From assembly GCF_000311825.1 (NCBI RefSeq), contig NZ_HE978568.1, forward strand, positions 130,657-194,656: a stretch of DNA of 64,000 bases, given 5' to 3'. The stretch comes from Peptoniphilus grossensis ph5 (GTDB lineage: Bacteria > Bacillota > Clostridia > Tissierellales > Peptoniphilaceae). Made by a program: the position numbers and the translations under genes. The notes beneath the pieces were generated by a model, which was not told the origin of the DNA, searched no databases, and was given only the letters and a program-made list of their open reading frames with translations. Shown piece after piece: positions 1-64,000 of this stretch. How positions within the stretch are numbered: the first letter of the stretch is position 1; each line of letters starts with the position of its first letter.

Positions 1-472
1 CCCACGAGGGGTGCGACCTGTTCCTTTTCTGATTTGTTTATTGTCCAATTTATTTCAATCCACGCACCCACGAGGGGTGCGACGAGGTTTGAAAAATTAT
101 ACATGCCTAGATAATGCATTTCAATCCACGCACCCACGAGGGGTGCGACAAGACAGTTGACGAGGCTATAAGAAATGCCTACAAGATTTCAATCCACGCA
201 CCCACGAGGGGTGCGACAAATGTGCCGTTTCGTAAGCGAACTTCGACGATACATTTCAATCCACGCACCCACGAGGGGTGCGACCAAGAAATACGAGATA
301 AATTCCGATGCCAGAGTGATTTCAATCCACGCACCCACGAGGGGTGCGACGCGGCAGGCGTCACAAAAGAAGCATCAGAAGAAGAATTTCAATCCACGCA
401 CCCACGAGGGGTGCGACCAGAAAAACCTGATTGCATCCTAGCTGATGATGTAGAATTTCAATCCACGCACCC
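1..472 (-). CRISPR. Type I-C CRISPR array, leader-distal segment (7 spacers)
   Basis: The 32-bp repeat starts ATTTCAATCC and ends GGGGTGCGAC on the plus strand. The array is truncated by the window start (partial repeat 1-17). Full repeats lie at 52-83, 118-149, 186-217, 253-284, 319-350 and 386-417, and a half repeat at 455-472. Spacers of 34-37 nt are at 18-51, 84-117, 150-185, 218-252, 285-318, 351-385 and 418-454. In the crRNA sense (minus strand) the repeat has a CGCACCC/GGGTGCG hairpin and ends TGGATTGAAAT, the known type I-C handle. The leader is at the far right, so these are the oldest spacers. They are now separated from leader and cas genes by a 36-kb prophage. Reading frames through this block are artefacts of repeat periodicity. 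Confidence 0.97.
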
Positions 473-494
473 GCGTACACAATGGAGAGGCGTG
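455..494. other. attL: CRISPR half repeat joined to prophage left end
   Basis: The repeat is intact for 18 bp (455-472) and then changes to phage sequence GCGTACACAATGG. The 4-bp core is ACCC (469-472). The phage arm 473-494 is an inverted partner of the arm at 36283-36304 beside the integrase. The half repeat here plus ACGAGGGGTGCGAC at 36309-36322 gives exactly one 32-bp repeat, so the insertion is clean. Confidence 0.92.
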
Positions 495-550
495 ATTTTA
501 ATACAATATTTTTAAAAACTACAAAATCAGAAATTTACGCAAAAAAATAA
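473..550 (+). other. Detached integrase C-terminal codons (used only in the excised phage)
   Basis: When attL and attR recombine, the integrase frame continues from its N-A-P codons directly into GCG TAC ACA ATG at position 473 and runs 25 codons to TAA at 548-550. In the lysogen these codons have no start and are 36 kb from the gene. The excised-form integrase would be about 508 residues against 499 in the lysogen. Frame continuity across the joint is visible by hand; use of this end is inference. Confidence 0.7.
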
Positions 551-575
551 TAGATCCATAATTAGATCTATTATT
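546..575 (+). terminator. Hairpin after the excised-form integrase stop
   Basis: A perfect 11-bp stem AATAATAGATC / GATCTATTATT with an 8-nt loop overlaps the TAA that ends the excised-form integrase. It has no strong T-run, so it may be a weak terminator or an mRNA 3' stabiliser. Integration moves it away from the integrase gene. Confidence 0.45.
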
Positions 576-576
576 C

Positions 577-604
577 TTGAAAATTATTTAATTAGTGATA
601 TTAT
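577..604 (+). promoter_or_regulatory. Promoter for the crRNA-like phage RNA
   Basis: TTGAAA (577-582), a 16-bp spacer and TATTAT (599-604), preceded by TG at the extended -10 position. Predicted start of transcription is about 611. It points into the degenerate-repeat RNA. Confidence 0.55.
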
Positions 605-610
605 TAAATT

Positions 611-703
611 AATATCAGTTGTACTGAGTGGATTGAAAAAGAAAATATAAAAAGACATAGCTAATATGTCAAAGAAAGAGCTGCATCTTCACAGCTCTTT
701 TTT
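611..703 (+). ncRNA. Solitary degenerate CRISPR repeat RNA (candidate RNA anti-CRISPR)
   Basis: The transcript would open with a small hairpin TCAGT-TGT-ACTGA (615-627), then GTGGATTGAAAAA (628-640). Its first 11 bases are identical to the 3' end of the host type I-C repeat in the crRNA sense, which is the region left as the crRNA 5' handle after Cas5c cleavage. A short A-rich guide-like stretch follows, then a GACATA/TATGTC hairpin (654-670) and a strong terminator (678-703). Own promoter, one repeat unit, no second canonical repeat. This matches the description of solitary repeat units used as RNA anti-CRISPRs, and equally of CreR-type mini-CRISPRs. It resembles the host candidate at 42752-42830 even outside the handle (ATTAATAT before, GAAAAA after). 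Function is inference. Confidence 0.55.
675..703 (+). terminator. Rho-independent terminator
   Basis: Stem AAAGAGCTG (675-683) and CAGCTCTTT (692-700) with an 8-nt loop, followed by T residues to 703. On the minus strand the stem is followed by a less perfect T-rich stretch, so it may also stop the gene at 711-1013 and limit read-through into the distal CRISPR spacers. Confidence 0.8.
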
Positions 704-710
704 CATTTTA

Positions 711-1013
711 TTAATCTATTAATACTATCCCTCCATACACTCCTATACAAGCGTATCCTTTTTCTACCATATAATCAATGGCCATTTCTTCGAAGTTTCC
801 CCAGTAGTTTACTGGTTCTGATTGATACCAGTCACTTAACCAAGATTCCATTTCTATGTCTATATAACCTATAGTTTTGTAATCTCTTCTATAACCATGC
901 ATAAACTTGTGAGAGAACACTATCCCTTCTCCAGAATAAATATCTGCATTTACATAAATTCTATTAGTTTCGCCTTCTGATACCTTAATTTTTCCAAAAT
1001 TTCTTAATTTCAT
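711..1013 (-). CDS. Small phage accessory protein, unknown function
   Basis: 100 residues with ribosome binding site TAGGAGGATAAAAA before ATG. No family recognised. It is rich in Tyr, Gly and acidic residues, with no signal peptide or membrane segment. It is the gene nearest attL and sits beside the crRNA-like RNA, downstream of the lysis cassette terminator. Accessory genes and anti-CRISPRs are often found in this place, but nothing in the sequence proves that role. Confidence 0.8.
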   Translation of the reverse strand: MKLRNFGKIKVSEGETNRIYVNADIYSGEGIVFSHKFMHGYRRDYKTIGYIDIEMESWLSDWYQSEPVNYWGNFEEMAIDYMVEKGYACIGVYGGIVLID

Positions 1014-1035
1014 TTTTTATCCTCCTAAAATTTGT

Positions 1036-1117
1036 TATAATAGGAGCAATCACTTCTAGCGGAGTGGTTACTCTGGATAGTCGGTTGAGTCGCCAAACTT
1101 GTAACCGACTATCTTTT
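1036..1117 (+). ncRNA. Candidate small structured RNA ending in a strong terminator
   Basis: Extended -10 TGTTATAAT (1034-1041), then an imperfect hairpin around CACT/AGTG (1050-1068) and a strong stem GATAGTCGGTT / AACCGACTATC followed by eight T (ends about 1117). The strand is opposite to the flanking genes. It may instead be a minus-strand leader structure for 711-1013. A related layout occurs at 30278-30340. No -35 is clear. Confidence 0.4.
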
Positions 1118-1138
1118 TTTATTTGTTTAATGTTTTTG

Positions 1139-1432
1139 TTATTTTACAAAATTAATTTTTATTGAGTAGTCCTCAACTTCGTAAGGTCTATCATAGCAGC
1201 CTGTAAGCCAGTCAATATATGCTTCTTCATCTCCGTCAAATTCTTGGTAGTCGTAAGCTTCAACAACTTGTTTATCAACTTTTTCTTCAAATCCTGCTGC
1301 ATCTACTGGTAGGACGTATGCATCGTAAGATCCGTCGTTTTGGTCGTAGTCAATTTCAATCTTGCAATCTTTCTCTTCTCTTACAAATTCTAAAATTTCT
1401 TCCAATTCTACGTTTACTTTAATTTCCTTCAT
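1139..1432 (-). CDS. Very acidic 97-residue phage accessory protein (anti-CRISPR candidate)
   Basis: RBS AAAGGAGATAAGAAAA before ATG. About 29 Asp/Glu against 10 Lys/Arg gives a net charge near -19 in 97 residues. No known domain recognised; acidic beta-rich small proteins can be DNA mimics. It has its own near-consensus promoter (1486-1514), separate from the late operon, and lies in the accessory region of a prophage that lives inside the array of an apparently intact type I-C system. Those facts make it a reasonable anti-CRISPR or antirestriction candidate, but function is unproven. Confidence 0.8.
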   Translation of the reverse strand: MKEIKVNVELEEILEFVREEKDCKIEIDYDQNDGSYDAYVLPVDAAGFEEKVDKQVVEAYDYQEFDGDEEAYIDWLTGCYDRPYEVEDYSIKINFVK

Positions 1433-1485
1433 TTTTCTTATCTCCTTTGTTTTTTTAATTTGTTATTTCCTTACTTCCTATATTT

Positions 1486-1514
1486 ATTATATATCCCGAT
1501 ATAGATTAAGTCAA
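1486..1514 (-). promoter_or_regulatory. Accessory-gene promoter A with palindrome in the spacer
   Basis: Minus strand TTGACT (1509-1514), 17-bp spacer, TATAAT (1486-1491). The palindrome TATATCCCGATATA lies across the spacer and -10. Promoter B at 2028-2056 has the same -35, spacing, -10 and a related palindrome. It drives 1139-1432 and probably 711-1013. Confidence 0.75.
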
Positions 1515-1537
1515 GTGTTTTTAAAAAGTTTTTTTAA

Positions 1538-1732
1538 TTATTTTTTATAATTTGGATTTTCGTTTTTAAAAATTTCCACCAACTCTTCTACCTCTTCTAA
1601 GGTTTTTGCATACTTTCTAGCATAAGTTCTGGCATTGCCCTTATTTCTGTGATACCTTCTAGCATCTGGATTTTTTTTAGCCCAGTTATCTATTGCCCTT
1701 CTTTGTGCTTCAGATGTTTTTAAATCTTTCAA
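1538..1732 (-). CDS. Small basic phage protein, conserved type
   Basis: 64 residues starting at TTG (1730-1732), about 9 nt after GGGAG. Rich in Arg, Lys and Asn, with the pattern SEAQRRAIDNWAKKNPDARR near the N-terminus. Small proteins of this pattern are common in Firmicutes prophages and conjugative elements; I know no function. The nearby ATG at 1738-1740 is out of frame and closes at once. Confidence 0.7.
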   Translation of the reverse strand: MKDLKTSEAQRRAIDNWAKKNPDARRYHRNKGNARTYARKYAKTLEEVEELVEIFKNENPNYKK

Positions 1733-1736
1733 ATTA

Positions 1737-1823
1737 TCATCTCCCTATTATCAAAATTAAGCCAGCTATAACAACTGCCAACTCTAACAATCTAAATATT
1801 AGCTTACATAATTCTTTTAACAT
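1737..1823 (-). CDS. Possible 28-residue membrane peptide
   Basis: ATG at 1821-1823 opens a short frame with a hydrophobic stretch (LLELAVVIAGLILIIG) and TGA overlapping the RBS of the next gene. There is no clear ribosome binding site of its own. It could be a real small membrane protein or chance. Confidence 0.3.
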   Translation of the reverse strand: MLKELCKLIFRLLELAVVIAGLILIIGR

Positions 1824-1884
1824 TTGATTTTATGAATGTTTTAGGATAAAATTTTATAGAGAAGAGAGGTTTACCTCTCTATCT

Positions 1885-2001
1885 CTATTGCCTTAGAATC
1901 ATTTTGATTACTGTAATCAACGTTCCGATTTCTAAGACTAGCTGCGTGATTTGCTGAACTATTTCACGCAGCTTTTTTATTTTATCTTCTAAATCATTCA
2001 T
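1885..2001 (-). CDS. 38-residue phage peptide, unknown
   Basis: ATG at 1999-2001 preceded by GAGGTGAGGGG, an excellent ribosome binding site. An amphipathic helix (KKLREIVQQITQLVLEIG) is followed by a hydrophobic stretch, so possibly membrane associated. It is the first gene after promoter B. A GC-rich stem (GCTGCGTGA / TTCACGCAGC, about 1941-1974) lies inside the frame and an 8-bp stem (1863-1880) follows it. Confidence 0.5.
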   Translation of the reverse strand: MNDLEDKIKKLREIVQQITQLVLEIGTLITVIKMILRQ

Positions 2002-2027
2002 CCCCTCACCTCTCTTTCTTTACTTAT

Positions 2028-2056
2028 ATTATATACCCCGTTATAGATAAAGTCAA
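2028..2056 (-). promoter_or_regulatory. Accessory-gene promoter B
   Basis: Minus strand TTGACT (2051-2056), 17-bp spacer, TATAAT (2028-2033), with the spacer carrying an imperfect version of the promoter A palindrome. It drives the short genes at 1538-2001, just after the late-operon terminator. Confidence 0.75.
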
Positions 2057-2095
2057 GAGTTTTTAAAAATTTTTTAAATATTTTCAATAAAAAAT

Positions 2096-2120
2096 AGCCT
2101 AGGAATCAACTTCCTAGGCT
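2096..2120 (-). terminator. Terminator of the phage late operon
   Basis: Perfect 10-bp stem AGCCTAGGAA / TTCCTAGGCT with a 5-nt loop; on the minus strand it is followed by ATTTTTT. It lies after the holin gene and before promoter B, separating late genes from accessory genes. Confidence 0.85.
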
Positions 2121-2183
2121 TCTTGTATTTAAAAACATAATTTAATTCTACTATTTTATTAAAAGTTACATACGTACTAAAAT

Positions 2184-2423
2184 TTAATCTTCTTTATAGT
2201 CCTCTGTATTAATTACATTAGTGATATCAGTTGGCTTACTATCTGCCATACCTTCAGACAACATATAAATACATAGACCTCCAACTGCTGAAACTAAAGC
2301 TACTACTCTCTCTGTCGTTTCTGGTGCAGCATTTGTAAATGCAATTAAAGCAATAACAACTGCACTAATGCATGCCCAAAACTTACGACTTCCTAACTTC
2401 CTTAAAAGGTCTTCTTTCTTCAT
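2184..2423 (-). CDS. Phage holin
   Basis: 79 residues. A charged N-terminus (KKEDLLRKLGSRKFW) precedes two hydrophobic segments (about residues 16-32 and 40-55) and a polar C-tail. This is the pattern of small class II phage holins that open the membrane for the lysin. Its ATG overlaps the lysin stop by 4 nt. The C-tail codons (2211-2244) match CRISPR spacer 36861-36894 at 24 of 34 bases and 9 of 11 residues, so relatives of this gene have been targeted by the host. Confidence 0.8.
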   Translation of the reverse strand: MKKEDLLRKLGSRKFWACISAVVIALIAFTNAAPETTERVVALVSAVGGLCIYMLSEGMADSKPTDITNVINTEDYKED

Positions 2424-3670
2424 TTTTCCACCTCTCTTTGCTTATCATATCTTCTTATCATTGATATAACCTGTTCACGGGTACAAACACCACCAGGGTT
2501 ACTTCCGTCAGTAATTCCTTTTTCCTTGCCCCATTCCCAGTCTTCCTTAGCCCAATCTGATGGGACTGTGTTATCTCTAGTCACGATTTTTCCCACTCCT
2601 TTGTCGTATTGTTGCAAGCCTAATCTCTCTATAAGTTGAATTAATTTATGGCCATAATTTAAATCTGTAGCATATCCACACTCTCTAAGAGCAAGTGCTT
2701 GCGTTTTATAATTTTTAGCTTCTAAGACTTTTCTATAATTTTCCCTTCTCCAAGGTGTTGATACAAAAAACTTATCGTGATCTTTAATAGATTCTAAAAA
2801 GGATCCATACTTTCTAAAGACAGCGGTAATTGTATAGACCTCTCCATTTGGTTTTTGTTCCTTGGTTTGTTTCTTGTAGACTTCCCCAGTCCAGTCCTTA
2901 GATGCCTTAATTCCAAATAAATTACATGCTTCCTTCGCAAGTGAGGACTTACCCCAGTTACTTTCTAAGATAGCTTGTGCAATAGTCACAGACGGCAAAA
3001 TATTAAGTTTTTGTCCTTTAAGGCTATCAACTATAGACTGGATAAATTTTTCTTCAGTAAGTTCAACTGGTGGATTTTTAACTTCTCCAGTTTTTTCTGC
3101 AAGTCCGTAAAACTCTGCTATGGCTTTTGCTACTGCATTTGCTGTCTTATCAAGATTTTTACGATAAATAGTCGCATCTTGTAAATTGTCATGAAAAACA
3201 TGCTCAACTATCATATTTTTCTTAGCATAACCAAGTCTTAATATTCCATAATAATTAGATCCATTGTTATTTCGCCTGTATTTTGTGCCACGATTTGGAG
3301 TACCTAAAGCACTAGACACATAAGCACAAATCTTATCCCCAAGGACCTTGCAAGACTCCTTAGGGTTTGTAGAGTCCCAGACTTCCACACCTCTTACATT
3401 GCCTCCAGCCGCATTACTGTGGACTGATAAAAGCAAGTCATAACCTCTTGCCATAAATCCTCTGGTTTTAAGACTTGGATTTTGCCAGATATCGCTTCTA
3501 GTCATATCAACTTTAAAACCATACTTCTCAAGTGCAGGCTTTAAAAAATCCCTAGCATAGATAAAGTTGCAATCTCCCTCATTACAATAGGGTAGATTAT
3601 CAACCTGTTTAAAACCTCTGTTATGTGCAGGTCCACCGCCATGTCCAGGGTCTAGCATTATTTTTATCAT
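2420..3670 (-). CDS. Bifunctional endolysin: amidase_3 plus glucosaminidase
   Basis: 416 residues. N-terminal zinc amidase (about 1-190) begins IKIMLDPGHGGG and has SVHSNA and IVEH metal and catalytic motifs; it cuts the MurNAc-L-Ala bond. A FlgJ/glucosaminidase-like domain follows (about 205-350: AQAILESNWGKSSLA, NLFGIKA). The C-terminal DWAKEDWEWGKEKGIT segment looks like half an SLH or wall-binding repeat. It sits between XhlA-like and holin genes, and releases virions at lysis. The segment 3157-3192 is matched at 28/36 by the newest CRISPR spacer with a TTC PAM. Confidence 0.92.
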   Translation of the reverse strand: MIKIMLDPGHGGGPAHNRGFKQVDNLPYCNEGDCNFIYARDFLKPALEKYGFKVDMTRSDIWQNPSLKTRGFMARGYDLLLSVHSNAAGGNVRGVEVWDSTNPKESCKVLGDKICAYVSSALGTPNRGTKYRRNNNGSNYYGILRLGYAKKNMIVEHVFHDNLQDATIYRKNLDKTANAVAKAIAEFYGLAEKTGEVKNPPVELTEEKFIQSIVDSLKGQKLNILPSVTIAQAILESNWGKSSLAKEACNLFGIKASKDWTGEVYKKQTKEQKPNGEVYTITAVFRKYGSFLESIKDHDKFFVSTPWRRENYRKVLEAKNYKTQALALRECGYATDLNYGHKLIQLIERLGLQQYDKGVGKIVTRDNTVPSDWAKEDWEWGKEKGITDGSNPGGVCTREQVISMIRRYDKQREVEK

Positions 3671-3718
3671 TTTATCAACTCCTTTATTACATAATAAAAG
3701 GCAGCTTCTAAAGCCGCC

Positions 3719-4063
3719 TTACTTTCTTAATTCATCTAAAATTTTATCTGCTTTATCGTCATGTTTATCTAGTTTTTTGTGGAGTTCTCGGTTGTAATAA
3801 TCAACCTTACTAACTGTATCAGCTACAATTCTGTTAGTTGTTGCAACTTCTTTTGTAGCTTCAGATAGTTTATCTATTGCAGTGTTTAGTATTTGATTGT
3901 CCAGTATTAGTTGTTTCAGAGTGTCAGTTATTTCCTTCATTTCTTGGCTTCTTCTCTTGTCGTTTTGTACAATTGTATACACAAAGACTCCGAGGAAAAC
4001 CACGATAATGGCTCCTGCAACCCCTAAAGATGTATAAAGTTCTTCTATTGTCTTATACTCCAT
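3719..4063 (-). CDS. XhlA-like lysis accessory membrane protein
   Basis: 114 residues. One N-terminal transmembrane helix (about residues 13-32, GVAGAIIVVFLGVFVYTIV) is followed by a long charged coiled coil. PBSX XhlA and similar hemolysin-like proteins have a related architecture, although there the helix is usually C-terminal. It lies directly upstream of lysin and holin in the late operon. Role in lysis is inferred from position. Confidence 0.6.
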   Translation of the reverse strand: MEYKTIEELYTSLGVAGAIIVVFLGVFVYTIVQNDKRRSQEMKEITDTLKQLILDNQILNTAIDKLSEATKEVATTNRIVADTVSKVDYYNRELHKKLDKHDDKADKILDELRK

Positions 4064-4114
4064 ATGTCACCCTCTTTTACAAAAATTTAAGGGAGGACTA
4101 AGCCTCCCAAATTA

Positions 4115-4249
4115 TTATGCTTCTTCCTTTGCAAGTTCTCCCATTCCTAAATCTTCAAGACACTTTCTAGTTCTTTCTTTTAGGCACATAGGCACTTGTG
4201 CAAAAGTTCTTTTGCCATGAATGATTAGTGTTGCATATACTACGTCCAT
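4115..4249 (-). CDS. CD1375-like small phage protein, copy 2
   Basis: 44 residues from ATG 4247-4249, about 9 nt after GAGGGGGTG. Pattern VYATLIIHGKRTFAQVP is the CD1375-family signature seen at this position in many clostridial prophages; function unknown. The same frame is open to an ATG at 4331-4333 that overlaps the stop of copy 1 and would add a hydrophobic N-terminus (GLVVALFGSVFLILKFMW), so a longer membrane form is possible. Confidence 0.6.
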   Translation of the reverse strand: MDVVYATLIIHGKRTFAQVPMCLKERTRKCLEDLGMGELAKEEA

Positions 4250-4322
4250 TTCTACACCCCCTCTCCACATAAATTTTAGTATTAAAAAAACACTCCCAAA
4301 GAGTGCTACTACTAAGCCTATT

Positions 4323-4430
4323 TTATTTTTCATTTTCAAGAGCCTTTTCAACTTCTTCTCTTAAAATTGTTGGTACTTGGTCGATTGTTCTTTTTCCCAT
4401 TTTGATTAGATATACATATACTGCTACCAT
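4323..4430 (-). CDS. CD1375-like small phage protein, copy 1
   Basis: 35 residues from ATG 4428-4430. Sequence pattern VYVYLIKMGKRTIDQVP followed by REEVEKAL matches copy 2 and the CD1375 family. Its stop overlaps a possible start for the next frame. Function is unknown in the family. Confidence 0.6.
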   Translation of the reverse strand: MVAVYVYLIKMGKRTIDQVPTILREEVEKALENEK

Positions 4431-4431
4431 C

Positions 4432-4794
4432 TTATTTACCTCCTAAATTTGCTTCATAAGTTTCTGCAAGTGCAGTCATAACTGCAAGTTTATCACTTTC
4501 TAATTTTTCATAAATTTCAGCTTGTGCCATGGCGGATTGAATTTTAAATTCTTCTAATTCTTTTTCAATCTTTTTTGCTGCATCTGGCTCATCTTCCTCT
4601 TTAGGTTTCTCTACTGGGTCGTTGTTTCTTTCAGCGTATAACCTGTTAATTTCTTCCCTTTCTTCTTCCGTTACTATTACAGGATTTTCAACAGTTCCCT
4701 TTTTGCCTGTAACTTCTTCCACGATTTTAAAACCTAAATTTTTATCTAGTGGCTCCCATAATATTTCACAACCACTTTGTATGATTTTATACAT
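4432..4794 (-). CDS. XkdW-like tail-region protein
   Basis: 120 residues, acidic, with a Pro/Glu-rich middle and a helical C-terminal half. Small proteins of this kind occur after the fibre genes of PBSX-like phages before the lysis genes. No enzymatic motif. Its start overlaps the end of 4787-5122, indicating coupled translation. Confidence 0.5.
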   Translation of the reverse strand: MYKIIQSGCEILWEPLDKNLGFKIVEEVTGKKGTVENPVIVTEEEREEINRLYAERNNDPVEKPKEEDEPDAAKKIEKELEEFKIQSAMAQAEIYEKLESDKLAVMTALAETYEANLGGK

Positions 4795-5122
4795 TCTTTA
4801 CCTCCTCAGAAATATCAAATACCAGGCAAGTAAAGGCAAATGTTCCGGAATAAGAATTGTAGTAATATGCAGTAATTTGAGACCCAGGAGTTGCATAAAA
4901 CCTTTTAGTTCTGCCAATATCGGGCTTTCCTTCCTTATTAACCAACGCTCCTACGTTTGCTAATTCGAAACCATATCCATGGTGAGCAACTCCCGGTGTT
5001 CCTGCCCCTACAATCTCTACTATCATGTTGTTATCAAGGTATCCGACCCATAATTCTCCGTCTGGTACTTTTATTTTTTCATTTTTTTTCATCGCTGCTG
5101 CAATTGTTCTTTTTAGTTTCAT
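4787..5122 (-). CDS. Fibre-associated protein, paralogue of the next gene upstream
   Basis: 111 residues. The N-terminus (KLKRTIAAAMKKNEKIKVPDG) parallels that of 5150-5419 (KYKRAINLSLTEHETVTVPDD), so the two arose by duplication or are interchangeable tail-tip modules. The rest is beta-rich with no named domain. It probably decorates the fibre or receptor-binding tip, inferred from place. Confidence 0.55.
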   Translation of the reverse strand: MKLKRTIAAAMKKNEKIKVPDGELWVGYLDNNMIVEIVGAGTPGVAHHGYGFELANVGALVNKEGKPDIGRTKRFYATPGSQITAYYYNSYSGTFAFTCLVFDISEEVKNV

Positions 5123-5149
5123 GCTAAGGACACCTCCTTAGCTGAGTTT

Positions 5150-5419
5150 TTATTTGATGCTAAAAGCCAACCCAACAACTGGTACAGGCCCACCAGAATA
5201 TAACTTAAAAACTGTCCCCCCCCCCATTCTAAACGGTGTGCCTGCTGCACTTGTAAGATTATTAGTCTGGTCAAAGGCATCTGATATTATTTTAAAATTT
5301 CCCCATATATTGTCTCCTTTTGCGGGTTTAAAAATTACAACACTCCAAATTTCGTCGTCTGGGACTGTTACTGTTTCGTGTTCTGTTAAAGATAAGTTTA
5401 TCGCTCTTTTATATTTCAT
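5150..5419 (-). CDS. Fibre-associated protein with a phase-variable G10 tract
   Basis: 89 residues. Paralogue of 4787-5122 in its first 20 residues. Near codon 65 the coding strand has ten G in a row (5216-5225), read as M-G-G-G-T. One extra G gives a stop a few codons later; one fewer G shifts to a frame that stays open past the usual stop. Such tracts are classic slipped-strand switches. RBS AGGAGTGATAAT precedes ATG. Confidence 0.65.
   Translation of the reverse strand: MKYKRAINLSLTEHETVTVPDDEIWSVVIFKPAKGDNIWGNFKIISDAFDQTNNLTSAAGTPFRMGGGTVFKLYSGGPVPVVGLAFSIK
5216..5225 (-). repeat. Homopolymeric G10 tract (contingency locus candidate)
   Basis: Ten consecutive C on the plus strand inside an AT-rich gene. 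It is the longest G/C homopolymer I saw in the window. Confidence 0.9.
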
Positions 5420-5430
5420 ATTATCACTCC

Positions 5431-5976
5431 TTAACTAAAAGCAAGTATTTGCTCTATAATGTCACTGTGTATTTCTTCTATTATTTGTTTTTTATAAGCA
5501 TCTAAGAGGCTATCAACTTCTTTTTTTGTGTATCTCTGTTTCATGGCATCTTCTAAAGCCTTGCCCCTGGCACCATCAAAGGCGGTGTCCTTGACCTCTC
5601 CTATCTTAAGTTGAGGAGATATCTCCACATAAGTAGACCCAGTCCATCTGTAAATCTTACTTCCAGATTTATCAACATAGAGTTTTTTGACATTCCCAGT
5701 AGATGGGAAATTACCTCTTGCCCCATACATCAAGACATCTTTGTAGATATCAAGGTCAGGTAGTTGACTTACAAGGACTTTACCCTTGTCGTCAAGGTCT
5801 GCCTTTTTCTTTAAAAGATCCATCAAGTTGACCCCGTCTGTATTCAATACATCAAGGGCATCGTTGACAGCCTTTATCAGCTTGTCAATCTCGTCCATGT
5901 TGAAGTTCAAGTCACCTACGATTACATAATCATCTGGATCTGGCTTGTTTAAATTATAATTTTTTGTTTTTTGCAC
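5431..5976 (-). CDS. Short tail fibre protein
   Basis: 181 residues from GTG (5974-5976) with upstream AGGGGTGATATAG. N-terminal YNLNKPDPDDYVIVGDLN is the base-plate attachment pattern of Firmicutes fibre proteins; the C-terminal half (LKIGEVKDTAFDGARGKAL, then a coil) is typical of fibre shafts. It follows the XkdU-like gene, as fibres do in PBSX-like phages. Likely host recognition. Confidence 0.7.
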   Translation of the reverse strand: MQKTKNYNLNKPDPDDYVIVGDLNFNMDEIDKLIKAVNDALDVLNTDGVNLMDLLKKKADLDDKGKVLVSQLPDLDIYKDVLMYGARGNFPSTGNVKKLYVDKSGSKIYRWTGSTYVEISPQLKIGEVKDTAFDGARGKALEDAMKQRYTKKEVDSLLDAYKKQIIEEIHSDIIEQILAFS

Positions 5977-5981
5977 CTATA

Positions 5982-6809
5982 TCACCCCTTGTACTCATTA
6001 AATTTGTTCCAACTTATTGGCTCTAAATCTCGCCATCTTATATCTTTTGTAGCTTCCTTCCAAGTCCTTTGAGTGTAAGTAAATTTCCAGTCCAGGTCTG
6101 CTGGCATATTAATTCTAAGCATCCTCTCAAACTCATCAAGATTATTAGGTAAGCCATTTGCCACAAAGCGTATTTCAAAGACATAAGGATTTTCTGTTTT
6201 TAAAACCTCAACCCCTGCATCATTATTAGAAAAGGCACTACATAAGCCTTTTATAGCTTCCTCGTCTGTCTGTTTGTGCATAAGATTTAGGACTGCCTGT
6301 ATCTGCCTTCTCCTTTGCTTGTAGGATATGTCAGGGTCTGTCCTTATACCAAGTCGCTCCTCAAAGTAAGGTAGCATCTCTATGGCACTATCAAGATCAA
6401 GATTTCTGTCAACCCTTGCTACTTGCTCTTCCATGTATCGGTAAGATACATCAAGGACCTTGCAAAGATTTATAAAAGTTGGATTTATCTTGTCATACCA
6501 AGGTAAAAAGTAGATTAGCATTTCAAAGAAATTAATAGCAGATACAAAAATCGCTACCTGCATGTCCGTTTCTTCTTCAAGCACTAAGGTCTTGGTCATA
6601 AGTTCTGACACTAAAATAGAGACATCACTCATTTCTGTGTCTGTCTCCATTCCAACCTTACCTCTATCAACTTTTATTCCCTTGGCTTCTAATTCCTGAT
6701 CCATCTCCATAAGTACCAGGGCAAAGTCTTGCCACTGGTTACCCCTTAAACTAGACCAGGTCCTTTTTTTGACTGTCCCATAAGAGGACTCAAAAATTAT
6801 CTTGCTCAT
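5982..6809 (-). CDS. Baseplate wedge protein, XkdU/YmfQ-like (DUF2313)
   Basis: 275 residues. The region LPYFEERLGIRTDPDISYKQ followed by RRRQIQAVLNLMHKQTDEEA is the DUF2313 signature (Mu gp48/T4 gp6-associated baseplate family). Next to baseplate J. The N-terminal 90 residues are less conserved. Confidence 0.75.
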   Translation of the reverse strand: MSKIIFESSYGTVKKRTWSSLRGNQWQDFALVLMEMDQELEAKGIKVDRGKVGMETDTEMSDVSILVSELMTKTLVLEEETDMQVAIFVSAINFFEMLIYFLPWYDKINPTFINLCKVLDVSYRYMEEQVARVDRNLDLDSAIEMLPYFEERLGIRTDPDISYKQRRRQIQAVLNLMHKQTDEEAIKGLCSAFSNNDAGVEVLKTENPYVFEIRFVANGLPNNLDEFERMLRINMPADLDWKFTYTQRTWKEATKDIRWRDLEPISWNKFNEYKG

Positions 6810-6810
6810 A

Positions 6811-7155
6811 CTATCTCAACCTTATAATCATATAGCCTCTAGGTATCTTGTACTGACTTGCTACCCCTATGGACTTAACTACTTCGGGAATCCCCTCCCA
6901 AATCTTGTTACCACCACTTAGAGCATCATAGAGACTAATCTTTGTTATGTTGCCCCAGTCCTCTTGGGCAATGGGAAATTCAATATCCTTAGAGTTTTGC
7001 ACTTGCCCATTGGACGGCTCTGTAAAAGATACAGCAACCCTCTTATAAGATCCTGCTTTAACTTCCTCTGTGTTTTCTAAGGCACAGTAGACTTTCCTTG
7101 TTATAAGACTTTCTTTTAAGACCCTATTCTTTTCAACCATTTGCATATTATTCAT
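6811..7155 (-). CDS. Small baseplate-region protein, unknown
   Basis: 114 residues. C-terminal pattern SLYDALSGGNKIWEGI and YMIIRL resembles short phage proteins of fibre/baseplate regions. ATG overlaps the baseplate J stop. It is inserted between XkdT-like and XkdU-like genes, which are adjacent in PBSX. Confidence 0.5.
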   Translation of the reverse strand: MNNMQMVEKNRVLKESLITRKVYCALENTEEVKAGSYKRVAVSFTEPSNGQVQNSKDIEFPIAQEDWGNITKISLYDALSGGNKIWEGIPEVVKSIGVASQYKIPRGYMIIRLR

Positions 7156-8206
7156 TTGTTGTCACCCCCAAGCTTTCTATTTCTGGCACTTCAGTTTCTT
7201 TCATAACTACATTTCCCATACTGCCATTAAGCTTTAAGTTGTCATAGTCAGCAACTCCAGGGACTTTAAGTATTTCAGCTCCCACCTTGGCATAAGAAAT
7301 TTTATTTTCCTTAAAGGATATACTATAAAAGTATTTCTCTATCCTGTTTTTTATTTCTTCCTTAACCTCAATTAGGTTTGCGTTTTGAGTGAGTTTAATT
7401 TTTACATCGACTTTTACTTTTTTAGTCGTCGCACTCTCAACCGTTAGGCTCTCATATCTTATAGGAGCTTCTTCCAGGATATGCTTCTTGACCTTTTCTA
7501 TGAGATCACTTCCCACAGCTTTTCTATCAAGACCAATCACAACGACCTTGACAGTTCCGCCACCTTGCCAAGTCCTAAAGACCTTAGCGTTCCAAATTCC
7601 GTCAACTTCCGTTGCCCATAGTTTATAGTGGGCAGGATTGCCAGCCTTTGGTGGGTGGAGTAATTTCTCCAGGTATCTTTCTCTTAAGTCATCGTCAGTT
7701 TCTTGGTCGTAGCCGTTCATAATTTCCTTGGCATTTGATATGTTGTCCACTCCCACTATTTGAGGATCGGATTTATCTATGGCATTAGGTAAGACATTGG
7801 CATCTCCACCATAAGTTACAGACTTAACCTTAACCGTGATGTTACCTGTATCAGGTATTGTATAGTCTTGGTCAATTGTAAATTCGATACCACCTGCTAA
7901 AAATACCGTGTCTTTTGGTATGACAGTATTAGGGGTTCCAGTTACTGTTACTTCCCCAATGGACTGTGTGGCTTGTTTCCTTTTGATACCTGCTATCTGT
8001 AAGACCCTTGCATCAAGTTCCTCGTCCTCGAGATTCATAACGTCAAACTTTTTAAATAGTTCCAGGATAACCCTTTGGAAGTCCTCAAAAACAATAGCCG
8101 CCGCCGATAAGATGTCATAAGAAAAGCTATTAGGAGTCTTGTCCTCAGTGTTACTTAGATTACTAAGCATCGATTGTAAAAATTCTTCTTGCGTTTTTTC
8201 TTGCAT
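7148..8206 (-). CDS. Baseplate J protein (XkdT-like)
   Basis: 352 residues of the expected baseplate J size. Recognisable segments are GYDQETDDDLRERYLEKL and GTVKVVVIGLDRKAVG, with a central GNPAHYKLWATEVDGIWNA motif. Mu gp47/T4 gp6 family, forms the wedge ring that triggers sheath contraction. RBS AGGAGGTGAGTAA. Confidence 0.88.
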   Translation of the reverse strand: MQEKTQEEFLQSMLSNLSNTEDKTPNSFSYDILSAAAIVFEDFQRVILELFKKFDVMNLEDEELDARVLQIAGIKRKQATQSIGEVTVTGTPNTVIPKDTVFLAGGIEFTIDQDYTIPDTGNITVKVKSVTYGGDANVLPNAIDKSDPQIVGVDNISNAKEIMNGYDQETDDDLRERYLEKLLHPPKAGNPAHYKLWATEVDGIWNAKVFRTWQGGGTVKVVVIGLDRKAVGSDLIEKVKKHILEEAPIRYESLTVESATTKKVKVDVKIKLTQNANLIEVKEEIKNRIEKYFYSISFKENKISYAKVGAEILKVPGVADYDNLKLNGSMGNVVMKETEVPEIESLGVTTNE

Positions 8207-8210
8207 TTAC

Positions 8211-8654
8211 TCACCTCCTAATACTTAGATTGTTTATTTCTAATTTTCCATAAATTGTTATGGCTCTAAAATCTATATATAGAGTTCCTTCCTCAAACTT
8301 AACTCTAAATTCTTCCAGCCTTATGATGTAATCTTCCAAGGCTCTTTTGATTGCTTCTTTTACAAATCTTTCTGCCTCTGAATTTACATACCCTTGAGTA
8401 TAGGCTTGACCTATTAAGGTTTCTAACTCATGGCCATAGGACCATGGAAAGACTACCCAACGATACCTCTCACTCATAAAGAGTTTCCAAAGTTTAACCT
8501 TTAAAGCCTCGTTTTCATAGACAAAGTACATCTTCCCGTCCTTTGTCTTAAAACTTGCTGTGTCCATATCGTAAGCATATTCCTTAGCTATTGGCACTTC
8601 TATAAAATTTTCTTTGACTAGCTGTGGATCCATAAAAGGATAAAAATCTGCCAT
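8211..8654 (-). CDS. Baseplate protein XkdS-like (DUF2634, T4 gp25-like)
   Basis: 147 residues from ATG 8652-8654 (GAGGTGG upstream). Motif RYRWVVFPWSYGHELETLIG is the core of DUF2634. Located between XkdR-like and baseplate J genes as in PBSX. Confidence 0.78.
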   Translation of the reverse strand: MADFYPFMDPQLVKENFIEVPIAKEYAYDMDTASFKTKDGKMYFVYENEALKVKLWKLFMSERYRWVVFPWSYGHELETLIGQAYTQGYVNSEAERFVKEAIKRALEDYIIRLEEFRVKFEEGTLYIDFRAITIYGKLEINNLSIRR

Positions 8655-8656
8655 AC

Positions 8657-9037
8657 TTACCACCTCGCTATCTTATAAATTACATAGAGGGTTTGCTTGT
8701 CCTTGGACTGTAAGCAAGCTACCAAGTCCCCAGCTTTTAACTCGTCCTTAAAGATGATTTTTGCCTTTGGAAAGCTACCTTGCACGTGGGAATCTCCCCT
8801 GCTGTCACTGCCAGTTAGTTGAGTCATAGGGATCTCTATTTCCCTTGTATGACCCTTAACCCAATATTCGTCAAGTTTGATGTTGTTTTTCTTGTAGTCG
8901 ATGTCCCTAACCTTAACTACTAAGTCAGGTAGTGGACTTATGACCTCTCCAGTCTCACAGTAGGGTAAAACCTCTATTTCGGGACTAGGGTCAAATAAAT
9001 TTACAATTTCTTGTGCACCATTTTGTTTTTCCTGCAT
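8657..9037 (-). CDS. XkdR-like protein (DUF2577)
   Basis: 126 residues. Segments LPDLVVKVRDIDYKKNNIKL and LKAGDLVACLQSKDKQTLYV fit the DUF2577 OB-fold, a hub or spike accessory. Position between hub (XkdQ) and XkdS supports it. Confidence 0.7.
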   Translation of the reverse strand: MQEKQNGAQEIVNLFDPSPEIEVLPYCETGEVISPLPDLVVKVRDIDYKKNNIKLDEYWVKGHTREIEIPMTQLTGSDSRGDSHVQGSFPKAKIIFKDELKAGDLVACLQSKDKQTLYVIYKIARW

Positions 9038-9038
9038 C

Positions 9039-10415
9039 TTAACCCCCTACATATCTATAAGCCTTGGAAAAGGTCCTGCCTTTTTGATTACTTATACATA
9101 CTCCACTATATCCCAGAATCCTTTTGCTAACTCCACCAGACTCTATTATCCTTGTGGCATCATACTGCATGGCTACGTGTCCTTTTTGCCAGAGGACGTC
9201 CCCAGGCTGTCGCTCGTTAAAAGGTATCTCTTTAAAGCCTAAAGCCTTAGGGTTACTCCTTATTCCTGCCGATGTAATTCTACTTGGTAGATTTGCCCCT
9301 GCTTTATTATATGCCCATGTTACGAAACCAGAGCAATCCACTCCAGTCTTAGGGTTCGTTCCACCCCACTTATAGTGAGTTCCTTTGATTGACTCTCCTA
9401 TTTGGATTGCTTTTTGTCCTGTGGATCCACTAACTTTTACACTTGATGCACTTTCTGTCACATCTTCTTCAGATTCTTGGGACGTGTCGATGTCCTCCAT
9501 AACATTGTCATAGGATAGTTCCAAATCCACTACATGATAGTTATTTGCAAAGGTGTGCTTATCGGATATGATGTAAAATTTACCATTAAGACCTGTAAAA
9601 GGCTCTTTGATGATGACTGCATTACCTGTTATAAGGTCAAAGTCCCCTTTGACTCTTACACTTGCAGTCCTTTCAATGTCCTTTAACATTCCCTTGGCTC
9701 TTGCTTCTGGGTCCTCGTCTTTTTCTTGGCGGTAGACTTCTACAATTCCACCTTCCACATCATTAGTAACCTCGCCTATTTGTTTTCCTTCCGTGTCAAA
9801 CATTTTGACTTTAGAAACCACATTTTCAGAGTTTTCTCCGTATGTTGCATTATAGAGATTGCTTTTTCCATCAAGGACATACTTGGCAACAATTTTACCT
9901 TGCTCTACTATGTCAACTGCTCCGTTATTCATGCGTATCATATAAGGCTTGCCTGTCTTTTCATTTTCCATCTTGTAGGCTGTAAAGACTATATTATAGA
10001 TTGTTTCAAGGTCAAATTTCCTGTCTATTGGGCTTCCACTTTCTGCCTTGCCTACACTAAGTCCTATGGATCCAAAAGCTTCTCTTGCTATGGCATCAGG
10101 TGTTTTTTTCTCAAAGTTAAAAGTTCCCTTGCTCTTGTTAGCAAGTATCAGCTTATCAAGACAGGTTACAGACATAATGTTATTGTCTATAGATTTTTCT
10201 TTGCTAAAAACAAATCCGTCAAAGAGTACCTTTCCGTCGTTATTAATAAGTTGGACCTTTTCGTTCATCGGGACTGTGATTTTTGGTAGGTTTTTGTCCG
10301 TGCCACTTACGACAACTCCAAAGTCTAATTGTCTTGCAGCTTGTCCTTTATCTCCACCCCAAGTGATCTCGTTATAAAATTGGGAAATATCCTTGCCATT
10401 AAGTATTAGTTTCAT
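9039..10415 (-). CDS. Baseplate hub (XkdQ-like) fused to NlpC/P60 endopeptidase
   Basis: 458 residues. The N-terminal ~320 form the T4 gp27/XkdQ hub fold. The C-terminal ~130 are an NlpC/P60 cysteine peptidase with YKWGGTNPKTGVDCSGFVTW (catalytic Cys) and RQPGDVLWQKGHVAM (catalytic His). The peptidase likely cuts peptidoglycan stems during injection. Separate in many PBSX-like phages, fused here. Overlaps the LysM-protein stop by 4 nt. Confidence 0.88.
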   Translation of the reverse strand: MKLILNGKDISQFYNEITWGGDKGQAARQLDFGVVVSGTDKNLPKITVPMNEKVQLINNDGKVLFDGFVFSKEKSIDNNIMSVTCLDKLILANKSKGTFNFEKKTPDAIAREAFGSIGLSVGKAESGSPIDRKFDLETIYNIVFTAYKMENEKTGKPYMIRMNNGAVDIVEQGKIVAKYVLDGKSNLYNATYGENSENVVSKVKMFDTEGKQIGEVTNDVEGGIVEVYRQEKDEDPEARAKGMLKDIERTASVRVKGDFDLITGNAVIIKEPFTGLNGKFYIISDKHTFANNYHVVDLELSYDNVMEDIDTSQESEEDVTESASSVKVSGSTGQKAIQIGESIKGTHYKWGGTNPKTGVDCSGFVTWAYNKAGANLPSRITSAGIRSNPKALGFKEIPFNERQPGDVLWQKGHVAMQYDATRIIESGGVSKRILGYSGVCISNQKGRTFSKAYRYVGG

Positions 10416-11032
10416 AGCTTGATACCTTTCCCAGCAATTAATTTTTTAAGACCACTTTGTTTTAGGAGTTGCTTGCCATTTTTACCATTACCAGTGATTT
10501 TTTTACCTAGAGACCAAACTGTGTCGTATTTCCCAATTGTCAAAAGTGCCGCAGTCGGTGCTACTACTCCAGCAAATCTTTTAATGTCATTTGCCTTTAT
10601 TGTCCTTTTAATTTCTGGTGGCTCATACTCTGTGGCTTCTATTCTTACATACTCACTAAGTGCAAGGCTGTAATAGACATCCCCTGTTCCGTCTTGCTCT
10701 CCACTGGTATAGCTATCAATTAAGACTTCAAAATTGTGTGGTGTTTCTGTGATTATTAGTCTTATAGGCTCGTCAGAGTTTGCCCAATTTCTGATTTTGT
10801 CGTCATAATAAAATGGGTCTAGGACAACGTCACTAGACTCCAAAAAATCATATTCTTTACTTGGGAAAAAACTCTCAATCGTAAGACTTCTAAGACCTTT
10901 TTTACCTTTGAGATTTACAGTTCCTACCTCGTTTAAGGTCTCGGTATTATTATTTTGCGGCTCCTCGATGTTATAAAAGGGAGTGATTGGGAGCCTCAAC
11001 CTCTCACCTTGATGTGTTAACCATACTTCCAT
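10412..11032 (-). CDS. LysM-containing tail protein, XkdP-like
   Basis: 206 residues. N-terminal PITPFYNIEEPQNNN and SLTIESFFPSKEYDF are typical XkdP features; the C-terminus has a LysM-like segment (IGKYDTVWSLGKKITGNGK). Binds hub and tape measure near the tail tip. Confidence 0.75.
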   Translation of the reverse strand: MEVWLTHQGERLRLPITPFYNIEEPQNNNTETLNEVGTVNLKGKKGLRSLTIESFFPSKEYDFLESSDVVLDPFYYDDKIRNWANSDEPIRLIITETPHNFEVLIDSYTSGEQDGTGDVYYSLALSEYVRIEATEYEPPEIKRTIKANDIKRFAGVVAPTAALLTIGKYDTVWSLGKKITGNGKNGKQLLKQSGLKKLIAGKGIKL

Positions 11033-11033
11033 A

Positions 11034-13133
11034 TTAAGTTAAGCCCCCAATCCTATTTTGTTTAGCAATTTTTAATTTATTTGCTATTCCATTAACTATC
11101 CTGTCTATGTCGGCATCTTCCCTTACTACAACTTGGTCAGCTATCTTAGGGATTGTTATGTTGACATTGTTGTTCTTGGTATTGCCCATCTTGTAGGCTT
11201 CTGCCACTGACTTATCATGTGGCATTACCCTAGAGCCTCTTGGCAAGTCAACAATTTCTCCGCCTCTTTCGTGGACTTGTACAAGTCCGCCCTTCCAGAA
11301 GTTAGTACCTTTCGCTAGTTGAGGTATTAGAGGGATATTGATTCCCTTACCACCTGCTATAGGTACCCAGTCAGGCACTTGGATTTTATTAAGTCCACCA
11401 ATACCACGGTTGATAAAATCTATAACTCCACTCATGACAGTTTTTACAAAACTTTTAACTCCACCAAAGATAGTTTTAAAAGCACCAACTACACCAGTCC
11501 AAGCACTGTTCCAAGCACCTAGAAAAGTACCAGTTATAAAAGAGATGATGCTATTAAATAGGTTCTTTGCACCATCAATAAATCCTTTTATGACTTCTAC
11601 AACGTGATTAAATACGTTACCTGCGACCTCTTTAAAGTGATTAAAACTTTGCACTACTGCATTTATAACCTTGGTAACTACTGGTTTAACCTTTTTCCAG
11701 TTGGCAATTAATAACGCTATTGCCGCAACAACAGCCATTATTGCCCAGCCTACTGGTCCAAGTCCTATGACAAATTTACCAAGTCCTAAGGCTCCTTTGC
11801 CTAGCACTTTTCCAAACTTGCCAAAGCTTTTAAACATTATTCCAAAACCACTTTGACCGAACCACTTAGTTATGCTTCCCGCTTTACTAACCGCTTTGGA
11901 AAAATCAAGAAGTCTATAATTTATTTTACCTGCTATAAAAAACACCTTGCTAAACCCAAGTATTATAGGACCAACTGCCGCCGCCATACCTAGCCACTTA
12001 ACAATATTTTGTTTTTGTGTGTCAGATAGATTTGTAAACCAATCAGTAAGCTTTTGTACCTTGCCAATGGCTTTTTCTAGGAGTGGTCCCCAGATACCTG
12101 CTGAGGCATTAAAGAGGTCAGCCCCTGCCATTTTCAAACCATTAAATAATTTTTTAAAGTTGTCTATTGGGTCTTGGGTTTCGTCAAAGGTTCTCCCCAC
12201 AACTCCCTGGGCATTTTTAACCGCATCAGCGAAAGAGTCAAAATCTAAAGCACCTCTGTTTATTGCATCAAGCATAAAGGTTGCTCCTCGCCTTCCAAAA
12301 TATTCCGAGGCGATGTTTACTTTATCCGTTTCAGATTTAGCCCCTTGGAGTTCTTTTTGTAATTTCTTTAACCCCTCATTCATGCTAAGTCCATCTTTTG
12401 CAAAGGCAACCTGAGCCCTCGACATATAGGACATAGTCTTGCTGGTGTCAATACCTGCCTTTTCTAACCCACCAAGTAAAGCTGTTGCTTGTTCGACTCC
12501 TATTCCCATAGCCTTTAATTGAGGTGCCGACTTAGTCAATGATTCAAATAACTTATCTGTTCCTTGCCCAGTAGCCTGAGCAGTTGCTGTAACTGCATCT
12601 AGGACCTTGTTTAAGTCTTTAGCTTCAAGTCCATAGGAATCCATAGCTTGCTTAGCTTGGACTGATGCTTGTGTGATATCCTGCCCGTTGATTTTAGCAA
12701 ACTTAATCATATATTCAGAGGCACCCTCTAAGGCTTTGCCTGTAAGTCCAAATTGGGTATTTACTTCCCCAACTGCATCTCCTATTTCTTGGAGGTCTGC
12801 TGGCACCTTATTGGCTAAGTTTTTAAAAGTCCCCTCAAAGGCTTTCATGTCTTTCCCAGTTGCACCAGTTTTTGTTGCTATGGTGTCAAGTGCATCGTCT
12901 ACTTCTTTCCATGCTTTTGTACTTAAGGCACCAACTGCAACTATGGGAGCAGTAACATACTTAGTCATGGTTTTTCCAAGGCTATTAAGGCTTTTACCTG
13001 TCGCCCACAACCCTTCAGCAGTTTGTTTATAGTGTTTTTGAAACTTATTTAGATGCCCTTCCATAACTTCAAGAGGCTTGGAAAACTTGTCTACAAGTCG
13101 CAAAGTTGCATCAAATATTCTACTTTTTGCCAT
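11034..13133 (-). CDS. Tail tape measure protein
   Basis: 699 residues. N-terminal phage-tail core TP901-like (residues ~60-350, VGALSTKAWKEVDDALDT, ATAQATGQGTDKLFESL), two clusters of hydrophobic helices (~395-500, VGWAIMAVVAAIALLIANW), and a C-terminal tail. It sets tail length and is injected. Encoded after the frameshifting chaperone, as usual. Confidence 0.92.
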   Translation of the reverse strand: MAKSRIFDATLRLVDKFSKPLEVMEGHLNKFQKHYKQTAEGLWATGKSLNSLGKTMTKYVTAPIVAVGALSTKAWKEVDDALDTIATKTGATGKDMKAFEGTFKNLANKVPADLQEIGDAVGEVNTQFGLTGKALEGASEYMIKFAKINGQDITQASVQAKQAMDSYGLEAKDLNKVLDAVTATAQATGQGTDKLFESLTKSAPQLKAMGIGVEQATALLGGLEKAGIDTSKTMSYMSRAQVAFAKDGLSMNEGLKKLQKELQGAKSETDKVNIASEYFGRRGATFMLDAINRGALDFDSFADAVKNAQGVVGRTFDETQDPIDNFKKLFNGLKMAGADLFNASAGIWGPLLEKAIGKVQKLTDWFTNLSDTQKQNIVKWLGMAAAVGPIILGFSKVFFIAGKINYRLLDFSKAVSKAGSITKWFGQSGFGIMFKSFGKFGKVLGKGALGLGKFVIGLGPVGWAIMAVVAAIALLIANWKKVKPVVTKVINAVVQSFNHFKEVAGNVFNHVVEVIKGFIDGAKNLFNSIISFITGTFLGAWNSAWTGVVGAFKTIFGGVKSFVKTVMSGVIDFINRGIGGLNKIQVPDWVPIAGGKGINIPLIPQLAKGTNFWKGGLVQVHERGGEIVDLPRGSRVMPHDKSVAEAYKMGNTKNNNVNITIPKIADQVVVREDADIDRIVNGIANKLKIAKQNRIGGLT

Positions 13134-13311
13134 ATAAGTCCTCCAATTCCTTTTGTTCTTTTTCTAACTCTTCTATCTCCCTTAGAAAAAATGCCCTAGT
13201 GATTATTTTTTCTCCATAGGGCATCTTAAGGTATTTATAGGGACTCCAACCCTTTTCTTTGTACAGCCAATAAGCAGTCTGCACGTGTGGATTGGAGTCT
13301 ATGAGTTTTTT
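13120..13311 (-). CDS. Frameshift extension of the tail assembly chaperone
   Basis: Frame -1 relative to 13299-13709. The slippery heptamer A AAA AAC (minus strand, 13305-13311) sits three codons before the normal stop in the right phase. After the shift, reading continues LIDSNPHVQTAYWLYKEKGW and on to TAG at 13120-13122, 14 nt inside the tape measure gene. XkdN-type chaperones are made as short and long forms by this mechanism. The product would span 13120-13709. Confidence 0.82.
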   Translation of the reverse strand, partial: KKLIDSNPHVQTAYWLYKEKGWSPYKYLKMPYGEKIITRAFFLREIEELEKEQKELEDLYGKK

Positions 13312-13709
13312 ACTTTACTTTCTTCATCCTCATATCCAGATAAATCTTCTATTGCTTCAGATAGAGTGTCCATTTCGCCTGATAGCATAAGCTTTTCTAC
13401 AAGTTCATTAGGTGTTTTTGCCCCAAACCTCTTTTGTAGGTCTTGGTTTTTAAATACATCAGGACAACCCTCTACAATAGTTCTTAATTGTGCTTGGTAT
13501 TTAATAAGATTAACCTTGGCACTATTGCCCTTACGCATTGTTATATCCATCATGTTTTCAGAGATTTCTCCTGCAAGGGCAGGATCTAAGGCTTGGATAG
13601 GGAAAATAAATTCTTCCCCACCCAATTTATTTAGTCTTATTTTCTTTTCGCCTCTTGGCATTTGCACCTTGCCAGCATCAAATTGCATTAATTTTTCTAC
13701 TGCGTTCAT
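13299..13709 (-). CDS. Tail assembly chaperone, XkdN-like (short form)
   Basis: 136 residues, size and position typical (between tube and tape measure genes). Segment LGGEEFIFPIQALDPALAGE matches the XkdN family. Ends with SKVKNS after the slippery site. The short and long forms coat the tape measure during assembly. Confidence 0.82.
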   Translation of the reverse strand: MNAVEKLMQFDAGKVQMPRGEKKIRLNKLGGEEFIFPIQALDPALAGEISENMMDITMRKGNSAKVNLIKYQAQLRTIVEGCPDVFKNQDLQKRFGAKTPNELVEKLMLSGEMDTLSEAIEDLSGYEDEESKVKNS

Positions 13710-13713
13710 CTCA

Positions 13714-14151
13714 TCACTCCTCTATAAAGTCATATAGTTCGTAGTGTCTAAAGTTAAATGGGATAGTTTCTTCCAAAGCCTTAGCATGTTCGAAGTCAAA
13801 TAATGTCAATTCTGTAAATGTTACATTTTTAAGCATTATTCTTTCTGCACCTAAAGCAGTTGGGTCATCTAATTTACCCATAATTTTTACAACTGGTGTT
13901 CTACCTTGTGACAACTTAGTGTGCATTAGTTGGATCCCAATTGATGAGTATTTTCCCATTGTAAGTGATCCAGAGCCTTCAAGTTCTAGGAGTTTTTTCC
14001 CCTTCCAAAGGTCTCTAGGTCTTAAAATATCGCCATTTGTCATAGCTACCTTAGCTTCAAACTTTGTAAGGGTAGCTAGGTAAGTGTCATCTATCCATAC
14101 TTCCCCAAAAGTACCATTGATGACTTGTTCGTCTTGTATATCTCTTATCAT
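13714..14151 (-). CDS. Tail tube protein, XkdM-like
   Basis: 145 residues. Pattern VINGTFGEVWIDDTYLATLT with EAKVAMTNGD and HTKLSQGRTPVVKIMGKLDD is characteristic of XkdM tail tube proteins. Follows the sheath gene. Confidence 0.88.
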   Translation of the reverse strand: MIRDIQDEQVINGTFGEVWIDDTYLATLTKFEAKVAMTNGDILRPRDLWKGKKLLELEGSGSLTMGKYSSIGIQLMHTKLSQGRTPVVKIMGKLDDPTALGAERIMLKNVTFTELTLFDFEHAKALEETIPFNFRHYELYDFIEE

Positions 14152-14162
14152 ATTTCCACCCC

Positions 14163-15272
14163 TTAAATTACTACATCAAGTTCGATTTCTTCGATGGCAT
14201 CAAGGATTTTACAGTAAGCCTTGATAAATACCTTATCTTTAGTGTCGGCTTCCTTGATTTCCTTAAGATCCATTTCATCAACATTTCTTCCATCAACAGT
14301 TTCGTAAGCTATTGACTTCAAGAAAGCTTTTTGTGCTTCGATGTTGATTTCTACGTGAGATGAGCCTTTAGCTAGTAACCCATCATTTTCAAGGACTTCC
14401 ATATAGCCCTTAATTGCGGATAAAAGTCTTGTCTTGCTGTCAATGTCATTGGGATACTTACCAATATAAGAGTCTTGTGCCGCCCATTGGATATCGTCAG
14501 CCATAGCATCCATGATGTCTACAATCTTGATTTTTCTAAAGGATTCTCCCTCGATTTGGCTTGTAGTTACAAGAGAGTTAACTCCTCTTGCTACCTTGAT
14601 TTTTTCGCCGTCATTTAAAAGTACAAATTCACCCTTGCCAATCCTTTGACCTATCTCTTCTTGTGTGTAGTGAGTACAAGCCTTTAGTTCTGGTAGTGGT
14701 GCATAAGTACAAGCAATTTGCATTGGTGTACCTGCTATAAGACCTGCAATTCTTGATGTGTACTCATTTGTCTTATATTCTTTTTCTCTAGTGCTAACAC
14801 TTGGCATTGTAAAGTTGATGATTTTCTTGTTGTCAGCGTTGACGTTAGCTGCAACAAATTTACATCTCTTATCCTTATTGTCATTAAGTGTCTTTATCCA
14901 AGTTGCAATCTTTTCACTGTCAGTCTCATCTGCAAAAGGCACTGCAAGATAGTCCCATCTTAGTGTTTCAAGCATTTTAAATGCTTCTGTTGTTACGTCA
15001 AACTTAGGTTTGTCAGCAGTTTCAGATTGTTCTACTACGACAATTAGTTTTTTAGGTGTTTTTTGATATCCCATAAGTGCCAACTCAACTTGTTCTCTGT
15101 TCTTTTCAGATAGGTCCTTAGGTATGTCAGATGCCGTATAGATGTCATAAGTCCCCTTCATTTGCTTTTCTTGGAGGACTAGAGCAACAATACCTCTTAC
15201 ACTTCTACCAATTCTGGCAGTTCCTTGTTCAATAAAGCGTATGTGTAGATATGGTAAGCCTAATTTAGCCAT
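14163..15272 (-). CDS. Contractile tail sheath, XkdK-like
   Basis: 369 residues. N-terminal GTARIGRSVRGIVALVLQ, middle ASDIPKDLSEKNREQVELAL, C-terminal KVFIKAYCKILDAIEEIELD are sheath features and show that this is a myovirus. The C-terminal segment is weakly similar in protein sequence to CRISPR spacer 36726-36760 read in the crRNA sense. Confidence 0.9.
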   Translation of the reverse strand: MAKLGLPYLHIRFIEQGTARIGRSVRGIVALVLQEKQMKGTYDIYTASDIPKDLSEKNREQVELALMGYQKTPKKLIVVVEQSETADKPKFDVTTEAFKMLETLRWDYLAVPFADETDSEKIATWIKTLNDNKDKRCKFVAANVNADNKKIINFTMPSVSTREKEYKTNEYTSRIAGLIAGTPMQIACTYAPLPELKACTHYTQEEIGQRIGKGEFVLLNDGEKIKVARGVNSLVTTSQIEGESFRKIKIVDIMDAMADDIQWAAQDSYIGKYPNDIDSKTRLLSAIKGYMEVLENDGLLAKGSSHVEINIEAQKAFLKSIAYETVDGRNVDEMDLKEIKEADTKDKVFIKAYCKILDAIEEIELDVVI

Positions 15273-15699
15273 TTATATCTCTCCTTTCATATTTCATATA
15301 TAGTTCTTGCATTAATTCGTAATTAATGTCTTTTTTCAATTTATCCACATAAAATCCAAGTTCAAAAGTGAAAAATAGGGCATTGTCCTCTATATACCAA
15401 GAGTTATTGGTAATTAGTAGGTATAGATCATTAATTTTTAAGCTGTAATTAAAGATTTCAGAGAGTTTATCCCCTATTTCCATAAGTGAGTTTTTGTCTG
15501 CCTTTTGGTACTGGACTACTACTCCATAGTTGACATAATCGTTAGTATTTGAGTAGGATTCCCTCTCAAAAGTTTCAAAGTAGACAAAAAAATAAGACTC
15601 TTTAAAGTCTTGTTGTGCCTCACTATTTAATACTTTTTCCTTAAAATTCTCGTGGATCTTCTTTGTGATACCTCTTTTGAGGTCTTTTCCTTTTATCAT
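15265..15699 (-). CDS. Tail terminator / completion protein (DUF6838-like)
   Basis: 144 residues between HK97 gp10-like and sheath genes, where the tail terminator lies. Segments YFFVYFETFERESYSN and LFFTFELGFYVDKL fit this family. Its stop overlaps the sheath start by 8 nt. Confidence 0.65.
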   Translation of the reverse strand: MIKGKDLKRGITKKIHENFKEKVLNSEAQQDFKESYFFVYFETFERESYSNTNDYVNYGVVVQYQKADKNSLMEIGDKLSEIFNYSLKINDLYLLITNNSWYIEDNALFFTFELGFYVDKLKKDINYELMQELYMKYERRDING

Positions 15700-16133
15700 C
15701 CAAACACCTCGTCAAAGAGTTCGTCTATCATTTTTTCTTGGTCTGCGATTATTTCTGGACCTAACTGGTCCATCTTCTTCTTGTAGAAAAATTTACCCTC
15801 TACATAGTCCTTGCCTTTTTTCTCTTTTGGATTGCCTCGTCTTCCGACTCGGTGTCCTCTTTCCACTACTCCAAAAATAGGTGACTTGTTCCTAATTCTT
15901 TTGACGTAGACCCCTTGTTCTTTAGTGGTTGGCTCAGCAGTCCACTTGCCTTTTAACCTTTGACTAGGTTTTTTGGCAATGTTAGATACTGGAGTGGCGG
16001 ACTTTAACTCTTTTACAACTTTTCTTCCAAGCTTGTCATACCTATCTATGATTAAGCCTGGTGCTTTTTTCTCTAAGAGTTTTAATTTGTCCGCAAACTT
16101 ATCCAGTCCTTTAATTTCTGTTAACTGTGCCAT
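15696..16133 (-). CDS. HK97 gp10-like head-tail protein
   Basis: 145 residues, basic. Segments LGRKVVKELKSATPVSN and GVVERGHRVGRRGNP are typical of the HK97-gp10 family involved in head-tail joining. Coupled by 4-nt overlap to the next gene. Confidence 0.78.
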   Translation of the reverse strand: MAQLTEIKGLDKFADKLKLLEKKAPGLIIDRYDKLGRKVVKELKSATPVSNIAKKPSQRLKGKWTAEPTTKEQGVYVKRIRNKSPIFGVVERGHRVGRRGNPKEKKGKDYVEGKFFYKKKMDQLGPEIIADQEKMIDELFDEVFG

Positions 16134-16471
16134 AGGACCACCACTTCCATATACCTATTTTGGATAGTAGGCTCAATAAAGGGTGCGATGTAGATGATTT
16201 CTGCCCTAATTCCGTTAAATTCTACATAGTCATTAACCTCGATGTCATTTCTCTTTCGCATCTTAAATCTATAAGTCATTTCACTTTCAGATTTTCTGTT
16301 CTGCAAAAATTCTCTTCCGGTTGTAGGTATGAGTTCCACCCAATCCTTGCATATAAGCTTAGGTTTTTGTTCATATTCTCCTACATAGTTTAAGACATCT
16401 TCCGTTTCTGACCTGTCATAAAATTCAACTTTTACTCGGTTTCTTCCTGGGTTATACATTTGCATCACCAT
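16121..16471 (-). CDS. Head closure protein
   Basis: 116 residues. Phage head-tail joining family size and place. RFKMRKRNDIEVNDYVEFNG and AEIIYIAPFIEP are recognisable. Starts at one of several closely spaced ATGs (16471, 16465 or 16459). Confidence 0.7.
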   Translation of the reverse strand: MVMQMYNPGRNRVKVEFYDRSETEDVLNYVGEYEQKPKLICKDWVELIPTTGREFLQNRKSESEMTYRFKMRKRNDIEVNDYVEFNGIRAEIIYIAPFIEPTIQNRYMEVVVLWHS

Positions 16472-16736
16472 ACTCTAATTGAGTTATCATACTTCTTACG
16501 ATGTAATTCATTTCAAGGTTTTGCCCCATCATATACCTCTCATCATATAGATTTTGTATGATTACAAGCTTGACTATTTCAGCCCTCGCTTTAAAGTGGT
16601 CATTTTCCTTTTTCTTGAGATAATCAGTTACTCCAGCTACGAGATAATCTTCGGCTACCTGCATTAAGTTAGTCAGATAGCCGTCATCATCATCGTAAGT
16701 CACTCGCAGATAATTTTTTACATCTTCAAGGGTCAT
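16452..16736 (-). CDS. Head-tail connector (gp6-like)
   Basis: 94 residues, mostly helical, beginning TLEDVKNYLRVTYDDDDGYL, the common start of gp6-like DNA packaging proteins. Between capsid and head closure. Confidence 0.82.
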   Translation of the reverse strand: MTLEDVKNYLRVTYDDDDGYLTNLMQVAEDYLVAGVTDYLKKKENDHFKARAEIVKLVIIQNLYDERYMMGQNLEMNYIVRSMITQLEYGDANV

Positions 16737-16754
16737 AATTTACCCCCTTTTTGC

Positions 16755-17885
16755 TTAGGCAACTGTAGTTTCTGGGATTGTTAGGTAGATAACTGCTTCG
16801 TCGTCAACTACTTTTACGTCAAATCTTTCAATTGCTCTTAGTAGAGTTGCATTTTTTGTAAATCCAGCTTCAGTGGATCTTGCAATTTCTACTCCCTTTC
16901 TGTCGTAGAAGTTAACAAATTCCGCAAAATCGCCGATGTAGAAAGGGTATTTCTTAGCATCTTGTGGTAGTAACTCATCAGCTAATACAACAATTCTCTT
17001 GCCTTTAAATAGCTTTTGAGTAGGTTGTGTCAAATCAGTAGTTAAGATTGGTCTCTTGTTGCCATCTTCTAACTTGTCAAGGTAGTCAAAACCTGATTGA
17101 TTTGTAACAATTACTGTTGTGTTAGCAATTGCAGGATCTAACTTAACATTTAGGATTGTCTTGATGTCCTTGTAGTCCTTACCAGCAACTTTAGTCTTAG
17201 CAGTCTTTAAAAGTTCTAAGATTTTTGCATTTTCTGTGTTTACAGATTTTGTTGTAAAGTTGTTTCCGATGATTTCAATAAGTGGGAATGTTGTATCTTC
17301 TAAAAGTGTGTTAGATACTGGGATAATATCTCCGTAGTCCTTAACTTCCCAAGATTGTTGAGCAAATGTAAGGTCAGTTTGTCCGATTTCTGATAATTCG
17401 TCAAACTCAACTAGCTTGCCTTTTTGGTCTTTAGCTACTGGAAATTTACCAGACATAGTAGTTACTGGCACTACATTACATAGGTCTTTAAGAGACACCT
17501 TGTTTCTTCTAAATTCCTTTAGTGTTTTTCCTTGTTCTTCTGGTACTAAGTATCCACCTTTTTCTGGATTGTGTTCGATTTGACCAGTAGATGCAAGATT
17601 ATATACTTCCATTTCTGCATCTGTTACAGGTTTGCCCATAACAAGCTTGTTAAATACCTTGTTTACATCAATTTTAGCCTTAGGAGTTCCTACTTCTTTG
17701 CCATTTTCCACGATGTTTTTAAATTCTTCTTTTTCTTCTTCAAGTGCTAGATCAAGTTCTTTTCTTGCTTGATTTAAAAGTTCGATTTTTGCGTGTGCTT
17801 CGTCGACTTTTCCTTGCTCTTGTAGAGCTTTCATATCGTTTTTGATATTTACGATTTTGTTTTTAATTTCTACGCTTTTTAACAT
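16755..17885 (-). CDS. Major capsid protein, HK97 fold
   Basis: 376 residues. The N-terminal ~110 form a coiled-coil delta/scaffold domain (LLNQARKELDLALEEEKEEF) removed by the upstream protease; the mature domain follows (GGYLVPEEQGKTLKEF, VTTMSGKFPVAKD, GVEIARSTEAGFTKNATLLR). Strong RBS AAAGAGGTAAAAA. Confidence 0.92.
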   Translation of the reverse strand: MLKSVEIKNKIVNIKNDMKALQEQGKVDEAHAKIELLNQARKELDLALEEEKEEFKNIVENGKEVGTPKAKIDVNKVFNKLVMGKPVTDAEMEVYNLASTGQIEHNPEKGGYLVPEEQGKTLKEFRRNKVSLKDLCNVVPVTTMSGKFPVAKDQKGKLVEFDELSEIGQTDLTFAQQSWEVKDYGDIIPVSNTLLEDTTFPLIEIIGNNFTTKSVNTENAKILELLKTAKTKVAGKDYKDIKTILNVKLDPAIANTTVIVTNQSGFDYLDKLEDGNKRPILTTDLTQPTQKLFKGKRIVVLADELLPQDAKKYPFYIGDFAEFVNFYDRKGVEIARSTEAGFTKNATLLRAIERFDVKVVDDEAVIYLTIPETTVA

Positions 17886-17901
17886 TTTTTACCTCTTTTC
17901 T

Positions 17902-18597
17902 TTAGTTCATCGCCATAGTGATTTCAATTTCTTTAAGCTTTCTTTCTTCTTCATCATCATCGTCTGTGTTTTTAATCAATTCCTTTGGAGTGTGCTTGTA
18001 GTTTAAGACGGATGTTCCAAAGTCATTTTTCACAGTTGATGCGTTTGTAACCTGGATATTAAAAATCTCACTTGCAGATTTGCCAGTGAGCCAAGTTTCT
18101 TTGTTTATTAAATTGTTTATATCTTCTTCTGTCTTACCTTCAACAGCTTTACTCATGTAGGTTTCTACAAGCCCCTTTTGGAGTTCGTCTAAGGTGTCTG
18201 CCCATTTTAAAAGGTCATCAGAATTACCCATGATTCCAACCATAGGCTTATGAATCATTAAGTAAGCATTTGATGGAATTTCAATTTCGTCACATCCAAA
18301 GGCTATAATCGATGCGGCAGATGCTGCAAGTCCATCTATGATGGCTTTTGTGTGTCCCTCGTGTCTTTGTAGCATGTTGCTTATTGCCATACCTGCAAAG
18401 AGATCACCACCACCAGATGATATAACTACATCGATGTTTTTCTTGGCATCTTTTAAAAGGTCTCTTATATCCTGTGGGTAGGTTTCTACCTCATCACCCC
18501 AAGACCAACCTTTCCAAGCATCGTCAACTATATCACCACTTACAAAAATTGTAGTTTTGTCTGCATCATTTCTAACTTTAATCACTTTTCTCACCAC
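17902..18597 (-). CDS. ClpP-like prohead protease
   Basis: 231 residues. Ser-type Clp fold: VVISSGGGDLFAGMAISNML, catalytic Ser in DGLAASAASIIAFG, His in LMIHKPMVG. Cleaves the capsid delta domain. Overlaps the portal stop. Confidence 0.9.
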   Translation of the reverse strand: MVRKVIKVRNDADKTTIFVSGDIVDDAWKGWSWGDEVETYPQDIRDLLKDAKKNIDVVISSGGGDLFAGMAISNMLQRHEGHTKAIIDGLAASAASIIAFGCDEIEIPSNAYLMIHKPMVGIMGNSDDLLKWADTLDELQKGLVETYMSKAVEGKTEEDINNLINKETWLTGKSASEIFNIQVTNASTVKNDFGTSVLNYKHTPKELIKNTDDDDEEERKLKEIEITMAMN

Positions 18598-19813
18598 CTT
18601 TCTTGTAAGCTTTTCCTATATCATCAATTGGCACATAAGTACCATTAACCATAAGGACATCTCCACCATCAATCTTTGGCATACCAGAGTAAGCCCTTGC
18701 TTCGTTTGGAGTATAAATTCCACCACTTACATACTTTTGCAGAGCCTCTGCTTGTGATTTCAAGTCTCCTCTTAGAATAGTCGCTACGTTAAATTCAGTG
18801 TGTACTCCCTTATTGATTTCATCTTCAAATAAAAGTTTGTAGTCAAATTCTTCTTCGTATTTTTTGAGGATAACTAGGAGTGTGTCAATTAAAAAAGTCA
18901 AGTTTTGCATCTCTGATGAGTTGTAACTTGACTTGTCATAGTTATTTAATTGGTTTGGTTTTATTCCAAATGCGGCGGCTATTTGTAAGCCTGTAAACTT
19001 CCTAAGTTCAAAAAATTGTGCATCTGTAAGTTTGATGTCTAGTGGAGTAAGTTTCATTCCTAGTGGTATTGGCACTATGTTCCCGTTGTCCTTATCCCTT
19101 ACAAATTCTGTTATAGTCCTTACAAGTTCCTTTTTCTTTTCCTTGTTAAGTTCCCCAGTGTATTCAAGGATTGCATTGGCAGTAAGCCCTCTTGAGTATA
19201 AGTCATTGAGATACTTTTGTGCTTCTATGGATCCCCTTATAGTCCCTGCAAGTTCCTCTGCAATTGATGTTCCCACTATTCCATCTCGTGACAGTCCACC
19301 CTTTAAGTGGATAATTTCCTTGTCTTGATAGTAGTAGTCTCTACCCTTATCAGTGTATTTGTAATAATACTTGGTCACTTGACTTATGATATGTCCATCG
19401 TCAACAACTACTTTAACCTTTCTAGGGTCTAGTGGATGGAGTGCCACTCTTTTATTGTCCCTTGTTTCTATCAATGCATAGGCATTTCCATAGTGGTTTC
19501 GGTTAAATTCCATAAGCGTTTTAAAGTCTGTGGGACTCATAAAGGGATTAGGTCTTACTTTTAAGAGATAGTTTATATCGCTATCAGTAATTTTTATTCC
19601 CTCTCCATCCTTAAGGTGGATTGATAACTTACCTATGGACTCACTAAGGATCTTTAGGCAAATGTAATAAGTTATTTCTGATGTATTTGCCTTTGTGATT
19701 AGACTTTCGATGTTTTCCCCTGTGCTGATGTTTATGGTTTCCCAGCCATCAGACTCATTTTTCCAACTAAAGGTGTTTTTAACTGCTCTTCCAAAGTTTT
19801 TAATTATTCCCAT
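18578..19813 (-). CDS. Portal protein
   Basis: 411 residues from ATG 19811-19813 (GAAGGCGGTGAAGAAG upstream). HK97-type portal: NPFMSPTDFKTLMEFNRNHY, QIAAAFGIKPNQLN, GMPKIDGGDVLMVNGTYVPI. Ring for DNA entry and exit. Overlaps the terminase stop by 14 nt. Confidence 0.92.
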   Translation of the reverse strand: MGIIKNFGRAVKNTFSWKNESDGWETINISTGENIESLITKANTSEITYYICLKILSESIGKLSIHLKDGEGIKITDSDINYLLKVRPNPFMSPTDFKTLMEFNRNHYGNAYALIETRDNKRVALHPLDPRKVKVVVDDGHIISQVTKYYYKYTDKGRDYYYQDKEIIHLKGGLSRDGIVGTSIAEELAGTIRGSIEAQKYLNDLYSRGLTANAILEYTGELNKEKKKELVRTITEFVRDKDNGNIVPIPLGMKLTPLDIKLTDAQFFELRKFTGLQIAAAFGIKPNQLNNYDKSSYNSSEMQNLTFLIDTLLVILKKYEEEFDYKLLFEDEINKGVHTEFNVATILRGDLKSQAEALQKYVSGGIYTPNEARAYSGMPKIDGGDVLMVNGTYVPIDDIGKAYKKGGEKSD

Positions 19814-21548
19814 CTTCTTCACCGCCTTTCTCATCGACTCTCATGATTTCAAGCCATTCTTCTATGTCTGTTTCTGCGTTATATCTCTCAGTATTATCTA
19901 TCGCCATTGCTAACTTCCAAGCATCTATGACAGCATCTACACAGTCAATCCTTGCTGTGTTAGTCTCTTTCATGACCTTAATTTCTCCAAAGGAGTTTTG
20001 CGTTGTCTTGGCATTAGCAAAGGACCATTTAAGTAGGTCATTATGCTTATAATACTTAACTTGTAGGGCTTGGATAGATAGTTGCAAGTCCACAGTGGCA
20101 TCATTTAAGGACTTGGCAGATTGGACTATCTCCACTAAGTCACAGTTTAAAAAGTCTAAGTCAGCTAAAAAGGCATTGGCATTATGGCCATCATAACCAC
20201 AGGCTGTTATTACTAAGTTATAGTCCTCAATTAGCTTTTTTAAGTGACTGATTATATATTTATAGTCTGTTTTTAGTCCAAAAACACCCTCAGTTAAGGT
20301 CAAGTAACCTTGTCTTGCCCACATTCTGTAAGGTGCTTCGTCTGTTTTCTCGTGTTCCTCTAGCCTTAAAATCGGCATGAAAGAGTGAGAATAAACATAG
20401 TAATAGTCTCCAAATTTAAAGACTAAGGCTATTGAGGTTAAGTCTCCACCAGATGACAAATCGATTCCAAGTATGCACTCTTGACCCTTAAAATCTTCTA
20501 GGGTTAAGTCGGATTCACACTCTTTAAACTTATCTAAGTCAACATATCCTGCTCCAGAATACTTAACCCAAACATTTAAGGACTTGGTCAAAAAGTTTAT
20601 TAACTCTTGACCGCCTTTTTCCTTGGCATCTATGGCCTTTTCAGACATATCCTTAACCTTTTCCATGTTGTAGGTATTGTCCTCATTCCATAGTAAGAGT
20701 GGATTGGCCTTTGCCCAGTTCTTATAGTCCCAGATGTCATCATCTTCGTCCATCTCTGCAATGTAGATAAATAGGGATTCCTTTTCTACTACACCAGATA
20801 GGACTTTCTTTGCAAGCTCGTATTGTTCATAACAAGGACTATTGATATTAAAACCTGCCGTTGTTATAGCTAAGGTTAGTGGACTTCCCACGCTTATTTG
20901 ACCATCAAGCATAAGCTTATACATTTGATTGTTAGGGTGAGCATGGTATTCATCGATTATGGCCAAGATTGACCTAAAACCATCCGCAGACTTGGTATCT
21001 CTACCAACTGACTTGATTTCAGTCCCTGTTATCTTTGATGTAATTGTTCTTTCATGTCGTCTAATTCTGTATAGCTCAGCTAGTTCCTCGTCTGCAATTA
21101 TAAATTTTTCTACTTCGTCCCAAACAATGTTAGCTTGGTCTTGCTTAGTAGCTGCACAGTAGATTTTACCCTTTTGGTAACCTGAGAAAGTAGCACGATT
21201 ATTGATTTCAGTTCCTGACAAAAAGGACTTGCCATTTTGTCTGCCCATTTGTACATAGGCTTCTCTAAATCTTAACTTCTTGCTTCGCTTTTTTCTCCAG
21301 CCGTGTAGGGATCCAATTATAAAATTTTGGAAACCCCTTGTTTTTAACTTGGCAGGTTCCATTCCCTCTAGGATAGTGAGTTCATTGGCTATGTTTATGG
21401 CTCTTTCGGATAGTTCGACATCCCAAATATAGTCAAAATCTTTTCTCTCTAGGTCCCTTAAGTGCCTTTTACAGCAGTCAATTTCAGCTTGTCCCTTTAA
21501 GACTTTACCGCTGACTACTAGCTTGGCATATTCTGTAACTCTATCCAT
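19800..21548 (-). CDS. Terminase large subunit
   Basis: 582 residues. ATPase with Walker A-like GRQNGKSFLSG and Walker B LAIIDEYHAHPN; C-terminal nuclease with ILGIDLSSGGDLTS. Size and motifs fit HK97-type (cos) TerL, consistent with the adjacent HNH gene. Coupled to TerS by overlap. Confidence 0.95.
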   Translation of the reverse strand: MDRVTEYAKLVVSGKVLKGQAEIDCCKRHLRDLERKDFDYIWDVELSERAINIANELTILEGMEPAKLKTRGFQNFIIGSLHGWRKKRSKKLRFREAYVQMGRQNGKSFLSGTEINNRATFSGYQKGKIYCAATKQDQANIVWDEVEKFIIADEELAELYRIRRHERTITSKITGTEIKSVGRDTKSADGFRSILAIIDEYHAHPNNQMYKLMLDGQISVGSPLTLAITTAGFNINSPCYEQYELAKKVLSGVVEKESLFIYIAEMDEDDDIWDYKNWAKANPLLLWNEDNTYNMEKVKDMSEKAIDAKEKGGQELINFLTKSLNVWVKYSGAGYVDLDKFKECESDLTLEDFKGQECILGIDLSSGGDLTSIALVFKFGDYYYVYSHSFMPILRLEEHEKTDEAPYRMWARQGYLTLTEGVFGLKTDYKYIISHLKKLIEDYNLVITACGYDGHNANAFLADLDFLNCDLVEIVQSAKSLNDATVDLQLSIQALQVKYYKHNDLLKWSFANAKTTQNSFGEIKVMKETNTARIDCVDAVIDAWKLAMAIDNTERYNAETDIEEWLEIMRVDEKGGEEDGNN

Positions 21549-22008
21549 CTAAATACCTGAGGTACTTGTTAGTCTCGCTTTCTTCTTTCTTAGGGACAAT
21601 TAATTTAAGTCTATCAGTTGTCGCAAGTCCTAACTTACTGGAGCAAGTCATTATTTGCTTGATGATCTTATCCTGAGCATTTATGAGAGGAGATATTTTA
21701 TTGTCTTCAGTGACATACCTGTATGACTCCTCAGCTTTTTGGATCTCCTCTGTAACTTCCAAATACTGTGAATAAGCGTTGCAGTATATGGCAAGTATGG
21801 ATAGGTCAAGGTTATCAAGTGTATCAATTTTACTTGCTTCTTCTACCACTCGTGTAAATTCCAATTTTGCAGTTTCTGAAAGATAGGCAGGTGCTTTAAG
21901 ATTTTTGTTATCCAGTTTAATTTTGTTTTCTTGTTCCTGTCTCTCTTTTATTTTTTCTTTTCCAATTTTTCCAGTCGATGTTGCAGTCGTCTTTCTTGGT
22001 CTCGCCAT
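21541..22008 (-). CDS. Terminase small subunit (P27-like)
   Basis: 155 residues from ATG 22006-22008 (AAAGGTGGTGAAATT). Basic N-terminus (ARPRKTTATSTGKIGKEK) followed by LKAPAYLSETAKLEFTRVVE, the phage terminase_4/P27 pattern. Binds the packaging site. Confidence 0.85.
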   Translation of the reverse strand: MARPRKTTATSTGKIGKEKIKERQEQENKIKLDNKNLKAPAYLSETAKLEFTRVVEEASKIDTLDNLDLSILAIYCNAYSQYLEVTEEIQKAEESYRYVTEDNKISPLINAQDKIIKQIMTCSSKLGLATTDRLKLIVPKKEESETNKYLRYLDG

Positions 22009-22039
22009 AATTTCACCACCTTTCACACTTAGTCCGGTT

Positions 22040-22280
22040 ATTTCAAAAATACCAGACTATAAAAATTCTTAGTCCGGTATTTTCCATTTATCTCGTTTTA
22101 ATCTCGTTTTAATTTTGGTTTATTTATGGTTTATTTATGGTTATTTCACACGATTATTTAAGTTTTAACCCTTGAAATATAGCCATTCTATTTTTGTTTT
22201 AATTTGGTTTACTTTCGATTGCTCTCGTTTCAAACAAAAAAAGATAAACCATTTTATTGTTTATCTTTTAGTAATGTATA
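22040..22280. repeat. Packaging-region repeats and hairpin between TerS and HNH genes
   Basis: This 300-bp gap has no gene. It holds tandem TCTCGTTTTAA (2 copies, about 22088-22111), then GGTTTATTTAT (2 copies plus a partial, to about 22142), and a strong stem AAAGATAAAC / GTTTATCTTT (about 22240-22270). Tandem repeats next to terS and HNH are often terminase binding sites; the hairpin is probably a transcription stop. Confidence 0.45.
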
Positions 22281-22307
22281 ATTTAATTTTTTAGCAGCTT
22301 AAAATTT

Positions 22308-22784
22308 TTAGTTTCTGGCATTTTCTCGCGAGAAGAATCGGGCGCTGGTCTTTGAGACCTCGCCTAAAACTTTCTGACCCACCCCCGTGCCATTTTTATT
22401 TATTTCGAATAATAATTGTTGAGTTTTCTTTTTTGTGTCCTCATCTCTGTTATATAGTGCGTGTATCTCTTGATGACTCCTATCCGTCAGCCAAAAAAGA
22501 TTACCAACATCATAAGCCCTGGACAAATCATCAGCCACCTCAATGATGTGGTGTGCCAACCTACCCTCAACAATCTTACCAGTCTTGTAGTAGATCCATA
22601 AGTCAATACCATTAGCCTTGGACTTACACACATCCTTAACAACACTCCAACGCTTATCAGTGTACACGCTGTGGTTATCACGACTGTACTTGTCATAAGA
22701 CTTATGATACTTACTCATGCAATCCTTACACATCTTGTCAGTAATAGGAATTGCCTTCCCACACTTACAAAGTTTCTTTAACAT
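22308..22784 (-). CDS. HNH endonuclease beside terminase
   Basis: 158 residues from the internal ATG at 22782-22784 (GGGTGGGAAGCTGGT upstream); a longer frame to 22832 exists. N-terminal zinc knuckle (CKCGKAIPITDKMCKDC) and HNH core LAHHIIEVADD with NLFWLTDRSHQEIHALY. HNH proteins next to TerL take part in cos cleavage. The 3' end (22300-22390) encodes GVGQKVLGEVSKTSARFFSR; a related GC-richer segment is conserved at the DNA level in cos phages. Confidence 0.88.
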   Translation of the reverse strand: MLKKLCKCGKAIPITDKMCKDCMSKYHKSYDKYSRDNHSVYTDKRWSVVKDVCKSKANGIDLWIYYKTGKIVEGRLAHHIIEVADDLSRAYDVGNLFWLTDRSHQEIHALYNRDEDTKKKTQQLLFEINKNGTGVGQKVLGEVSKTSARFFSRENARN

Positions 22785-22987
22785 ACCAGCTTCCCACCCT
22801 AGCCTAATCAAGTGTATGTAGTTTCCCAACACATAACATAGTATATGTTAACCTTAGAAAGATAAGAACATGAAATATTTTAAATGGCAATCCGTTCGCT
22901 CGTGCAATCTATATTAATAATAAGGAGGTGATTACTTATCTTTCTATCTCCACTTTAAACTATATCACAGCTTGACGGTCAAAAAGG

Positions 22988-23173
22988 TCACATCTTTTTA
23001 CACTGCCTTTCTAACTCCTCTAAAAGAGCGTCAGGATCTAAATCCGTAATCGATACAAAATATTCTGACTTAATAAATCTCTTTATCTCTGCTCTCATCT
23101 TAGGATAATTTTTATAATCGTATACTGCCCTCTTAATAATTGCAGACACTAATAGTTCGGGATGTTCAATCAT
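22988..23173 (-). CDS. Small phage protein, unknown
   Basis: 61 residues, helical, starting MIEHPELLVSAIIKRAVYDY. Its ATG overlaps the previous gene's stop by 4 nt. Proteins of this pattern are common at this place in Firmicutes phages; function unknown. Confidence 0.7.
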   Translation of the reverse strand: MIEHPELLVSAIIKRAVYDYKNYPKMRAEIKRFIKSEYFVSITDLDPDALLEELERQCKKM

Positions 23174-23589
23174 TTAAACACCTCTGGATTCTTCGCCTTA
23201 AACTCCAGTAGTGCATGGCCATGTATGTTTTTTATATAGCCATAATTATAGTTGTAGTCTGCCGCTATCTCCATTAAGCTCATGTCTCGTAGATAATGAT
23301 TGACTAAGACTATTCTGTGAATTGGATTCTCTACCTTATCAATCTGTGAATTTATTCTTTTCTTTAAATCAACCAACTCATCAATCTTTTTGTCTATCTC
23401 TCTTTCCATGTCAGTGATTTTATCTACCCAGTCTGAAAAATTGAGACCACCAGAGCTTTGGACCCTCTCCTTAGTGTCCAAGCTCCCAATACTTAAAGCA
23501 CGTGCCCTCAAATCTTCCTTCAATTTCAGCTTGCTGTCAATCTCATTTTCCAAGTGTCTAACCTGCGATAAGTAGTCTTTTGGTCTCAT
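23170..23589 (-). CDS. DUF1492/ArpU-like late transcription regulator
   Basis: 139 residues from ATG 23587-23589 (GGAGTTGGAAG upstream). Long coiled coil, then a sigma-4-like helix-turn-helix (PIHRIVLVNHYLRDMSLMEI, YGYIKNIHGHAL). Such proteins lie before the packaging genes and are thought to switch on late transcription. Confidence 0.72.
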   Translation of the reverse strand: MRPKDYLSQVRHLENEIDSKLKLKEDLRARALSIGSLDTKERVQSSGGLNFSDWVDKITDMEREIDKKIDELVDLKKRINSQIDKVENPIHRIVLVNHYLRDMSLMEIAADYNYNYGYIKNIHGHALLEFKAKNPEVFK

Positions 23590-23599
23590 CTTCCAACTC

Positions 23600-23953
23600 C
23601 TAACCCCAAAGAGGTATCTCCAAAATATTAAAGGCATCTTCAACAGACCTTGCAACACCAGTCAAAATTGGAAACTTTCTGTAAATCCTGAAATATTCTT
23701 TTTGGTCTTCGCTTAATTGTCCTTTAGCATTTTTAACCTCTATAGAAACAAACTTCCCGTCTTTCTTTCTAAATCCAATAAGATCTGGAGTTCCGTTCGG
23801 GAATGTACGAACCCATCTAGCATTTTTCCCATATCCAATTTTAAAAACTCCAGTCGTAGTATTATAAATCGATGCATAGGGAGCAATCGCTGACCTTATC
23901 AAGTCCTGTACTTCTTTTTCAGATTGCTCTTCTCCAAATAAGTTTTTACTCAT
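23600..23953 (-). CDS. VRR-NUC domain nuclease
   Basis: 117 residues. Core PNGTPDLIGFRKKDGKFVSI followed by EVKNAKGQLSEDQ gives the PD-(D/E)XK residues Asp, Glu, Lys. Phage VRR-NUC proteins act on branched DNA with the replication genes beside them. Confidence 0.88.
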   Translation of the reverse strand: MSKNLFGEEQSEKEVQDLIRSAIAPYASIYNTTTGVFKIGYGKNARWVRTFPNGTPDLIGFRKKDGKFVSIEVKNAKGQLSEDQKEYFRIYRKFPILTGVARSVEDAFNILEIPLWG

Positions 23954-24735
23954 ATCTCAACCCCCAATCTTTTAAAACCTTCCTTTTGCTTTCTCATTGC
24001 CATGTCTTCTAGTTCATCACTTGTGTAATTATCCGTTATTTGCTCAAAATTCTTAAAAGTATTCTTGTTTACTTCTTCGTAAGTTTTATATTCATCATCA
24101 AATACTTTCTTTATAAACTTCTTGCCCAGCTTGTTAAAATCAATGTTTTTCTTTAAATAATCGCTCTCTTTAATTTTCACTATAAGCTTATCGAGATCAT
24201 CAAGACTATTAGACTTCAAAAATTTCTTGATCTGTGATGATGATACTTTTTTATCCACCAGGTTATTAATTTTATTAAGTCGTTTTTCTATATCATCATC
24301 ATTATTATCATTATTATCATTATTATCATTATTGTTTATGTGCCTCTGTGATGCTTCCGTGATGCTTCTCTGGTGCTTCCGTGATGCTTTTGCTGGTGCC
24401 TCATCTTGATATAAGCTGTAATTTACAATGGTTATAGTAGTCGCTTTTCGTGGTGCAATTTCTAGCCCTATCTTGTCATCTTCTTGGAGCAACTCAAGAA
24501 ACCTTTTTACCTTTTTATTTGACCAGCCCCACCTGTCACATAGCTTTTTTATAGAGGTTATACGCTGGCCTCGTTTAACTTCTATCAATTCTCCGTTAAA
24601 TAGTATTTTACTATCTTCATGATTGGCCATAAGCAACAAGTCCACCCAGGCTTGTCCCCTAGAAAAAGGCTTGTCTTTCCAAAGCCAATCATCTTCAATT
24701 TTTCTATGGACACTTATCCAGCCTTGGCTTGCCAT
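23950..24735 (-). CDS. Replisome organizer / replication initiator
   Basis: 261 residues from ATG 24733-24735 (AGGTGGTGATAAGT). N-terminal ~120 is a winged helix of the phage replisome organizer type (WISVHRKIEDDWLWKDKPFS, SIKKLCDRWGWSNKKVKRFL). A low-complexity Asn/Asp linker follows, then a DnaD-like or helicase-loader C-terminal part. The linker DNA holds iteron-like repeats and AT-rich repeats, suggesting the phage origin lies inside the gene. Confidence 0.85.
   Translation of the reverse strand: MASQGWISVHRKIEDDWLWKDKPFSRGQAWVDLLLMANHEDSKILFNGELIEVKRGQRITSIKKLCDRWGWSNKKVKRFLELLQEDDKIGLEIAPRKATTITIVNYSLYQDEAPAKASRKHQRSITEASQRHINNNDNNDNNDNNDDDIEKRLNKINNLVDKKVSSSQIKKFLKSNSLDDLDKLIVKIKESDYLKKNIDFNKLGKKFIKKVFDDEYKTYEEVNKNTFKNFEQITDNYTSDELEDMAMRKQKEGFKRLGVEI
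24293..24400. repeat. Candidate phage replication origin: 5 iterons plus AT-rich repeats
   Basis: Five tandem 11-bp units, CTGTGATGCTT, CCGTGATGCTT, CTCTGGTGCTT, CCGTGATGCTT and TTGCTGGTGCC, fill 24346-24400. They abut AT-rich 9-bp repeats (ATTATTATC) at about 24297-24335. The 11-bp period is not a codon multiple, so the encoded protein does not repeat there; selection must act on DNA. Iterons next to an AT-rich unwinding element inside an initiator gene is a classic phage origin. Confidence 0.65.
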
Positions 24736-24747
24736 ACTTATCACCAC

Positions 24748-25449
24748 CTAGCAAATTTCTACAGCTACACCTGTAAGTTCTTGCAGTCTCTCTTTAATAA
24801 GTTTCGCATCAGAATTAGCATCTGATAAATGCAAAACATATATCTTTTTAAGCCTTGATAAATCACTTCTTTCCAGCAAATTAATAGCGGTGTCTAAAGA
24901 CATATGATTCTTTTTAATTCTCTCTCTTAGTTTGTCATTTAAACCTGGATTGTCATTAATAGTTTCTTTGTCATAATTAACTTCCATCATAAAATAATCT
25001 GGACTAAAACTATAAATAGAATATTGAGTGTCTGTTATAAAAACTAACTCTTCTTTTGCTAAGATGTCGCAAATTAAGAATCCCACTGGCTCTTTAGCAT
25101 CGTGAATTGTCTTGAAAGGTTTGACAATAAAACTCCCAATATCTACATCAAAATAAGAATCTCCAAAGTTTTTAAAACCCTTGACTCTATGACTATCAAG
25201 CTTCAAAGCTTCCTTTGTACCTTTAGTCATATATATGTTTACTCCAGCCTTTATCAAATTCTTACAAGCTTTTGAGTGGTCTCCATGCTCATGACTTACC
25301 AAAACACCGTCAATATCCGTAGTCTTAAAATTAAGTGCTTCCTGGATTTTTTTATAAGGGATACCACACTCAATCAAGAGTGTAGTATCCTCATTACTTA
25401 TCTTGTAACAGTTGCCAGAACTACCACTGGCTATGACTTCAATCTTCAT
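24748..25449 (-). CDS. Metallo-beta-lactamase fold hydrolase (YycJ-like)
   Basis: 233 residues. Starts EVIASGSSGNCYKI; metal site VLVSHEHGDHSKACKNL (HxHxDH), later ITDTQYS, KKNHMSL and VLHLSDANSD. Phage copies of this family sit beside RecT and are thought to act in DNA end processing. Here it lies between RecT and replication genes. Confidence 0.88.
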   Translation of the reverse strand: MKIEVIASGSSGNCYKISNEDTTLLIECGIPYKKIQEALNFKTTDIDGVLVSHEHGDHSKACKNLIKAGVNIYMTKGTKEALKLDSHRVKGFKNFGDSYFDVDIGSFIVKPFKTIHDAKEPVGFLICDILAKEELVFITDTQYSIYSFSPDYFMMEVNYDKETINDNPGLNDKLRERIKKNHMSLDTAINLLERSDLSRLKKIYVLHLSDANSDAKLIKERLQELTGVAVEIC

Positions 25450-25645
25450 CTTTAAATACCTGACATTCGATTTGGAAAGTTATCCTACGCATAATATTTT
25501 CTACGCTTGACTTAGATAAATTTTCATAGAGTGTAACTGTGTAGTCTTTATTTTCCACAATTATGTCATATTTACCATCGGAGTTTTCTAGTGCATAAAC
25601 TGTATCAGGGTTAAATAAAATTCCAAGTGATCCACTTACTATCAT
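25439..25645 (-). CDS. Small phage protein, unknown
   Basis: 68 residues, between RecT and MBL genes and overlapping the latter by 11 nt. Mostly beta by composition, with VENKDYTVTLYENLSKSSVE. No family recognised. Confidence 0.65.
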   Translation of the reverse strand: MIVSGSLGILFNPDTVYALENSDGKYDIIVENKDYTVTLYENLSKSSVENIMRRITFQIECQVFKDED

Positions 25646-25658
25646 TTTCTATTCCCCC

Positions 25659-26477
25659 TTAAAATGGTGCCTTTACATCATCTTCAATAATTTCTCCAGT
25701 TTCTGGATTAACTTCAATAGTTTCTTCTTCCTCGTCTGGATTTGTCATTTCAAGCATAGCGTTGTTTTCTGTGGCTCTTAAAACTTCTCTGTCTTCCTCT
25801 TCCTTAACTGCATCCTGGAACTCTGTTGTCAAAACTCCATACTTGCTCAAAAGTTTTTTAATTACTGTTTTTTGTCCCATTTCATCAAATTGTTTTTTCC
25901 ATGGGCTATATTTACTTCCGTAAGATTGAGAGTATCTTTCAGCGTGTTCTGTAACTTCGTCCTTTGTCATATAAATAGCTTTTTCATATCCATTTAAGAG
26001 TTGGAAGTAAGCAAAGTAACCCATAACTTTATCAGACTTAGGCTCTCCGATTATTTCAAAGGTGCCTCTTAAAAAGTCTCTTTTAACTTCCATACCCTCG
26101 TACAAAATTCCAGCGTTTAAGGCCTTATATTGTCCGCTTCTTTGTGCCATTTGGATATATCCCTTATAGCCGATTTGGAATTGAGGCCTTGTTGTTCCTT
26201 TGCTGTTGTATGGCACTATATAGGCGTAGCCAAGATTTTTATTAATAGGCAAATTAAGAGTAGCTGCTTTTAGTGCCTCCATAACAACCTCTTTAGGGTT
26301 ACAATCTTGCAAAGAAGTATCGCCATTGTATAGGTCAATAATCGATGCTAAAAACCTGTCTTTATTTTCCTTTAAAGCATCAGCAAATAAGTTTTGCATA
26401 CCTTGGTTTTTAAGCAAATTCTTCATTTGGTTTACTGGACTTAATGCCCTATTTTCTTGCTTTTGTATGTTTGTCAT
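25659..26477 (-). CDS. recT: RecT-family single-strand annealing protein
   Basis: 272 residues. RecT signatures: NPKEVVMEALKAATLNLPIN, LGYAYIVPYNSKG, FQIGYKGYIQMAQRSGQYKA, KQFDEMGQKTVIKKLLSKYG. Acidic C-tail. Anneals complementary single strands with SSB and the neighbouring nuclease genes. Confidence 0.95.
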   Translation of the reverse strand: MTNIQKQENRALSPVNQMKNLLKNQGMQNLFADALKENKDRFLASIIDLYNGDTSLQDCNPKEVVMEALKAATLNLPINKNLGYAYIVPYNSKGTTRPQFQIGYKGYIQMAQRSGQYKALNAGILYEGMEVKRDFLRGTFEIIGEPKSDKVMGYFAYFQLLNGYEKAIYMTKDEVTEHAERYSQSYGSKYSPWKKQFDEMGQKTVIKKLLSKYGVLTTEFQDAVKEEEDREVLRATENNAMLEMTNPDEEEETIEVNPETGEIIEDDVKAPF

Positions 26478-27049
26478 TTTAAATCTCCTTTTAAATCTTC
26501 CTGTTTCATGAAAACTCCGTTTATAGTTTTTCCTTTTCTATCCTTGATTTTTTCGTAAGCTCTAGCTAGGCAGTCGACTGGATCCATTTCTAATTGCTCG
26601 CATAAAATAATCAGAGTTACAAAAATATCGCCCATTTCTAAAATCATCTTATCTGCTAATTCACAAAGATAAGAATTATCATCAATTTCTCCATAACCGT
26701 TGTTAAAGCTAAATTCATCTTTATATAAAGTCCACTCATCTCTAAATTCGAAGACCTCTTCCATAAATTTTAAAAACTGTTTTTCTGCAATATCTGCGTG
26801 GAGTAAATCTTTATCCTTTGCCCAATCAAGGACCTTTTCTCCTAATTCCTCAAATATAGTATTTTCACTAAATTTAATATGATCTAGGCTATCTATAATC
26901 AAATCAAAATTTTTAGGATAATTCTCTACATCTTTTATACGCAGATTGTAAACTTCAGCATGTCTGCTATCACTTTTATAAGTTCTAGCTTTAACCTCTG
27001 CTTCTGGATCACAATAAATTAATTTCATTATTAAATCTTTAACTTTCAT
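26474..27049 (-). CDS. MazG-like nucleotide pyrophosphohydrolase domain protein
   Basis: 191 residues. C-terminal half resembles MazG-like: LCELADKMILEMGDIFVTLI and CEQLEMDPVDCLARAYEKIK (EExxE..ExxD style metal residues). N-terminal ~85 unknown. May limit alarmones or modified nucleotides during infection. Overlaps RecT start by 4 nt. Confidence 0.7.
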   Translation of the reverse strand: MKVKDLIMKLIYCDPEAEVKARTYKSDSRHAEVYNLRIKDVENYPKNFDLIIDSLDHIKFSENTIFEELGEKVLDWAKDKDLLHADIAEKQFLKFMEEVFEFRDEWTLYKDEFSFNNGYGEIDDNSYLCELADKMILEMGDIFVTLIILCEQLEMDPVDCLARAYEKIKDRKGKTINGVFMKQEDLKGDLK

Positions 27050-27061
27050 CTTCCTGCCTCC

Positions 27062-27499
27062 TTAAAATGGTATATCGTCATTATCTACTGGGAAAAAACC
27101 TTCGTCACTATAACCATCAGCATCAGAATTACTATTTTGGTAATTTTCGCCACCAGAATTATTATTTTTAGATCCTACAAAAGTGATGCTATTAACTAAA
27201 ACATCAGTTGTATAAATAGTCCTTCCGTCTTTTTCGTAGCTTCCAGTTTGGATTCTTCCCTCTACTGCAATTTGGCTTCCCTTGCTGTGATAATTTGCAA
27301 TTACTTCGGCAGTTTTACCAAAGGCTGTGCATGAGATAAAGTCAGCTGTAGGTTGGTTATTTCTTTCAGCTTCTTCTCTTTTGTCTTTGCTTAGTTTTCT
27401 ATCTACTGCAACTGTAAACTTTAAAATAGCCATTCCTGACTTGCTATATTTAAGCTCTGGATCTCTCACTAATCTTCCAATTAAATTTACGCTGTTCAT
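27062..27499 (-). CDS. ssb: Single-stranded DNA-binding protein
   Basis: 145 residues. OB fold with MNSVNLIGRLVRDPELKYSK and FISCTAFGKTAEVIANY, Gly/Asn-rich linker, and the acidic C-terminal tip DDIPF that binds partner proteins. Confidence 0.96.
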   Translation of the reverse strand: MNSVNLIGRLVRDPELKYSKSGMAILKFTVAVDRKLSKDKREEAERNNQPTADFISCTAFGKTAEVIANYHSKGSQIAVEGRIQTGSYEKDGRTIYTTDVLVNSITFVGSKNNNSGGENYQNSNSDADGYSDEGFFPVDNDDIPF

Positions 27500-27660
27500 T
27501 CTTCCACCTCAACAATTCCTCTATATTCGTATGTTGTTAAATATCCTGTGTTATTTTTCCTCTTTTCTCTAAGGAATTTTTCTGCTTTTTCTTTACTGTC
27601 AAAATAAAATTTATTTTCTGGGTATGTGTCAAAATACTTAATCACTAAATGTTTTTTCAT
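27496..27660 (-). CDS. Small phage protein, unknown
   Basis: 54 residues from ATG 27658-27660, ending in TGA that overlaps the ssb ATG. Charged, with YFDTYPENKFYFDSKEKAEK. The gene is coupled on both sides (27657-28001 ends at its start), which supports it being translated. Confidence 0.6.
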   Translation of the reverse strand: MKKHLVIKYFDTYPENKFYFDSKEKAEKFLREKRKNNTGYLTTYEYRGIVEVEE

Positions 27661-28001
27661 TCTTCTTCGTCCTCCTCATCTAACATATCTATTTGATTAC
27701 TTTTCACTTTTTCCAAGACAACAACACCGTCATCAATTTTAAATTCCATGCCTTGGTATGCATCGCCACCGTCTAGGCTTGATTTCTTTTGTAGATTAGT
27801 GCCTATCTTGTAGTTAAAAGCTGGCATCTTATAAACTGTCTCTTCTTTATGTTCATATACAGTTCCTATTTTTAATTTAAGAGTTATGTCGCCTTGCTCA
27901 AATTCTCCAGCAGCTATTTTCTTTGCTACATGGATAATTGATGCGTTTAAACTCATCTGCATTTCTTCAAATTTTTCATCTTGTAAACTAAATACTCTCA
28001 T
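27657..28001 (-). CDS. Phage protein, unknown
   Basis: 114 residues with an acidic C-tail (DMLDEEDEEE). Region MSLNASIIHVAKKIAAGEFE and GDITLKLKIGTVYEH is seen in phage recombination modules; function unknown. Coupled to its neighbours. Confidence 0.72.
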   Translation of the reverse strand: MRVFSLQDEKFEEMQMSLNASIIHVAKKIAAGEFEQGDITLKLKIGTVYEHKEETVYKMPAFNYKIGTNLQKKSSLDGGDAYQGMEFKIDDGVVVLEKVKSNQIDMLDEEDEEE

Positions 28002-28180
28002 TCTTCCACCTCAAAAACCTCTGGATAAAACCTGCTTCCACACTTTAAAATTTTGTCTATGTCTTCTTTTTCATCTTGACCATAGCCTGTCCCGATGTAA
28101 TACTTAACTTCATATCCATTGAAGACTTTTATAATTCCGATGTTACCGCTGTACCACCAAGCACCTAAAACCTTAATCAA
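27998..28180 (-). CDS. Small phage protein, unknown
   Basis: 60 residues, aromatic rich (GAWWYSGNIGIIKVFNGYEV). Overlaps the Rad50-like gene's end and the next gene's start by a few nt, so it belongs to the same operon. Confidence 0.65.
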   Translation of the reverse strand: MIKVLGAWWYSGNIGIIKVFNGYEVKYYIGTGYGQDEKEDIDKILKCGSRFYPEVFEVEE

Positions 28181-29975
28181 CTTTAAGCTCCTTATCCTTG
28201 CTAACTACTAACCTTACTAACTGCGTATCTGTTTTGATTAACTCGTTTACACTTTCTGCGTTGTCTATAAATATTGGCACTTTTAAATCAAGCTTGTCTG
28301 ACAAGCTATTAATTACATCAAGACCTGCGTTTATCTTTGCGGCATTGTTTAAGTCACTGTAAGGCACTCCTTTAAAAGTAGCTTCGCAAGTTTCTGTAAT
28401 TCCGCCATTTATTTGATTTTCAAAAAGCTTAAATTTTACCAGGTCAAAACTGTCATTAATTTTGTCGCTTACTAGGTCTACATAAGCCTTTGTGTACTCT
28501 TCGCAAAGATAAATAATTCTTTGTTGTTCTTCGTATAATTTGGCAAGTTCTTTTTCTCGAGACTCCAACTCTTTAATTCTTTCATCAATCTTTTCGTTTT
28601 GTCCTTGTAGAGATAATTTTTTGTTTATTTCTTCCAAATCTGCGTTTAAGGAGTCTTTCTTTTCTAGTAAGTCCTTTTTATTGTCTAAAGAAAAATCACT
28701 TAATTTTGCCTTAGCCTCGTCAAGCTCCTTGTCAATTTCTTGTAGTCTAATAGGTTCAGTTGGCAGGTCTTCTTCCTTATATTCTTTTACCTCATAGATT
28801 GCTATAAGTTTTTCGCTCTCTTCAATTTTTATCTTTAAATCTTTCGCTTTTTCTTCTATGTTTGTTAACTTTTCAGATTTTTTCTTGTTGAAGTTAGCCA
28901 TCGTTTTCTCTATTTGGTCTGGTAATAGGTCTTGACCGCAAGTTGGACACTTAAAGTCTCCTTGATACTGTTCTTTGTGGACTTCTTGCCATTCTTCCCT
29001 AGCCTTTTCAACTAGATCTTTAAGCTTTTCTATATTCTTTTTCGCTTCTTCAAGTGCTAATTTATCGTGTTCTTTTTCAAGCAATACATTTTTATTTTTT
29101 AGATTTATTTCAAAGCATTTGTTTTGATACTTTTCTGCTAGGTCAGACTTTTCTTTTTGTAACGCAGTAATTTTTTCTGTTATCTCAGTCATGCCCTCTG
29201 CCATTTTCGATGCATCTGCAAGCTTTTCGTCAATCTCTTTTATTGCTGGAAGTGTGCTTCTCTTTCTAAACTCTAAGGCATCAAAATCTATATCGTGGAT
29301 CTTTGACTTGTCTAATTCGTCAATTCTTGCTGGTATAGACTCAATGTCCTTGTTTATTTTCCTGGCACTATCCTTGGCGATTTTCTTTAATTCATCAACT
29401 GTATAAGTTTCAAGGTCTAAGTCTTCTAAGTCCTTATTCTTTGCGATAATATCCTCTGGCTTTACATCTTCTATAAGGCTTAAAAGTATTTCTCTTCTTT
29501 CTGTCTTTACCAAAAATTGGTTAAAGTACAGTGGATTTGAAAGCAAGTTGAAATTATCTTCAGACAACACACTTTCAATTCTTTCGTTGTACTCTTTTTT
29601 CTTAACTGGGACAGCGTTGATATAGTAGTCAGTAGTGTGTCCAGTAAATTCTGCCTGTGTAGATCCACGCTTCTTAGTCCAGACTTCTTTATAGATTTTT
29701 TTAAGCGTAAGATCTGTGTCGTCAAAGACAAAATCTCCTTCAACTACTGATTCTAAGTTGTGGACTTCCTCTCCATTTTTGTCATAAGGCTTTATTGCAA
29801 AGTCTTTTCTGTTAAGGCTGTCCTTATCCCAAAGTAACCAGGAATAAGCATCGAAGATTGTTGTCTTGCCTACTGCGTTGTCCCCATAAATATTAGCTGT
29901 GTCCTTAAAGTCTATTGTTAAGTCTTTAATTCCCTTGAAGTTTTTAAGCTTTAAAGTTTTGATTTTTATTTGCAT
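28173..29975 (-). CDS. Rad50/SbcC-like ATPase
   Basis: 600 residues. Walker A GDNAVGKTTIFDAYSW (~32-48), two long coiled coils around a zinc hook CPTCG (~345), then signature and Walker B-like region (IFIDNAESVN, ~570). Partner of phage recombination nucleases. The segment IESIPARIDELDK (DNA about 29312-29345) aligns with spacer 36525-36558 (23 of 34 bases, 7 of 11 residues). Confidence 0.88.
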   Translation of the reverse strand: MQIKIKTLKLKNFKGIKDLTIDFKDTANIYGDNAVGKTTIFDAYSWLLWDKDSLNRKDFAIKPYDKNGEEVHNLESVVEGDFVFDDTDLTLKKIYKEVWTKKRGSTQAEFTGHTTDYYINAVPVKKKEYNERIESVLSEDNFNLLSNPLYFNQFLVKTERREILLSLIEDVKPEDIIAKNKDLEDLDLETYTVDELKKIAKDSARKINKDIESIPARIDELDKSKIHDIDFDALEFRKRSTLPAIKEIDEKLADASKMAEGMTEITEKITALQKEKSDLAEKYQNKCFEINLKNKNVLLEKEHDKLALEEAKKNIEKLKDLVEKAREEWQEVHKEQYQGDFKCPTCGQDLLPDQIEKTMANFNKKKSEKLTNIEEKAKDLKIKIEESEKLIAIYEVKEYKEEDLPTEPIRLQEIDKELDEAKAKLSDFSLDNKKDLLEKKDSLNADLEEINKKLSLQGQNEKIDERIKELESREKELAKLYEEQQRIIYLCEEYTKAYVDLVSDKINDSFDLVKFKLFENQINGGITETCEATFKGVPYSDLNNAAKINAGLDVINSLSDKLDLKVPIFIDNAESVNELIKTDTQLVRLVVSKDKELKVD

Positions 29976-30259
29976 GATAAACCTCCGTCAAATAGAGACT
30001 TAAAGGCTGCAAAGTCCTTTAACATGACTTCTGTCATATAACTTACTAAGAATTTTTTAAAGATTTGTGCGTCAATAGGATTGTTACAAAGTTTGTTTTC
30101 TCCAACATTTTTTTTCATTAAATCGCCAGTTATTATGCTTGCATTTAAGATTAAACGTAAATCATTTTTTACTTCTTCTTCTTTTTCGTGCATCAATGCA
30201 TCTGCGTAAGTTTTAAACAATTTTCCATCTTCAGTTTCAAAACATTCTATTTTTTTCAT
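29966..30259 (-). CDS. Phage protein, unknown
   Basis: 97 residues. KIECFETEDGKLFKTYADAL is a short motif common in early phage proteins; the rest is helical. RBS AAGGAGTTAGAAAA. First gene after the structured element at 30278-30340. Confidence 0.7.
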   Translation of the reverse strand: MKKIECFETEDGKLFKTYADALMHEKEEEVKNDLRLILNASIITGDLMKKNVGENKLCNNPIDAQIFKKFLVSYMTEVMLKDFAAFKSLFDGGLSCK

Positions 30260-30277
30260 TTTTCTAACTCCTTGTGA

Positions 30278-30340
30278 TATACTAAGAGCAAATATTAATT
30301 TATTTTAGTCCTTGAGTTTTAGCCGACCTGGGACTTTTTT
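30278..30340 (+). ncRNA. Candidate small RNA or leader structure
   Basis: Extended -10 TGATATACT (30275-30283) followed by AGAGCA, then a weak stem AGTCC/GGACT and a T6 run, nested within GAGCAA/TTGCTC arms. Same layout as 1036-1117, also opposite to flanking genes and just before a minus-strand start codon. It may instead be a leader of 29966-30259. Confidence 0.3.
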
Positions 30341-30357
30341 CTTGCTCTTTTTCATTC

Positions 30358-30576
30358 TTACTTCCTCTTTAAATACTTATTTTTTACATACTTTAAAAAT
30401 TTCCCATAATCGTGGAAAACTTTAACTCCAAACTCTTTGCGATAAGCTTCCCTTTCATCTTCCAGAAATTTTCTATAATCTTGTATTTCAAAATCTTCTC
30501 CATCGGCAATATTATTTTTCTCAAAAAATGCTCTTAAAATTCCTGTCGCAGTTCTTATATTTGCTTTCAATTTCAT
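30358..30576 (-). CDS. Small phage protein, unknown
   Basis: 72 residues from ATG 30574-30576, overlapping the previous stop (TGATG) after GAGGTG. Charged helical (DYRKFLEDEREAYRKEFGVK). No family recognised. Confidence 0.65.
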   Translation of the reverse strand: MKLKANIRTATGILRAFFEKNNIADGEDFEIQDYRKFLEDEREAYRKEFGVKVFHDYGKFLKYVKNKYLKRK

Positions 30577-30749
30577 CACCTCACCAAAAACTTAAAAAAA
30601 CTATCAATTACTTCCACGCCTGCGTATAAAAACCAAAATACAAATTTAATTGAAATCAAACTTATAAAGTATAAGGCTTTCGCAAGGATCAGTATTCCTA
30701 TAAATCTTCTGATTAATAAAAATAAGTTAAATCTGTTAACCTTTATCAT
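30576..30749 (-). CDS. Small membrane protein
   Basis: 57 residues from ATG 30747-30749, which overlaps the methylase-like stop (ATGA). Two hydrophobic segments (FLLIRRFIGILILAKALYFI and IKFVFWFLYAG). Ends TGA overlapping the next start. Tight coupling argues that it is real. Confidence 0.55.
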   Translation of the reverse strand: MIKVNRFNLFLLIRRFIGILILAKALYFISLISIKFVFWFLYAGVEVIDSFFKFLVR

Positions 30750-31396
30750 TTTTTAAACCTCCATAAATCCCAAATATAAGTTGGTGTGTACCAAATAGAC
30801 ATTGTCTCTAAAGTTAAAGCATCTTGATTTTTAACTATCGCAGGGATCCCCAGTAAACTAAGTTGTATATAAGTCATGTGGACTGCCTTGATGTCTAAGT
30901 CTCCGCATATAACAAGTAATTGCTTTTGTGGGTTTAAGCCTTGCCTTAGCATGGCTCTTACAAGTCCTATGATGGTAACTCCGCCACCAACCGCAGGGTC
31001 AGTCACTGTCATATAACCTTTTTCTTTTATTTCTTTGTCGTCAAATGCTACATTTGCCAATAAATCTGCAAGATTTAAAGGTGTAAAGACTTGACCTGTC
31101 CACTTATTGCCTAACTCCAATTCCATAAAGACTCTACCTAATACGTCTTGCGGCTCTTTTGATAGCTCCAGGACTACAAGGCCCATGATGTCGGATATTT
31201 TCCAGATTTGCTCTGGACTGTAAGTCTTTATGATGTCGAGATACCTTTTCTCTCTTTCTGCTGCTTGGTCTTTATCGCAAGCATTACTAATTGATATTGC
31301 CACGACTTCTAAAAAATCTTTATAGACTTGCCATAAATCTCTGGTAGATGCTAACTCCCTAAACTGCTTGATTATTTCTTTCATTTTCTTTTTCAA
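30746..31396 (-). CDS. N6-methylase-like protein without NPPY motif
   Basis: 216 residues if read from TTG; an ATG four codons in (31384) is an alternative. Methylase fold: GQVFTPLNLADLLA and DPAVGGGVTIIGL (SAM motif I-like), VICGDLDIKAVHMTYIQLSL. The catalytic (D/N)PPY motif is not seen; the end reads SIWYTPTYIWDLWRF. Phage members of this group share the lack, so activity is doubtful. Confidence 0.75.
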   Translation of the reverse strand: MKKKMKEIIKQFRELASTRDLWQVYKDFLEVVAISISNACDKDQAAEREKRYLDIIKTYSPEQIWKISDIMGLVVLELSKEPQDVLGRVFMELELGNKWTGQVFTPLNLADLLANVAFDDKEIKEKGYMTVTDPAVGGGVTIIGLVRAMLRQGLNPQKQLLVICGDLDIKAVHMTYIQLSLLGIPAIVKNQDALTLETMSIWYTPTYIWDLWRFKK

Positions 31397-31517
31397 AATC
31401 CTTTAAAAATGCTCTAGCAAGTATTCTTCCTAATTCGGGCATTACATTTATTTCTTCTGATTTATCTTCTTCGATTTTTTTGACTTCCAATGTTTTCTTG
31501 TCCATAGTTATTTTCAT
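31359..31517 (-). CDS. Small phage protein, unknown
   Basis: 52 residues from ATG 31515-31517, RBS TAGGTGGGTGAC. Charged N-terminus, then MPELGRILARAFLKDFEKEN. It overlaps the methylase-like start by 26-38 nt in another frame. Confidence 0.5.
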   Translation of the reverse strand: MKITMDKKTLEVKKIEEDKSEEINVMPELGRILARAFLKDFEKENERNNQAV

Positions 31518-31518
31518 G

Positions 31519-32292
31519 TCACCCACCTAAAAACTTGTTGGTAAAGTAAATCTGTCCCTTACCAGTCATCTTGGTAGTTGTAGTTGTCCTTGTGCTTCCG
31601 TCTGGGTTGTTAATTACTCTTACCTTAGTTTCAAAAAGTCCTTGTTCCATAGATCTTTGTGTAGGCTGATTTCTTCTTTCTCCGCCCTTACATAAATAAC
31701 CTTGGTCTCTCAGTAAAGCAAATAACCTATTTTGCCCCATGTTTGGTAGACCATTTTGTTTTAACCTCTTGGCAAATTCGCCTATAAGAATTGAGTTCTC
31801 AGCAACTTCGCAAGAGTCAGAAAATAAAACTTTAGGTCTGTTTCTTTCGTTTTCTGCTTCGGCTGCAATTCTTCTTTGCTTTTCCTCTTTTAGAGTCGTT
31901 GCAAGTTGTATCAAATAGTCTGGGTCTGTAAGAGTTCTTTCAATGACAGTTTCCGTCATGTACGCTCCATGTTTTCTGATTGTTGGTAGCACTTCTGATG
32001 TAACCCAATCAGCAAATCTTTCTGCCTCAGGTTTTCTGCTTTGGAAAATCAATTTATATAAGTTTGATTCATTTATAAAATTCGCTTGTTGTCTTCTTCC
32101 GATTGAATCTATGACGTCAGTAGTACTGACACCATCTTCATTAAGTCTTGTTTTAGCCATTCTTGGATTGTTAATCTCTAAAACCCTACATACATCGTTT
32201 AAATTGAAATAAGGCTCATCATTTATAATCGATGTTCTTACTTGTCCAAACTCTCTATTTTCAAAAATTCTTAAATCATTCATTTCATTCAC
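31519..32292 (-). CDS. Phage antirepressor (BRO-N plus KilAC)
   Basis: 257 residues. N-terminal BRO domain (FGQVRTSIINDEPYFNLNDV, FADWVTSEVLPTIRKHGAYM) and C-terminal KilAC (ILIGEFAKRLKQNGLPNMGQ, LRDQGYL). Antirepressors of this kind bind or bypass CI to favour lytic growth. Confidence 0.92.
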   Translation of the reverse strand: MNEMNDLRIFENREFGQVRTSIINDEPYFNLNDVCRVLEINNPRMAKTRLNEDGVSTTDVIDSIGRRQQANFINESNLYKLIFQSRKPEAERFADWVTSEVLPTIRKHGAYMTETVIERTLTDPDYLIQLATTLKEEKQRRIAAEAENERNRPKVLFSDSCEVAENSILIGEFAKRLKQNGLPNMGQNRLFALLRDQGYLCKGGERRNQPTQRSMEQGLFETKVRVINNPDGSTRTTTTTKMTGKGQIYFTNKFLGG

Positions 32293-32561
32293 CTACTTTC
32301 TATTTTTATAAGTTGTCGTATTATGGTCTGCAAATAAATCAAGCAAAGATTAAATAAAAACTGGGCATTTATATCTCCTAATAACTGCCTAGCATAATCA
32401 GGATCATAATTCGATTTTTCAATAAGCCTTATTCTTCTTTCAAACTCTTCAATATTTGGCATATTAAAGACTTGTAAAAAAATCCCAGACATAAATTCAT
32501 CTTTTAAATTTTTATTGATTTTTTCTATAGCATCCTTAATTTCTTCTCTTTCTTTTTCCAC
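32289..32561 (-). CDS. Phage protein, unknown
   Basis: 90 residues, helical. Coupled to the antirepressor by a 4-nt overlap; RBS AGGAGAGGTGAGGAC. No family recognised. Confidence 0.65.
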   Translation of the reverse strand: MEKEREEIKDAIEKINKNLKDEFMSGIFLQVFNMPNIEEFERRIRLIEKSNYDPDYARQLLGDINAQFLFNLCLIYLQTIIRQLIKIESR

Positions 32562-32611
32562 GTCCTCACCTCTCCTTTATTTGCTATAATCTCCATAAGG
32601 AGATGATTTTT

Positions 32612-32920
32612 TTGAATTATTCTGAAATTGTTTTAAGTCCTCATCAAAAACAAATACTTAAATATCTGTCTAAGAACCCCAACTCACAATTAGAACAATT
32701 CGATGACAAAGATATAGACTTTCTAGTTAAATTGCACTTCATAAAGCAAGAACTTGCTTACAAAGGTTCGTTAGAAACCATCCTTTTGTATTCCTTAGAT
32801 CCCCAAGCCTACAACTACTCTTTATTTGCTAAAAGAGATGTCTTAAGAACTTGGTATCCCTCCATAATTTCAACCCTATCTTTAATTCTTTCTGTAATTG
32901 CTATACTTAGGACTTTGTAA
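32612..32920 (+). CDS. Winged-helix-like protein with C-terminal membrane anchor
   Basis: 102 residues. I chose TTG 32612 because AAGGAG is 9 nt upstream; ATG 32603 touches that site. LSPHQKQILKYLSKNP looks like the first helices of a winged helix, and WYPSIISTLSLILSVIAILR is a C-terminal membrane segment. Plus strand within a minus operon, so expressed alone, possibly in the lysogen. A superinfection-exclusion role is possible but only inferred. Confidence 0.55.
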   Translation: MNYSEIVLSPHQKQILKYLSKNPNSQLEQFDDKDIDFLVKLHFIKQELAYKGSLETILLYSLDPQAYNYSLFAKRDVLRTWYPSIISTLSLILSVIAILRTL

Positions 32921-33098
32921 CAGTAATCAAAGCTATAAGCGATATTAATAAAGACGCTAAAGATATAATTGGAGTGTAAGTTTCTAAATCCATCCACAAA
33001 AAAGGATATTTGATGTCTATAGCAACTATCAGTCCATGTTTTTTTATCAGCTCTCTCAAAGGGAGCTTTCTTTCATCTTCTAACTTCATTTCTTTCAC
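32907..33098 (-). CDS. Small C-tail membrane protein
   Basis: 63 residues with RBS AAGGAAGGTGAAAGAA. Charged N-half, then TYTPIISLASLLISLIALIT membrane segment. Overlaps convergently the end of 32612-32920 by 14 nt, and the two encoded tails are both membrane anchors. Confidence 0.6.
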   Translation of the reverse strand: MKEMKLEDERKLPLRELIKKHGLIVAIDIKYPFLWMDLETYTPIISLASLLISLIALITVTKS

Positions 33099-33119
33099 CT
33101 TCCTTTTATCTGCTCATCT

Positions 33120-33329
33120 TTACTGGCAAAGATTTTCAAGGAAATCTGACTCAAAAACTGATTCATGTAAATCAGCTAAATATGAATTTAATTTCAATGA
33201 ATTCGAGTAATTCTGAGAAGCCAAAGAAATCAATTGGATTCTTAGGAGAAATTTATTAAACTCTATAAGCATTTCTATTTTTTGATCCATTTGCTCCATC
33301 AAGTGGATCATTTCTATTTCGCTTTTCAT
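33120..33329 (-). CDS. Small helical phage protein
   Basis: 69 residues, RBS AAAAGGAAGGCGAAAT. Amphipathic helices (MEQMDQKIEMLIEFNKFLL). It lies just downstream of operator O1 (33351-33367), so controlled by the CI/Cro switch. Confidence 0.6.
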   Translation of the reverse strand: MKSEIEMIHLMEQMDQKIEMLIEFNKFLLRIQLISLASQNYSNSLKLNSYLADLHESVFESDFLENLCQ

Positions 33330-33350
33330 ATTTCGCCTTCCTTTTATTTT

Positions 33351-33367
33351 CTACCGTTTTTCGGTAG
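33351..33367. promoter_or_regulatory. Repressor operator O1
   Basis: CTACCGTTTTTCGGTAG, a palindrome of type TACC-N7-GGTA, between the Cro-like gene and 33120-33329. TTGACC (33373-33378, minus strand) next to it may be the -35 of a repressed promoter. Confidence 0.7.
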
Positions 33368-33384
33368 TCTTGGGTCAAAAAAAA

Positions 33385-33609
33385 TTACTCGTCGTAATTT
33401 CCGTCATTGACAATTGGTATCTCTACAATTGCTGGGTTTATTTTATAAATCTCAGTACACAAATAGTCAAAATCAATGGCTTTAATAGGTACTAAGCCTC
33501 TTTCCCAACAACTTATAGTTTTAGAACTTTTCCCAATTTTTTCAGCTGTATCACTTAAAGATAAGCCTGCATTTACTCTAGCCGCCCTTAAAGTTATTGT
33601 ATTTGTCAT
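33385..33609 (-). CDS. Cro-like helix-turn-helix repressor
   Basis: 74 residues. HTH_XRE: LRAARVNAGLSLSDTAEKIG then KSSKTISCWERG. Divergent from CI across the operator region; first gene of the leftward early operon. RBS GAAAGGAAGTGATTAC. Confidence 0.88.
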   Translation of the reverse strand: MTNTITLRAARVNAGLSLSDTAEKIGKSSKTISCWERGLVPIKAIDFDYLCTEIYKINPAIVEIPIVNDGNYDE

Positions 33610-33641
33610 GTAATCACTTCCTTTCTCACTGCGTTGAACTT

Positions 33642-33670
33642 ATTATACTACCTGTTTTCGGTAGTGTCAA
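33642..33670 (-). promoter_or_regulatory. Early lytic promoter with operator O2 filling its spacer
   Basis: Minus strand TTGACA (33665-33670), exactly 17 bp, TATAAT (33642-33647): a perfect consensus promoter. The 17-bp spacer is itself the operator CTACCTGTTTTCGGTAG (33648-33664). A repressor bound there would block RNA polymerase. A half operator CGGTAG follows at 33679-33684. Confidence 0.88.
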
Positions 33671-33711
33671 CTCTTTTTCGGTAGTTTTTTTCTTTTTTTA
33701 TTACTTTCTCG

Positions 33712-33740
33712 TTGTTCTTCTTACCTAAAAATGGTATTAT
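33712..33740 (+). promoter_or_regulatory. Repressor (CI) promoter with operator O4
   Basis: TTGTTC (33712-33717), 17 bp, TATTAT (33735-33740). The spacer holds TACC-TAAAAAT-GGTA (33722-33736), the same TACC-N7-GGTA form, so CI or Cro should autoregulate it. RBS GGAAAGGAGGT follows. Confidence 0.72.
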
Positions 33741-33772
33741 ATAGGTAAGAAATCGGAAAGGAGGTATGAAAA

Positions 33773-34390
33773 ATGTTAGAAAATAGGAATGATATTCTTG
33801 TAAAAAATCTTTTATTTTATCTTGATAGGTTAGGTTTAACACAAACGGAATTTGCAAGGGAACTTGGTTATCCAGAGACCACTGTTTCTAATTGGTTTAA
33901 CAAAAACACCTATCCAAGACCTGATAAAATACAAGAAATGGCAAATTATTTTGGAGTAAGAAGGACTGATCTTACTGAAAACAATGATGAACAACAAGCT
34001 CCACTTAAAAATGCCAAATCAATCCCTATTATTGGCACTATTGCCGCTGGATCCCCTCTCTTAGCAGAGGAAAATATAGTCGACTACTTTCTCATAGATA
34101 GTAGAGTTGATGCAGACTTTGGTTTAACTGTTAAGGGCGAAAGTATGATAAATGCAAATATATTTGACGGAGATATTGTTTTTATCAGAAAGCAACCTAC
34201 TTTAGAAAATGGAGAAATTGGAGCAATCCTTTTAGAGAATGAAGCGACCTTAAAAAGGTTTAGCAAAACTGATGGAAGTGTAATCTTACAAGCTGAAAAT
34301 CCAAACATGACTGATTGGCCTAGAGTTTACACAAATGGGAATATACAAGTGCTAGGCAAACTAGTAGGTGTATATAGTAAAAAAAATTAG
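33773..34390 (+). CDS. CI-like repressor, LexA-type self-cleaving
   Basis: 205 residues. N-terminal HTH (LGLTQTEFARELGYPETTVS), then S24 peptidase: Ala-Gly cleavage site in GTIAAGSPLLAEE, catalytic Ser in VKGESMINANIFDGD, Lys in EATLKRFSK. RecA-stimulated cleavage after DNA damage would induce the prophage. Maintains lysogeny through the TACC-N7-GGTA operators. Confidence 0.93.
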   Translation: MLENRNDILVKNLLFYLDRLGLTQTEFARELGYPETTVSNWFNKNTYPRPDKIQEMANYFGVRRTDLTENNDEQQAPLKNAKSIPIIGTIAAGSPLLAEENIVDYFLIDSRVDADFGLTVKGESMINANIFDGDIVFIRKQPTLENGEIGAILLENEATLKRFSKTDGSVILQAENPNMTDWPRVYTNGNIQVLGKLVGVYSKKN

Positions 34391-34439
34391 GGAGTGCAGT
34401 GCGCAAGCACTCTCTAATTAATATGTATGGAGGTATACT

Positions 34440-34751
34440 ATGGGACTATTTAAAAGCAGTGAAGAAAAAGAATTAGAAAGACAACAAAAAGACATTGAAA
34501 AACTAGAAAACTTTATGAAATATTATGGTTTAGAAGGTTTAAACAACGATGACAGAGACAATCTTTTAAACCTTGCAAAAGCATCAGATGGTGATGCCTT
34601 TTTCCACCTTGGGACTATGTTGTCAGCTAGTGAAACAGATTATCTAAGTCACATGGATCATCAAAACAGTGTAATCATTGACCAAAACTTTTTAATCATC
34701 AAACAATTAGACAGATTAAATAAAAACTTAGAAAAATTAATTGAAAAATAA
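34440..34751 (+). CDS. Lysogeny-region protein, unknown
   Basis: 103 residues with RBS TGGAGGTATACT. Coiled-coil N-terminus (EEKELERQQKDIEKLENFMK) and C-terminal helix (LDRLNKNLEKLIEK). Co-directional with CI and integrase; likely expressed in the lysogen. Confidence 0.65.
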   Translation: MGLFKSSEEKELERQQKDIEKLENFMKYYGLEGLNNDDRDNLLNLAKASDGDAFFHLGTMLSASETDYLSHMDHQNSVIIDQNFLIIKQLDRLNKNLEKLIEK

Positions 34752-34794
34752 ATAAAAAAAAAGAAGGCACCATAAAGCGCCCTCTTTAAAAAAA

Positions 34795-34839
34795 GTGGTA
34801 TAAAAATAACACTTTTCCCTGACAGGAATATTATACCAC
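34795..34839. promoter_or_regulatory. Inverted repeat before the integrase gene
   Basis: Perfect 9-bp arms GTGGTATAA / TTATACCAC, 27 bp apart, after a hairpin (about 34762-34787, likely terminator of the previous gene) and before the integrase RBS. Possible operator controlling integrase, or a long-range RNA stem. Confidence 0.5.
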
Positions 34840-34859
34840 AGAAATGGAGGTATAAAACA

Positions 34860-36359
34860 ATGAAAACTGCTTACGCTTACGCTAGGTTTTCTAGTGGAAA
34901 TCAAAAAGAAGAGTCTATTGAGGAACAGTTTTATGAAATAAAAAGATACGCAGAGTCCGAAGGAATAATGATTAAAAAATATTACTCCGACGAAGCTATA
35001 AGTGGTCTTACAAATGGTAGAGATCAATTCCGAGAAATGATAAATGAAATCTTAAATCATGGAGGAATAGATTATGTCATTGTATATAAAGTAGAAAGGT
35101 TTAGTAGAAACAAATATCAATCTGCAATCTATAAAGAAAAGTTATCCCGTAGAGGAGTAAAAGTTTTATATGCTGCCCAAAGACTTTCTGACACCCCAGA
35201 AGGTGGGCTTATGGAAGGTATTTTAGAGAGTTTTGCCCAATATTACTCTGAAAATTTAAGCGTAGATACACGACGTGGACAATATTATAATGCCAGGAAG
35301 GGCTTATTTAATGGTGGAATCCCACCACTAGGTTACTCTATAGATGACGAGAAAAAATATAAAATTGATCCATACGAAGCTACAATAGTAAAATCAATAT
35401 TTGATATGTACTTAGATGGTATGTCTCAATCAGAAATAGCCAGAGAACTTAATAAAAAAGGATATAAAACCAACAGAAAGAGAAACTTTGCCCAAACATC
35501 TATAAGTGGAATTCTAACCAATAAAAAATATATAGGGATCTATGAGCATGGAAGAATACAACTTAAATATAATGTTACTGGTAAAAGAACCCTTGAAGTT
35601 ATGCGACCTGATGACCAAGTTGTAGTAAATTATGATGCAATTCCACCTATTATAGACAAGGAAGTTTTTGAGAGGGTACAAAAAATGATAAAAGATAGAG
35701 CAAATCAAAAAGCAGTTAGACAACATCACGATTATCCACTAAAGGGGCTTATATACTGCGAGTGTGGTCAAAAGATGTATGGCTATACTGATACAAGATA
35801 CCCTAGCAATAGCCGATATCGATGTAAAAAATGTAATAATGCTATAAAAAAAGAAGCCTTAGAAAAATATATTATGTCAGTAGCAAGAAATTACATTTTA
35901 GATAACGCTGATGTTTTAGTTGACAGAATTGAGCAAGAAACAAAAAAAGCATTAGAGTCGCTAGATACCGACAAAAATGCACTTAAAAAAAGGCTTGATG
36001 AAATTGATAAAGAAGAAAATAACTGCGTTGAATATGTAATGTCCTTTGGTGCCAATGACAAAATAAAATCTAAGATAGATGAATTGAATAAAGAAAGAAA
36101 TGAAATTAACAATTTATTAGCATCTACTGGAGGTCCAATAAACATAAAAAAAGAAATTAGAATTTGGATCAATAAAATTAAAAATGATAACTTAGAATTA
36201 AACAAAAAAGAATTTATACAGTTATTGGTTAGAAAGGTTGTAGTTTCAAGGGAGGAAGTGCAAATTTTTTTTAACATATTTGCACGCCCCTCCAACACCA
36301 ACGCCCCCACGAGGGGTGCGACATGGAATGGTATAAAGAGTGCTACAACATCAACATGA
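34860..36359 (+). CDS. Large serine integrase with host-encoded C-terminus
   Basis: 499 residues in the lysogen. Resolvase domain with YARFSSGNQKEESIEEQ (catalytic Ser) and VYKVERFSRNKYQ; recombinase domain GGIPPLGYSIDDEKKY; zinc ribbon YCECGQKM with CKKCNN (~300-330); coiled coil; C-tail. The frame passes through attR: residues after N-A-P are TRGATWNGIKSATTST, coded by the CRISPR repeat and spacer, with TGA at 36357-36359. In the excised phage the gene would instead continue at 473-550. It is responsible for insertion into the CRISPR repeat. Confidence 0.95.
   Translation: MKTAYAYARFSSGNQKEESIEEQFYEIKRYAESEGIMIKKYYSDEAISGLTNGRDQFREMINEILNHGGIDYVIVYKVERFSRNKYQSAIYKEKLSRRGVKVLYAAQRLSDTPEGGLMEGILESFAQYYSENLSVDTRRGQYYNARKGLFNGGIPPLGYSIDDEKKYKIDPYEATIVKSIFDMYLDGMSQSEIARELNKKGYKTNRKRNFAQTSISGILTNKKYIGIYEHGRIQLKYNVTGKRTLEVMRPDDQVVVNYDAIPPIIDKEVFERVQKMIKDRANQKAVRQHHDYPLKGLIYCECGQKMYGYTDTRYPSNSRYRCKKCNNAIKKEALEKYIMSVARNYILDNADVLVDRIEQETKKALESLDTDKNALKKRLDEIDKEENNCVEYVMSFGANDKIKSKIDELNKERNEINNLLASTGGPINIKKEIRIWINKIKNDNLELNKKEFIQLLVRKVVVSREEVQIFFNIFARPSNTNAPTRGATWNGIKSATTST
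36283..36322. other. attR: integrase 3' end joined to CRISPR half repeat
   Basis: Phage arm 36283-36304, core CCCC (36305-36308), then repeat-derived ACGAGGGGTGCGAC (36309-36322). Against the repeat only the first core base differs (C for A). The deduced attP has 22-bp arms around CCCC sharing CACGCC-(C/T)-CTCCA and ACGC in inverted order. Confidence 0.92.
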
Positions 36360-36994
36360 TTTCAATCCACGCACCCACGAGGGGTGCGACTTTACAATTA
36401 TAATAAGCTTAGGGGTCTAATTAGAATTTCAATCCACGCACCCACGAGGGGTGCGACGATTGCTTTTTCTTCTCCGTCATACTCCATGGCATATTTCAAT
36501 CCACGCACCCACGAGGGGTGCGACTTGAGGAACTTCCTGCAAGATTAGACGAGCTAAAATTTCAATCCACGCACCCACGAGGGGTGCGACGCTAAAAAAT
36601 ACGAGATAAATTCTGATGCTAGGGTGATTTCAATCCACGCACCCACGAGGGGTGCGACATGACCTTACATCTTATGCAAAAAGTGAGGATATAATTTCAA
36701 TCCACGCACCCACGAGGGGTGCGACTAGTCGATGTAGGCTTTTACAAAGATTTTTCCATTATTTCAATCCACGCACCCACGAGGGGTGCGACCTTTCAGT
36801 TCCAAAAAAGCTAGTTCAAGTCCTTTATATTTCAATCCACGCACCCACGAGGGGTGCGACAGATTCCAAACCAACTGATGTTACTAATTATATAATTTCA
36901 ATCCACGCACCCACGAGGGGTGCGACTTTTTCTGTATACTGTTGCATCTTGTAAATTGTCGTATTTCAATCCACGCACCCACGAGGGGTGCGAC
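36306..36994 (-). CRISPR. Type I-C CRISPR array, leader-proximal segment (10 spacers)
   Basis: A half repeat to 36322, then spacers at 36323-36358, 36391-36425, 36458-36492, 36525-36558, 36591-36626, 36659-36693, 36726-36760, 36793-36828, 36861-36894 and 36927-36962, separated by ten identical 32-bp repeats, the last at 36963-36994 beside the leader. The newest spacer is 36927-36962. Two spacers clearly resemble resident prophage genes (lysin, holin) and one more does so at a lower level (Rad50-like). Spacer 36591-36626 is a near twin of 285-318 in the distal segment. Confidence 0.98.
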
Positions 36995-37124
36995 TGCATT
37001 TTTTAGCCTTTTTCTACTACTAAAAGATACAGCTAATCATTTTTTTAAGAGTTTTGTCTCTTTTTCATTGTTTTATTATGAGTTAGTTACAAGAATTATA
37101 TGTCCAGCTCTAAATCTCATAATC
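36995..37124 (-). promoter_or_regulatory. CRISPR leader
   Basis: 130-bp AT-rich stretch between cas2 stop and the last repeat, with no coding frame. On the minus strand it leads into the repeat. It should hold the pre-crRNA promoter and the integration signals; I cannot fix a clear -35/-10. Confidence 0.75.
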
Positions 37125-37418
37125 TTATAAGATTAATAAGTCTTTTTCTGGGTTATAGGAGTCATCTCTTCCAAGAGTTTCCACTCTCCTCTCCCAATTT
37201 TTCCCTAAATTGTAAATTCTAATTGAGTCTTTTTTAGGGTCAATTATTTTTTCTAATTTGTTTTTAATAAGAACTAAATCTGCAGGATAAATATTTAGTT
37301 CGAAAACAGAATTTTGAACTCTTTGTCCGTAATCTAAACAGACTTTTGCAACCTGCCTTAATCGTCTTTTGCCATCACTTGACACTGTTTCTACATCATA
37401 GGTTATTAGTACTTGCAT
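37125..37418 (-). CDS. cas2: CRISPR adaptation protein Cas2
   Basis: 97 residues. MQVLITYDVETVSSDGKRRL with the ferredoxin-fold Asp, and GQRVQNSVFELNIYPADL typical for type I-C Cas2. With Cas1 and Cas4 it inserts new spacers at the leader end. One nt separates it from cas1. Confidence 0.96.
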   Translation of the reverse strand: MQVLITYDVETVSSDGKRRLRQVAKVCLDYGQRVQNSVFELNIYPADLVLIKNKLEKIIDPKKDSIRIYNLGKNWERRVETLGRDDSYNPEKDLLIL

Positions 37419-37419
37419 T

Positions 37420-38451
37420 TTAGCCTCCCATCATAAAAGGTGGATAGGATTCTATATCTCCTCTAAGATACGAATTTAATAACATGGCTTGAACATGGGG
37501 AAGTAGCCCTATTTTTATATTTTCTTCTATAAATGGATGATATATTTCTTCTTGTTCTCTTTTGTTCCAATTTTCTAAAACTATTTGTCTGCCATTATCG
37601 TTTAAAAGTGTGGCGCCATTTTCTTTTACCTCAAAATGATTCTTGTTTATTCTATTTAAGTTTATCATTGATAGCGTAAATTTATCAACTAGAAAGGCTC
37701 TCATTTCTTCTATTAAGTCAAGTGCCATGCTAACCCTTCCCGGCCTATCTGTATGAAAGAACCCTGCATAGGAATCTATACCTACACCTCCAAGGGCTGC
37801 CGCAATATTATTTGTAAGTAGTGAATATAGAAAGGATATTAGGGCGTTGAACCTGTCCATTGGAGGTCTTTTGCTTCTATCTATAAAGAAAAAATCTTCA
37901 CGCTGTTTTATTATTAATTCATCTAAGACCGAAAAGTACTCTCTAGCTATTATTCCTTCTATACCTCTTACACTGTCTTTGTTCTTGCAGTTTTTGATTT
38001 CCAGCATTAAAAGTTTTATGGAATTTATAACTTCTTCTAGTCTTTTGACATCAACTTTTTCTTTATTGTCTAACTTTCCTCTTATTAAGATTTTCCTGGA
38101 ATTATATGCCTTTGCGTAGATTATATTTTTTACAAAATCCAAGGACTCTTCTGACTCTTGCATTTTATATTGTTTCTTCCTTGTGTAAATATTTCCATAA
38201 GATGCTCCAAGAACTCTGCCGCAATACTTTCCATAGGGTGTAAAGAAGGTTATGGCTACATTTTCTTCCATACACATTTTCATTAAATCTGGACTCATGC
38301 CCATATAATTAAAACAAACTATCTGTTTTAATATGTGGATTGGGTATCTTGCCACTGTTTTTGAATCAAGAGTTATAGAAATGTTTCTTCCTTCTTTTCT
38401 AAGATAATAATCTGGATTTGTGACATATAAAGTGTTCAATAGCTTTTTCAT
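37420..38451 (-). CDS. cas1: CRISPR integrase Cas1
   Basis: 343 residues. Active-site Glu in EGIIAREYFSVLDEL, His and Asp in GIDSYAGFFHTDRPGRVSMA and LALDLIEEMR-type helix. Metal-dependent spacer integrase. ATGA overlap with cas4. Confidence 0.97.
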   Translation of the reverse strand: MKKLLNTLYVTNPDYYLRKEGRNISITLDSKTVARYPIHILKQIVCFNYMGMSPDLMKMCMEENVAITFFTPYGKYCGRVLGASYGNIYTRKKQYKMQESEESLDFVKNIIYAKAYNSRKILIRGKLDNKEKVDVKRLEEVINSIKLLMLEIKNCKNKDSVRGIEGIIAREYFSVLDELIIKQREDFFFIDRSKRPPMDRFNALISFLYSLLTNNIAAALGGVGIDSYAGFFHTDRPGRVSMALDLIEEMRAFLVDKFTLSMINLNRINKNHFEVKENGATLLNDNGRQIVLENWNKREQEEIYHPFIEENIKIGLLPHVQAMLLNSYLRGDIESYPPFMMGG

Positions 38452-39101
38452 AATTCTGCCCCATAAATATAGTTATCAACATTTTTAATTTTTTTCGTTA
38501 TCCTTGGGCTACACTCATTATAAAGAGAACACATCTTGCAATTCTTATAATTTTCTGCTCTAGGGACTATTTTTTCTTTATAGTACTGGTGCATCTCTTT
38601 TGCTGCACTTATTGTTAGTTCTCTTAATTCATTTGCGAACTCAACTTTTTCACGAGTATCTGTTTCATTATAATAAATATATCCATAATCAAGTTTTGTA
38701 TTGAAATTTTCTTCCACACAAATTGCCTGTGCCATTAACTGGGCATTGTCATAATTATATTTTTTCTTTTTGCCCCTCTTATATTCTATAATAATTGGCT
38801 GCCATAAGCCCTTTCTATTATTCAACTCAATTCCCTTATCTGATTTATGAAATTCGATTGCATCTAACCTGCCAGAGAGTCCCAGATTTTTGGAACTCAC
38901 TGACATTGCTCTTGATATTATTAAGTCTTTTCTCTTTTCTTTTATAAAGGGTTTATCAACTTTTGTATGAATTACTTGACCTTCCGCTGTAAATGAATTT
39001 TCCGTCCAAATATTTTCAACATGAATTAGAGCCCACTGTCTCTTACAAAACAAAAAGTGTTGAACTCCACTTAACATTAGGTATTCATCTTCAGCATACA
39101 T
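38448..39101 (-). CDS. cas4: Cas4 PAM-selecting nuclease
   Basis: 217 residues. Fe-S cysteines in HFLFCKRQW and CKMCSLYNEC, RecB-like nuclease residues SGRLDAIEFH and IIEYKRGKKKK, and the QxxxY-like AQLMAQAICVEE. Trims prespacers and selects the TTC PAM in type I-C. Confidence 0.95.
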   Translation of the reverse strand: MYAEDEYLMLSGVQHFLFCKRQWALIHVENIWTENSFTAEGQVIHTKVDKPFIKEKRKDLIISRAMSVSSKNLGLSGRLDAIEFHKSDKGIELNNRKGLWQPIIIEYKRGKKKKYNYDNAQLMAQAICVEENFNTKLDYGYIYYNETDTREKVEFANELRELTISAAKEMHQYYKEKIVPRAENYKNCKMCSLYNECSPRITKKIKNVDNYIYGAEL

Positions 39102-39102
39102 T

Positions 39103-39957
39103 TTAAATTCCCTTAATATGTTCTACTTTTAATCCCTTTTCTTCATATTCTTTTAGTTTTTCTTGGTCTAGTCTAATATTGTAATCTTCATATTTTACTT
39201 TTAAGTCTTCTGCGTTAGGAAGGTCGTACTCTAATAGGTCCTTTATCTTTCCACTTGACACATCTCCAACCTTTGATGAGTGATTAAACCAGAATATGTC
39301 TTTGACTTCCATAGAGCCGTCTGGTCTAGCTGACGAAATATCATTAATAAATAAAGTTTTTATACATTCTTTTATAGTTTCCACATCTTTTTCATCGAAG
39401 CCAGTTTTTTCTGCAAAGTATGAATTAATGCTTCCATTAACTACATAAACTCCGTGGTCCACAAAGTGCTTTGTTCCCATTGTATCGGCACTTCTTGACT
39501 TTCCGGCAGTAGGTTCCATACCACTTATAGATTTAGTTATTTGCATTGTAGTTGTTTCTATTGGCTCAAGAGATTTTGCTATAGAAATACTTACTGGTCC
39601 TCTAATTCCAAGAGATCTTTTTTGATAAGTAAAGACTTGACCAAAGGACCTTATATCAATCCATTTTTCATTGGCTCTTTTTTCTACTTCTTCGTCACTA
39701 TCTTCTTTTTTGAAAACTGAATCAAATCTTTTTTCAAGAGATCTAAAGCCGTCGTCACTTCTGTCTAAGGATTTTACAAAGATGTCGTGACCCATGTCTT
39801 GCATCCTATTTCTTAGCTTTCTCTTTAAGCATACATCAGAAATTTCTCCAAATCCTCTATTATCTATTCTTGGCATATTGCCAGTTAGTGGGTCACCATT
39901 AGGATTTGCTCCAGAAACTTCAATTGTAAAAATAAAATCTACTTTATTATTAATCAT
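39103..39957 (-). CDS. cas7: Cas7c (Csd2) Cascade backbone
   Basis: 284 residues. FTIEVSGANPNGDPLTGNMP at the N-terminus is the Csd2 signature; later QITKSISGMEPTAGK-type loop. Polymerises along the crRNA. Confidence 0.95.
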   Translation of the reverse strand: MINNKVDFIFTIEVSGANPNGDPLTGNMPRIDNRGFGEISDVCLKRKLRNRMQDMGHDIFVKSLDRSDDGFRSLEKRFDSVFKKEDSDEEVEKRANEKWIDIRSFGQVFTYQKRSLGIRGPVSISIAKSLEPIETTTMQITKSISGMEPTAGKSRSADTMGTKHFVDHGVYVVNGSINSYFAEKTGFDEKDVETIKECIKTLFINDISSARPDGSMEVKDIFWFNHSSKVGDVSSGKIKDLLEYDLPNAEDLKVKYEDYNIRLDQEKLKEYEEKGLKVEHIKGI

Positions 39958-41884
39958 GTTTTTCCCCGCTTTCTCTTGTAGTTTTTTTGTATAAGTAATC
40001 TAATTCTTTAATTTGTGCTTGATACCCAAATAAAAATCCTGAGTTTAAAGGTTTATTTGTTTCTACCCCATTAAATTTGTAATTTTCCCCTATAAGTTCA
40101 ATTACATCTCCAGCTTCTCTTTTTAAAATATTTCTTATTTCTCTAGTTTTTTCATTTGCATGCAACTTAAAATCATAGGGCTTGATTAAATCGCTAAGTC
40201 TCATGCTCATAGTTGCAGGTTTATTTAAATAACTTGACCAAAGTTTTTCAGCATTTGTTATTCTTTCGTCATCTTTATTGTAAGTAAAAGCTTCAGTTTT
40301 TTCATATATAGCTAGAAGTCTCCCAAATAAATAAGACCTATCTATTTCTTTTTTATCTAACATATTGCTTTTTATTCCCTCCTTTTCCCTCAGAACTGAC
40401 AAGGCACATAACTTTACTTGTAGCCAAAACTTGTCGTAGTTTAATCGGTTTCTAATATTTATTTCTAAAGCTTGAATAATATTTTTAGGCATATCTCTGC
40501 CTTCAATAATCGAAGCTAAAATATTTTTGTATTGATCTGTTACGAATTTCTTTTTTGCTACCTCAAGTCCCTTTTCTCTTTCTACTCCATAAGCTGTTTG
40601 TATAAGCATTAATGGGCTTGGCGTATAATTAGTCTTGCCCTTTTCTTTGGTAAATCTGTACCAATGATATTTGTTTTGCCAAGAAACTAAATTTTCCTTT
40701 AGCCTTGAACTATCCATCTCTCTAAAATATTTTACAGCTACTCTTCCATTGCTGACTTTGTCAATTATAGCCATATAATATTTAGATTCATTAGAAAATA
40801 GAACTTTACCGCTAGTGAAAGACTTGACTATACTTTCTGAAGTTTCATCAGAAATTTTTCTGCCTTCATTTCTATTTCCTTGAGGCAAGTCTTCTCCTGC
40901 TATATCAAAAAGTGGTCCCAAATCAATAATTTCAATTTTCTTTGTTGGGTCTAAATCAGTTTTATTCTGAATATCATCGGAAAACCAACTTAGAGCATAG
41001 GTAAACTCTCCAAGCCACCTAGCTGTATTATCCCCATCAAGTAAAGACTTTGCCATTTGAATTATTTTTTGGCTAGATTCCTTTCCAATTTTTATAGTTT
41101 CATCTGGCTTATCAAATCTGCCTAAAAAATTTTCATTATTTGCAGTAATTTGAGAAATAAGTCTTGCAGAACCTATTAAAGGTTTGTGTTTAAGACATAG
41201 AAAATCTTTTTCTCCACTGATGTTGCAAATAATTTCTTCCGTGTCTTTGTCTCTCGCAAAAATGTCCTTGGTGTACTTAATAAATTTTTCTTGCAAATCC
41301 TTATTTTCAGAAAGGCTTAAATCTTTTTTCCCATCATAATTTTCAACTGCAAATGTTAAAAACACCTTTGAAAAATCTATTGTAACTTTCTTTGCCTTCT
41401 TGTCAGACTTATCCACAAATTCAACATTTTTATCTTTTAGAATTTTATATTCTTTAAATAATTTAGAAAGTATATCTTCGAAAACCTTTTCTTTAATAAT
41501 GTAGTCGTGGATTATTCTTACAAATTCATCTTCATCATAATTTAACCATGCTTCCTGCTGACTAATGTAAGCTTCAGATTTGTTTGTGTTTTCTTGCATT
41601 ACATAATCGAAGTTGTCAAAGAGAGGATGGGGTGCAATTCCACTAGATCTTGCAACAGAATCTTCTGTTACAGGGAAAATTACAATATCGCCATCTTCTA
41701 AAAATTTTGCATCAACTAATTCACTTTTTTTGTTAATCGTAATCTCAACAATGTTTTTGCCATTGGACTTCATAGAATTGTGATAAATCGGAAGAATTAA
41801 ACTGGATTTATCATCTAGGTTCCCAACTAAATTATTCTCAAGTCCATAGTTATAAGAATTTAATAAGGCTGTTAAAAAACTCAA
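39950..41884 (-). CDS. cas8c: Cas8c (Csd1) large subunit
   Basis: 644 residues. Csd1 features: IFPVTEDSVARSSGIAPHPL, DNTARWLGEFTYALSWFSDD, and a C-terminal helical bundle. Recognises the PAM. Internal translation in many I-C systems also yields Cas11 from its 3' part (40 kb region here), which I could not confirm. Overlaps cas7. Confidence 0.95.
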   Translation of the reverse strand: MSFLTALLNSYNYGLENNLVGNLDDKSSLILPIYHNSMKSNGKNIVEITINKKSELVDAKFLEDGDIVIFPVTEDSVARSSGIAPHPLFDNFDYVMQENTNKSEAYISQQEAWLNYDEDEFVRIIHDYIIKEKVFEDILSKLFKEYKILKDKNVEFVDKSDKKAKKVTIDFSKVFLTFAVENYDGKKDLSLSENKDLQEKFIKYTKDIFARDKDTEEIICNISGEKDFLCLKHKPLIGSARLISQITANNENFLGRFDKPDETIKIGKESSQKIIQMAKSLLDGDNTARWLGEFTYALSWFSDDIQNKTDLDPTKKIEIIDLGPLFDIAGEDLPQGNRNEGRKISDETSESIVKSFTSGKVLFSNESKYYMAIIDKVSNGRVAVKYFREMDSSRLKENLVSWQNKYHWYRFTKEKGKTNYTPSPLMLIQTAYGVEREKGLEVAKKKFVTDQYKNILASIIEGRDMPKNIIQALEINIRNRLNYDKFWLQVKLCALSVLREKEGIKSNMLDKKEIDRSYLFGRLLAIYEKTEAFTYNKDDERITNAEKLWSSYLNKPATMSMRLSDLIKPYDFKLHANEKTREIRNILKREAGDVIELIGENYKFNGVETNKPLNSGFLFGYQAQIKELDYLYKKTTRESGEKHD

Positions 41885-41898
41885 TATATCACTTCCAT

Positions 41899-42603
41899 TT
41901 AATAATCTTCTAATTCTTGGTCCACTGTTCTCGTAACTTTAGCCTCTTTGAAAGAATAATTTGAAACCTCATTTATTATTGGGCACTCTTCAGGTTTTTT
42001 AAAAACTATTCTGCCTTTTTTCATATTAATTGGTCCATAAGCTGACTTTAAAGTTTCTCCAGATTTTTCCGGATAAATAAAGCCAACAAACATTAGCCCA
42101 AGTCCTAAATCACTTTCATCATAGTAGCCCTTGTCACTTTCATATTCTTCTTCAGATAAATATTCAATGTAGCCTTGGCACTCAGATACACCTAAAAAGA
42201 TTGGTCTTCTTCCACCTCTTTTTAGAGATCTCTCTGTAATTGCTTCGTGTTTGTTAAAATTTCTATCGCTTTTTAAATCTTCTCTATCTTCATTCCACTC
42301 AAAGTGAAACTTAACATAGTAGCAGGGACTAATTAAATAGGTATATGCCGATAAATCGGACTTATAATCCTTTAATAAGAGTCTCATACCCTGTGTGTAG
42401 GATTCGATTTTATTCATGACTCTAACTTCGTCAATTACATTTGTAATTGTGGGCTTAAAATAATTTGCATCGATTATACCCTTTAAGGCTTCTCTAGTAG
42501 GCGCGGAATAAGAGATCTTTTCTCCCCCGCTCTTACTTTCAGGCGCTGTAAACAATGCTTTAGATCCATAAATTTTTGCGTAAAAATATTTTGATTGATT
42601 CAA
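41899..42603 (-). CDS. cas5: Cas5c (Cas5d) pre-crRNA endonuclease
   Basis: 234 residues from TTG 42601-42603, chosen because AGGAGG is 8 nt upstream; the GTG at 42610-42612 overlaps that site. Type I-C Cas5 replaces Cas6 and cuts the repeat to leave an 11-nt handle. RAMP fold with YYVKFHFEWNEDRED and RRPIFLGVSECQGYIEYL. Any crRNA-like RNA in the window would be processed by this enzyme. Confidence 0.93.
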   Translation of the reverse strand: MNQSKYFYAKIYGSKALFTAPESKSGGEKISYSAPTREALKGIIDANYFKPTITNVIDEVRVMNKIESYTQGMRLLLKDYKSDLSAYTYLISPCYYVKFHFEWNEDREDLKSDRNFNKHEAITERSLKRGGRRPIFLGVSECQGYIEYLSEEEYESDKGYYDESDLGLGLMFVGFIYPEKSGETLKSAYGPINMKKGRIVFKKPEECPIINEVSNYSFKEAKVTRTVDQELEDY

Positions 42604-42675
42604 TATTTTCACCTCCTCTTATTTAAATTTTATTTGAAAAATATTTTATGAAAACGAAATCATCTCTTTGTATTT

Positions 42676-42704
42676 ATGTTAATATTTAACTAAAAATTTG
42701 TCAA
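42676..42704 (-). promoter_or_regulatory. Promoter of the cas5-cas2 operon
   Basis: Minus strand TTGACA (42699-42704), 17 bp, TAACAT (42676-42681). It reads into cas5 through a 70-nt AT-rich leader (42613-42670). The leader contains TTC-ATAAAATAT (42641-42652), which matches the guide start of the phage crRNA-like RNA at 8 of 9 bases. Confidence 0.65.
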
Positions 42705-42751
42705 TGGTTAAATATTATTTTATTAGTTTTATTTTTCTGTTATAATTAATA

Positions 42752-42830
42752 TGTCAGCTGATGGCTGTGGATTGAAAAATGTTTATATTCAACAAAGACC
42801 CAATTATTACTAAAGGGTCTTTTTCTTTTC
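42752..42830 (+). ncRNA. Degenerate solitary CRISPR repeat in the cas gap (CreR-like RNA)
   Basis: Extended -10 TGTTATAAT (42738-42746), then GTCAGC-TGATG-GCTG hairpin (42753-42767) and TGGATTGAAAAA (42767-42778). GTC and GTGGATTGAAA match the array repeat; the stem sequence is changed but still pairs. A 15-nt guide-like stretch (GTTTATATTCAACAA) follows, then the AAGACCC/GGGTCTT stem and T-run ending about 42826. Orientation is opposite to cas genes. Cas-regulating mini-CRISPRs (CreR) occupy similar gaps in other types and direct Cascade to cas promoters. Function here is inference. Confidence 0.55.
42795..42826 (+). terminator. Terminator of the CreR-like RNA and cas3
   Basis: AAGACCC (42795-42801) and GGGTCTT (42815-42821) with a 13-nt loop, followed by T-rich sequence. 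It overlaps closely the end of cas3 on the other strand. Confidence 0.75.
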
Positions 42831-45397
42831 TACATAAAAAATCCTCCAGGATCTTCAAAGTTTACTCCAAATTTTTCATCGTAATACTCTTGAGGTAAAA
42901 TATAAACTTTTCCATCAAGTATCTTGTCGCAAGAACCTAAATCTTTTTCTCGCACCGATACAGTGTGTCTATTTAATTTTTTTAAAATAATTTTAATTTC
43001 TCTTAAGTCCTTTGGGTTATAATTTTTTAAAAATTCCTGCTCTAATTGCCAAATCCTTTCAATTTCTTCCTTAGTTTCAGCATAATTTACAACAGCTGCT
43101 TTCTGGTTTTCTTCTATTAACTCGAAGTCTTTGTATGCTTCTTTAAATGATTGGAATAAATCTATTGGCATTGCTAATTCTGTTGAAACTAAATATCCTT
43201 TAAGCATTACAAATTCTTTAGTTTTTTTCAAAGCATCACATTTATCTTTGTTTTCAGCCAACAATTCTAAAACTGGAGAAAATTTATCCTTTTCCAAATT
43301 TGCATATAATTTTTCAAAATACTCTTTAGTTAAATCTTTAATATCAAAATCATCTTCATAACTTTCAAAGGCAGATTGACAGGCACTCTTTCTTTTATCA
43401 ACTCCCTTTAAGAGAGAAGTTTTTTCTTCAGTATTGTCTAGTTTAATGAGATAGGTATAAGCCTCTTCTTTTTTCCCTTCTCTATTACATCTGCCCATGG
43501 CTTGAATTATGGAATCCATTCCTGATAGAGACCTTATAACCATATCAAAATCCACATCGACTCCTGCTTCAATAAGCTGAGTTGAAATAAGACAAATTTT
43601 ATCTCCATCTTTTAATCTTTTTTTAATCTCATGAATTTTTTTAAGCCTGTCGTTTGCAGTTAAGTTCGTTGTTAAGTAATATAGATCTCCTTCCTCATAA
43701 TCTTCTTGTAACAAATCGTATAATTTTTTTACAACAGACTTTGTGTTTAAAATTATTAAATTTGATTTGTCAGAATTTTCTAATACAAGGTCTTTAACAT
43801 CCTCTATTCCATACATTTTTCTTATGTCGCCATAAATTTTTAATTTTGCCCTTTCAAAGGCTGAAAAATCATAATTTTTATGCTCAATGATGTCTTTATT
43901 TTTGCCCGATAAATCTCCATAAAAAAGTTTATGGCAAAGAGCATCATAATCATTAGTAGGTTGAGTTGCTGTTGAAAGAACAAAATTTGCTCTCATTACA
44001 ATTTTCATAAAATTTAAAACCAAATTTGTCAAATACAAAAATTCTGTTGGAATAGATTGCCACTCGTCCAAAATTATTACAGAATTGATAAAAGATTTAA
44101 ACCTTGTGAGATTTGCTGATTTCCCCTTAAATAGGGAATTGTAAAACTGCACCATTGTAGTTAGAACCACTGGTGATGTCCAGTCGTCTAATAAAAATCT
44201 TTTTCTTGTTATTTCAATTGAATCCTCTTTGTCATCAATTGAAGCTTCTTCTTCATCATCTACTACATTTGAATGATGCTCCAATACATATTTGTCATTA
44301 TTTAAAACTTTTTTCATCTCAGATGCATTTTGTTCCAAAACAGAAAGAAAGGAAGTTACATAAAAAAATCTTTCCTTATTTTGATAATTCATTTGATTTA
44401 TTCCATATCTTAAAGATAAAAGAGTCTTTCCTGCACCCGTTGGCAAATCCAACTTATATATTCCATTTCTATCTTCTTTAGATCTCTTTAATATGTCCTC
44501 TGAAATTTTATTCCTCAAAATGTTTAATTCTCCAAGGGCTTCTCCAAAGGAACTGTATTTTTCATCCACATTTTTTTCAAAATTTTTTATAACTTTTTTT
44601 AAATTATTTTCATCTTCATCAATAATTATTTCACCAAAAGCATTTATTGTATCTTTAATATCTGCTGACTTTAGTATAGAAACTAAAAGTCTTATAAGCA
44701 TTGCCTTGTAAAAATAAACTGCTTCTTCTCTTTTTTCTTGGCTGTAATCGGAAGCTGTCCTTTTCAATTTTTCTAAAACTTTTGCATACTCTAAAAAGCC
44801 CTTGCAAAATATTCTATTTATATTAATTTTTTTAGCTTCAAAAAACTTTTGAGTCTCAATATAAAATTCATCAATGTCAAAACTTTCACTGTCACTAGTT
44901 CCAAACTTATATTCCAATTTTTTGATTTTTTTCATTCTTTCAAGGCTAGTAAAAACATAAGCCATGTCTTCATTTTTTCGAACCATGTCATATTGACCGT
45001 GGTGAGACATTATTGTGTAAACCAAAATATTTGTATAATCACTAAGTTCAGAAATAAGGCTTTTATCAGCCATTAAAATCTCTTTTAATTCTAATATGTA
45101 ATCACTAGAGACATTTTTAAATTCACTTTGAATATCTTTATAAATTTTTAAAACAAATAGTCCACCAAGGCTTGAATGGTCTACCCTTTTGTTTGAATTT
45201 TTTCTAATCTTTTCTTGAAAGTCTATACTTGCTTTACCAATATCGTGAAGTAGACCAAGTAAAAAAGAAATATTTTCCATTTCAACTTTTTCACCAATTT
45301 TTTTGCTCTCGCAAGCTGTGTTAAAAAGATGAGAGTATAAAGTCTGCGCCTTTCTTAAATTTCCCTGATCTATATGGGCATATAATTTATCTAACAT
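42830..45397 (-). CDS. cas3: Cas3 nuclease-helicase
   Basis: 855 residues. N-terminal HD nuclease (GLLHDIGKASIDFQEKI, VDHSSLGG), helicase Walker A LPTGAGKTLLSLRYG, motif II VIILDEWQSIPTEFL, motif III LSTATQPT, motif VI DSIIQAMGRCNREGK. Degrades DNA after Cascade binding. No truncation or frameshift seen, so the interference machinery appears intact. RBS AAGAGGTGCGAA. Confidence 0.97.
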   Translation of the reverse strand: MLDKLYAHIDQGNLRKAQTLYSHLFNTACESKKIGEKVEMENISFLLGLLHDIGKASIDFQEKIRKNSNKRVDHSSLGGLFVLKIYKDIQSEFKNVSSDYILELKEILMADKSLISELSDYTNILVYTIMSHHGQYDMVRKNEDMAYVFTSLERMKKIKKLEYKFGTSDSESFDIDEFYIETQKFFEAKKININRIFCKGFLEYAKVLEKLKRTASDYSQEKREEAVYFYKAMLIRLLVSILKSADIKDTINAFGEIIIDEDENNLKKVIKNFEKNVDEKYSSFGEALGELNILRNKISEDILKRSKEDRNGIYKLDLPTGAGKTLLSLRYGINQMNYQNKERFFYVTSFLSVLEQNASEMKKVLNNDKYVLEHHSNVVDDEEEASIDDKEDSIEITRKRFLLDDWTSPVVLTTMVQFYNSLFKGKSANLTRFKSFINSVIILDEWQSIPTEFLYLTNLVLNFMKIVMRANFVLSTATQPTNDYDALCHKLFYGDLSGKNKDIIEHKNYDFSAFERAKLKIYGDIRKMYGIEDVKDLVLENSDKSNLIILNTKSVVKKLYDLLQEDYEEGDLYYLTTNLTANDRLKKIHEIKKRLKDGDKICLISTQLIEAGVDVDFDMVIRSLSGMDSIIQAMGRCNREGKKEEAYTYLIKLDNTEEKTSLLKGVDKRKSACQSAFESYEDDFDIKDLTKEYFEKLYANLEKDKFSPVLELLAENKDKCDALKKTKEFVMLKGYLVSTELAMPIDLFQSFKEAYKDFELIEENQKAAVVNYAETKEEIERIWQLEQEFLKNYNPKDLREIKIILKKLNRHTVSVREKDLGSCDKILDGKVYILPQEYYDEKFGVNFEDPGGFFM

Positions 45398-45478
45398 TTC
45401 GCACCTCTTATTTTATGCACAAAAGAGTTTGCAACTTATTTATATAAATTACAAACTCTTCCCCAATTTATTTTATTA

Positions 45479-46417
45479 TTAATAACCCTTGTCGAAGTCT
45501 ACTATATTTTTGAAGTCGCCGTCGTTTTTTAGGGCCTTTAGGTTTTGGTAGGCTGTTTCAAACTGTCTTCTGCCCAAGTCTTCACAGGAGAAGGAAATGT
45601 GTGGATAGATGTAGACATTATCCATGTCCCAAAGTGGTGATGACTCATCTAGTGGTTCTTCTTCAAAGACATCTAGGGCTGCCCCTCTTACTTTTCCTTC
45701 TTCAAGTGCTTCTACAAGTGCCTCTTCGTCAATTGTTGCTCCCCTTGATATGTTTACTATTACTACTCCATCTTTTAGGATTTTAAATCTTTCTCTATTT
45801 AATATGTGATGAGTTTTTTCTGTTCCTGGCAAGCACATTATGATGTAGTCCATTTGTGGAAGTATGTGGTCAAGCTCATCTATTGAATAGACATTGTCGA
45901 AGGGCTCAACTTTTCTGCCGCTGGTGTTAAAGCCATTTAGTTCAATATCAAAGCCCTTTAGCCTTTTTGCTCCTGCTATGGCAATTGTGCCTGTGCCCAA
46001 AAATATTGCCTTCTTGCCATATAGGTTGTGGGAGAAACTTCTCTTCTTCCAAAGTTTTTCCTTTTGGTTTTCTATATTTTTTCTGTCTTCCTTATCTATT
46101 TGAAGTAGTCCATAGACAATCCATTCGGCTATGGGGTCGTCGTAGGCGCCGTTGTTGTTGGATAATATTATTTCCTTTTCTTTAATGTAATTTAAGTCCA
46201 AAAAGTCAATGCCCACTGATGTCAAAAAGATGTACTTTAAATTTTTGTGGTCCTTGTAATTTAAATTTTCTAAATTTATTGCGCCAATTAATATGTCTTC
46301 GCCATAATCTTCCTCTGCATTGGGATTTTTTTCGTCATAACCAATTACCTCATAACCTAATTTTCTTATTGTGTCGCCATATTTTCTTGCCATACCTTGG
46401 CCTAATAGTACTTTCAT
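45479..46417 (-). CDS. D-2-hydroxyacid dehydrogenase family protein
   Basis: 312 residues. NAD fold GTGTIAIAGAKRLKGF, catalytic Arg in NISRGATIDEEALVEAL, Glu in ALDVFEEEPL and His in IYPHISFS. Substrate unknown; related to phosphoglycerate and hydroxyacid dehydrogenases. One nt from the next gene. Confidence 0.88.
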   Translation of the reverse strand: MKVLLGQGMARKYGDTIRKLGYEVIGYDEKNPNAEEDYGEDILIGAINLENLNYKDHKNLKYIFLTSVGIDFLDLNYIKEKEIILSNNNGAYDDPIAEWIVYGLLQIDKEDRKNIENQKEKLWKKRSFSHNLYGKKAIFLGTGTIAIAGAKRLKGFDIELNGFNTSGRKVEPFDNVYSIDELDHILPQMDYIIMCLPGTEKTHHILNRERFKILKDGVVIVNISRGATIDEEALVEALEEGKVRGAALDVFEEEPLDESSPLWDMDNVYIYPHISFSCEDLGRRQFETAYQNLKALKNDGDFKNIVDFDKGY

Positions 46418-47320
46418 TTATTCCTCCACAAATTTTTTTATATTTTTTATTACTAAATTCTTTTTGTCAGTCATTACAGAGTGTCCACAATTGTCTAGCT
46501 TTTCAAATTTTGCGCCAATTTCATCTGATAAAAATTTTCCATCCATATAAGATATTATTTTGTCATCATAGCCATGAAGGACTAGGCTTTTCATGGCAAG
46601 CCTTCCTCCATGATATTTATAATCTCTCAAGATGCCTGCAACTTCATCTAAATTTCTCTGCCTAATTGCCGACTCTACATTTCTCTCAAACTCTTCCTTT
46701 TCTGGCAATTTTACATTGTAGATAAAGGTCTTAAATAAAACTCTTATGTTGTCTTTTTTTAATTCTGTTCCCGTCATGCCCATGCTGGCAAAGCTGTCTT
46801 CGATTAAGTTTAAGTTAAAGGTCATGAGACCCTTTATGATTTCTAGGTTTTTTTGAGGGTTTATGAAGTCAAAATTATTTAAATATTCATGAAAATTATT
46901 TGTCAAAATATCTGCGCCATTGGTCCTAAAGGGTGCGTAGCCAAAGGGTGCAAGAAAAATTTGATTTTTGATTCTGTCTTTTATGTCTTTGTCCTTTGCA
47001 AGTTCAAGGGCGACGCCACCGCCAAGAGACCATGAGACTAGGGTAAAGTTTTTTATGTCAAGCTTTAAAATAAATTCTTTGATGTCTGAAACAAAATCAT
47101 CAATTGAAGTAATTTTATTATTATAAGAAGACTTGCCATATCCCCTCATGTCGGGAGCAAATATGTGATAGTCCTCTAATTTTTTTATGATTTCAATAAA
47201 ACAAGAAGATGAGTACATATTTCCATGAATCATTAAAATATTTTTGTCAGATTTGCTTTCATTGTCCAGATAAAAAATTTCCTCGTCATTGAGCTCTATG
47301 TGTTTTTCTTTTAAGTTCAT
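46418..47320 (-). CDS. Alpha/beta hydrolase
   Basis: 300 residues from ATG 47318-47320 (GAAGGTGAA). Oxyanion ILMIHGNMYSSSCF, nucleophile elbow VSWSLGGGVAL, acid and His late in the chain (LHGYDDKIISY, CGHSVMTDK). Probably an esterase or lipase-like enzyme; substrate unknown. Cotranscribed with the dehydrogenase. Confidence 0.88.
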   Translation of the reverse strand: MNLKEKHIELNDEEIFYLDNESKSDKNILMIHGNMYSSSCFIEIIKKLEDYHIFAPDMRGYGKSSYNNKITSIDDFVSDIKEFILKLDIKNFTLVSWSLGGGVALELAKDKDIKDRIKNQIFLAPFGYAPFRTNGADILTNNFHEYLNNFDFINPQKNLEIIKGLMTFNLNLIEDSFASMGMTGTELKKDNIRVLFKTFIYNVKLPEKEEFERNVESAIRQRNLDEVAGILRDYKYHGGRLAMKSLVLHGYDDKIISYMDGKFLSDEIGAKFEKLDNCGHSVMTDKKNLVIKNIKKFVEE

Positions 47321-47448
47321 TTCACCTTCTCCTTCCATATAATTAAATTATATGCTAAAGGTCTAATTTAGTAAATAGAAGGCATATTGTAAAAATTTTT
47401 CAAGTAGCTTATAATTAAGTAATAAAGTATGGATAGAAAGGAGTCTTT

Positions 47449-49014
47449 ATGAGTTTTTTTAGAACACTGCCAACTAAACTTAGCTTTAATACAAGTGAAA
47501 AAATTCAAATTGCCAATGCAGAACTCACTAGCGGCGATTTTGCCCTAGCCATTGATGTCTTAAATGCACAGGACTCCTTTGTCACAAACATTGAATTTGC
47601 CGTAAAGTTTAAGTCCATTGAAAAGTCCTATCTCTTTAATGGCAGAGAATTTTATTTTTCTCAAGCAGTAAATATTGAGCCCTATAAAAGATATTTTTTG
47701 GAGCCTTTTTTATTAGACGAGAGATTTTATGAGGCAAGGGCCATAGACATTTACATATCAAAGTACACTTGCGACGGAAAGACTATCACTTGTTCAGAAA
47801 AAAAATATGACATGAGTCTGCCAGTCATCCCTGAAAAAAAGCGTGCACAAATAAAGGAAACCCTTGGCGATGGAATTAAAACTTATGGCGAAAACCAAAT
47901 TGATTTTTGGCGCTGTGCCTGTGGTTTTATAAACGAAAAGGACAGCAGCGAATGTGATTTTTGTGGCAGAAATAAAAGTTTTGTCCTAAATAATTTGACT
48001 GAGCCACTTATTAATTCAAAAATTTTAAATGTACTTGAAAACACCAAGTCAACTTCAGACATAAATTTAAAGACCCTTGAGACTCACTTGACTCAGACAA
48101 ACCTTTCAAAGATTGCTCCAAACACTGAGAGCCTCAAAGTTGACAGAACTAATGAAGTGACTACAAAAAAACCAAAGAAATTTTCTGCAAAGATTGTGTT
48201 TTTCTCCATAGTTTTAATTATTATTTTGTCCATAATCTCTCTATTTATAATTAATTTTGCAGTTATAACGAGAAACGAAAATAAAATTGACGATGCAAGG
48301 GGACTTGCCCTAAGTGGTGAGTACAAAGAGGCACTGGACTTATACAAGGAAGCTACAAAGAAAAAGACCAGTCCAGAAATTTCAAATGAAATGGAAAAAC
48401 TAAAGAAGTTAGTTCAATCTGATGACTTCTACCAAAAGGGCATCAAACTTTACCAGGAAGAAAATTATATTGATTCAGCCTACAATTTTAAAAAGGTAAT
48501 TCAAGAAGATGAGAAAAATTATAAGGCAGCTCAAGATAAACTTCTCTCCATAGACAATATAATTTTAAATAAAGTAAAGGATGCTTACAAGGAAAATAAA
48601 GTAAATGAAGCAATGCTTCTTTTAAATTCCTACCTTGGCGTCGTGCCTGAATCTGCCAAGGCAACAAGCCTAAAAAAAGAAATTGAAAGCAAAAACGCCA
48701 TTGATATAAACAAAGATAAAGATCAAACAGAAAGTTTTGAAAAAGAAAATGACTACACCGATGCAGCTCAAACTGCAAAAAAATCTTCTGAACTTCTTCA
48801 CACTTACAGAAATGTTGCCACAGAAAAGGCAAACCTAAGAAAGGAAGCAAGTGTAGATTCTGAAATTATAAAAATTTTGGAAAAGGGAACTGAACTCTAT
48901 GTCTTAGAGACAAAAATCGAACAGGGCAAGAGAATTTGGTGCCATGTAGAAGTTAAGTCCAGCATCTCCGGTGAAAATTTGAGGGGCTGGATATCAGATA
49001 AGACTTTAAATTAA
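47449..49014 (+). CDS. Membrane protein with zinc ribbon, TPR and SH3b domains
   Basis: 521 residues. N-terminal ~140 beta domain, zinc ribbon CACGFINEKDSSECDFCG (~158-175), transmembrane helix VFFSIVLIIILSIISLFIIN (~247-268), TPR-like helices (~275-400), C-terminal SH3b (ANLRKEASVDSEIIKILEKG). The outer part probably contacts the wall. It precedes the ECF operon but has its own terminator. Confidence 0.75.
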   Translation: MSFFRTLPTKLSFNTSEKIQIANAELTSGDFALAIDVLNAQDSFVTNIEFAVKFKSIEKSYLFNGREFYFSQAVNIEPYKRYFLEPFLLDERFYEARAIDIYISKYTCDGKTITCSEKKYDMSLPVIPEKKRAQIKETLGDGIKTYGENQIDFWRCACGFINEKDSSECDFCGRNKSFVLNNLTEPLINSKILNVLENTKSTSDINLKTLETHLTQTNLSKIAPNTESLKVDRTNEVTTKKPKKFSAKIVFFSIVLIIILSIISLFIINFAVITRNENKIDDARGLALSGEYKEALDLYKEATKKKTSPEISNEMEKLKKLVQSDDFYQKGIKLYQEENYIDSAYNFKKVIQEDEKNYKAAQDKLLSIDNIILNKVKDAYKENKVNEAMLLLNSYLGVVPESAKATSLKKEIESKNAIDINKDKDQTESFEKENDYTDAAQTAKKSSELLHTYRNVATEKANLRKEASVDSEIIKILEKGTELYVLETKIEQGKRIWCHVEVKSSISGENLRGWISDKTLN

Positions 49015-49017
49015 TTT

Positions 49018-49042
49018 CTCCACTTAGGTGGAGATTTTTTTT
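49018..49042 (+). terminator. Rho-independent terminator
   Basis: CTCCAC-TTAG-GTGGAG (49018-49033) followed by eight T. Confidence 0.88.
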
Positions 49043-49050
49043 GAAAAAAA

Positions 49051-49080
49051 TGAACCTTTTTCCATCCTAAATGGTCTTAT
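49051..49080 (+). promoter_or_regulatory. Putative ECF-type autoregulated promoter
   Basis: TGAACC (49051-49056) and GGTCTTAT (49073-49080) with about 16 bp between, the GAAC...GTC form seen for ECF sigma factors, directly before the sigma gene. Confidence 0.4.
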
Positions 49081-49107
49081 AAGTAGATGCATCTAAAGGA
49101 GGTTAAA

Positions 49108-49680
49108 ATGAATCCCCAAAAATTTAACATAGAAAATTTTAAAAAATTAAAAAAGGGCGACAAAGATTCCTTTGATCTCCTCTATGAAGAATACTACTTA
49201 AGCTTGTACCGAACTGCCCTTCTAATATTGGGAAATAAGGAGGAGGCAGAAGATGTCCTCCAAGACACCTTCCTTTCTATTTACAAAAACATAAATAACT
49301 TGAAGGAATTTAACAAGTTAAGACCTTGGATTTTTTCAATTTTAAAAAATTCTTGCTACACCAGATATAAAAATAGAAAGAGAGAATTTCCCGACGAATT
49401 TATTTTGGAAAAGGCTGACTCAAATTTTATTTCAAGTAGAGAAGATGAATTTGTATTAAATAATGAAGTTGAATCAGCCCTCTTAAAATTAAATCACAAG
49501 GAAAGAGAAGTCCTGGTCCTCTTTTATTACGACGACTTCTCCATAGAAGAAATTGCAAAAATCTTGAAGACCTTTCAGGGTACAGTTAAGTCTAGACTTT
49601 TTAGAGCTCGAAAAAATTTAAAGAAAGAAATAATGAAAGTCGACCAAGACTTTGGCGAGAAGGAGAGTATTTATGAATAA
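49108..49680 (+). CDS. ECF-type RNA polymerase sigma factor
   Basis: 190 residues from ATG 49108 (AAAGGAGGTTAAA). Sigma-2 (LYEEYYLSLYRTALLILGNK, EDVLQDTFLSIYKNI) and sigma-4 (YYDDFSIEEIAKILKTFQGT). Overlaps the anti-sigma start, so made in a fixed ratio with it. Signal unknown. Confidence 0.93.
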   Translation: MNPQKFNIENFKKLKKGDKDSFDLLYEEYYLSLYRTALLILGNKEEAEDVLQDTFLSIYKNINNLKEFNKLRPWIFSILKNSCYTRYKNRKREFPDEFILEKADSNFISSREDEFVLNNEVESALLKLNHKEREVLVLFYYDDFSIEEIAKILKTFQGTVKSRLFRARKNLKKEIMKVDQDFGEKESIYE

Positions 49681-50443
49681 TTTTAATAATTTTGATGAGT
49701 ATATAAAAGACAAATTAGAAAAAAGCGTGGAAAATTCTGCTCCTTCTGCTTACCTCAAAAATAAAATTGACTTAGAAATTAAGTCTACAGAAGAAAAAGG
49801 AGAATTTAAAATGAAAAAAAGATTTGTATTAATGGCAGCCGCTGCCCTTGTCCTTTCAGTAGGCGTATTTGCAGCAGGAAAAATTACTGGAACTATTGCA
49901 TCTTCAACATCATATTACAACTACACAAATTACACTGACCTAGCTAAGGCTGAAAAAAAGGCAGGTTTTGATACAGAAGCACCAGAAAGCTTAGGTGAAT
50001 ATAAATTTGACGGAATCACAATGGTGAATATGGCAGATATGGACGATACTGGAGCACAAATAAATAAGAGAAAGGCGTTTGATGTAACCTATAAAAACGA
50101 AGCAGACGACAAAGTAATGCTCTCAATTGACAAGTATCCAAAAAGTTCAATACCTACTTCAGAACAAGCTCATCAAGAAATGAGAGAAATTAATGGCGTG
50201 CAAGTTTATTATTCAAGATTAGAAAGTGTCTTTTTACCAGATGAAAAAGATGCAACAAAAGAAGAACTTGAAAGGTCAAAAAATGATCCATTCTTTAACC
50301 TAGGCATTGGCTCAGATAAAAGAGAAGAAAAAGCATCAAAGCACCTAAGCTTTGATTACAAGGGAATTCAATATTCTTTAATGGCAGAAGATGACATGGA
50401 CGTGAACGAATTTTATAGGATGGCAGAAGAAATTATAAAATAA
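49673..50443 (+). CDS. Anti-sigma factor (DUF4367-like sensor)
   Basis: 256 residues from ATG 49673 (GGCGAGAAGGAGAG). Short cytoplasmic part, transmembrane helix (LMAAAALVLSVGVFAAG, ~50-70), extracellular domain with APESLGEYKFDGITM and MREINGVQVYYS. Holds the sigma factor at the membrane. Confidence 0.8.
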   Translation: MNNFNNFDEYIKDKLEKSVENSAPSAYLKNKIDLEIKSTEEKGEFKMKKRFVLMAAAALVLSVGVFAAGKITGTIASSTSYYNYTNYTDLAKAEKKAGFDTEAPESLGEYKFDGITMVNMADMDDTGAQINKRKAFDVTYKNEADDKVMLSIDKYPKSSIPTSEQAHQEMREINGVQVYYSRLESVFLPDEKDATKEELERSKNDPFFNLGIGSDKREEKASKHLSFDYKGIQYSLMAEDDMDVNEFYRMAEEIIK

Positions 50444-50516
50444 TTTTTTCACAGTTAGTTAAAACATTTTTCTTATAAATTAGATTGTTGTAAATTTAAA
50501 AATCTAAAGGCCAAAA

Positions 50517-50546
50517 AAGGACCAGCTCGGTCCTTTCTTTTTGTCT
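50517..50546. terminator. Bidirectional terminator
   Basis: AAAGGACC-AGCTC-GGTCCTTT stem and T-rich flank, between the convergent anti-sigma and J-protein genes. Confidence 0.85.
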
Positions 50547-50567
50547 AAATTTTCATATCAAATAAAA

Positions 50568-51419
50568 TTAATTTGTGCCAGACATTTTTTTATACATCTC
50601 AATGTTTGAGTCATTTAAAAATTCGTAGGCTGCATTTATTTCTTGGAATTTTTCCTTGGCGCCCTCTTCCTTATTTAAGTCAGGGTGATATTTTTTCGCC
50701 ATCTTTCTGTAGGCAAGCTTCACTTCATACTTGTCTGCAGAATAATTTACGCCGAGAGTGTCGCAGGCTTTTTCGTATTGGTCCTTAAAGCCGTAGCTTC
50801 CTCCTTGTGATTGATTTCCATAAGAGCCACCATAATTATTTCCATAAGAGCCGCCTTGATTTTCGTAGAAGCCGCCATAACCTTGCTGCCTAAAAAATTC
50901 ATCAAACTGAGAAAAGTCGTCGAAGGTTGTCCAAGTAAAGCCACCGAAATCTTTAAATCTCTCTCTAAATTCTTCCTCTCTCTTCTTCCTTCTCTCTTCC
51001 TCTTGTCTAATTCTTTCCCTTTCTTTTTTCTCCCAATAAGCCCTGCCGTAGCCAGATATGCTTTCGAATTCATTAGCCTTGCCAAGGAGATAATGATCTG
51101 CCCTGTCGTAGAAAAATTCTGTCACCATATAATGTATGTACTTCAAAAAAGATTCTGACACATTACCAAGTAGTGGCACAACAATAGCCAGCATGATTAG
51201 AGTTGACAGCCACTTATTTCTTGCAAGTCCCTGCCAAGCAAAGGGATTTAAAAGTAAAAATATTATCAAACATCCACCCATGGAAATTATATATAAGAAC
51301 AATCTCCTTACAGCTGAAAATAAATCAACAGCAATATTAACTATTACAATTAAAAAGGTTAAGATGAGGTCAAAAAATTTGCCTAAACCCTTATAAAAAT
51401 ATCCTAAAATTTTATTCAT
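50568..51419 (-). CDS. Membrane-anchored J-domain protein
   Basis: 283 residues. Hydrophobic N-terminus (two or three segments, ~15-95), charged Arg/Glu coil, Gly/Tyr repeats ([14 protein letters not shown]), and C-terminal J domain with [19 protein letters not shown] (HPD motif). Brings DnaK to the membrane. Overlaps the metallopeptidase gene by 8 nt. Confidence 0.82.
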
Positions 51420-52092
51420 TTTGCTTCCTTTTTCTATATTCTTCTAAAAATTTCTTGTCTTCAATTACAAGTCCCCACTCATTGGCAAGAAACTCCAAGT
51501 GATGAGTGAACTCGTGGAGGAGAACTTCCTCTAGCTTTTCCCTTAGAGTCTCCCTTGAGGAAAATCTGTACATGTCCATAAAGGACCCATAATAAATTTT
51601 TATCATGTTGCCAAGCATTGACCTTTGGTACTCGCCCATTATAACTAGGTCCTCTGCATAGGCTTCCTCGTGGTACTTTGACTCTTCTGTAAGAATTATA
51701 CCACCATTAAGATGCTCATAGGCATAAGAAGGTATGGACTCACAAATTTCTTCCAAAATTTCCTGAACTTCGTCGATTCTCTCCAAGTAATAGGGATCAT
51801 ATTTATTTTCATCAAATAAATCCTCATCTTCTTGATTGTCATCTTTATTGTCATCTTGATTGTCATCTTGATTTTTATCTCGAGCTTCCTTTTGAACTTC
51901 TTCTAGACTTTCTTCTTGGCTCTCCTTTAAATCTTTATGAGTAAAGTTTTCTTCTTTTGGATCATCATCACTGGATTTAAAATCTATTTTCTCTTCTCTT
52001 TTGACATAAATATCCTCAATTATTTCAAGGGGAAGGTCAATATTATTTTCTTGGTCGCTAAAAAAAATTCTTTTGCCCTCTTCATTAAGCAT
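51412..52092 (-). CDS. Zincin-like metallopeptidase family protein
   Basis: 226 residues. C-terminal [20 protein letters not shown] has HExxH. A middle acidic repeat ([16 protein letters not shown], coded by about 51820-51880) links it to an N-terminal part. Similar small zincins have unknown substrates. Confidence 0.78.
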
Positions 52093-52111
52093 CTTTTCAC
52101 CTCCAAAATAA

Positions 52112-52135
52112 AAAACTGTAGAAGCCTACAGTTTT
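52112..52135 (-). terminator. Terminator after oppF
   Basis: Perfect stem AAAACTGTAG / CTACAGTTTT, with a T-run on the minus strand. Confidence 0.85.
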
Positions 52136-52175
52136 ATCTACTTTATCTAATTATAATACCCAGGAAGAAAAATTT

Positions 52176-52976
52176 CTACACATCTTCCACTTGAGCCAAA
52201 GTCTTGCCTGGCACTGATGACAATAATTTTTTCGTGTAGTCCTCTTTTGGGTTTTCAAAAATTTCTTCGGATTCATTATACTCCACGCATCTGCCCTTAT
52301 ACATGACCAGGACTTCCTCTGCCACATGCCTTACAACAGATAGGTCGTGAGAAATAAAAATCATGGATAGACCCAAGTCCCTTTGCAGATCTTCAAGAAG
52401 GTTTATTATTTGTGCCTGAATGGAAACATCAAGAGCAGAAGTTGGCTCGTCTGCCACAATTATTTTTGGGTCAACGGCAAGAGCCCTTGCAATGGAAATC
52501 CTCTGTCTTTGCCCTCCAGAAAATTCGTGGGGATACCTCTCCATGTGATATTCTGACAGACCACAAATTTCCATGGTCTCTAAAACTTTTTTTTCGATCT
52601 TCTTTTTGTCCTTCTCGCCTAAGAGATTTCTTATGCCCGATGCAATTATGTCCTTGCACTTTTTTCTTGGGTTAAGTGAGGAATAAGGGTCTTGAAAAAT
52701 CATCTGCACATCTTTTCTATATTCCTTTAATTCCCTCTGATTTTCCTTTAAAATATTTTTGCCCTTATAAATTATTTCTCCGCTGGCATCAGGATAAAGT
52801 CCCATGATGCACCTGGCAAGAGTTGACTTGCCTGAGCCACTTTCGCCAACAACTCCAAGTGTGTGAGAAGTTTTTAGGTCGAAGGAAATGTCATCAACTG
52901 CCTTAAAGCTTTTACCGCCGCTAATTTTAAATTCTTTATTTAAATTTTTAACTTGTAAAATAATTTCGTCCCTCAT
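52176..52976 (-). CDS. oppF: Oligopeptide ABC transporter ATPase OppF
   Basis: 266 residues from ATG 52974-52976 (AGGTGATAAA). Walker A GVVGESGSGKSTLARC, signature FSGGQRQRISIARALA, Walker B IIVADEPTSALD, and oligo_HPY tail. Last gene of opp. Confidence 0.92.
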   Translation of the reverse strand: MRDEIILQVKNLNKEFKISGGKSFKAVDDISFDLKTSHTLGVVGESGSGKSTLARCIMGLYPDASGEIIYKGKNILKENQRELKEYRKDVQMIFQDPYSSLNPRKKCKDIIASGIRNLLGEKDKKKIEKKVLETMEICGLSEYHMERYPHEFSGGQRQRISIARALAVDPKIIVADEPTSALDVSIQAQIINLLEDLQRDLGLSMIFISHDLSVVRHVAEEVLVMYKGRCVEYNESEEIFENPKEDYTKKLLSSVPGKTLAQVEDV

Positions 52977-52980
52977 TTTA

Positions 52981-53937
52981 TCACCTATACAAAAAGCAGG
53001 ATACCTTATGACCGTCAATGTCCACTTCTTCAGGAATTTTTTCCTGGCAAATTTTCATCTTCTCGTCACACCTGTCGCAGAAGTAACAAGATTCTGGAAG
53101 GTCAATTGGATTTGGAACTGACCCTCTAATTGTGTAGAGCTGGTCCTTTTTCTTGTGAGCAGTAGGTATTGCCCTTATAAGTCCTCTGGTGTAAGGGTGA
53201 AGGGGCTTTTTGAATATATCTTCTGCCCTCGCCCTCTCCACGATTTTTCCCGCATACATTACATTTACATAATCTGCTATGTCAGAAACAACTCCAAGGT
53301 CGTGACTTATAAAAATTATGGCAGTATTCATGTCTTCCTTTAATTTTTTCATGAGCTCCAAAACTTCCTTTTGAATGGTAACATCAAGGGCAGTTGTAGG
53401 TTCATCTGCTATTAAAAGTTTTGGCGAAGAGGAAAGAGCCATGGCAATCATAATTCTCTGCCTCATGCCTCCAGAAAGTTCGTGAGGATAAGAATTGTAG
53501 ACATCTTCTGCCCTACCTATTTCAACTTTTTTTATCATCTCTAAAGATTTTTCCTTGGCAGTTTTTTTATCCATGTCAAAGTGAGTCCTAAAGACTTCAG
53601 ACATTTGGTAGCCAACCTTTAGGGCAGGATTTAGTGAAGTCATGGGTTCTTGAAAAATCATAGAAATTTCATTGCCTCTAATGTGCCTTAATTCTTCTGG
53701 AGAAGACTCTAAAAGATTTTTTCCTTCAAAAATTATCTCGCCAGAAATTTTTTCAAGAGAGGACTTGTCCAGAAGACCCATAATGGCAAGGGAAGTAACA
53801 GACTTTCCCGAGCCAGATTCACCTACTATGGCAGTTGTCATTTTTTCACGAGTATTTATATTAACTTTATTTACAGCTTTTACTATGCCTTGGGAGCTTT
53901 TGAAAAAAACTTCAAGGTCCTTTATTTCTAATAACAT
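52981..53937 (-). CDS. oppD: Oligopeptide ABC transporter ATPase OppD
   Basis: 318 residues from ATG 53935-53937 (AGGAGGTAGT). Walker A AIVGESGSGKSVTSLA, LSGGMRQRIMIAMALS, LIADEPTTALD; C-terminal cysteines CYFCDRCDEKMKIC form the Opp/Dpp iron-sulphur/zinc region. Confidence 0.93.
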   Translation of the reverse strand: MLLEIKDLEVFFKSSQGIVKAVNKVNINTREKMTTAIVGESGSGKSVTSLAIMGLLDKSSLEKISGEIIFEGKNLLESSPEELRHIRGNEISMIFQEPMTSLNPALKVGYQMSEVFRTHFDMDKKTAKEKSLEMIKKVEIGRAEDVYNSYPHELSGGMRQRIMIAMALSSSPKLLIADEPTTALDVTIQKEVLELMKKLKEDMNTAIIFISHDLGVVSDIADYVNVMYAGKIVERARAEDIFKKPLHPYTRGLIRAIPTAHKKKDQLYTIRGSVPNPIDLPESCYFCDRCDEKMKICQEKIPEEVDIDGHKVSCFLYR

Positions 53938-53938
53938 A

Positions 53939-54781
53939 CTACCTCCTGAACTTTGGGTCAAAGGCATCTCTTAGGGCGTCGCCAACAATGTTTAAAAGTA
54001 AAATTGTTATGGCAATTGCCATGCCTGGGAATAGAGTTATGTGTGGATAGTTTCTAATATAAGCTCTCCCTTCAGAAAGCATTTGACCCCACTCTGCTTC
54101 TGGCGGCATAATTCCCATGCCAATAAAGGAAAGGGAAGCTGCAGATAAGATTGCAGTGCCCACACCAATTGTGGCTTGGACAATTATGGGAGCAAAGCAG
54201 TTGGGTAGAATTTCTGCAAAAATTAATTTAAAAGTTTTTACTCCAGCCAACCTTGCCGATTCAATATACTCTAAATTTTTTACAGACATGACCTGACTTC
54301 TAACTATCCTTGCATAGGATGGAATTGAAGATAGGGAAACTGCCAAAATTAAGTTTTTCATGCCGCCACCAAGGGCTGCAGCAAGGGCAATGGCAAGGAC
54401 AAGTTGTGGAATGGATAAGATCGTGTCCATGACTCTCATAATTATAGCATCAAAAATTCCCTCGTAGTAACCTGCCAAGGCTCCAATAATTACTCCAATT
54501 ACTGTGGAAATAATTACAGATGTGAAACCAATTTTAAGGGAGACTTGGGCTCCGTGAAGGACTCTTGAAAAAATGTCTCGTCCAAAATTATCTGTCCCCA
54601 TTAAGTGGCCCCTACTTGGTCTTAAAAAATTTTCCTTGGGAAATTGCTCTGTGTAGTCGTAGGGTGAAAGGAGGTCGGCAAAAATTGCAGCAAAAATTAT
54701 TACAACTAAAAGAACCAGTGCCACTACTGCAACTTTATTTCTCCTGTAATATTTAAAAAATGTTTTTAATCTCTTTAACAT
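53939..54781 (-). CDS. oppC: Oligopeptide permease OppC
   Basis: 280 residues, six predicted membrane segments. GTDNFGRDIFSRVLHGAQVS is the conserved OppC stretch, EAA loop around SARLAGVKTFKLIFAEILPN. Confidence 0.93.
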   Translation of the reverse strand: MLKRLKTFFKYYRRNKVAVVALVLLVVIIFAAIFADLLSPYDYTEQFPKENFLRPSRGHLMGTDNFGRDIFSRVLHGAQVSLKIGFTSVIISTVIGVIIGALAGYYEGIFDAIIMRVMDTILSIPQLVLAIALAAALGGGMKNLILAVSLSSIPSYARIVRSQVMSVKNLEYIESARLAGVKTFKLIFAEILPNCFAPIIVQATIGVGTAILSAASLSFIGMGIMPPEAEWGQMLSEGRAYIRNYPHITLFPGMAIAITILLLNIVGDALRDAFDPKFRR

Positions 54782-54788
54782 GTTTCAC

Positions 54789-55718
54789 CTACTTGTAGTC
54801 TGCCTTTATTCTCGGATTTATAAAGCCGTAGAGGATGTCAACGATAATTGAAATCACAGAATAAACTATGGCTATGAGCATAATTGCCCCAAGAATTATT
54901 GGGTAGTCACGAGTTTTTATGGAGTCAACCATTAGCCTTCCAATGCCAGGAATGGAGAAAATTGTTTCTGTCAAAATACTTCCGCCAAGAAGTCCACCTG
55001 CTTGAAGCCCAATAGTGGTTATAACAGGAATCATTGCATTTTTAAGGGCGTGGACAAAAATAATTTTGGATTTAGAAAGTCCCTTGGCATAGGCAGTCCT
55101 GATGTAGTCCTTGTCTAGGACGTCTAGCATGGCAGATCTCGTCATCCTCATAATTACAGCTGATGACTGAAAGCCTAGGGCGAACCAAGGCAGGATCATG
55201 TGCTTTATGGAAGAAAAACCCGATGCTGGAAGAATTTTTAGCTTTGTTGAAAATACAATTATAAGCAAAAGCCCTGACCAAAAAATTGGCATTGCAAGTC
55301 CAACCATGCCTAGGGCAGTAATCATTGAGTCGATAAAAGTATTTTTCTTTAGGGCTGCTATTACGCCAAAAGTTATGCCCATAATTATGGCAATGACAAG
55401 GGCGCCACCGGCAAGTTTTAAAGTTGTTGGAAAAACTCTAAGCAAGGCTTCTGAAACTGATCTTCCTGACTGATAGCTTTTGCCAAGGTCAAAGTGAAAA
55501 ATTAAATCCTTTAAGTAATTTCCATATTGAACTATAAAGGGCTTATTTAGTCCAAGACTTTCTCTTATAGCATCAACTGTCTCCTTAGGTGCGTTAGGTC
55601 CAGCTGCAGCAAGGGCAGCATCTCCTGGCGACAAGTAAAGGAGCAAGAAAACTATAAAGCTCACTCCAAGGAGTGTAGGTATTAATATTAAAAGTCTCTT
55701 TAATACATATTTAGTCAT
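54789..55718 (-). CDS. oppB: Oligopeptide permease OppB
   Basis: 309 residues from ATG 55716-55718 (AAAGGATTAGAT). OppB start YVLKRLLILIPTLLGVSFIV, EAA loop RTAYAKGLSKSKIIFVHALK. Pairs with OppC. Confidence 0.93.
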   Translation of the reverse strand: MTKYVLKRLLILIPTLLGVSFIVFLLLYLSPGDAALAAAGPNAPKETVDAIRESLGLNKPFIVQYGNYLKDLIFHFDLGKSYQSGRSVSEALLRVFPTTLKLAGGALVIAIIMGITFGVIAALKKNTFIDSMITALGMVGLAMPIFWSGLLLIIVFSTKLKILPASGFSSIKHMILPWFALGFQSSAVIMRMTRSAMLDVLDKDYIRTAYAKGLSKSKIIFVHALKNAMIPVITTIGLQAGGLLGGSILTETIFSIPGIGRLMVDSIKTRDYPIILGAIMLIAIVYSVISIIVDILYGFINPRIKADYK

Positions 55719-55747
55719 ATCTAATCCTTTCTTCTGTAGAAAAGACA

Positions 55748-55777
55748 AAATTCACCAAAGAAGACCTTGGTGAATTT
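55748..55777 (-). terminator. Attenuating hairpin between oppA and oppB
   Basis: AAATTCACCAA / TTGGTGAATTT stem. On the minus strand it is followed by T-rich sequence. It would lower expression of the permease genes relative to the binding protein. Confidence 0.7.
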
Positions 55778-55784
55778 AAAAAAA

Positions 55785-57314
55785 TTATTTTTCTAAAAGT
55801 TTTACATCTTTAAGTTCTTGTGGATATTTTGGAAGAAGATCAAGACCTTCTACTTTATTAGAACCAGCAACAAGTGTCTCGCCATAGCAGATGTAAAGCC
55901 ATGGATATTCTCTATTGATAAGCTCTTGGGCTCTCTTATAGATGCCAGCTCTCTTGGCATCGTCAATAGTTGAAATACCTTCTTTAATTAAATTATCAAG
56001 TTCTTCATTTCCAAAGAATGTGACATTTGGCTCCTTACCTTTATTTTCAGAATGGAAAGGTTGGAAAAGTTCATAATGTGCATCTACTATTGATGGGTTC
56101 CAGCTCATAATAAACATATCATGTTCCTTATTTCTAACAGCATCTACAAAGGCACCCCATTCAAGTCTTTCTACGCTAAGGCCAATTCCATAATCCTTTA
56201 ATTGGTCTTGCATCATTGTAGCAACATTAACTCTTTGTTGGTTGTCAGAAGTATAAATTTTAAGATTTGTTCCCTCTCCAAGACCTGCTGCAGCAAAAAG
56301 TTCCTTTGCCTTTTCTTTATTTACTGCATTTGGCTTTAATGAATCAGCAATAGAATATTTGAAGTTAGGGTTTATTGGACTTGTTGCAAGCTTTCCACTG
56401 TTCATGTAGACAGTTTCAAAAATTGTCTTAGTGTCAATGGCATTTACCATAGCTTCCCTTGCTTCCAACTTGTCAAAAGGAGCTTTAGCTACATTAAATC
56501 CAATAAAGTGAATTGAATTATCTAATCTCCTAAAAAGTTGTAGGTCCTTATTTTCTTCTATATTTGAAATTTCACTTGGGTCGATTTTATAAGCAAGGTC
56601 AACTCCACCACTTTCAAGCTCAATAATTCTTTGTGAAGCTTCTGGTATAACCTTCATTTCGATGCCAGCAATTGTTGGCTTGTCGCCCCAATAATTTTCG
56701 TTTACAGAAAAAGTTGCGTGGTCATTTTGAATCCACTCATCTAATACAAAGGGACCAGTTCCCATTGGTGCAATAGTAAGATCGGCTCCACCTTCTACAT
56801 AGGCTTTAGACACAATAGACACAGCTGGATGTGATAGTGAATTTAAAAAGGCAGCGTCAGGTTCACTTAGTTTAAAGGAAAAAGTTAAATCATCTTCTTT
56901 TTTGTAAGAATTTGCGTCAATTTTTCCATAAAAAGATTTATATCTGTCACTTGCTGCTGCTCTTTGAAGAGTGAAGATTACATCATCAACAGTAAGTGGG
57001 CTTCCATCAGAGAACTTAACACCCTCTCTAAGTTTAATTTTAAAAGTTTGTGGGTCTGGGTTTTCAATGGATTCTGCAAGAGAATTAACCAGTTCACCCT
57101 TAGAATTCCTCTTAACTAAAGTGTCGTAAACTTGAATTAAAATATTTTCTTCATAGTCATCAGAAAGTGCATTTGGTTCAAGTGTTGTAGTGTCTTCTGA
57201 AACTGCAACCTTTAAGACCTTGCCTTCCCCTTGGGCTTCTTCTTTTTTATTGGAACAAGCTACCATAAATAGGGATAGGACTAAAAGCATTCCTATAATA
57301 AATTTTTTCTTCAT
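55785..57314 (-). CDS. oppA: Oligopeptide-binding lipoprotein OppA
   Basis: 509 residues from ATG 57312-57314. Signal with lipobox LFMVACSNKK. SBP_bac_5 family (FKIKLREGVKFSDGSPLTVD, MGTGPFVLDEWIQNDHATFS). Binds peptides outside the membrane. Confidence 0.93.
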   Translation of the reverse strand: MKKKFIIGMLLVLSLFMVACSNKKEEAQGEGKVLKVAVSEDTTTLEPNALSDDYEENILIQVYDTLVKRNSKGELVNSLAESIENPDPQTFKIKLREGVKFSDGSPLTVDDVIFTLQRAAASDRYKSFYGKIDANSYKKEDDLTFSFKLSEPDAAFLNSLSHPAVSIVSKAYVEGGADLTIAPMGTGPFVLDEWIQNDHATFSVNENYWGDKPTIAGIEMKVIPEASQRIIELESGGVDLAYKIDPSEISNIEENKDLQLFRRLDNSIHFIGFNVAKAPFDKLEAREAMVNAIDTKTIFETVYMNSGKLATSPINPNFKYSIADSLKPNAVNKEKAKELFAAAGLGEGTNLKIYTSDNQQRVNVATMMQDQLKDYGIGLSVERLEWGAFVDAVRNKEHDMFIMSWNPSIVDAHYELFQPFHSENKGKEPNVTFFGNEELDNLIKEGISTIDDAKRAGIYKRAQELINREYPWLYICYGETLVAGSNKVEGLDLLPKYPQELKDVKLLEK

Positions 57315-57334
57315 TATCATCTTCCTTTCTTTTT

Positions 57335-58582
57335 CTATACTCTTCTTATATCTGCTCCAAGATTTCTAAATTTTTCTTCAATTTTTTCGTATCCCCTATC
57401 AATATGATGGATTTCAGAAATTTCTGTTTCTCCTTCAGAAACGAGTCCTGCAAGTATAAGGGCAGCTCCTGCTCTTAAGTCTGTTGCAGCAACCTTGGAT
57501 CCGTATAGTTTACTTTTACCCAATAGAATAGCTTCTCTATCTACTACTTTGATTTTTGCGCCCATCTTCTTTAACTCTTCAGCGTGCATAAAGCGGTTTT
57601 CAAAAACTGTCTCAATAATAGAAGATTGTCCCTCGGCTTGAGTTAAAAGTGCCATGAATTGTGCTTGTAAATCTGTTGGGAAACCTGGATGAGGAAGAGT
57701 TTTTATCTCAATTGGCTTTATTTCATCTGAGCCAATTACTCTCACTGTGTCGTCCTCTTCAATTATCTTTGCCCCAGTTTCTTCTAGCTTTGCAATGACA
57801 GGCTTTAAGTGAGAAGTTATGATGTTTTCAATTGTGATGTCGCCACCAGTAATTGCAGCTGCCACCATAAAAGTGCCTGCTTCAATTCTATCTGGAATAA
57901 CTTGGTGAGTGCAGCCTCTTAGCTTTTCCACTCCCCTAATTCTTATAGTTGAGGTTCCTGCTCCCATTACCTTAGCGCCCATTTTATTTAAAAAGTTTGC
58001 TAGGTCCACAATTTCTGGCTCCATGGCGCAGTTTTCCATTACAGTTTCGCCCTCAGCCAAAACTGCAGCTGTCATAATATTTTCAGTTGCACCAACAGAA
58101 GGGAAGTCCAAATAAATTCTTGTGCCAACTAATTTGTCGCACTCAGCCTTTATCTCGCCATGAGTCATTTCTATGTTGGCTCCTAATGCCCTAAAGCCCT
58201 TTAAGTGCAAGTCAATTGGTCTTGACCCAATGTTGCAGCCGCCAGGTAGGGAGTTGTAAGCCTTGTTTAACTTGGCAAGAAGGGGTCCCATGACAAGGAA
58301 GGATGCCCTCATCTTGCTCATGAGTTCGTAGTCTGTTTTATAAGAATTGAGTCCAGAAGGGTCGATTATGAGTTTGTTGCCTTCCTTATTTATTTTAAGA
58401 CCAAGTTTTCTCAAAACTTCTGTAATTATTTCAACATCCTTAAGCTCAGGCACATCTTCCAAAATAATTTCTTCTGTTCCAAGTATTGTAGCTGCAAGTA
58501 TAGGTAGAGCAGCATTTTTCGCACCTGATATTCTAACATTGCCTCTTAGTGGGCCATTGGGTTTTACTAAAATTTTATCCAA
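57335..58582 (-). CDS. murA: UDP-GlcNAc 1-carboxyvinyltransferase
   Basis: 415 residues from TTG after AGGAGGAATCCTT. NVRISGAKNAALPILAATIL at the N-terminus, catalytic Cys in LPGGCNIGSRPIDLH, ATDLRAGAALILAGL near the end. First committed step of peptidoglycan synthesis. Upstream of oppA by 20 nt, possibly cotranscribed. Confidence 0.95.
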   Translation of the reverse strand: MDKILVKPNGPLRGNVRISGAKNAALPILAATILGTEEIILEDVPELKDVEIITEVLRKLGLKINKEGNKLIIDPSGLNSYKTDYELMSKMRASFLVMGPLLAKLNKAYNSLPGGCNIGSRPIDLHLKGFRALGANIEMTHGEIKAECDKLVGTRIYLDFPSVGATENIMTAAVLAEGETVMENCAMEPEIVDLANFLNKMGAKVMGAGTSTIRIRGVEKLRGCTHQVIPDRIEAGTFMVAAAITGGDITIENIITSHLKPVIAKLEETGAKIIEEDDTVRVIGSDEIKPIEIKTLPHPGFPTDLQAQFMALLTQAEGQSSIIETVFENRFMHAEELKKMGAKIKVVDREAILLGKSKLYGSKVAATDLRAGAALILAGLVSEGETEISEIHHIDRGYEKIEEKFRNLGADIRRV

Positions 58583-58733
58583 AAGGATTCCTCCTATATT
58601 TTATTTATAACGATTATTATTTTATCTATATTTATTTAATTATAACATAGCCAACTTGAATATTTAAGGAATTAAAAGCGTGACCTTAAATAAAAAATTT
58701 TTGTGTTAAAATATTATTGATGGAGGAAGAAAT

Positions 58734-59888
58734 ATGAAAGAATTTATCCAAGAAAAATATAAAAATATTAAAGAGTCTCTTTATTCCACTGACTATTCAA
58801 GCATATATCCTGACTTTATAAATTTTGCCTTAGGCGACCCAGACCTTAAGACTCATGACATGATTATAAAAGAAGCCTACGACTCACAGATGAAGGGCTA
58901 CACTCACTACGCCGACCCCCAAGGCTACCTTGGACTTAGAGAGGAAATTGCCAAAGCCTACTGGGAAGACTACGGAGTAAGCTGCGAGGCCAAGGAAATT
59001 TTAATTACCATGTCTGGCACTGAAGCCCTTTATATAATTTTAGAGGCAATAATAAATCCAGGCGACGAAGTCATTGTGCCTTCGCCCTACTTTAGCGTCT
59101 ATCCCGACCAAATTGAAATGACAGGAGGCGTTCCAGTAATTTATGAGACAAAATTTGAAAATGAATTTAAGCTTGAGCCAAGAGAAATTGAAAAATTAAT
59201 CACTGCAAAAACTAAGGCGATAATAATAAATACGCCTAACAATCCAACAGGCGCAGTTTATAGTGACGAAACTCTAAGAGAAATTTATGAAATGGCAAAA
59301 AAATACAATATTCTTGTAATTTGTGACGACATCTACACAATTTATTCCTACGAGAGCAAATTCAAGCCAATGATTGCCTACGATGAAGAATTTAAAAATG
59401 TAATTTCAATTACATCTATGTCCAAGGACTTTGTCATGACTGGTTGGAGGCTTGGCGCCATACTTGCTAATGAAGAATTAATAAAGACCATGACCTACAT
59501 TCACGAGAACATAGTCTATTCAGTGCCAACAATTTGCCAGCACGCAGGTGCCCTTGGCATTGCCAATAGAAAGACCATTTGCCCACCCCTCTATGAAGAG
59601 TACAAGGAGAGGATGTATCTCGCCTATGAGAGGCTAAAAAAATTAAAGTATGTAGAAGTTTTAAAGCCACAAGGAACTTTTTACATCTTTCCAAAAATTT
59701 CTGTGCCAGGCATGACTACAAAAGAAGTTCTAAGAGAAATATTAGAAAAGGCTCATGTAAATTTAATTGACGGCGAAGCCTTTGGACCAGGAGGAGAGGG
59801 CTTTATAAGAATTGCAGTAACAGTCAATAAGGACAAAATAAATGAAGCCTTTGATAGGATAGAAAGGCTAGAAATTTTTAAAAAATAA
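58734..59888 (+). CDS. PLP aminotransferase, class I/II
   Basis: 384 residues. NTPNNPTGAVYSDETL, Asp in ILVICDDIYTIYSYES, PLP Lys in SMSKDFVMTGWRLG, Arg in GFIRIAVT. Aspartate or aromatic type; substrate not clear. RBS GGAGGAAGAAAT. Confidence 0.9.
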   Translation: MKEFIQEKYKNIKESLYSTDYSSIYPDFINFALGDPDLKTHDMIIKEAYDSQMKGYTHYADPQGYLGLREEIAKAYWEDYGVSCEAKEILITMSGTEALYIILEAIINPGDEVIVPSPYFSVYPDQIEMTGGVPVIYETKFENEFKLEPREIEKLITAKTKAIIINTPNNPTGAVYSDETLREIYEMAKKYNILVICDDIYTIYSYESKFKPMIAYDEEFKNVISITSMSKDFVMTGWRLGAILANEELIKTMTYIHENIVYSVPTICQHAGALGIANRKTICPPLYEEYKERMYLAYERLKKLKYVEVLKPQGTFYIFPKISVPGMTTKEVLREILEKAHVNLIDGEAFGPGGEGFIRIAVTVNKDKINEAFDRIERLEIFKK

Positions 59889-59925
59889 TACTTAAGCGAA
59901 ATTCAGTATAACAAATGCAAAATAA

Positions 59926-59980
59926 AAGCTCTTAGAAGAATATTTGAAATTTATATTCCTCCAAGAGCTTCTTTGTTTTT
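59926..59980. terminator. Bidirectional terminator
   Basis: Long interrupted stem AAGCTCTT-GAAGAATA / TATTC-TC-AAGAGCTT between convergent aminotransferase and glycosylase genes. Confidence 0.8.
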
Positions 59981-59989
59981 AATTTTTTA

Positions 59990-60865
59990 TTACTTCCCCA
60001 ACTTGTTTTCTCTGCCATAATAAAATAAATATTGATTGGCAAAGCCTGCGTTTTTGCCAAAGACTTCTCGTCCTCTCATGGCAATTTTTGATTTTGGTGT
60101 AACTTCTTTTAAATAAAGTTCTTCCATAACTCTCTTTATCCAAACATCAACGGGGAAGGACTCCTTCCTGTCAAAGGCAAAGAGGAGGATGCAGTCGGCA
60201 ACCTTTGGTCCAACTCCAGGTAGAACTTGGAGGGCACATCTGGCATCTTCAAGGTCCATCTTGTCGATTTCATCTAAATTTACATAGCCATCCTTTATTA
60301 AATTCGCCGTCTCAACTATTCTCACATCGCGAAAGCCAACTCTTGCAAACTCTCTTAAGTCTTCTGGTCTTGCGAGAGAAAGTTTTTCGGCACTTGGGAA
60401 GGAATAATATTTTCTATTTTCGTCTTCACCAAGATAATCTCCATACATTTCAGAAATTTTTTCTATGGCATTTTTTATTCTCGGTATTTGATTGTTTGCA
60501 GAAATTATAAAGGAAATAATTGTCTCAAACTTGTCCTGATTTAAAATTCTTATGCCCTTTCCATATTCCGTTGCATTTTTCATGACTTCGTCTCTTGCAA
60601 GTTCTTCCATTACAATTTTGTAGTCCCGAGAAAGGTCAAAGTAATTATAAAAAATTTCATCAAAGGAAGCCTTGTCCACTCCCCTTAAGAAAATTTCTCC
60701 GCCAACTTTTTTTGCATTGGCAACTTTTCCATGAGCTATAAAGGTAAAGGACCCGTCAGCTTCTTCATACCACCTAAAGGCTTGACCGCAGGTGAAAATA
60801 TCCCTTGGGTCAAACTCATCTAGTTCCCTTATTAGGCAAAGATCTCCATCAAAATTTATCTTCAT
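59990..60865 (-). CDS. 8-oxoguanine DNA glycosylase (OGG family)
   Basis: 291 residues. HhH-GPD: LQVLPGVGPKVADCILLFAF (catalytic Lys) and SFPVDVWIKRVMEELY (Asp). N-terminal OGG_N fold with FTCGQAFRWYEEADGSF. Removes oxidised guanine. Confidence 0.92.
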   Translation of the reverse strand: MKINFDGDLCLIRELDEFDPRDIFTCGQAFRWYEEADGSFTFIAHGKVANAKKVGGEIFLRGVDKASFDEIFYNYFDLSRDYKIVMEELARDEVMKNATEYGKGIRILNQDKFETIISFIISANNQIPRIKNAIEKISEMYGDYLGEDENRKYYSFPSAEKLSLARPEDLREFARVGFRDVRIVETANLIKDGYVNLDEIDKMDLEDARCALQVLPGVGPKVADCILLFAFDRKESFPVDVWIKRVMEELYLKEVTPKSKIAMRGREVFGKNAGFANQYLFYYGRENKLGK

Positions 60866-60910
60866 TAAAAAATTCTCCCATAAATAAAAAACCTATTAAT
60901 AAATAATAGG

Positions 60911-61540
60911 TCAGCTAATTTCTTTCATAAAATAAGAAAGGGTTAAAAGAGAGTCGTTAAGTCTAATATTTTCAACAACTACACCTTCAGGTCCCTTTAA
61001 ATCGTAGGGCGCAAAATTCCAAATTCCCTTAACGCCTGCATCTATAACTTTTTTTGCCACATCCTGGCAAAATTCCTTGGGCACAGTTATTATTGCAACA
61101 TCAACTTTCTCATCTCTTATGTATTTTTCCATGTCCTTCATATTCCTAACCTTGATGCCACTTATGTCTTCCATGTCCTCTTTGACATCAAAGAGAGAAA
61201 TCACATTAAAGCCAGAATCTCTAAAGCCCTTGTATCTGGCAATGGCTTGGCCAAGCCTACCTGCACCAATGACAATGCTCTTGTAAGACTTATCTATTCC
61301 TAGAATTTTATCCACTTGTTCCTTTAGAGCCTTGGTGTTGTAGCCATAGCCCTGTTGACCAAAGCCGCCAAAATTATTTAAATCCTGTCTAATTTGTGAC
61401 GCAGAAAAGCCAGTGATGCGGCTAAGCTCCTTGGAAGAAACTCTCTCAATACCACTGTCAATTAATTCTTTTAAATATCTATGATAAACTGGCATTCTCC
61501 TTATAACCGTTTCAGAAATGCCCCTTGCGTTCTTAGGCAA
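60911..61540 (-). CDS. rex: Redox-sensing repressor Rex
   Basis: 209 residues from TTG 61538-61540. N-terminal winged helix (RVSSKELSRITGFSASQIRQ, DLNNFGGFGQQGYGYN), NAD(H) fold SIVIGAGRLGQAIARY. Senses the NADH/NAD ratio. A Rex box lies in its upstream region. Confidence 0.96.
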   Translation of the reverse strand: MPKNARGISETVIRRMPVYHRYLKELIDSGIERVSSKELSRITGFSASQIRQDLNNFGGFGQQGYGYNTKALKEQVDKILGIDKSYKSIVIGAGRLGQAIARYKGFRDSGFNVISLFDVKEDMEDISGIKVRNMKDMEKYIRDEKVDVAIITVPKEFCQDVAKKVIDAGVKGIWNFAPYDLKGPEGVVVENIRLNDSLLTLSYFMKEIS

Positions 61541-61553
61541 ATTTACACCCCCA

Positions 61554-61573
61554 ATTGTTTATATTATAACAAT
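61554..61573. promoter_or_regulatory. Rex box upstream of rex
   Basis: ATTGTTTATATTATAACAAT fits the clostridial Rex consensus TTGTTAA-N4-TTAACAA with two changes. Implies autoregulation. Confidence 0.7.
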
Positions 61574-61627
61574 CTTTGCTATTTTTGTAAATTGAGGCAC
61601 TTTAAAATTATAAAAATTTAAAAATTA

Positions 61628-62353
61628 TTATTCTACTAATTTTCCTTGCACAACAAGCCTTGTATCCTTTGGAGAACAAGTTTGTAGGGTTAAAATATCT
61701 TTAAATTCACTGGGGACTTCTGTCTTTAATATATTTCTCTCTTTGATGTAGGTGCGAAGTTTTTCTCCATCTTCTTCTGAATATTTTGGACTTCTAAATT
61801 CATCATAAGGTCCTGCCTTATACACTGCAAAGATTTGGTATTTCTTGTAGCCAGCCTCAGAAAAAATTTCAATAAATCTATTTTTTTCAAAAAATCCATC
61901 TTCCTCTAACTTGTGAAGTGCTCTAAAATTTCCGCCGCGATCATTGTTGTGGCCATAAATAATTGTGTTTTGGTCAGAAAAATTCTCCTCGTTTCTGTAG
62001 TCCATGAAAATTGCTCCAAAGACATTGTAGTCATTCTTGTAATTATGATTTAGGTAATATTTGTTGTCACTGCCCTTTACTATGGGATAATCTATTTCTG
62101 TCCCGTCCACTTTTATCCAGCCAATTACTGACTCATAGTCTTTTTGAAGTGCCTCAATTTTTTCCCTTGCTTCCTTATCCCTATTGTCATCAGCAAGCTT
62201 TTCTTCATTAGATTTTTGAAACTTCTCCTGCACTTCCCTTGTAGCAGTCTTAAATTCCTTGTCAGCCTTGTTGTAACTATATATTCTATAAAAGCTTGTG
62301 GCTAAAATTACTATTAAAATTATTTCTACTATACTTAAAATTTTATTTTTCAT
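61628..62353 (-). CDS. Class B sortase
   Basis: 241 residues. N-terminal membrane helix (IVEIILIVILATSFYRIY), catalytic His in NTIIYGHNNDRGG, Cys in LTLQTCSPKD and Arg in TRLVVQGK. Attaches proteins to the wall; no substrate gene is seen nearby. Confidence 0.93.
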   Translation of the reverse strand: MKNKILSIVEIILIVILATSFYRIYSYNKADKEFKTATREVQEKFQKSNEEKLADDNRDKEAREKIEALQKDYESVIGWIKVDGTEIDYPIVKGSDNKYYLNHNYKNDYNVFGAIFMDYRNEENFSDQNTIIYGHNNDRGGNFRALHKLEEDGFFEKNRFIEIFSEAGYKKYQIFAVYKAGPYDEFRSPKYSEEDGEKLRTYIKERNILKTEVPSEFKDILTLQTCSPKDTRLVVQGKLVE

Positions 62354-62541
62354 CTTTTCTCCTTTAGAAAATCTAAATGTTACCTATATACTTACCTGAT
62401 TTTAATACAAATAGTCAAGGAAAATAAAAATTAAAGAAAGAAATCTTTGCAAATTTGACATCTCAAGTCTTTTTAAATTATTATTATAATATAGTTTCAC
62501 ATAATAAAGTAGACTTAAAACTTTTGACAGAGGTGTTTATT

Positions 62542-64000
62542 TTGAAAGAAGACAAGTATCAGGAAATGAAAAAAAGAATTCCAAATATAAAAAATATAAT
62601 GAGAATAAGACAAAGCAGAAAAAAAGGTGACATGGGTTATCTTGATTTTTTCATGCTTGGTTTTGGGTCTATGGTTGGAGTTGGCTGGGCAGTTTCATCT
62701 AACCACTGGATTGCTCAAGCTGGAGGTCCCATCCCTGCCTTTTTAGGTTTTATAATCGCCACCCTGCTTTTGATACCAATTGGCTTGTGTCATGGTGAAC
62801 TTCTCGCCACTCTTCCTCAAGGAGGCGGCGTCTTAGTTTACACCAACAAGGCCTTTGGGAGAAATTTATCCTTTATATCATCATGGTTCTTGGCACTTTC
62901 TTACTTGACAATACTTCCTTGGGAGGCAATTTATATAAACACCATCCTCGAAAATTTGATTCCTTGGCTCTCAAGTTCAAGAGTCCTTTATTATGTAGTA
63001 GGTGCTCCCATAAAAGCATCTTCCATCCTTCTTGGAGTCATCCTAGCCCTTTTATTATTTTTTATAAACTTTAAGGGGTCTGATTTTGCTTCAAAGCTTC
63101 AGTCTATACTTTCTATTTTAATAATTGTAATAGGAGTAATAGTAATTATATTTTCTTTTAAGGCAGGAAATGCAAATAATTTATACCCCCTTTACCAAAA
63201 TGTTGGCGAGGGAAGTCACTCCTCACTTTTCGGCGGAATAATAGCCATTGTAGTATTAGTTCCCTTTTTTATGTCAGGCTTTGACACTATTGCACAGTCT
63301 GTTGAAGAAACTTCGCCAGATAAGAAATTTAAAAATGTGGCAATTTCCATGGTCCTTTCCATAGTTGCTGCAGGAATTTTTTACTCACTTGTTATACTTT
63401 CAACAGCTAGCGTCTCCAATTGGCAAGAATATTCTCTCGCCAGTCCACCTGCCATGGGCTATTTGCTTCAAGAAGCTTATGGTGGAAAGCTAGGTTACAT
63501 TCTTTCAAAACTAATTATAATAGGAACTTTGGCAGGACTTTTTTCCACTTGGAACGGAATGTTTATGGCATCGGCAAGACTAATCCAATCAATGGCAAAA
63601 AATAATTTAATTCCAAAAATTTTTGCCAAGGAACATGCCGAGTATGGAACTCCAGTAACTGCTCTAGTTTTTTGCTTTATTTTTGCTGCCATAGGTCCCT
63701 TTGTGGGCATGAACTTAATAGACCCCTTAACTAGTCTGGGTTCAGTTTCCTTTGTCATCGGTTGGTTCTTAACTTGCCTATCCCTTGTGGTTTTAATAAA
63801 CAAGGACAAAGAGTATTACACATCCTTTAAGGCACCTGGTGGAAAGCTAACTATTTATCCAGCAATAATAATTTCTGCTGTAATTGTCATCTCCACCTTT
63901 GTTCCAAAGACTCCTGCCTTTATGGGCTACACTGCCTTAATTATTTTCTTCTTCTGGTTATTTTTGGGGCTGGCCTTTTTAAAATTTTATAGTAAAAAAG
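62542..64000 (+). CDS. APC-family amino acid permease, truncated by window end
   Basis: About 486 residues visible from TTG 62542 (AGAGGTG upstream). Membrane segments throughout; APC start DFFMLGFGSMVGVGWAVSSN, then FFMSGFDTIAQSVEETSPDK. Basic N-terminal tail. Amino acid substrate unknown. No stop before 64000. Confidence 0.88.
   Translation, partial: MKEDKYQEMKKRIPNIKNIMRIRQSRKKGDMGYLDFFMLGFGSMVGVGWAVSSNHWIAQAGGPIPAFLGFIIATLLLIPIGLCHGELLATLPQGGGVLVYTNKAFGRNLSFISSWFLALSYLTILPWEAIYINTILENLIPWLSSSRVLYYVVGAPIKASSILLGVILALLLFFINFKGSDFASKLQSILSILIIVIGVIVIIFSFKAGNANNLYPLYQNVGEGSHSSLFGGIIAIVVLVPFFMSGFDTIAQSVEETSPDKKFKNVAISMVLSIVAAGIFYSLVILSTASVSNWQEYSLASPPAMGYLLQEAYGGKLGYILSKLIIIGTLAGLFSTWNGMFMASARLIQSMAKNNLIPKIFAKEHAEYGTPVTALVFCFIFAAIGPFVGMNLIDPLTSLGSVSFVIGWFLTCLSLVVLINKDKEYYTSFKAPGGKLTIYPAIIISAVIVISTFVPKTPAFMGYTALIIFFFWLFLGLAFLKFYSKK

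Follow-up and report, generated by a model that had tools for sequence, protein, structure and literature searches.

A predicted phage-encoded RNA with a CRISPR repeat handle, a candidate type I-C anti-CRISPR in Peptoniphilus grossensis

What is a piece of CRISPR repeat doing near one end of a phage genome? In Peptoniphilus grossensis ph5, a prophage carries a compact unit at 577-703 of the window (the whole stretch of 64,000 nt analysed here), in which a small hairpin is followed by 11 nt, GTGGATTGAAA, that are identical to the handle region of the host repeat. The original prediction was a solitary CRISPR repeat. The compact arrangement of promoter, hairpin, handle and terminator is indeed present, but it does not contain a complete repeat and has only the 5′ handle region in common with that of the host. 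On the sequence evidence, an RNA anti-CRISPR is the most likely function of the unit.

A prophage inside a type I-C array

The array repeat, ATTTCAATCCACGCACCCACGAGGGGTGCGAC, is found in the window in 16 intact copies and one split copy. The left 18 nt of the split copy are at 455-472, on the attL side, and the right 14 nt at 36309-36322, on the attR side. Joined, the halves give the exact 32-nt repeat, and a prophage of ∼35.8 kb therefore sits inside a CRISPR repeat. Its genes include those for terminase, portal, tape measure and endolysin. Insertion within the repeat was presumably carried out by a large serine integrase (34860-36359, plus strand), the open reading frame of which, as listed, continues through attR into the array. 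Relatives of the integrase are found in one viral contig, at 33%, and in three of 130 genomes of the family, one of them its own and the other two at 36-37%. The prophage separates the leader-distal part of the array from the leader. By eye, CACGCCcCTCCA near attR and TGGAGaGGCGTG near attL resemble inverted attP arms.

The position of the prophage, exactly inside a repeat, invites the idea that the repeat-like unit serves phage integration into CRISPR repeats. CRISPR-repeat-like sequences are said, in a passage of PMC10651486, to mediate viral integration into arrays. The crossover, however, is in CACGCACCC/ACGCCC; the handle block of the unit is 155 nt away, and the GTGGATTGAAA that it shares corresponds to another portion of the repeat. 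For insertion, a serine integrase with its att sites is sufficient, and a role of the unit in integration is highly improbable.

Next to the array is a complete type I-C cas set of seven genes (37125-45397, minus strand): cas3 (42830-45397), cas5c (41899-42612), cas8c (39950-41884), cas7c (39103-39957), cas4 (38448-39101), cas1 (37420-38451) and cas2 (37125-37418), all on the minus strand. The host thus carries a CRISPR system of the subtype that matches the handle of the phage unit. With this full gene set, and with repeat halves that rejoin exactly, the predicted location of the phage within the array of an intact type I-C system is confirmed.

A comparison of the spacers with the window revealed a near match to the prophage for the leader-proximal spacer (36927-36962, minus strand), presumably the newest because it adjoins cas2. 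The imperfect protospacer is in the phage endolysin gene (3157-3192, minus strand), with 28 of 36 positions identical and a 5′ flank of TTTC, which provides a TTC PAM. Among the first 19 positions, 18 are identical and only position 2 differs. The other 16 spacers of the window have best matches of 25/36 or 24/34 and display no comparable TTC-flanked seed match. Near-matching targets in the phage, claimed in the plural, therefore come down to one convincing case among 17 window spacers. Protection would be useful to the phage, since a spacer with a TTC PAM imperfectly matches one of its genes. One spacer in each half of the array (285-318 and 36591-36626) is nearly a copy of the other, a pattern that would fit two separate acquisitions from invaders related to each other.

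Parts of the phage unit

The unit is intergenic and solitary, outside any array and 155 nt from the interrupted repeat. Its predicted promoter (577-604, plus strand), recognized by consensus only, reads TTGAAA-N16-TATTAT with an extended −10 (TGA). The predicted RNA of ∼93 nt (611-703, plus strand) has a start placed about 7 nt past the −10 and an end set by the terminator. A 5-bp hairpin, UCAGU-UGU-ACUGA (615-627), abuts the handle region, with one G between the stem and TGGATTGAAAAA. The handle block, GTGGATTGAAAAA, is at 628-640; it has 11 nt in common with the array repeat (GTGGATTGAAA, exact at 628-638) and 13 nt with a unit in the host cas locus, the host CreR described below. An AT-rich, guide-like stretch of 14 nt, AGAAAATATAAAAA (640-653, counted from 640, the last A of TGGATTGAAAAA), is followed by a second hairpin, GACATA-GCTAA-TATGTC (654-670), whose bases overlap the −35 of a minus-strand promoter. 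A terminator scan places an intrinsic terminator at 672-703, and these parts are all on the plus strand. Promoter, hairpin, handle, guide-like stretch, second hairpin and terminator are thus each found within 577-703 where the original prediction had placed them. The 11-base identity to the repeat handle is exact as well, but it comprises only 11 of the 32 nt of the array repeat, and the stem is dissimilar.

Several chance expectations were determined. Promoters with at least 10/12 consensus positions and TGn number two on both strands of the 35.8-kb prophage, and that of the phage unit is one of them; a looser scan of 440-1100 gave 3 promoter-like sites against 3.7 in shuffles, i.e. no excess. 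Terminator-like sites in a scan of the region number 2, with 0.3 expected. The fold of the unit has z scores of −3.4 and −3.3 (the latter for the predicted RNA) in two runs, equalled by 2 of 200 shuffles in each. The number of occurrences expected on both strands of the prophage is 0.04 for GTGGATTGAAA and 0.006 for GTGGATTGAAAAA; no second exact GTGGATTGAAA is found there, and one site with a single mismatch is at 19616. A perfect hairpin of at least 5 bp ends 0-2 nt upstream of 253 of 10218 prophage positions sampled. The 2.1-Mb genome has exactly two sites of GTGGATTGAAAA, one in the phage unit and one in the host CreR. Hairpin and terminator are both present at four of 81 distinct GTGGATTGAAAA sites from the window and the collected loci, many of which were retrieved by patterns that favour a hairpin or a terminator: two host CreRs (L134 and L140), a CreR-like unit (L157) and the phage unit. 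The hairpin test is strict and fails most CreRs, which have 4-bp or G-U stems. Judged from these figures, the parts of the phage unit do not co-occur by chance.

The minus strand of the region has signals of its own. An opposite promoter, TTGACA-N17-TATATT (644-672), points to attL, and a minus-strand scan detected an AT-rich hairpin followed by T7 (539-575), a candidate terminator of the left phage end. With this promoter and T-tailed hairpin, an antisense RNA that overlaps 611-637 is possible, and it might be a regulator or the real gene. The phage unit could accordingly be an ordinary phage small RNA or a left-end regulatory or terminator region, with a coincidental handle match, or the functional RNA could be on the minus strand and directed toward the host. 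Consistent with this are the AT-rich phage end with its two opposed promoters and terminators (promoter 672-644 and terminator 575-539 on the minus strand), the 11/12 score of the minus promoter, one of four such sites in the prophage, the fact that, in the genus, the 12-base handle motif is also found within genes and at their ends, and the failure to find the unit in related phages. Against it stand the 0.006 expected occurrences of GTGGATTGAAAAA in the prophage and the rarity with which a handle has both a perfect hairpin beside it and a terminator, a combination present at only four of 81 sites, the other three of which are CreR or CreR-like. An ordinary RNA or regulatory region is rather unlikely.

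The neighbouring genes, 711-1013 and 1139-1432, have no match to a Pfam, PHROG or NCBIfam family. The second of these (minus strand), two genes from the phage unit, encodes what appears by eye to be a very acidic protein of 97 amino acids, a candidate protein anti-CRISPR or DNA mimic.

CreR-type units in the cas locus and the host family, and similar layouts in viral contigs

A second unit with the same handle is present between cas3 and cas5 (42741-42826, plus strand). It displays TATAAT, a hairpin, CAGCU-GAU-GGCUG, with 5 bp of which one is a G-U pair, the block GTGGATTGAAAAA at 42767-42779, a guide, ATGTTTATATTCAAC, that starts at 42779, and a terminator at 42794-42826. The handle block is identical to that of the phage unit in 13 of 13 positions. 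The fold is unremarkable (z −1.3, equalled by 20 of 200 shuffles). Besides itself, the best match of the guide in the 64 kb is at 42676-42693 (plus strand), with the flank ATTT, over the −10 of the presumed cas5 promoter, read by eye as TTGACA-17-TAACAT on the minus strand. Type I Cascade leaves every sixth position unpaired. Over the first 15 positions, guide and target mismatch at positions 6 and 12 only. The first 13 non-sixth positions match; shuffled guides (n = 150) reach at most 9 in the cas locus, and none of the 150 reaches 13. By form and target, as read from the sequence, the host unit is a type I-C CreR, and it probably keeps the cas genes in check. CreR is named for type I and type V-A generally in the text available from PMC12737573, and for subtypes I-B, I-E and V-A in that from PMC13131331. 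A CreR of subtype I-C was not found in a literature search whose scope excluded the primary CreR paper (Liu 2023). Subtype I-C is new relative to the subtypes that the available text of PMC13131331 names.

Similar units are found in the host family. A search of 130 family genomes with a CreR model (R1) gave a match at E ≤ 0.5 in 60, and 29 loci (L133-L161) were inspected. The ten best, with at least 26 bits (L133-L142), are counted here as CreR loci; G077:C11:13494, with 28 bits, was left out. In all ten, the guide target is 79-96 nt upstream of the handle. Both position 6 and position 12 are mismatched in all ten as well; these two aside, the match extends over 10-14 positions until it is first interrupted. 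The target is preceded by TTC in seven loci, TTT in two and TAC in one. The guides comprise nine distinct seeds, and the targets change with them, i.e. guide and target co-vary. Among the 19 lower loci (L143-L161), where the guide scan was confined to those that could be anchored plus L146 and L157, only L157 looks CreR-like.

cas3 and cas5 flank the CreR at all five loci checked in these genomes (L025, L027, L034, L095 and L101). Further units beside cas3 are present in more distant genomes, among them L102, which has a strong target nearby, and L112, where the nearby target is weaker; L131 resembles L112 in that its nearby target is weaker than in the others. CreR-like units with nearby targets flanked by CTTC or CTTT were observed at 1513 of L124 (plus strand) and at 6286 of L131 (minus strand, in the count of that strand). 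No match to the host Cas proteins was found within the retrieved stretch of either, and these units may be CreA-type regulators. In L159 (genome G075), two degenerate I-C-like repeats are seen by eye in tandem from 1501, which suggests a mini-CRISPR, a CreA-like unit or the start of an array. As the CreR sequences show, a single hairpin with UGGAUUGAAA, a guide and a terminator, and no second repeat, is a maintained form in the host family.

The phage unit displays this CreR layout of hairpin, handle, guide and terminator, also with no second repeat, although its model score is weak. A covariance model was built from nine CreR-type segments that did not include the phage unit. In the window, it ranks the phage unit second, above all array repeats (18.1 bits, E 0.03). 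In the whole genome, the unit is third, with E 0.97, below G000:C1:235626 (22.6 bits). These scores point to resemblance and are not proof of family membership. An unpaired G separates the phage stem from UGGAUUG, whereas in the CreR and the array repeat the stem abuts UGGAUUG. The stem sequence is unlike that of the CreR and unrelated to that of the array repeat. As far as sequence can tell, the phage unit is closer in form to the host CreR than to the array repeat. The idea that the phage unit and its promoter were copied from the host CreR was considered and dropped. The local alignment of the two looks good (57 of 5000 simple shuffles score as high), yet its score is equalled by 113 of 31922 window segments and by 13 of 191 TATWAT-anchored segments, so that what the two have in common ahead of the handle does not exceed the background.

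Relatives of the phage unit were sought in several collections. Rfam gave no match at the gathering score in the whole window. A blastn search of the phage collection with 440-1100 found none, and with 628-704 it found six records with partial, AT-rich matches only (E ≥ 0.05). In 61 genomes, a DNA search with 480-1100 gave merely short matches of at most 50 bits outside the window. Viral contigs contain one relative of gene 711-1013, in IMGVR_UViG_2895226163_000003. As it is 100% identical, this contig is probably of the same strain and not independent; it holds the sole identical copy of the phage unit, and no independent exact copy was found.

Phages related through the endolysin were also compared. 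GTGGATTGAAA is absent from six of the stretches compared (L071-L076), and none of the five GGATTGAAA sites in the records of L071-L077 has the GTGGATTGAAA block, a hairpin and a terminator. Absence in related phages is nonetheless poorly shown, since three of the stretches (L071, L072 and L073) extend no more than 239-1003 bases beyond the endolysin gene; here, the unit is ∼1.7 kb from that gene.

Pattern scans of viral sequences gave 25, 8 and 12 stretches, of which three were judged by eye to hold units: L044, the phage studied here, L068 and L085. The L068 contig has TTGACG-17-TATAAT (by eye), a hairpin, GTGGATTGAAAAA and a terminator between listed open reading frames, and scores 21 bits with the CreR model. 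L085 has a hairpin, GTGGATTGAAAT and a terminator; its handle falls within a listed open reading frame of 55 amino acids, and the CreR model does not report it at E ≤ 10. The stems of both are different from that of the phage unit. At 3518-4212 of L068 (minus strand), the unit is just upstream of a Cro/CI-type HTH gene, an arrangement reminiscent of anti-CRISPR-associated loci. Another candidate, L096, was rejected, as by eye it seems to be the final part of a coding frame.

Function of the phage unit

The guide-like stretch was compared with possible targets. No PAM-flanked match is present in the cas5 promoter region. In the prophage, nothing is convincing, as the best run there is 8 and 33 of 150 shuffles do as well. 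Targeting of the cas5 promoter or of a phage gene is thus unsupported by the target scans. Two weak candidate sites are in cas8c, at 40821-40838 (minus strand, PAM TTC) and 41465-41482 (plus strand, PAM TTT). Each has nine seed positions and matches guide positions 1-5 and 7-10.

These sites raise the alternative of a CreR-like phage guide, which would steer host Cascade by short complementarity to a DNA target and repress it, possibly cas8c. Genome-wide, two of the six sites of TTY+AGAAANTATA fall in cas8c. Of 150 shuffled guides, 3 have a site of this kind in the cas locus. Two or more are found for 7 of 20000 shuffled guides and, among real AT-rich 16-mers of the prophage, for 5 of 2907. 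The comparison is post hoc, however, and nine positions inside a gene contrast with the 10-14 upstream of cas5 (where checked) in the ten family CreRs. Neither the cas5 promoter nor the prophage has a target of similar quality, and such a guide is unlikely. Of the six genome-wide sites, the one with the longest match, in L078 (14 contiguous bases, TTT), looks by eye like coding sequence and was set aside. In a more elaborate version, the phage would have its own CreR: the copied handle would load host Cascade, the complex would bind the two cas8c sites and silence this gene, which encodes the large subunit of Cascade, and the host CreR would be displaced. Cascade would thus be turned against its own production. 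This version is improbable, as it too is post hoc and its nine positions are fewer than in any of the ten family CreRs.

The preferred interpretation is that the phage unit is a handle-only decoy crRNA, Racr-like in function and CreR-type in form. From the sequence comparisons, its probability is put at roughly one half, slightly on the favourable side. In type I-C systems, the repeat is cleaved by Cas5c, which retains an 11-nt 5′ handle. The phage RNA would start near 611, and its hairpin with UGGAUUGAAAA would mimic the portion of a type I-C repeat at which Cas5c cleaves and to which it stays bound. Cas5c would cut this RNA and retain the 5′ handle, a meaningless AT-rich guide and the stable 3′ hairpin and terminator. 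Because Cas5c retains the 5′ handle, the handle with any sequence should load Cas7 and Cas8c. The three proteins would then assemble on the phage RNA as a blank Cascade, unavailable to real crRNAs. A further prediction is that such a decoy drives the host CreR out of Cascade as well, with a rise in cas5 transcription. We infer transcription of the decoy, its processing by Cas5c, its loading and the resulting inhibition. Passages of PMC10651486 provide precedents: Cas5 processes crRNA in type I-C, RacrIC1 inhibits type I-C, and a crRNA that targets nothing is by itself enough to reduce interference in type I-F.

The closest known systems are the Racr RNAs and solitary repeat units (SRUs). As described in parts of PMC10651486 (Camara-Wilpert 2023), RacrIC1 and its kind are, like the phage unit, phage-encoded and intergenic, with their own promoter and a short, presumably non-coding RNA that resembles part of a repeat. 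That repeat is of the host subtype, as it is here for type I-C. The phage unit differs in that it keeps only the handle, the stem being replaced. SRUFinder, according to the same text, defines an SRU by at least 90% identity over at least 50% of a known repeat and a bit score of at least 41.1. Relative to the host repeat, the phage unit is outside this definition (11 of 32 nt), because only the handle region matches. RacrIF1, as that source describes it, has no 5′ handle and forms a Cas6f-Cas7f filament. The phage unit would supply a 5′ handle, which predicts a complete but blank Cascade.

Two host systems are also alike in part. The phage unit resembles CreR, as outlined in portions of PMC12737573 and PMC13131331, in its solitary, crRNA-like arrangement of promoter, hairpin, handle, short guide and terminator. 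It differs by its location in a virus and its lack of a promoter target; the host CreR here is of type I-C. CreA of CreTA, as portrayed in sections of PMC9458426, is similar in having degenerate repeats outside arrays and a guide RNA that uses Cascade for repression. The phage unit is without a second repeat, and no toxin was recognised among its neighbours by family searches, which are blind to an RNA toxin.

The host CreR finding is independent of the phage unit, as ten genomes show covariation between the guide and its promoter target. The phage unit and a likely host type I-C CreR lie in the same window, which brings attack and regulation together in a single genome. If Cascade is emptied by a decoy, the CreR repression of cas should be relieved too, a counter-response. 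If the decoy interpretation is true, RNA anti-CRISPRs include handle-only units, which would escape searches that use the whole repeat.
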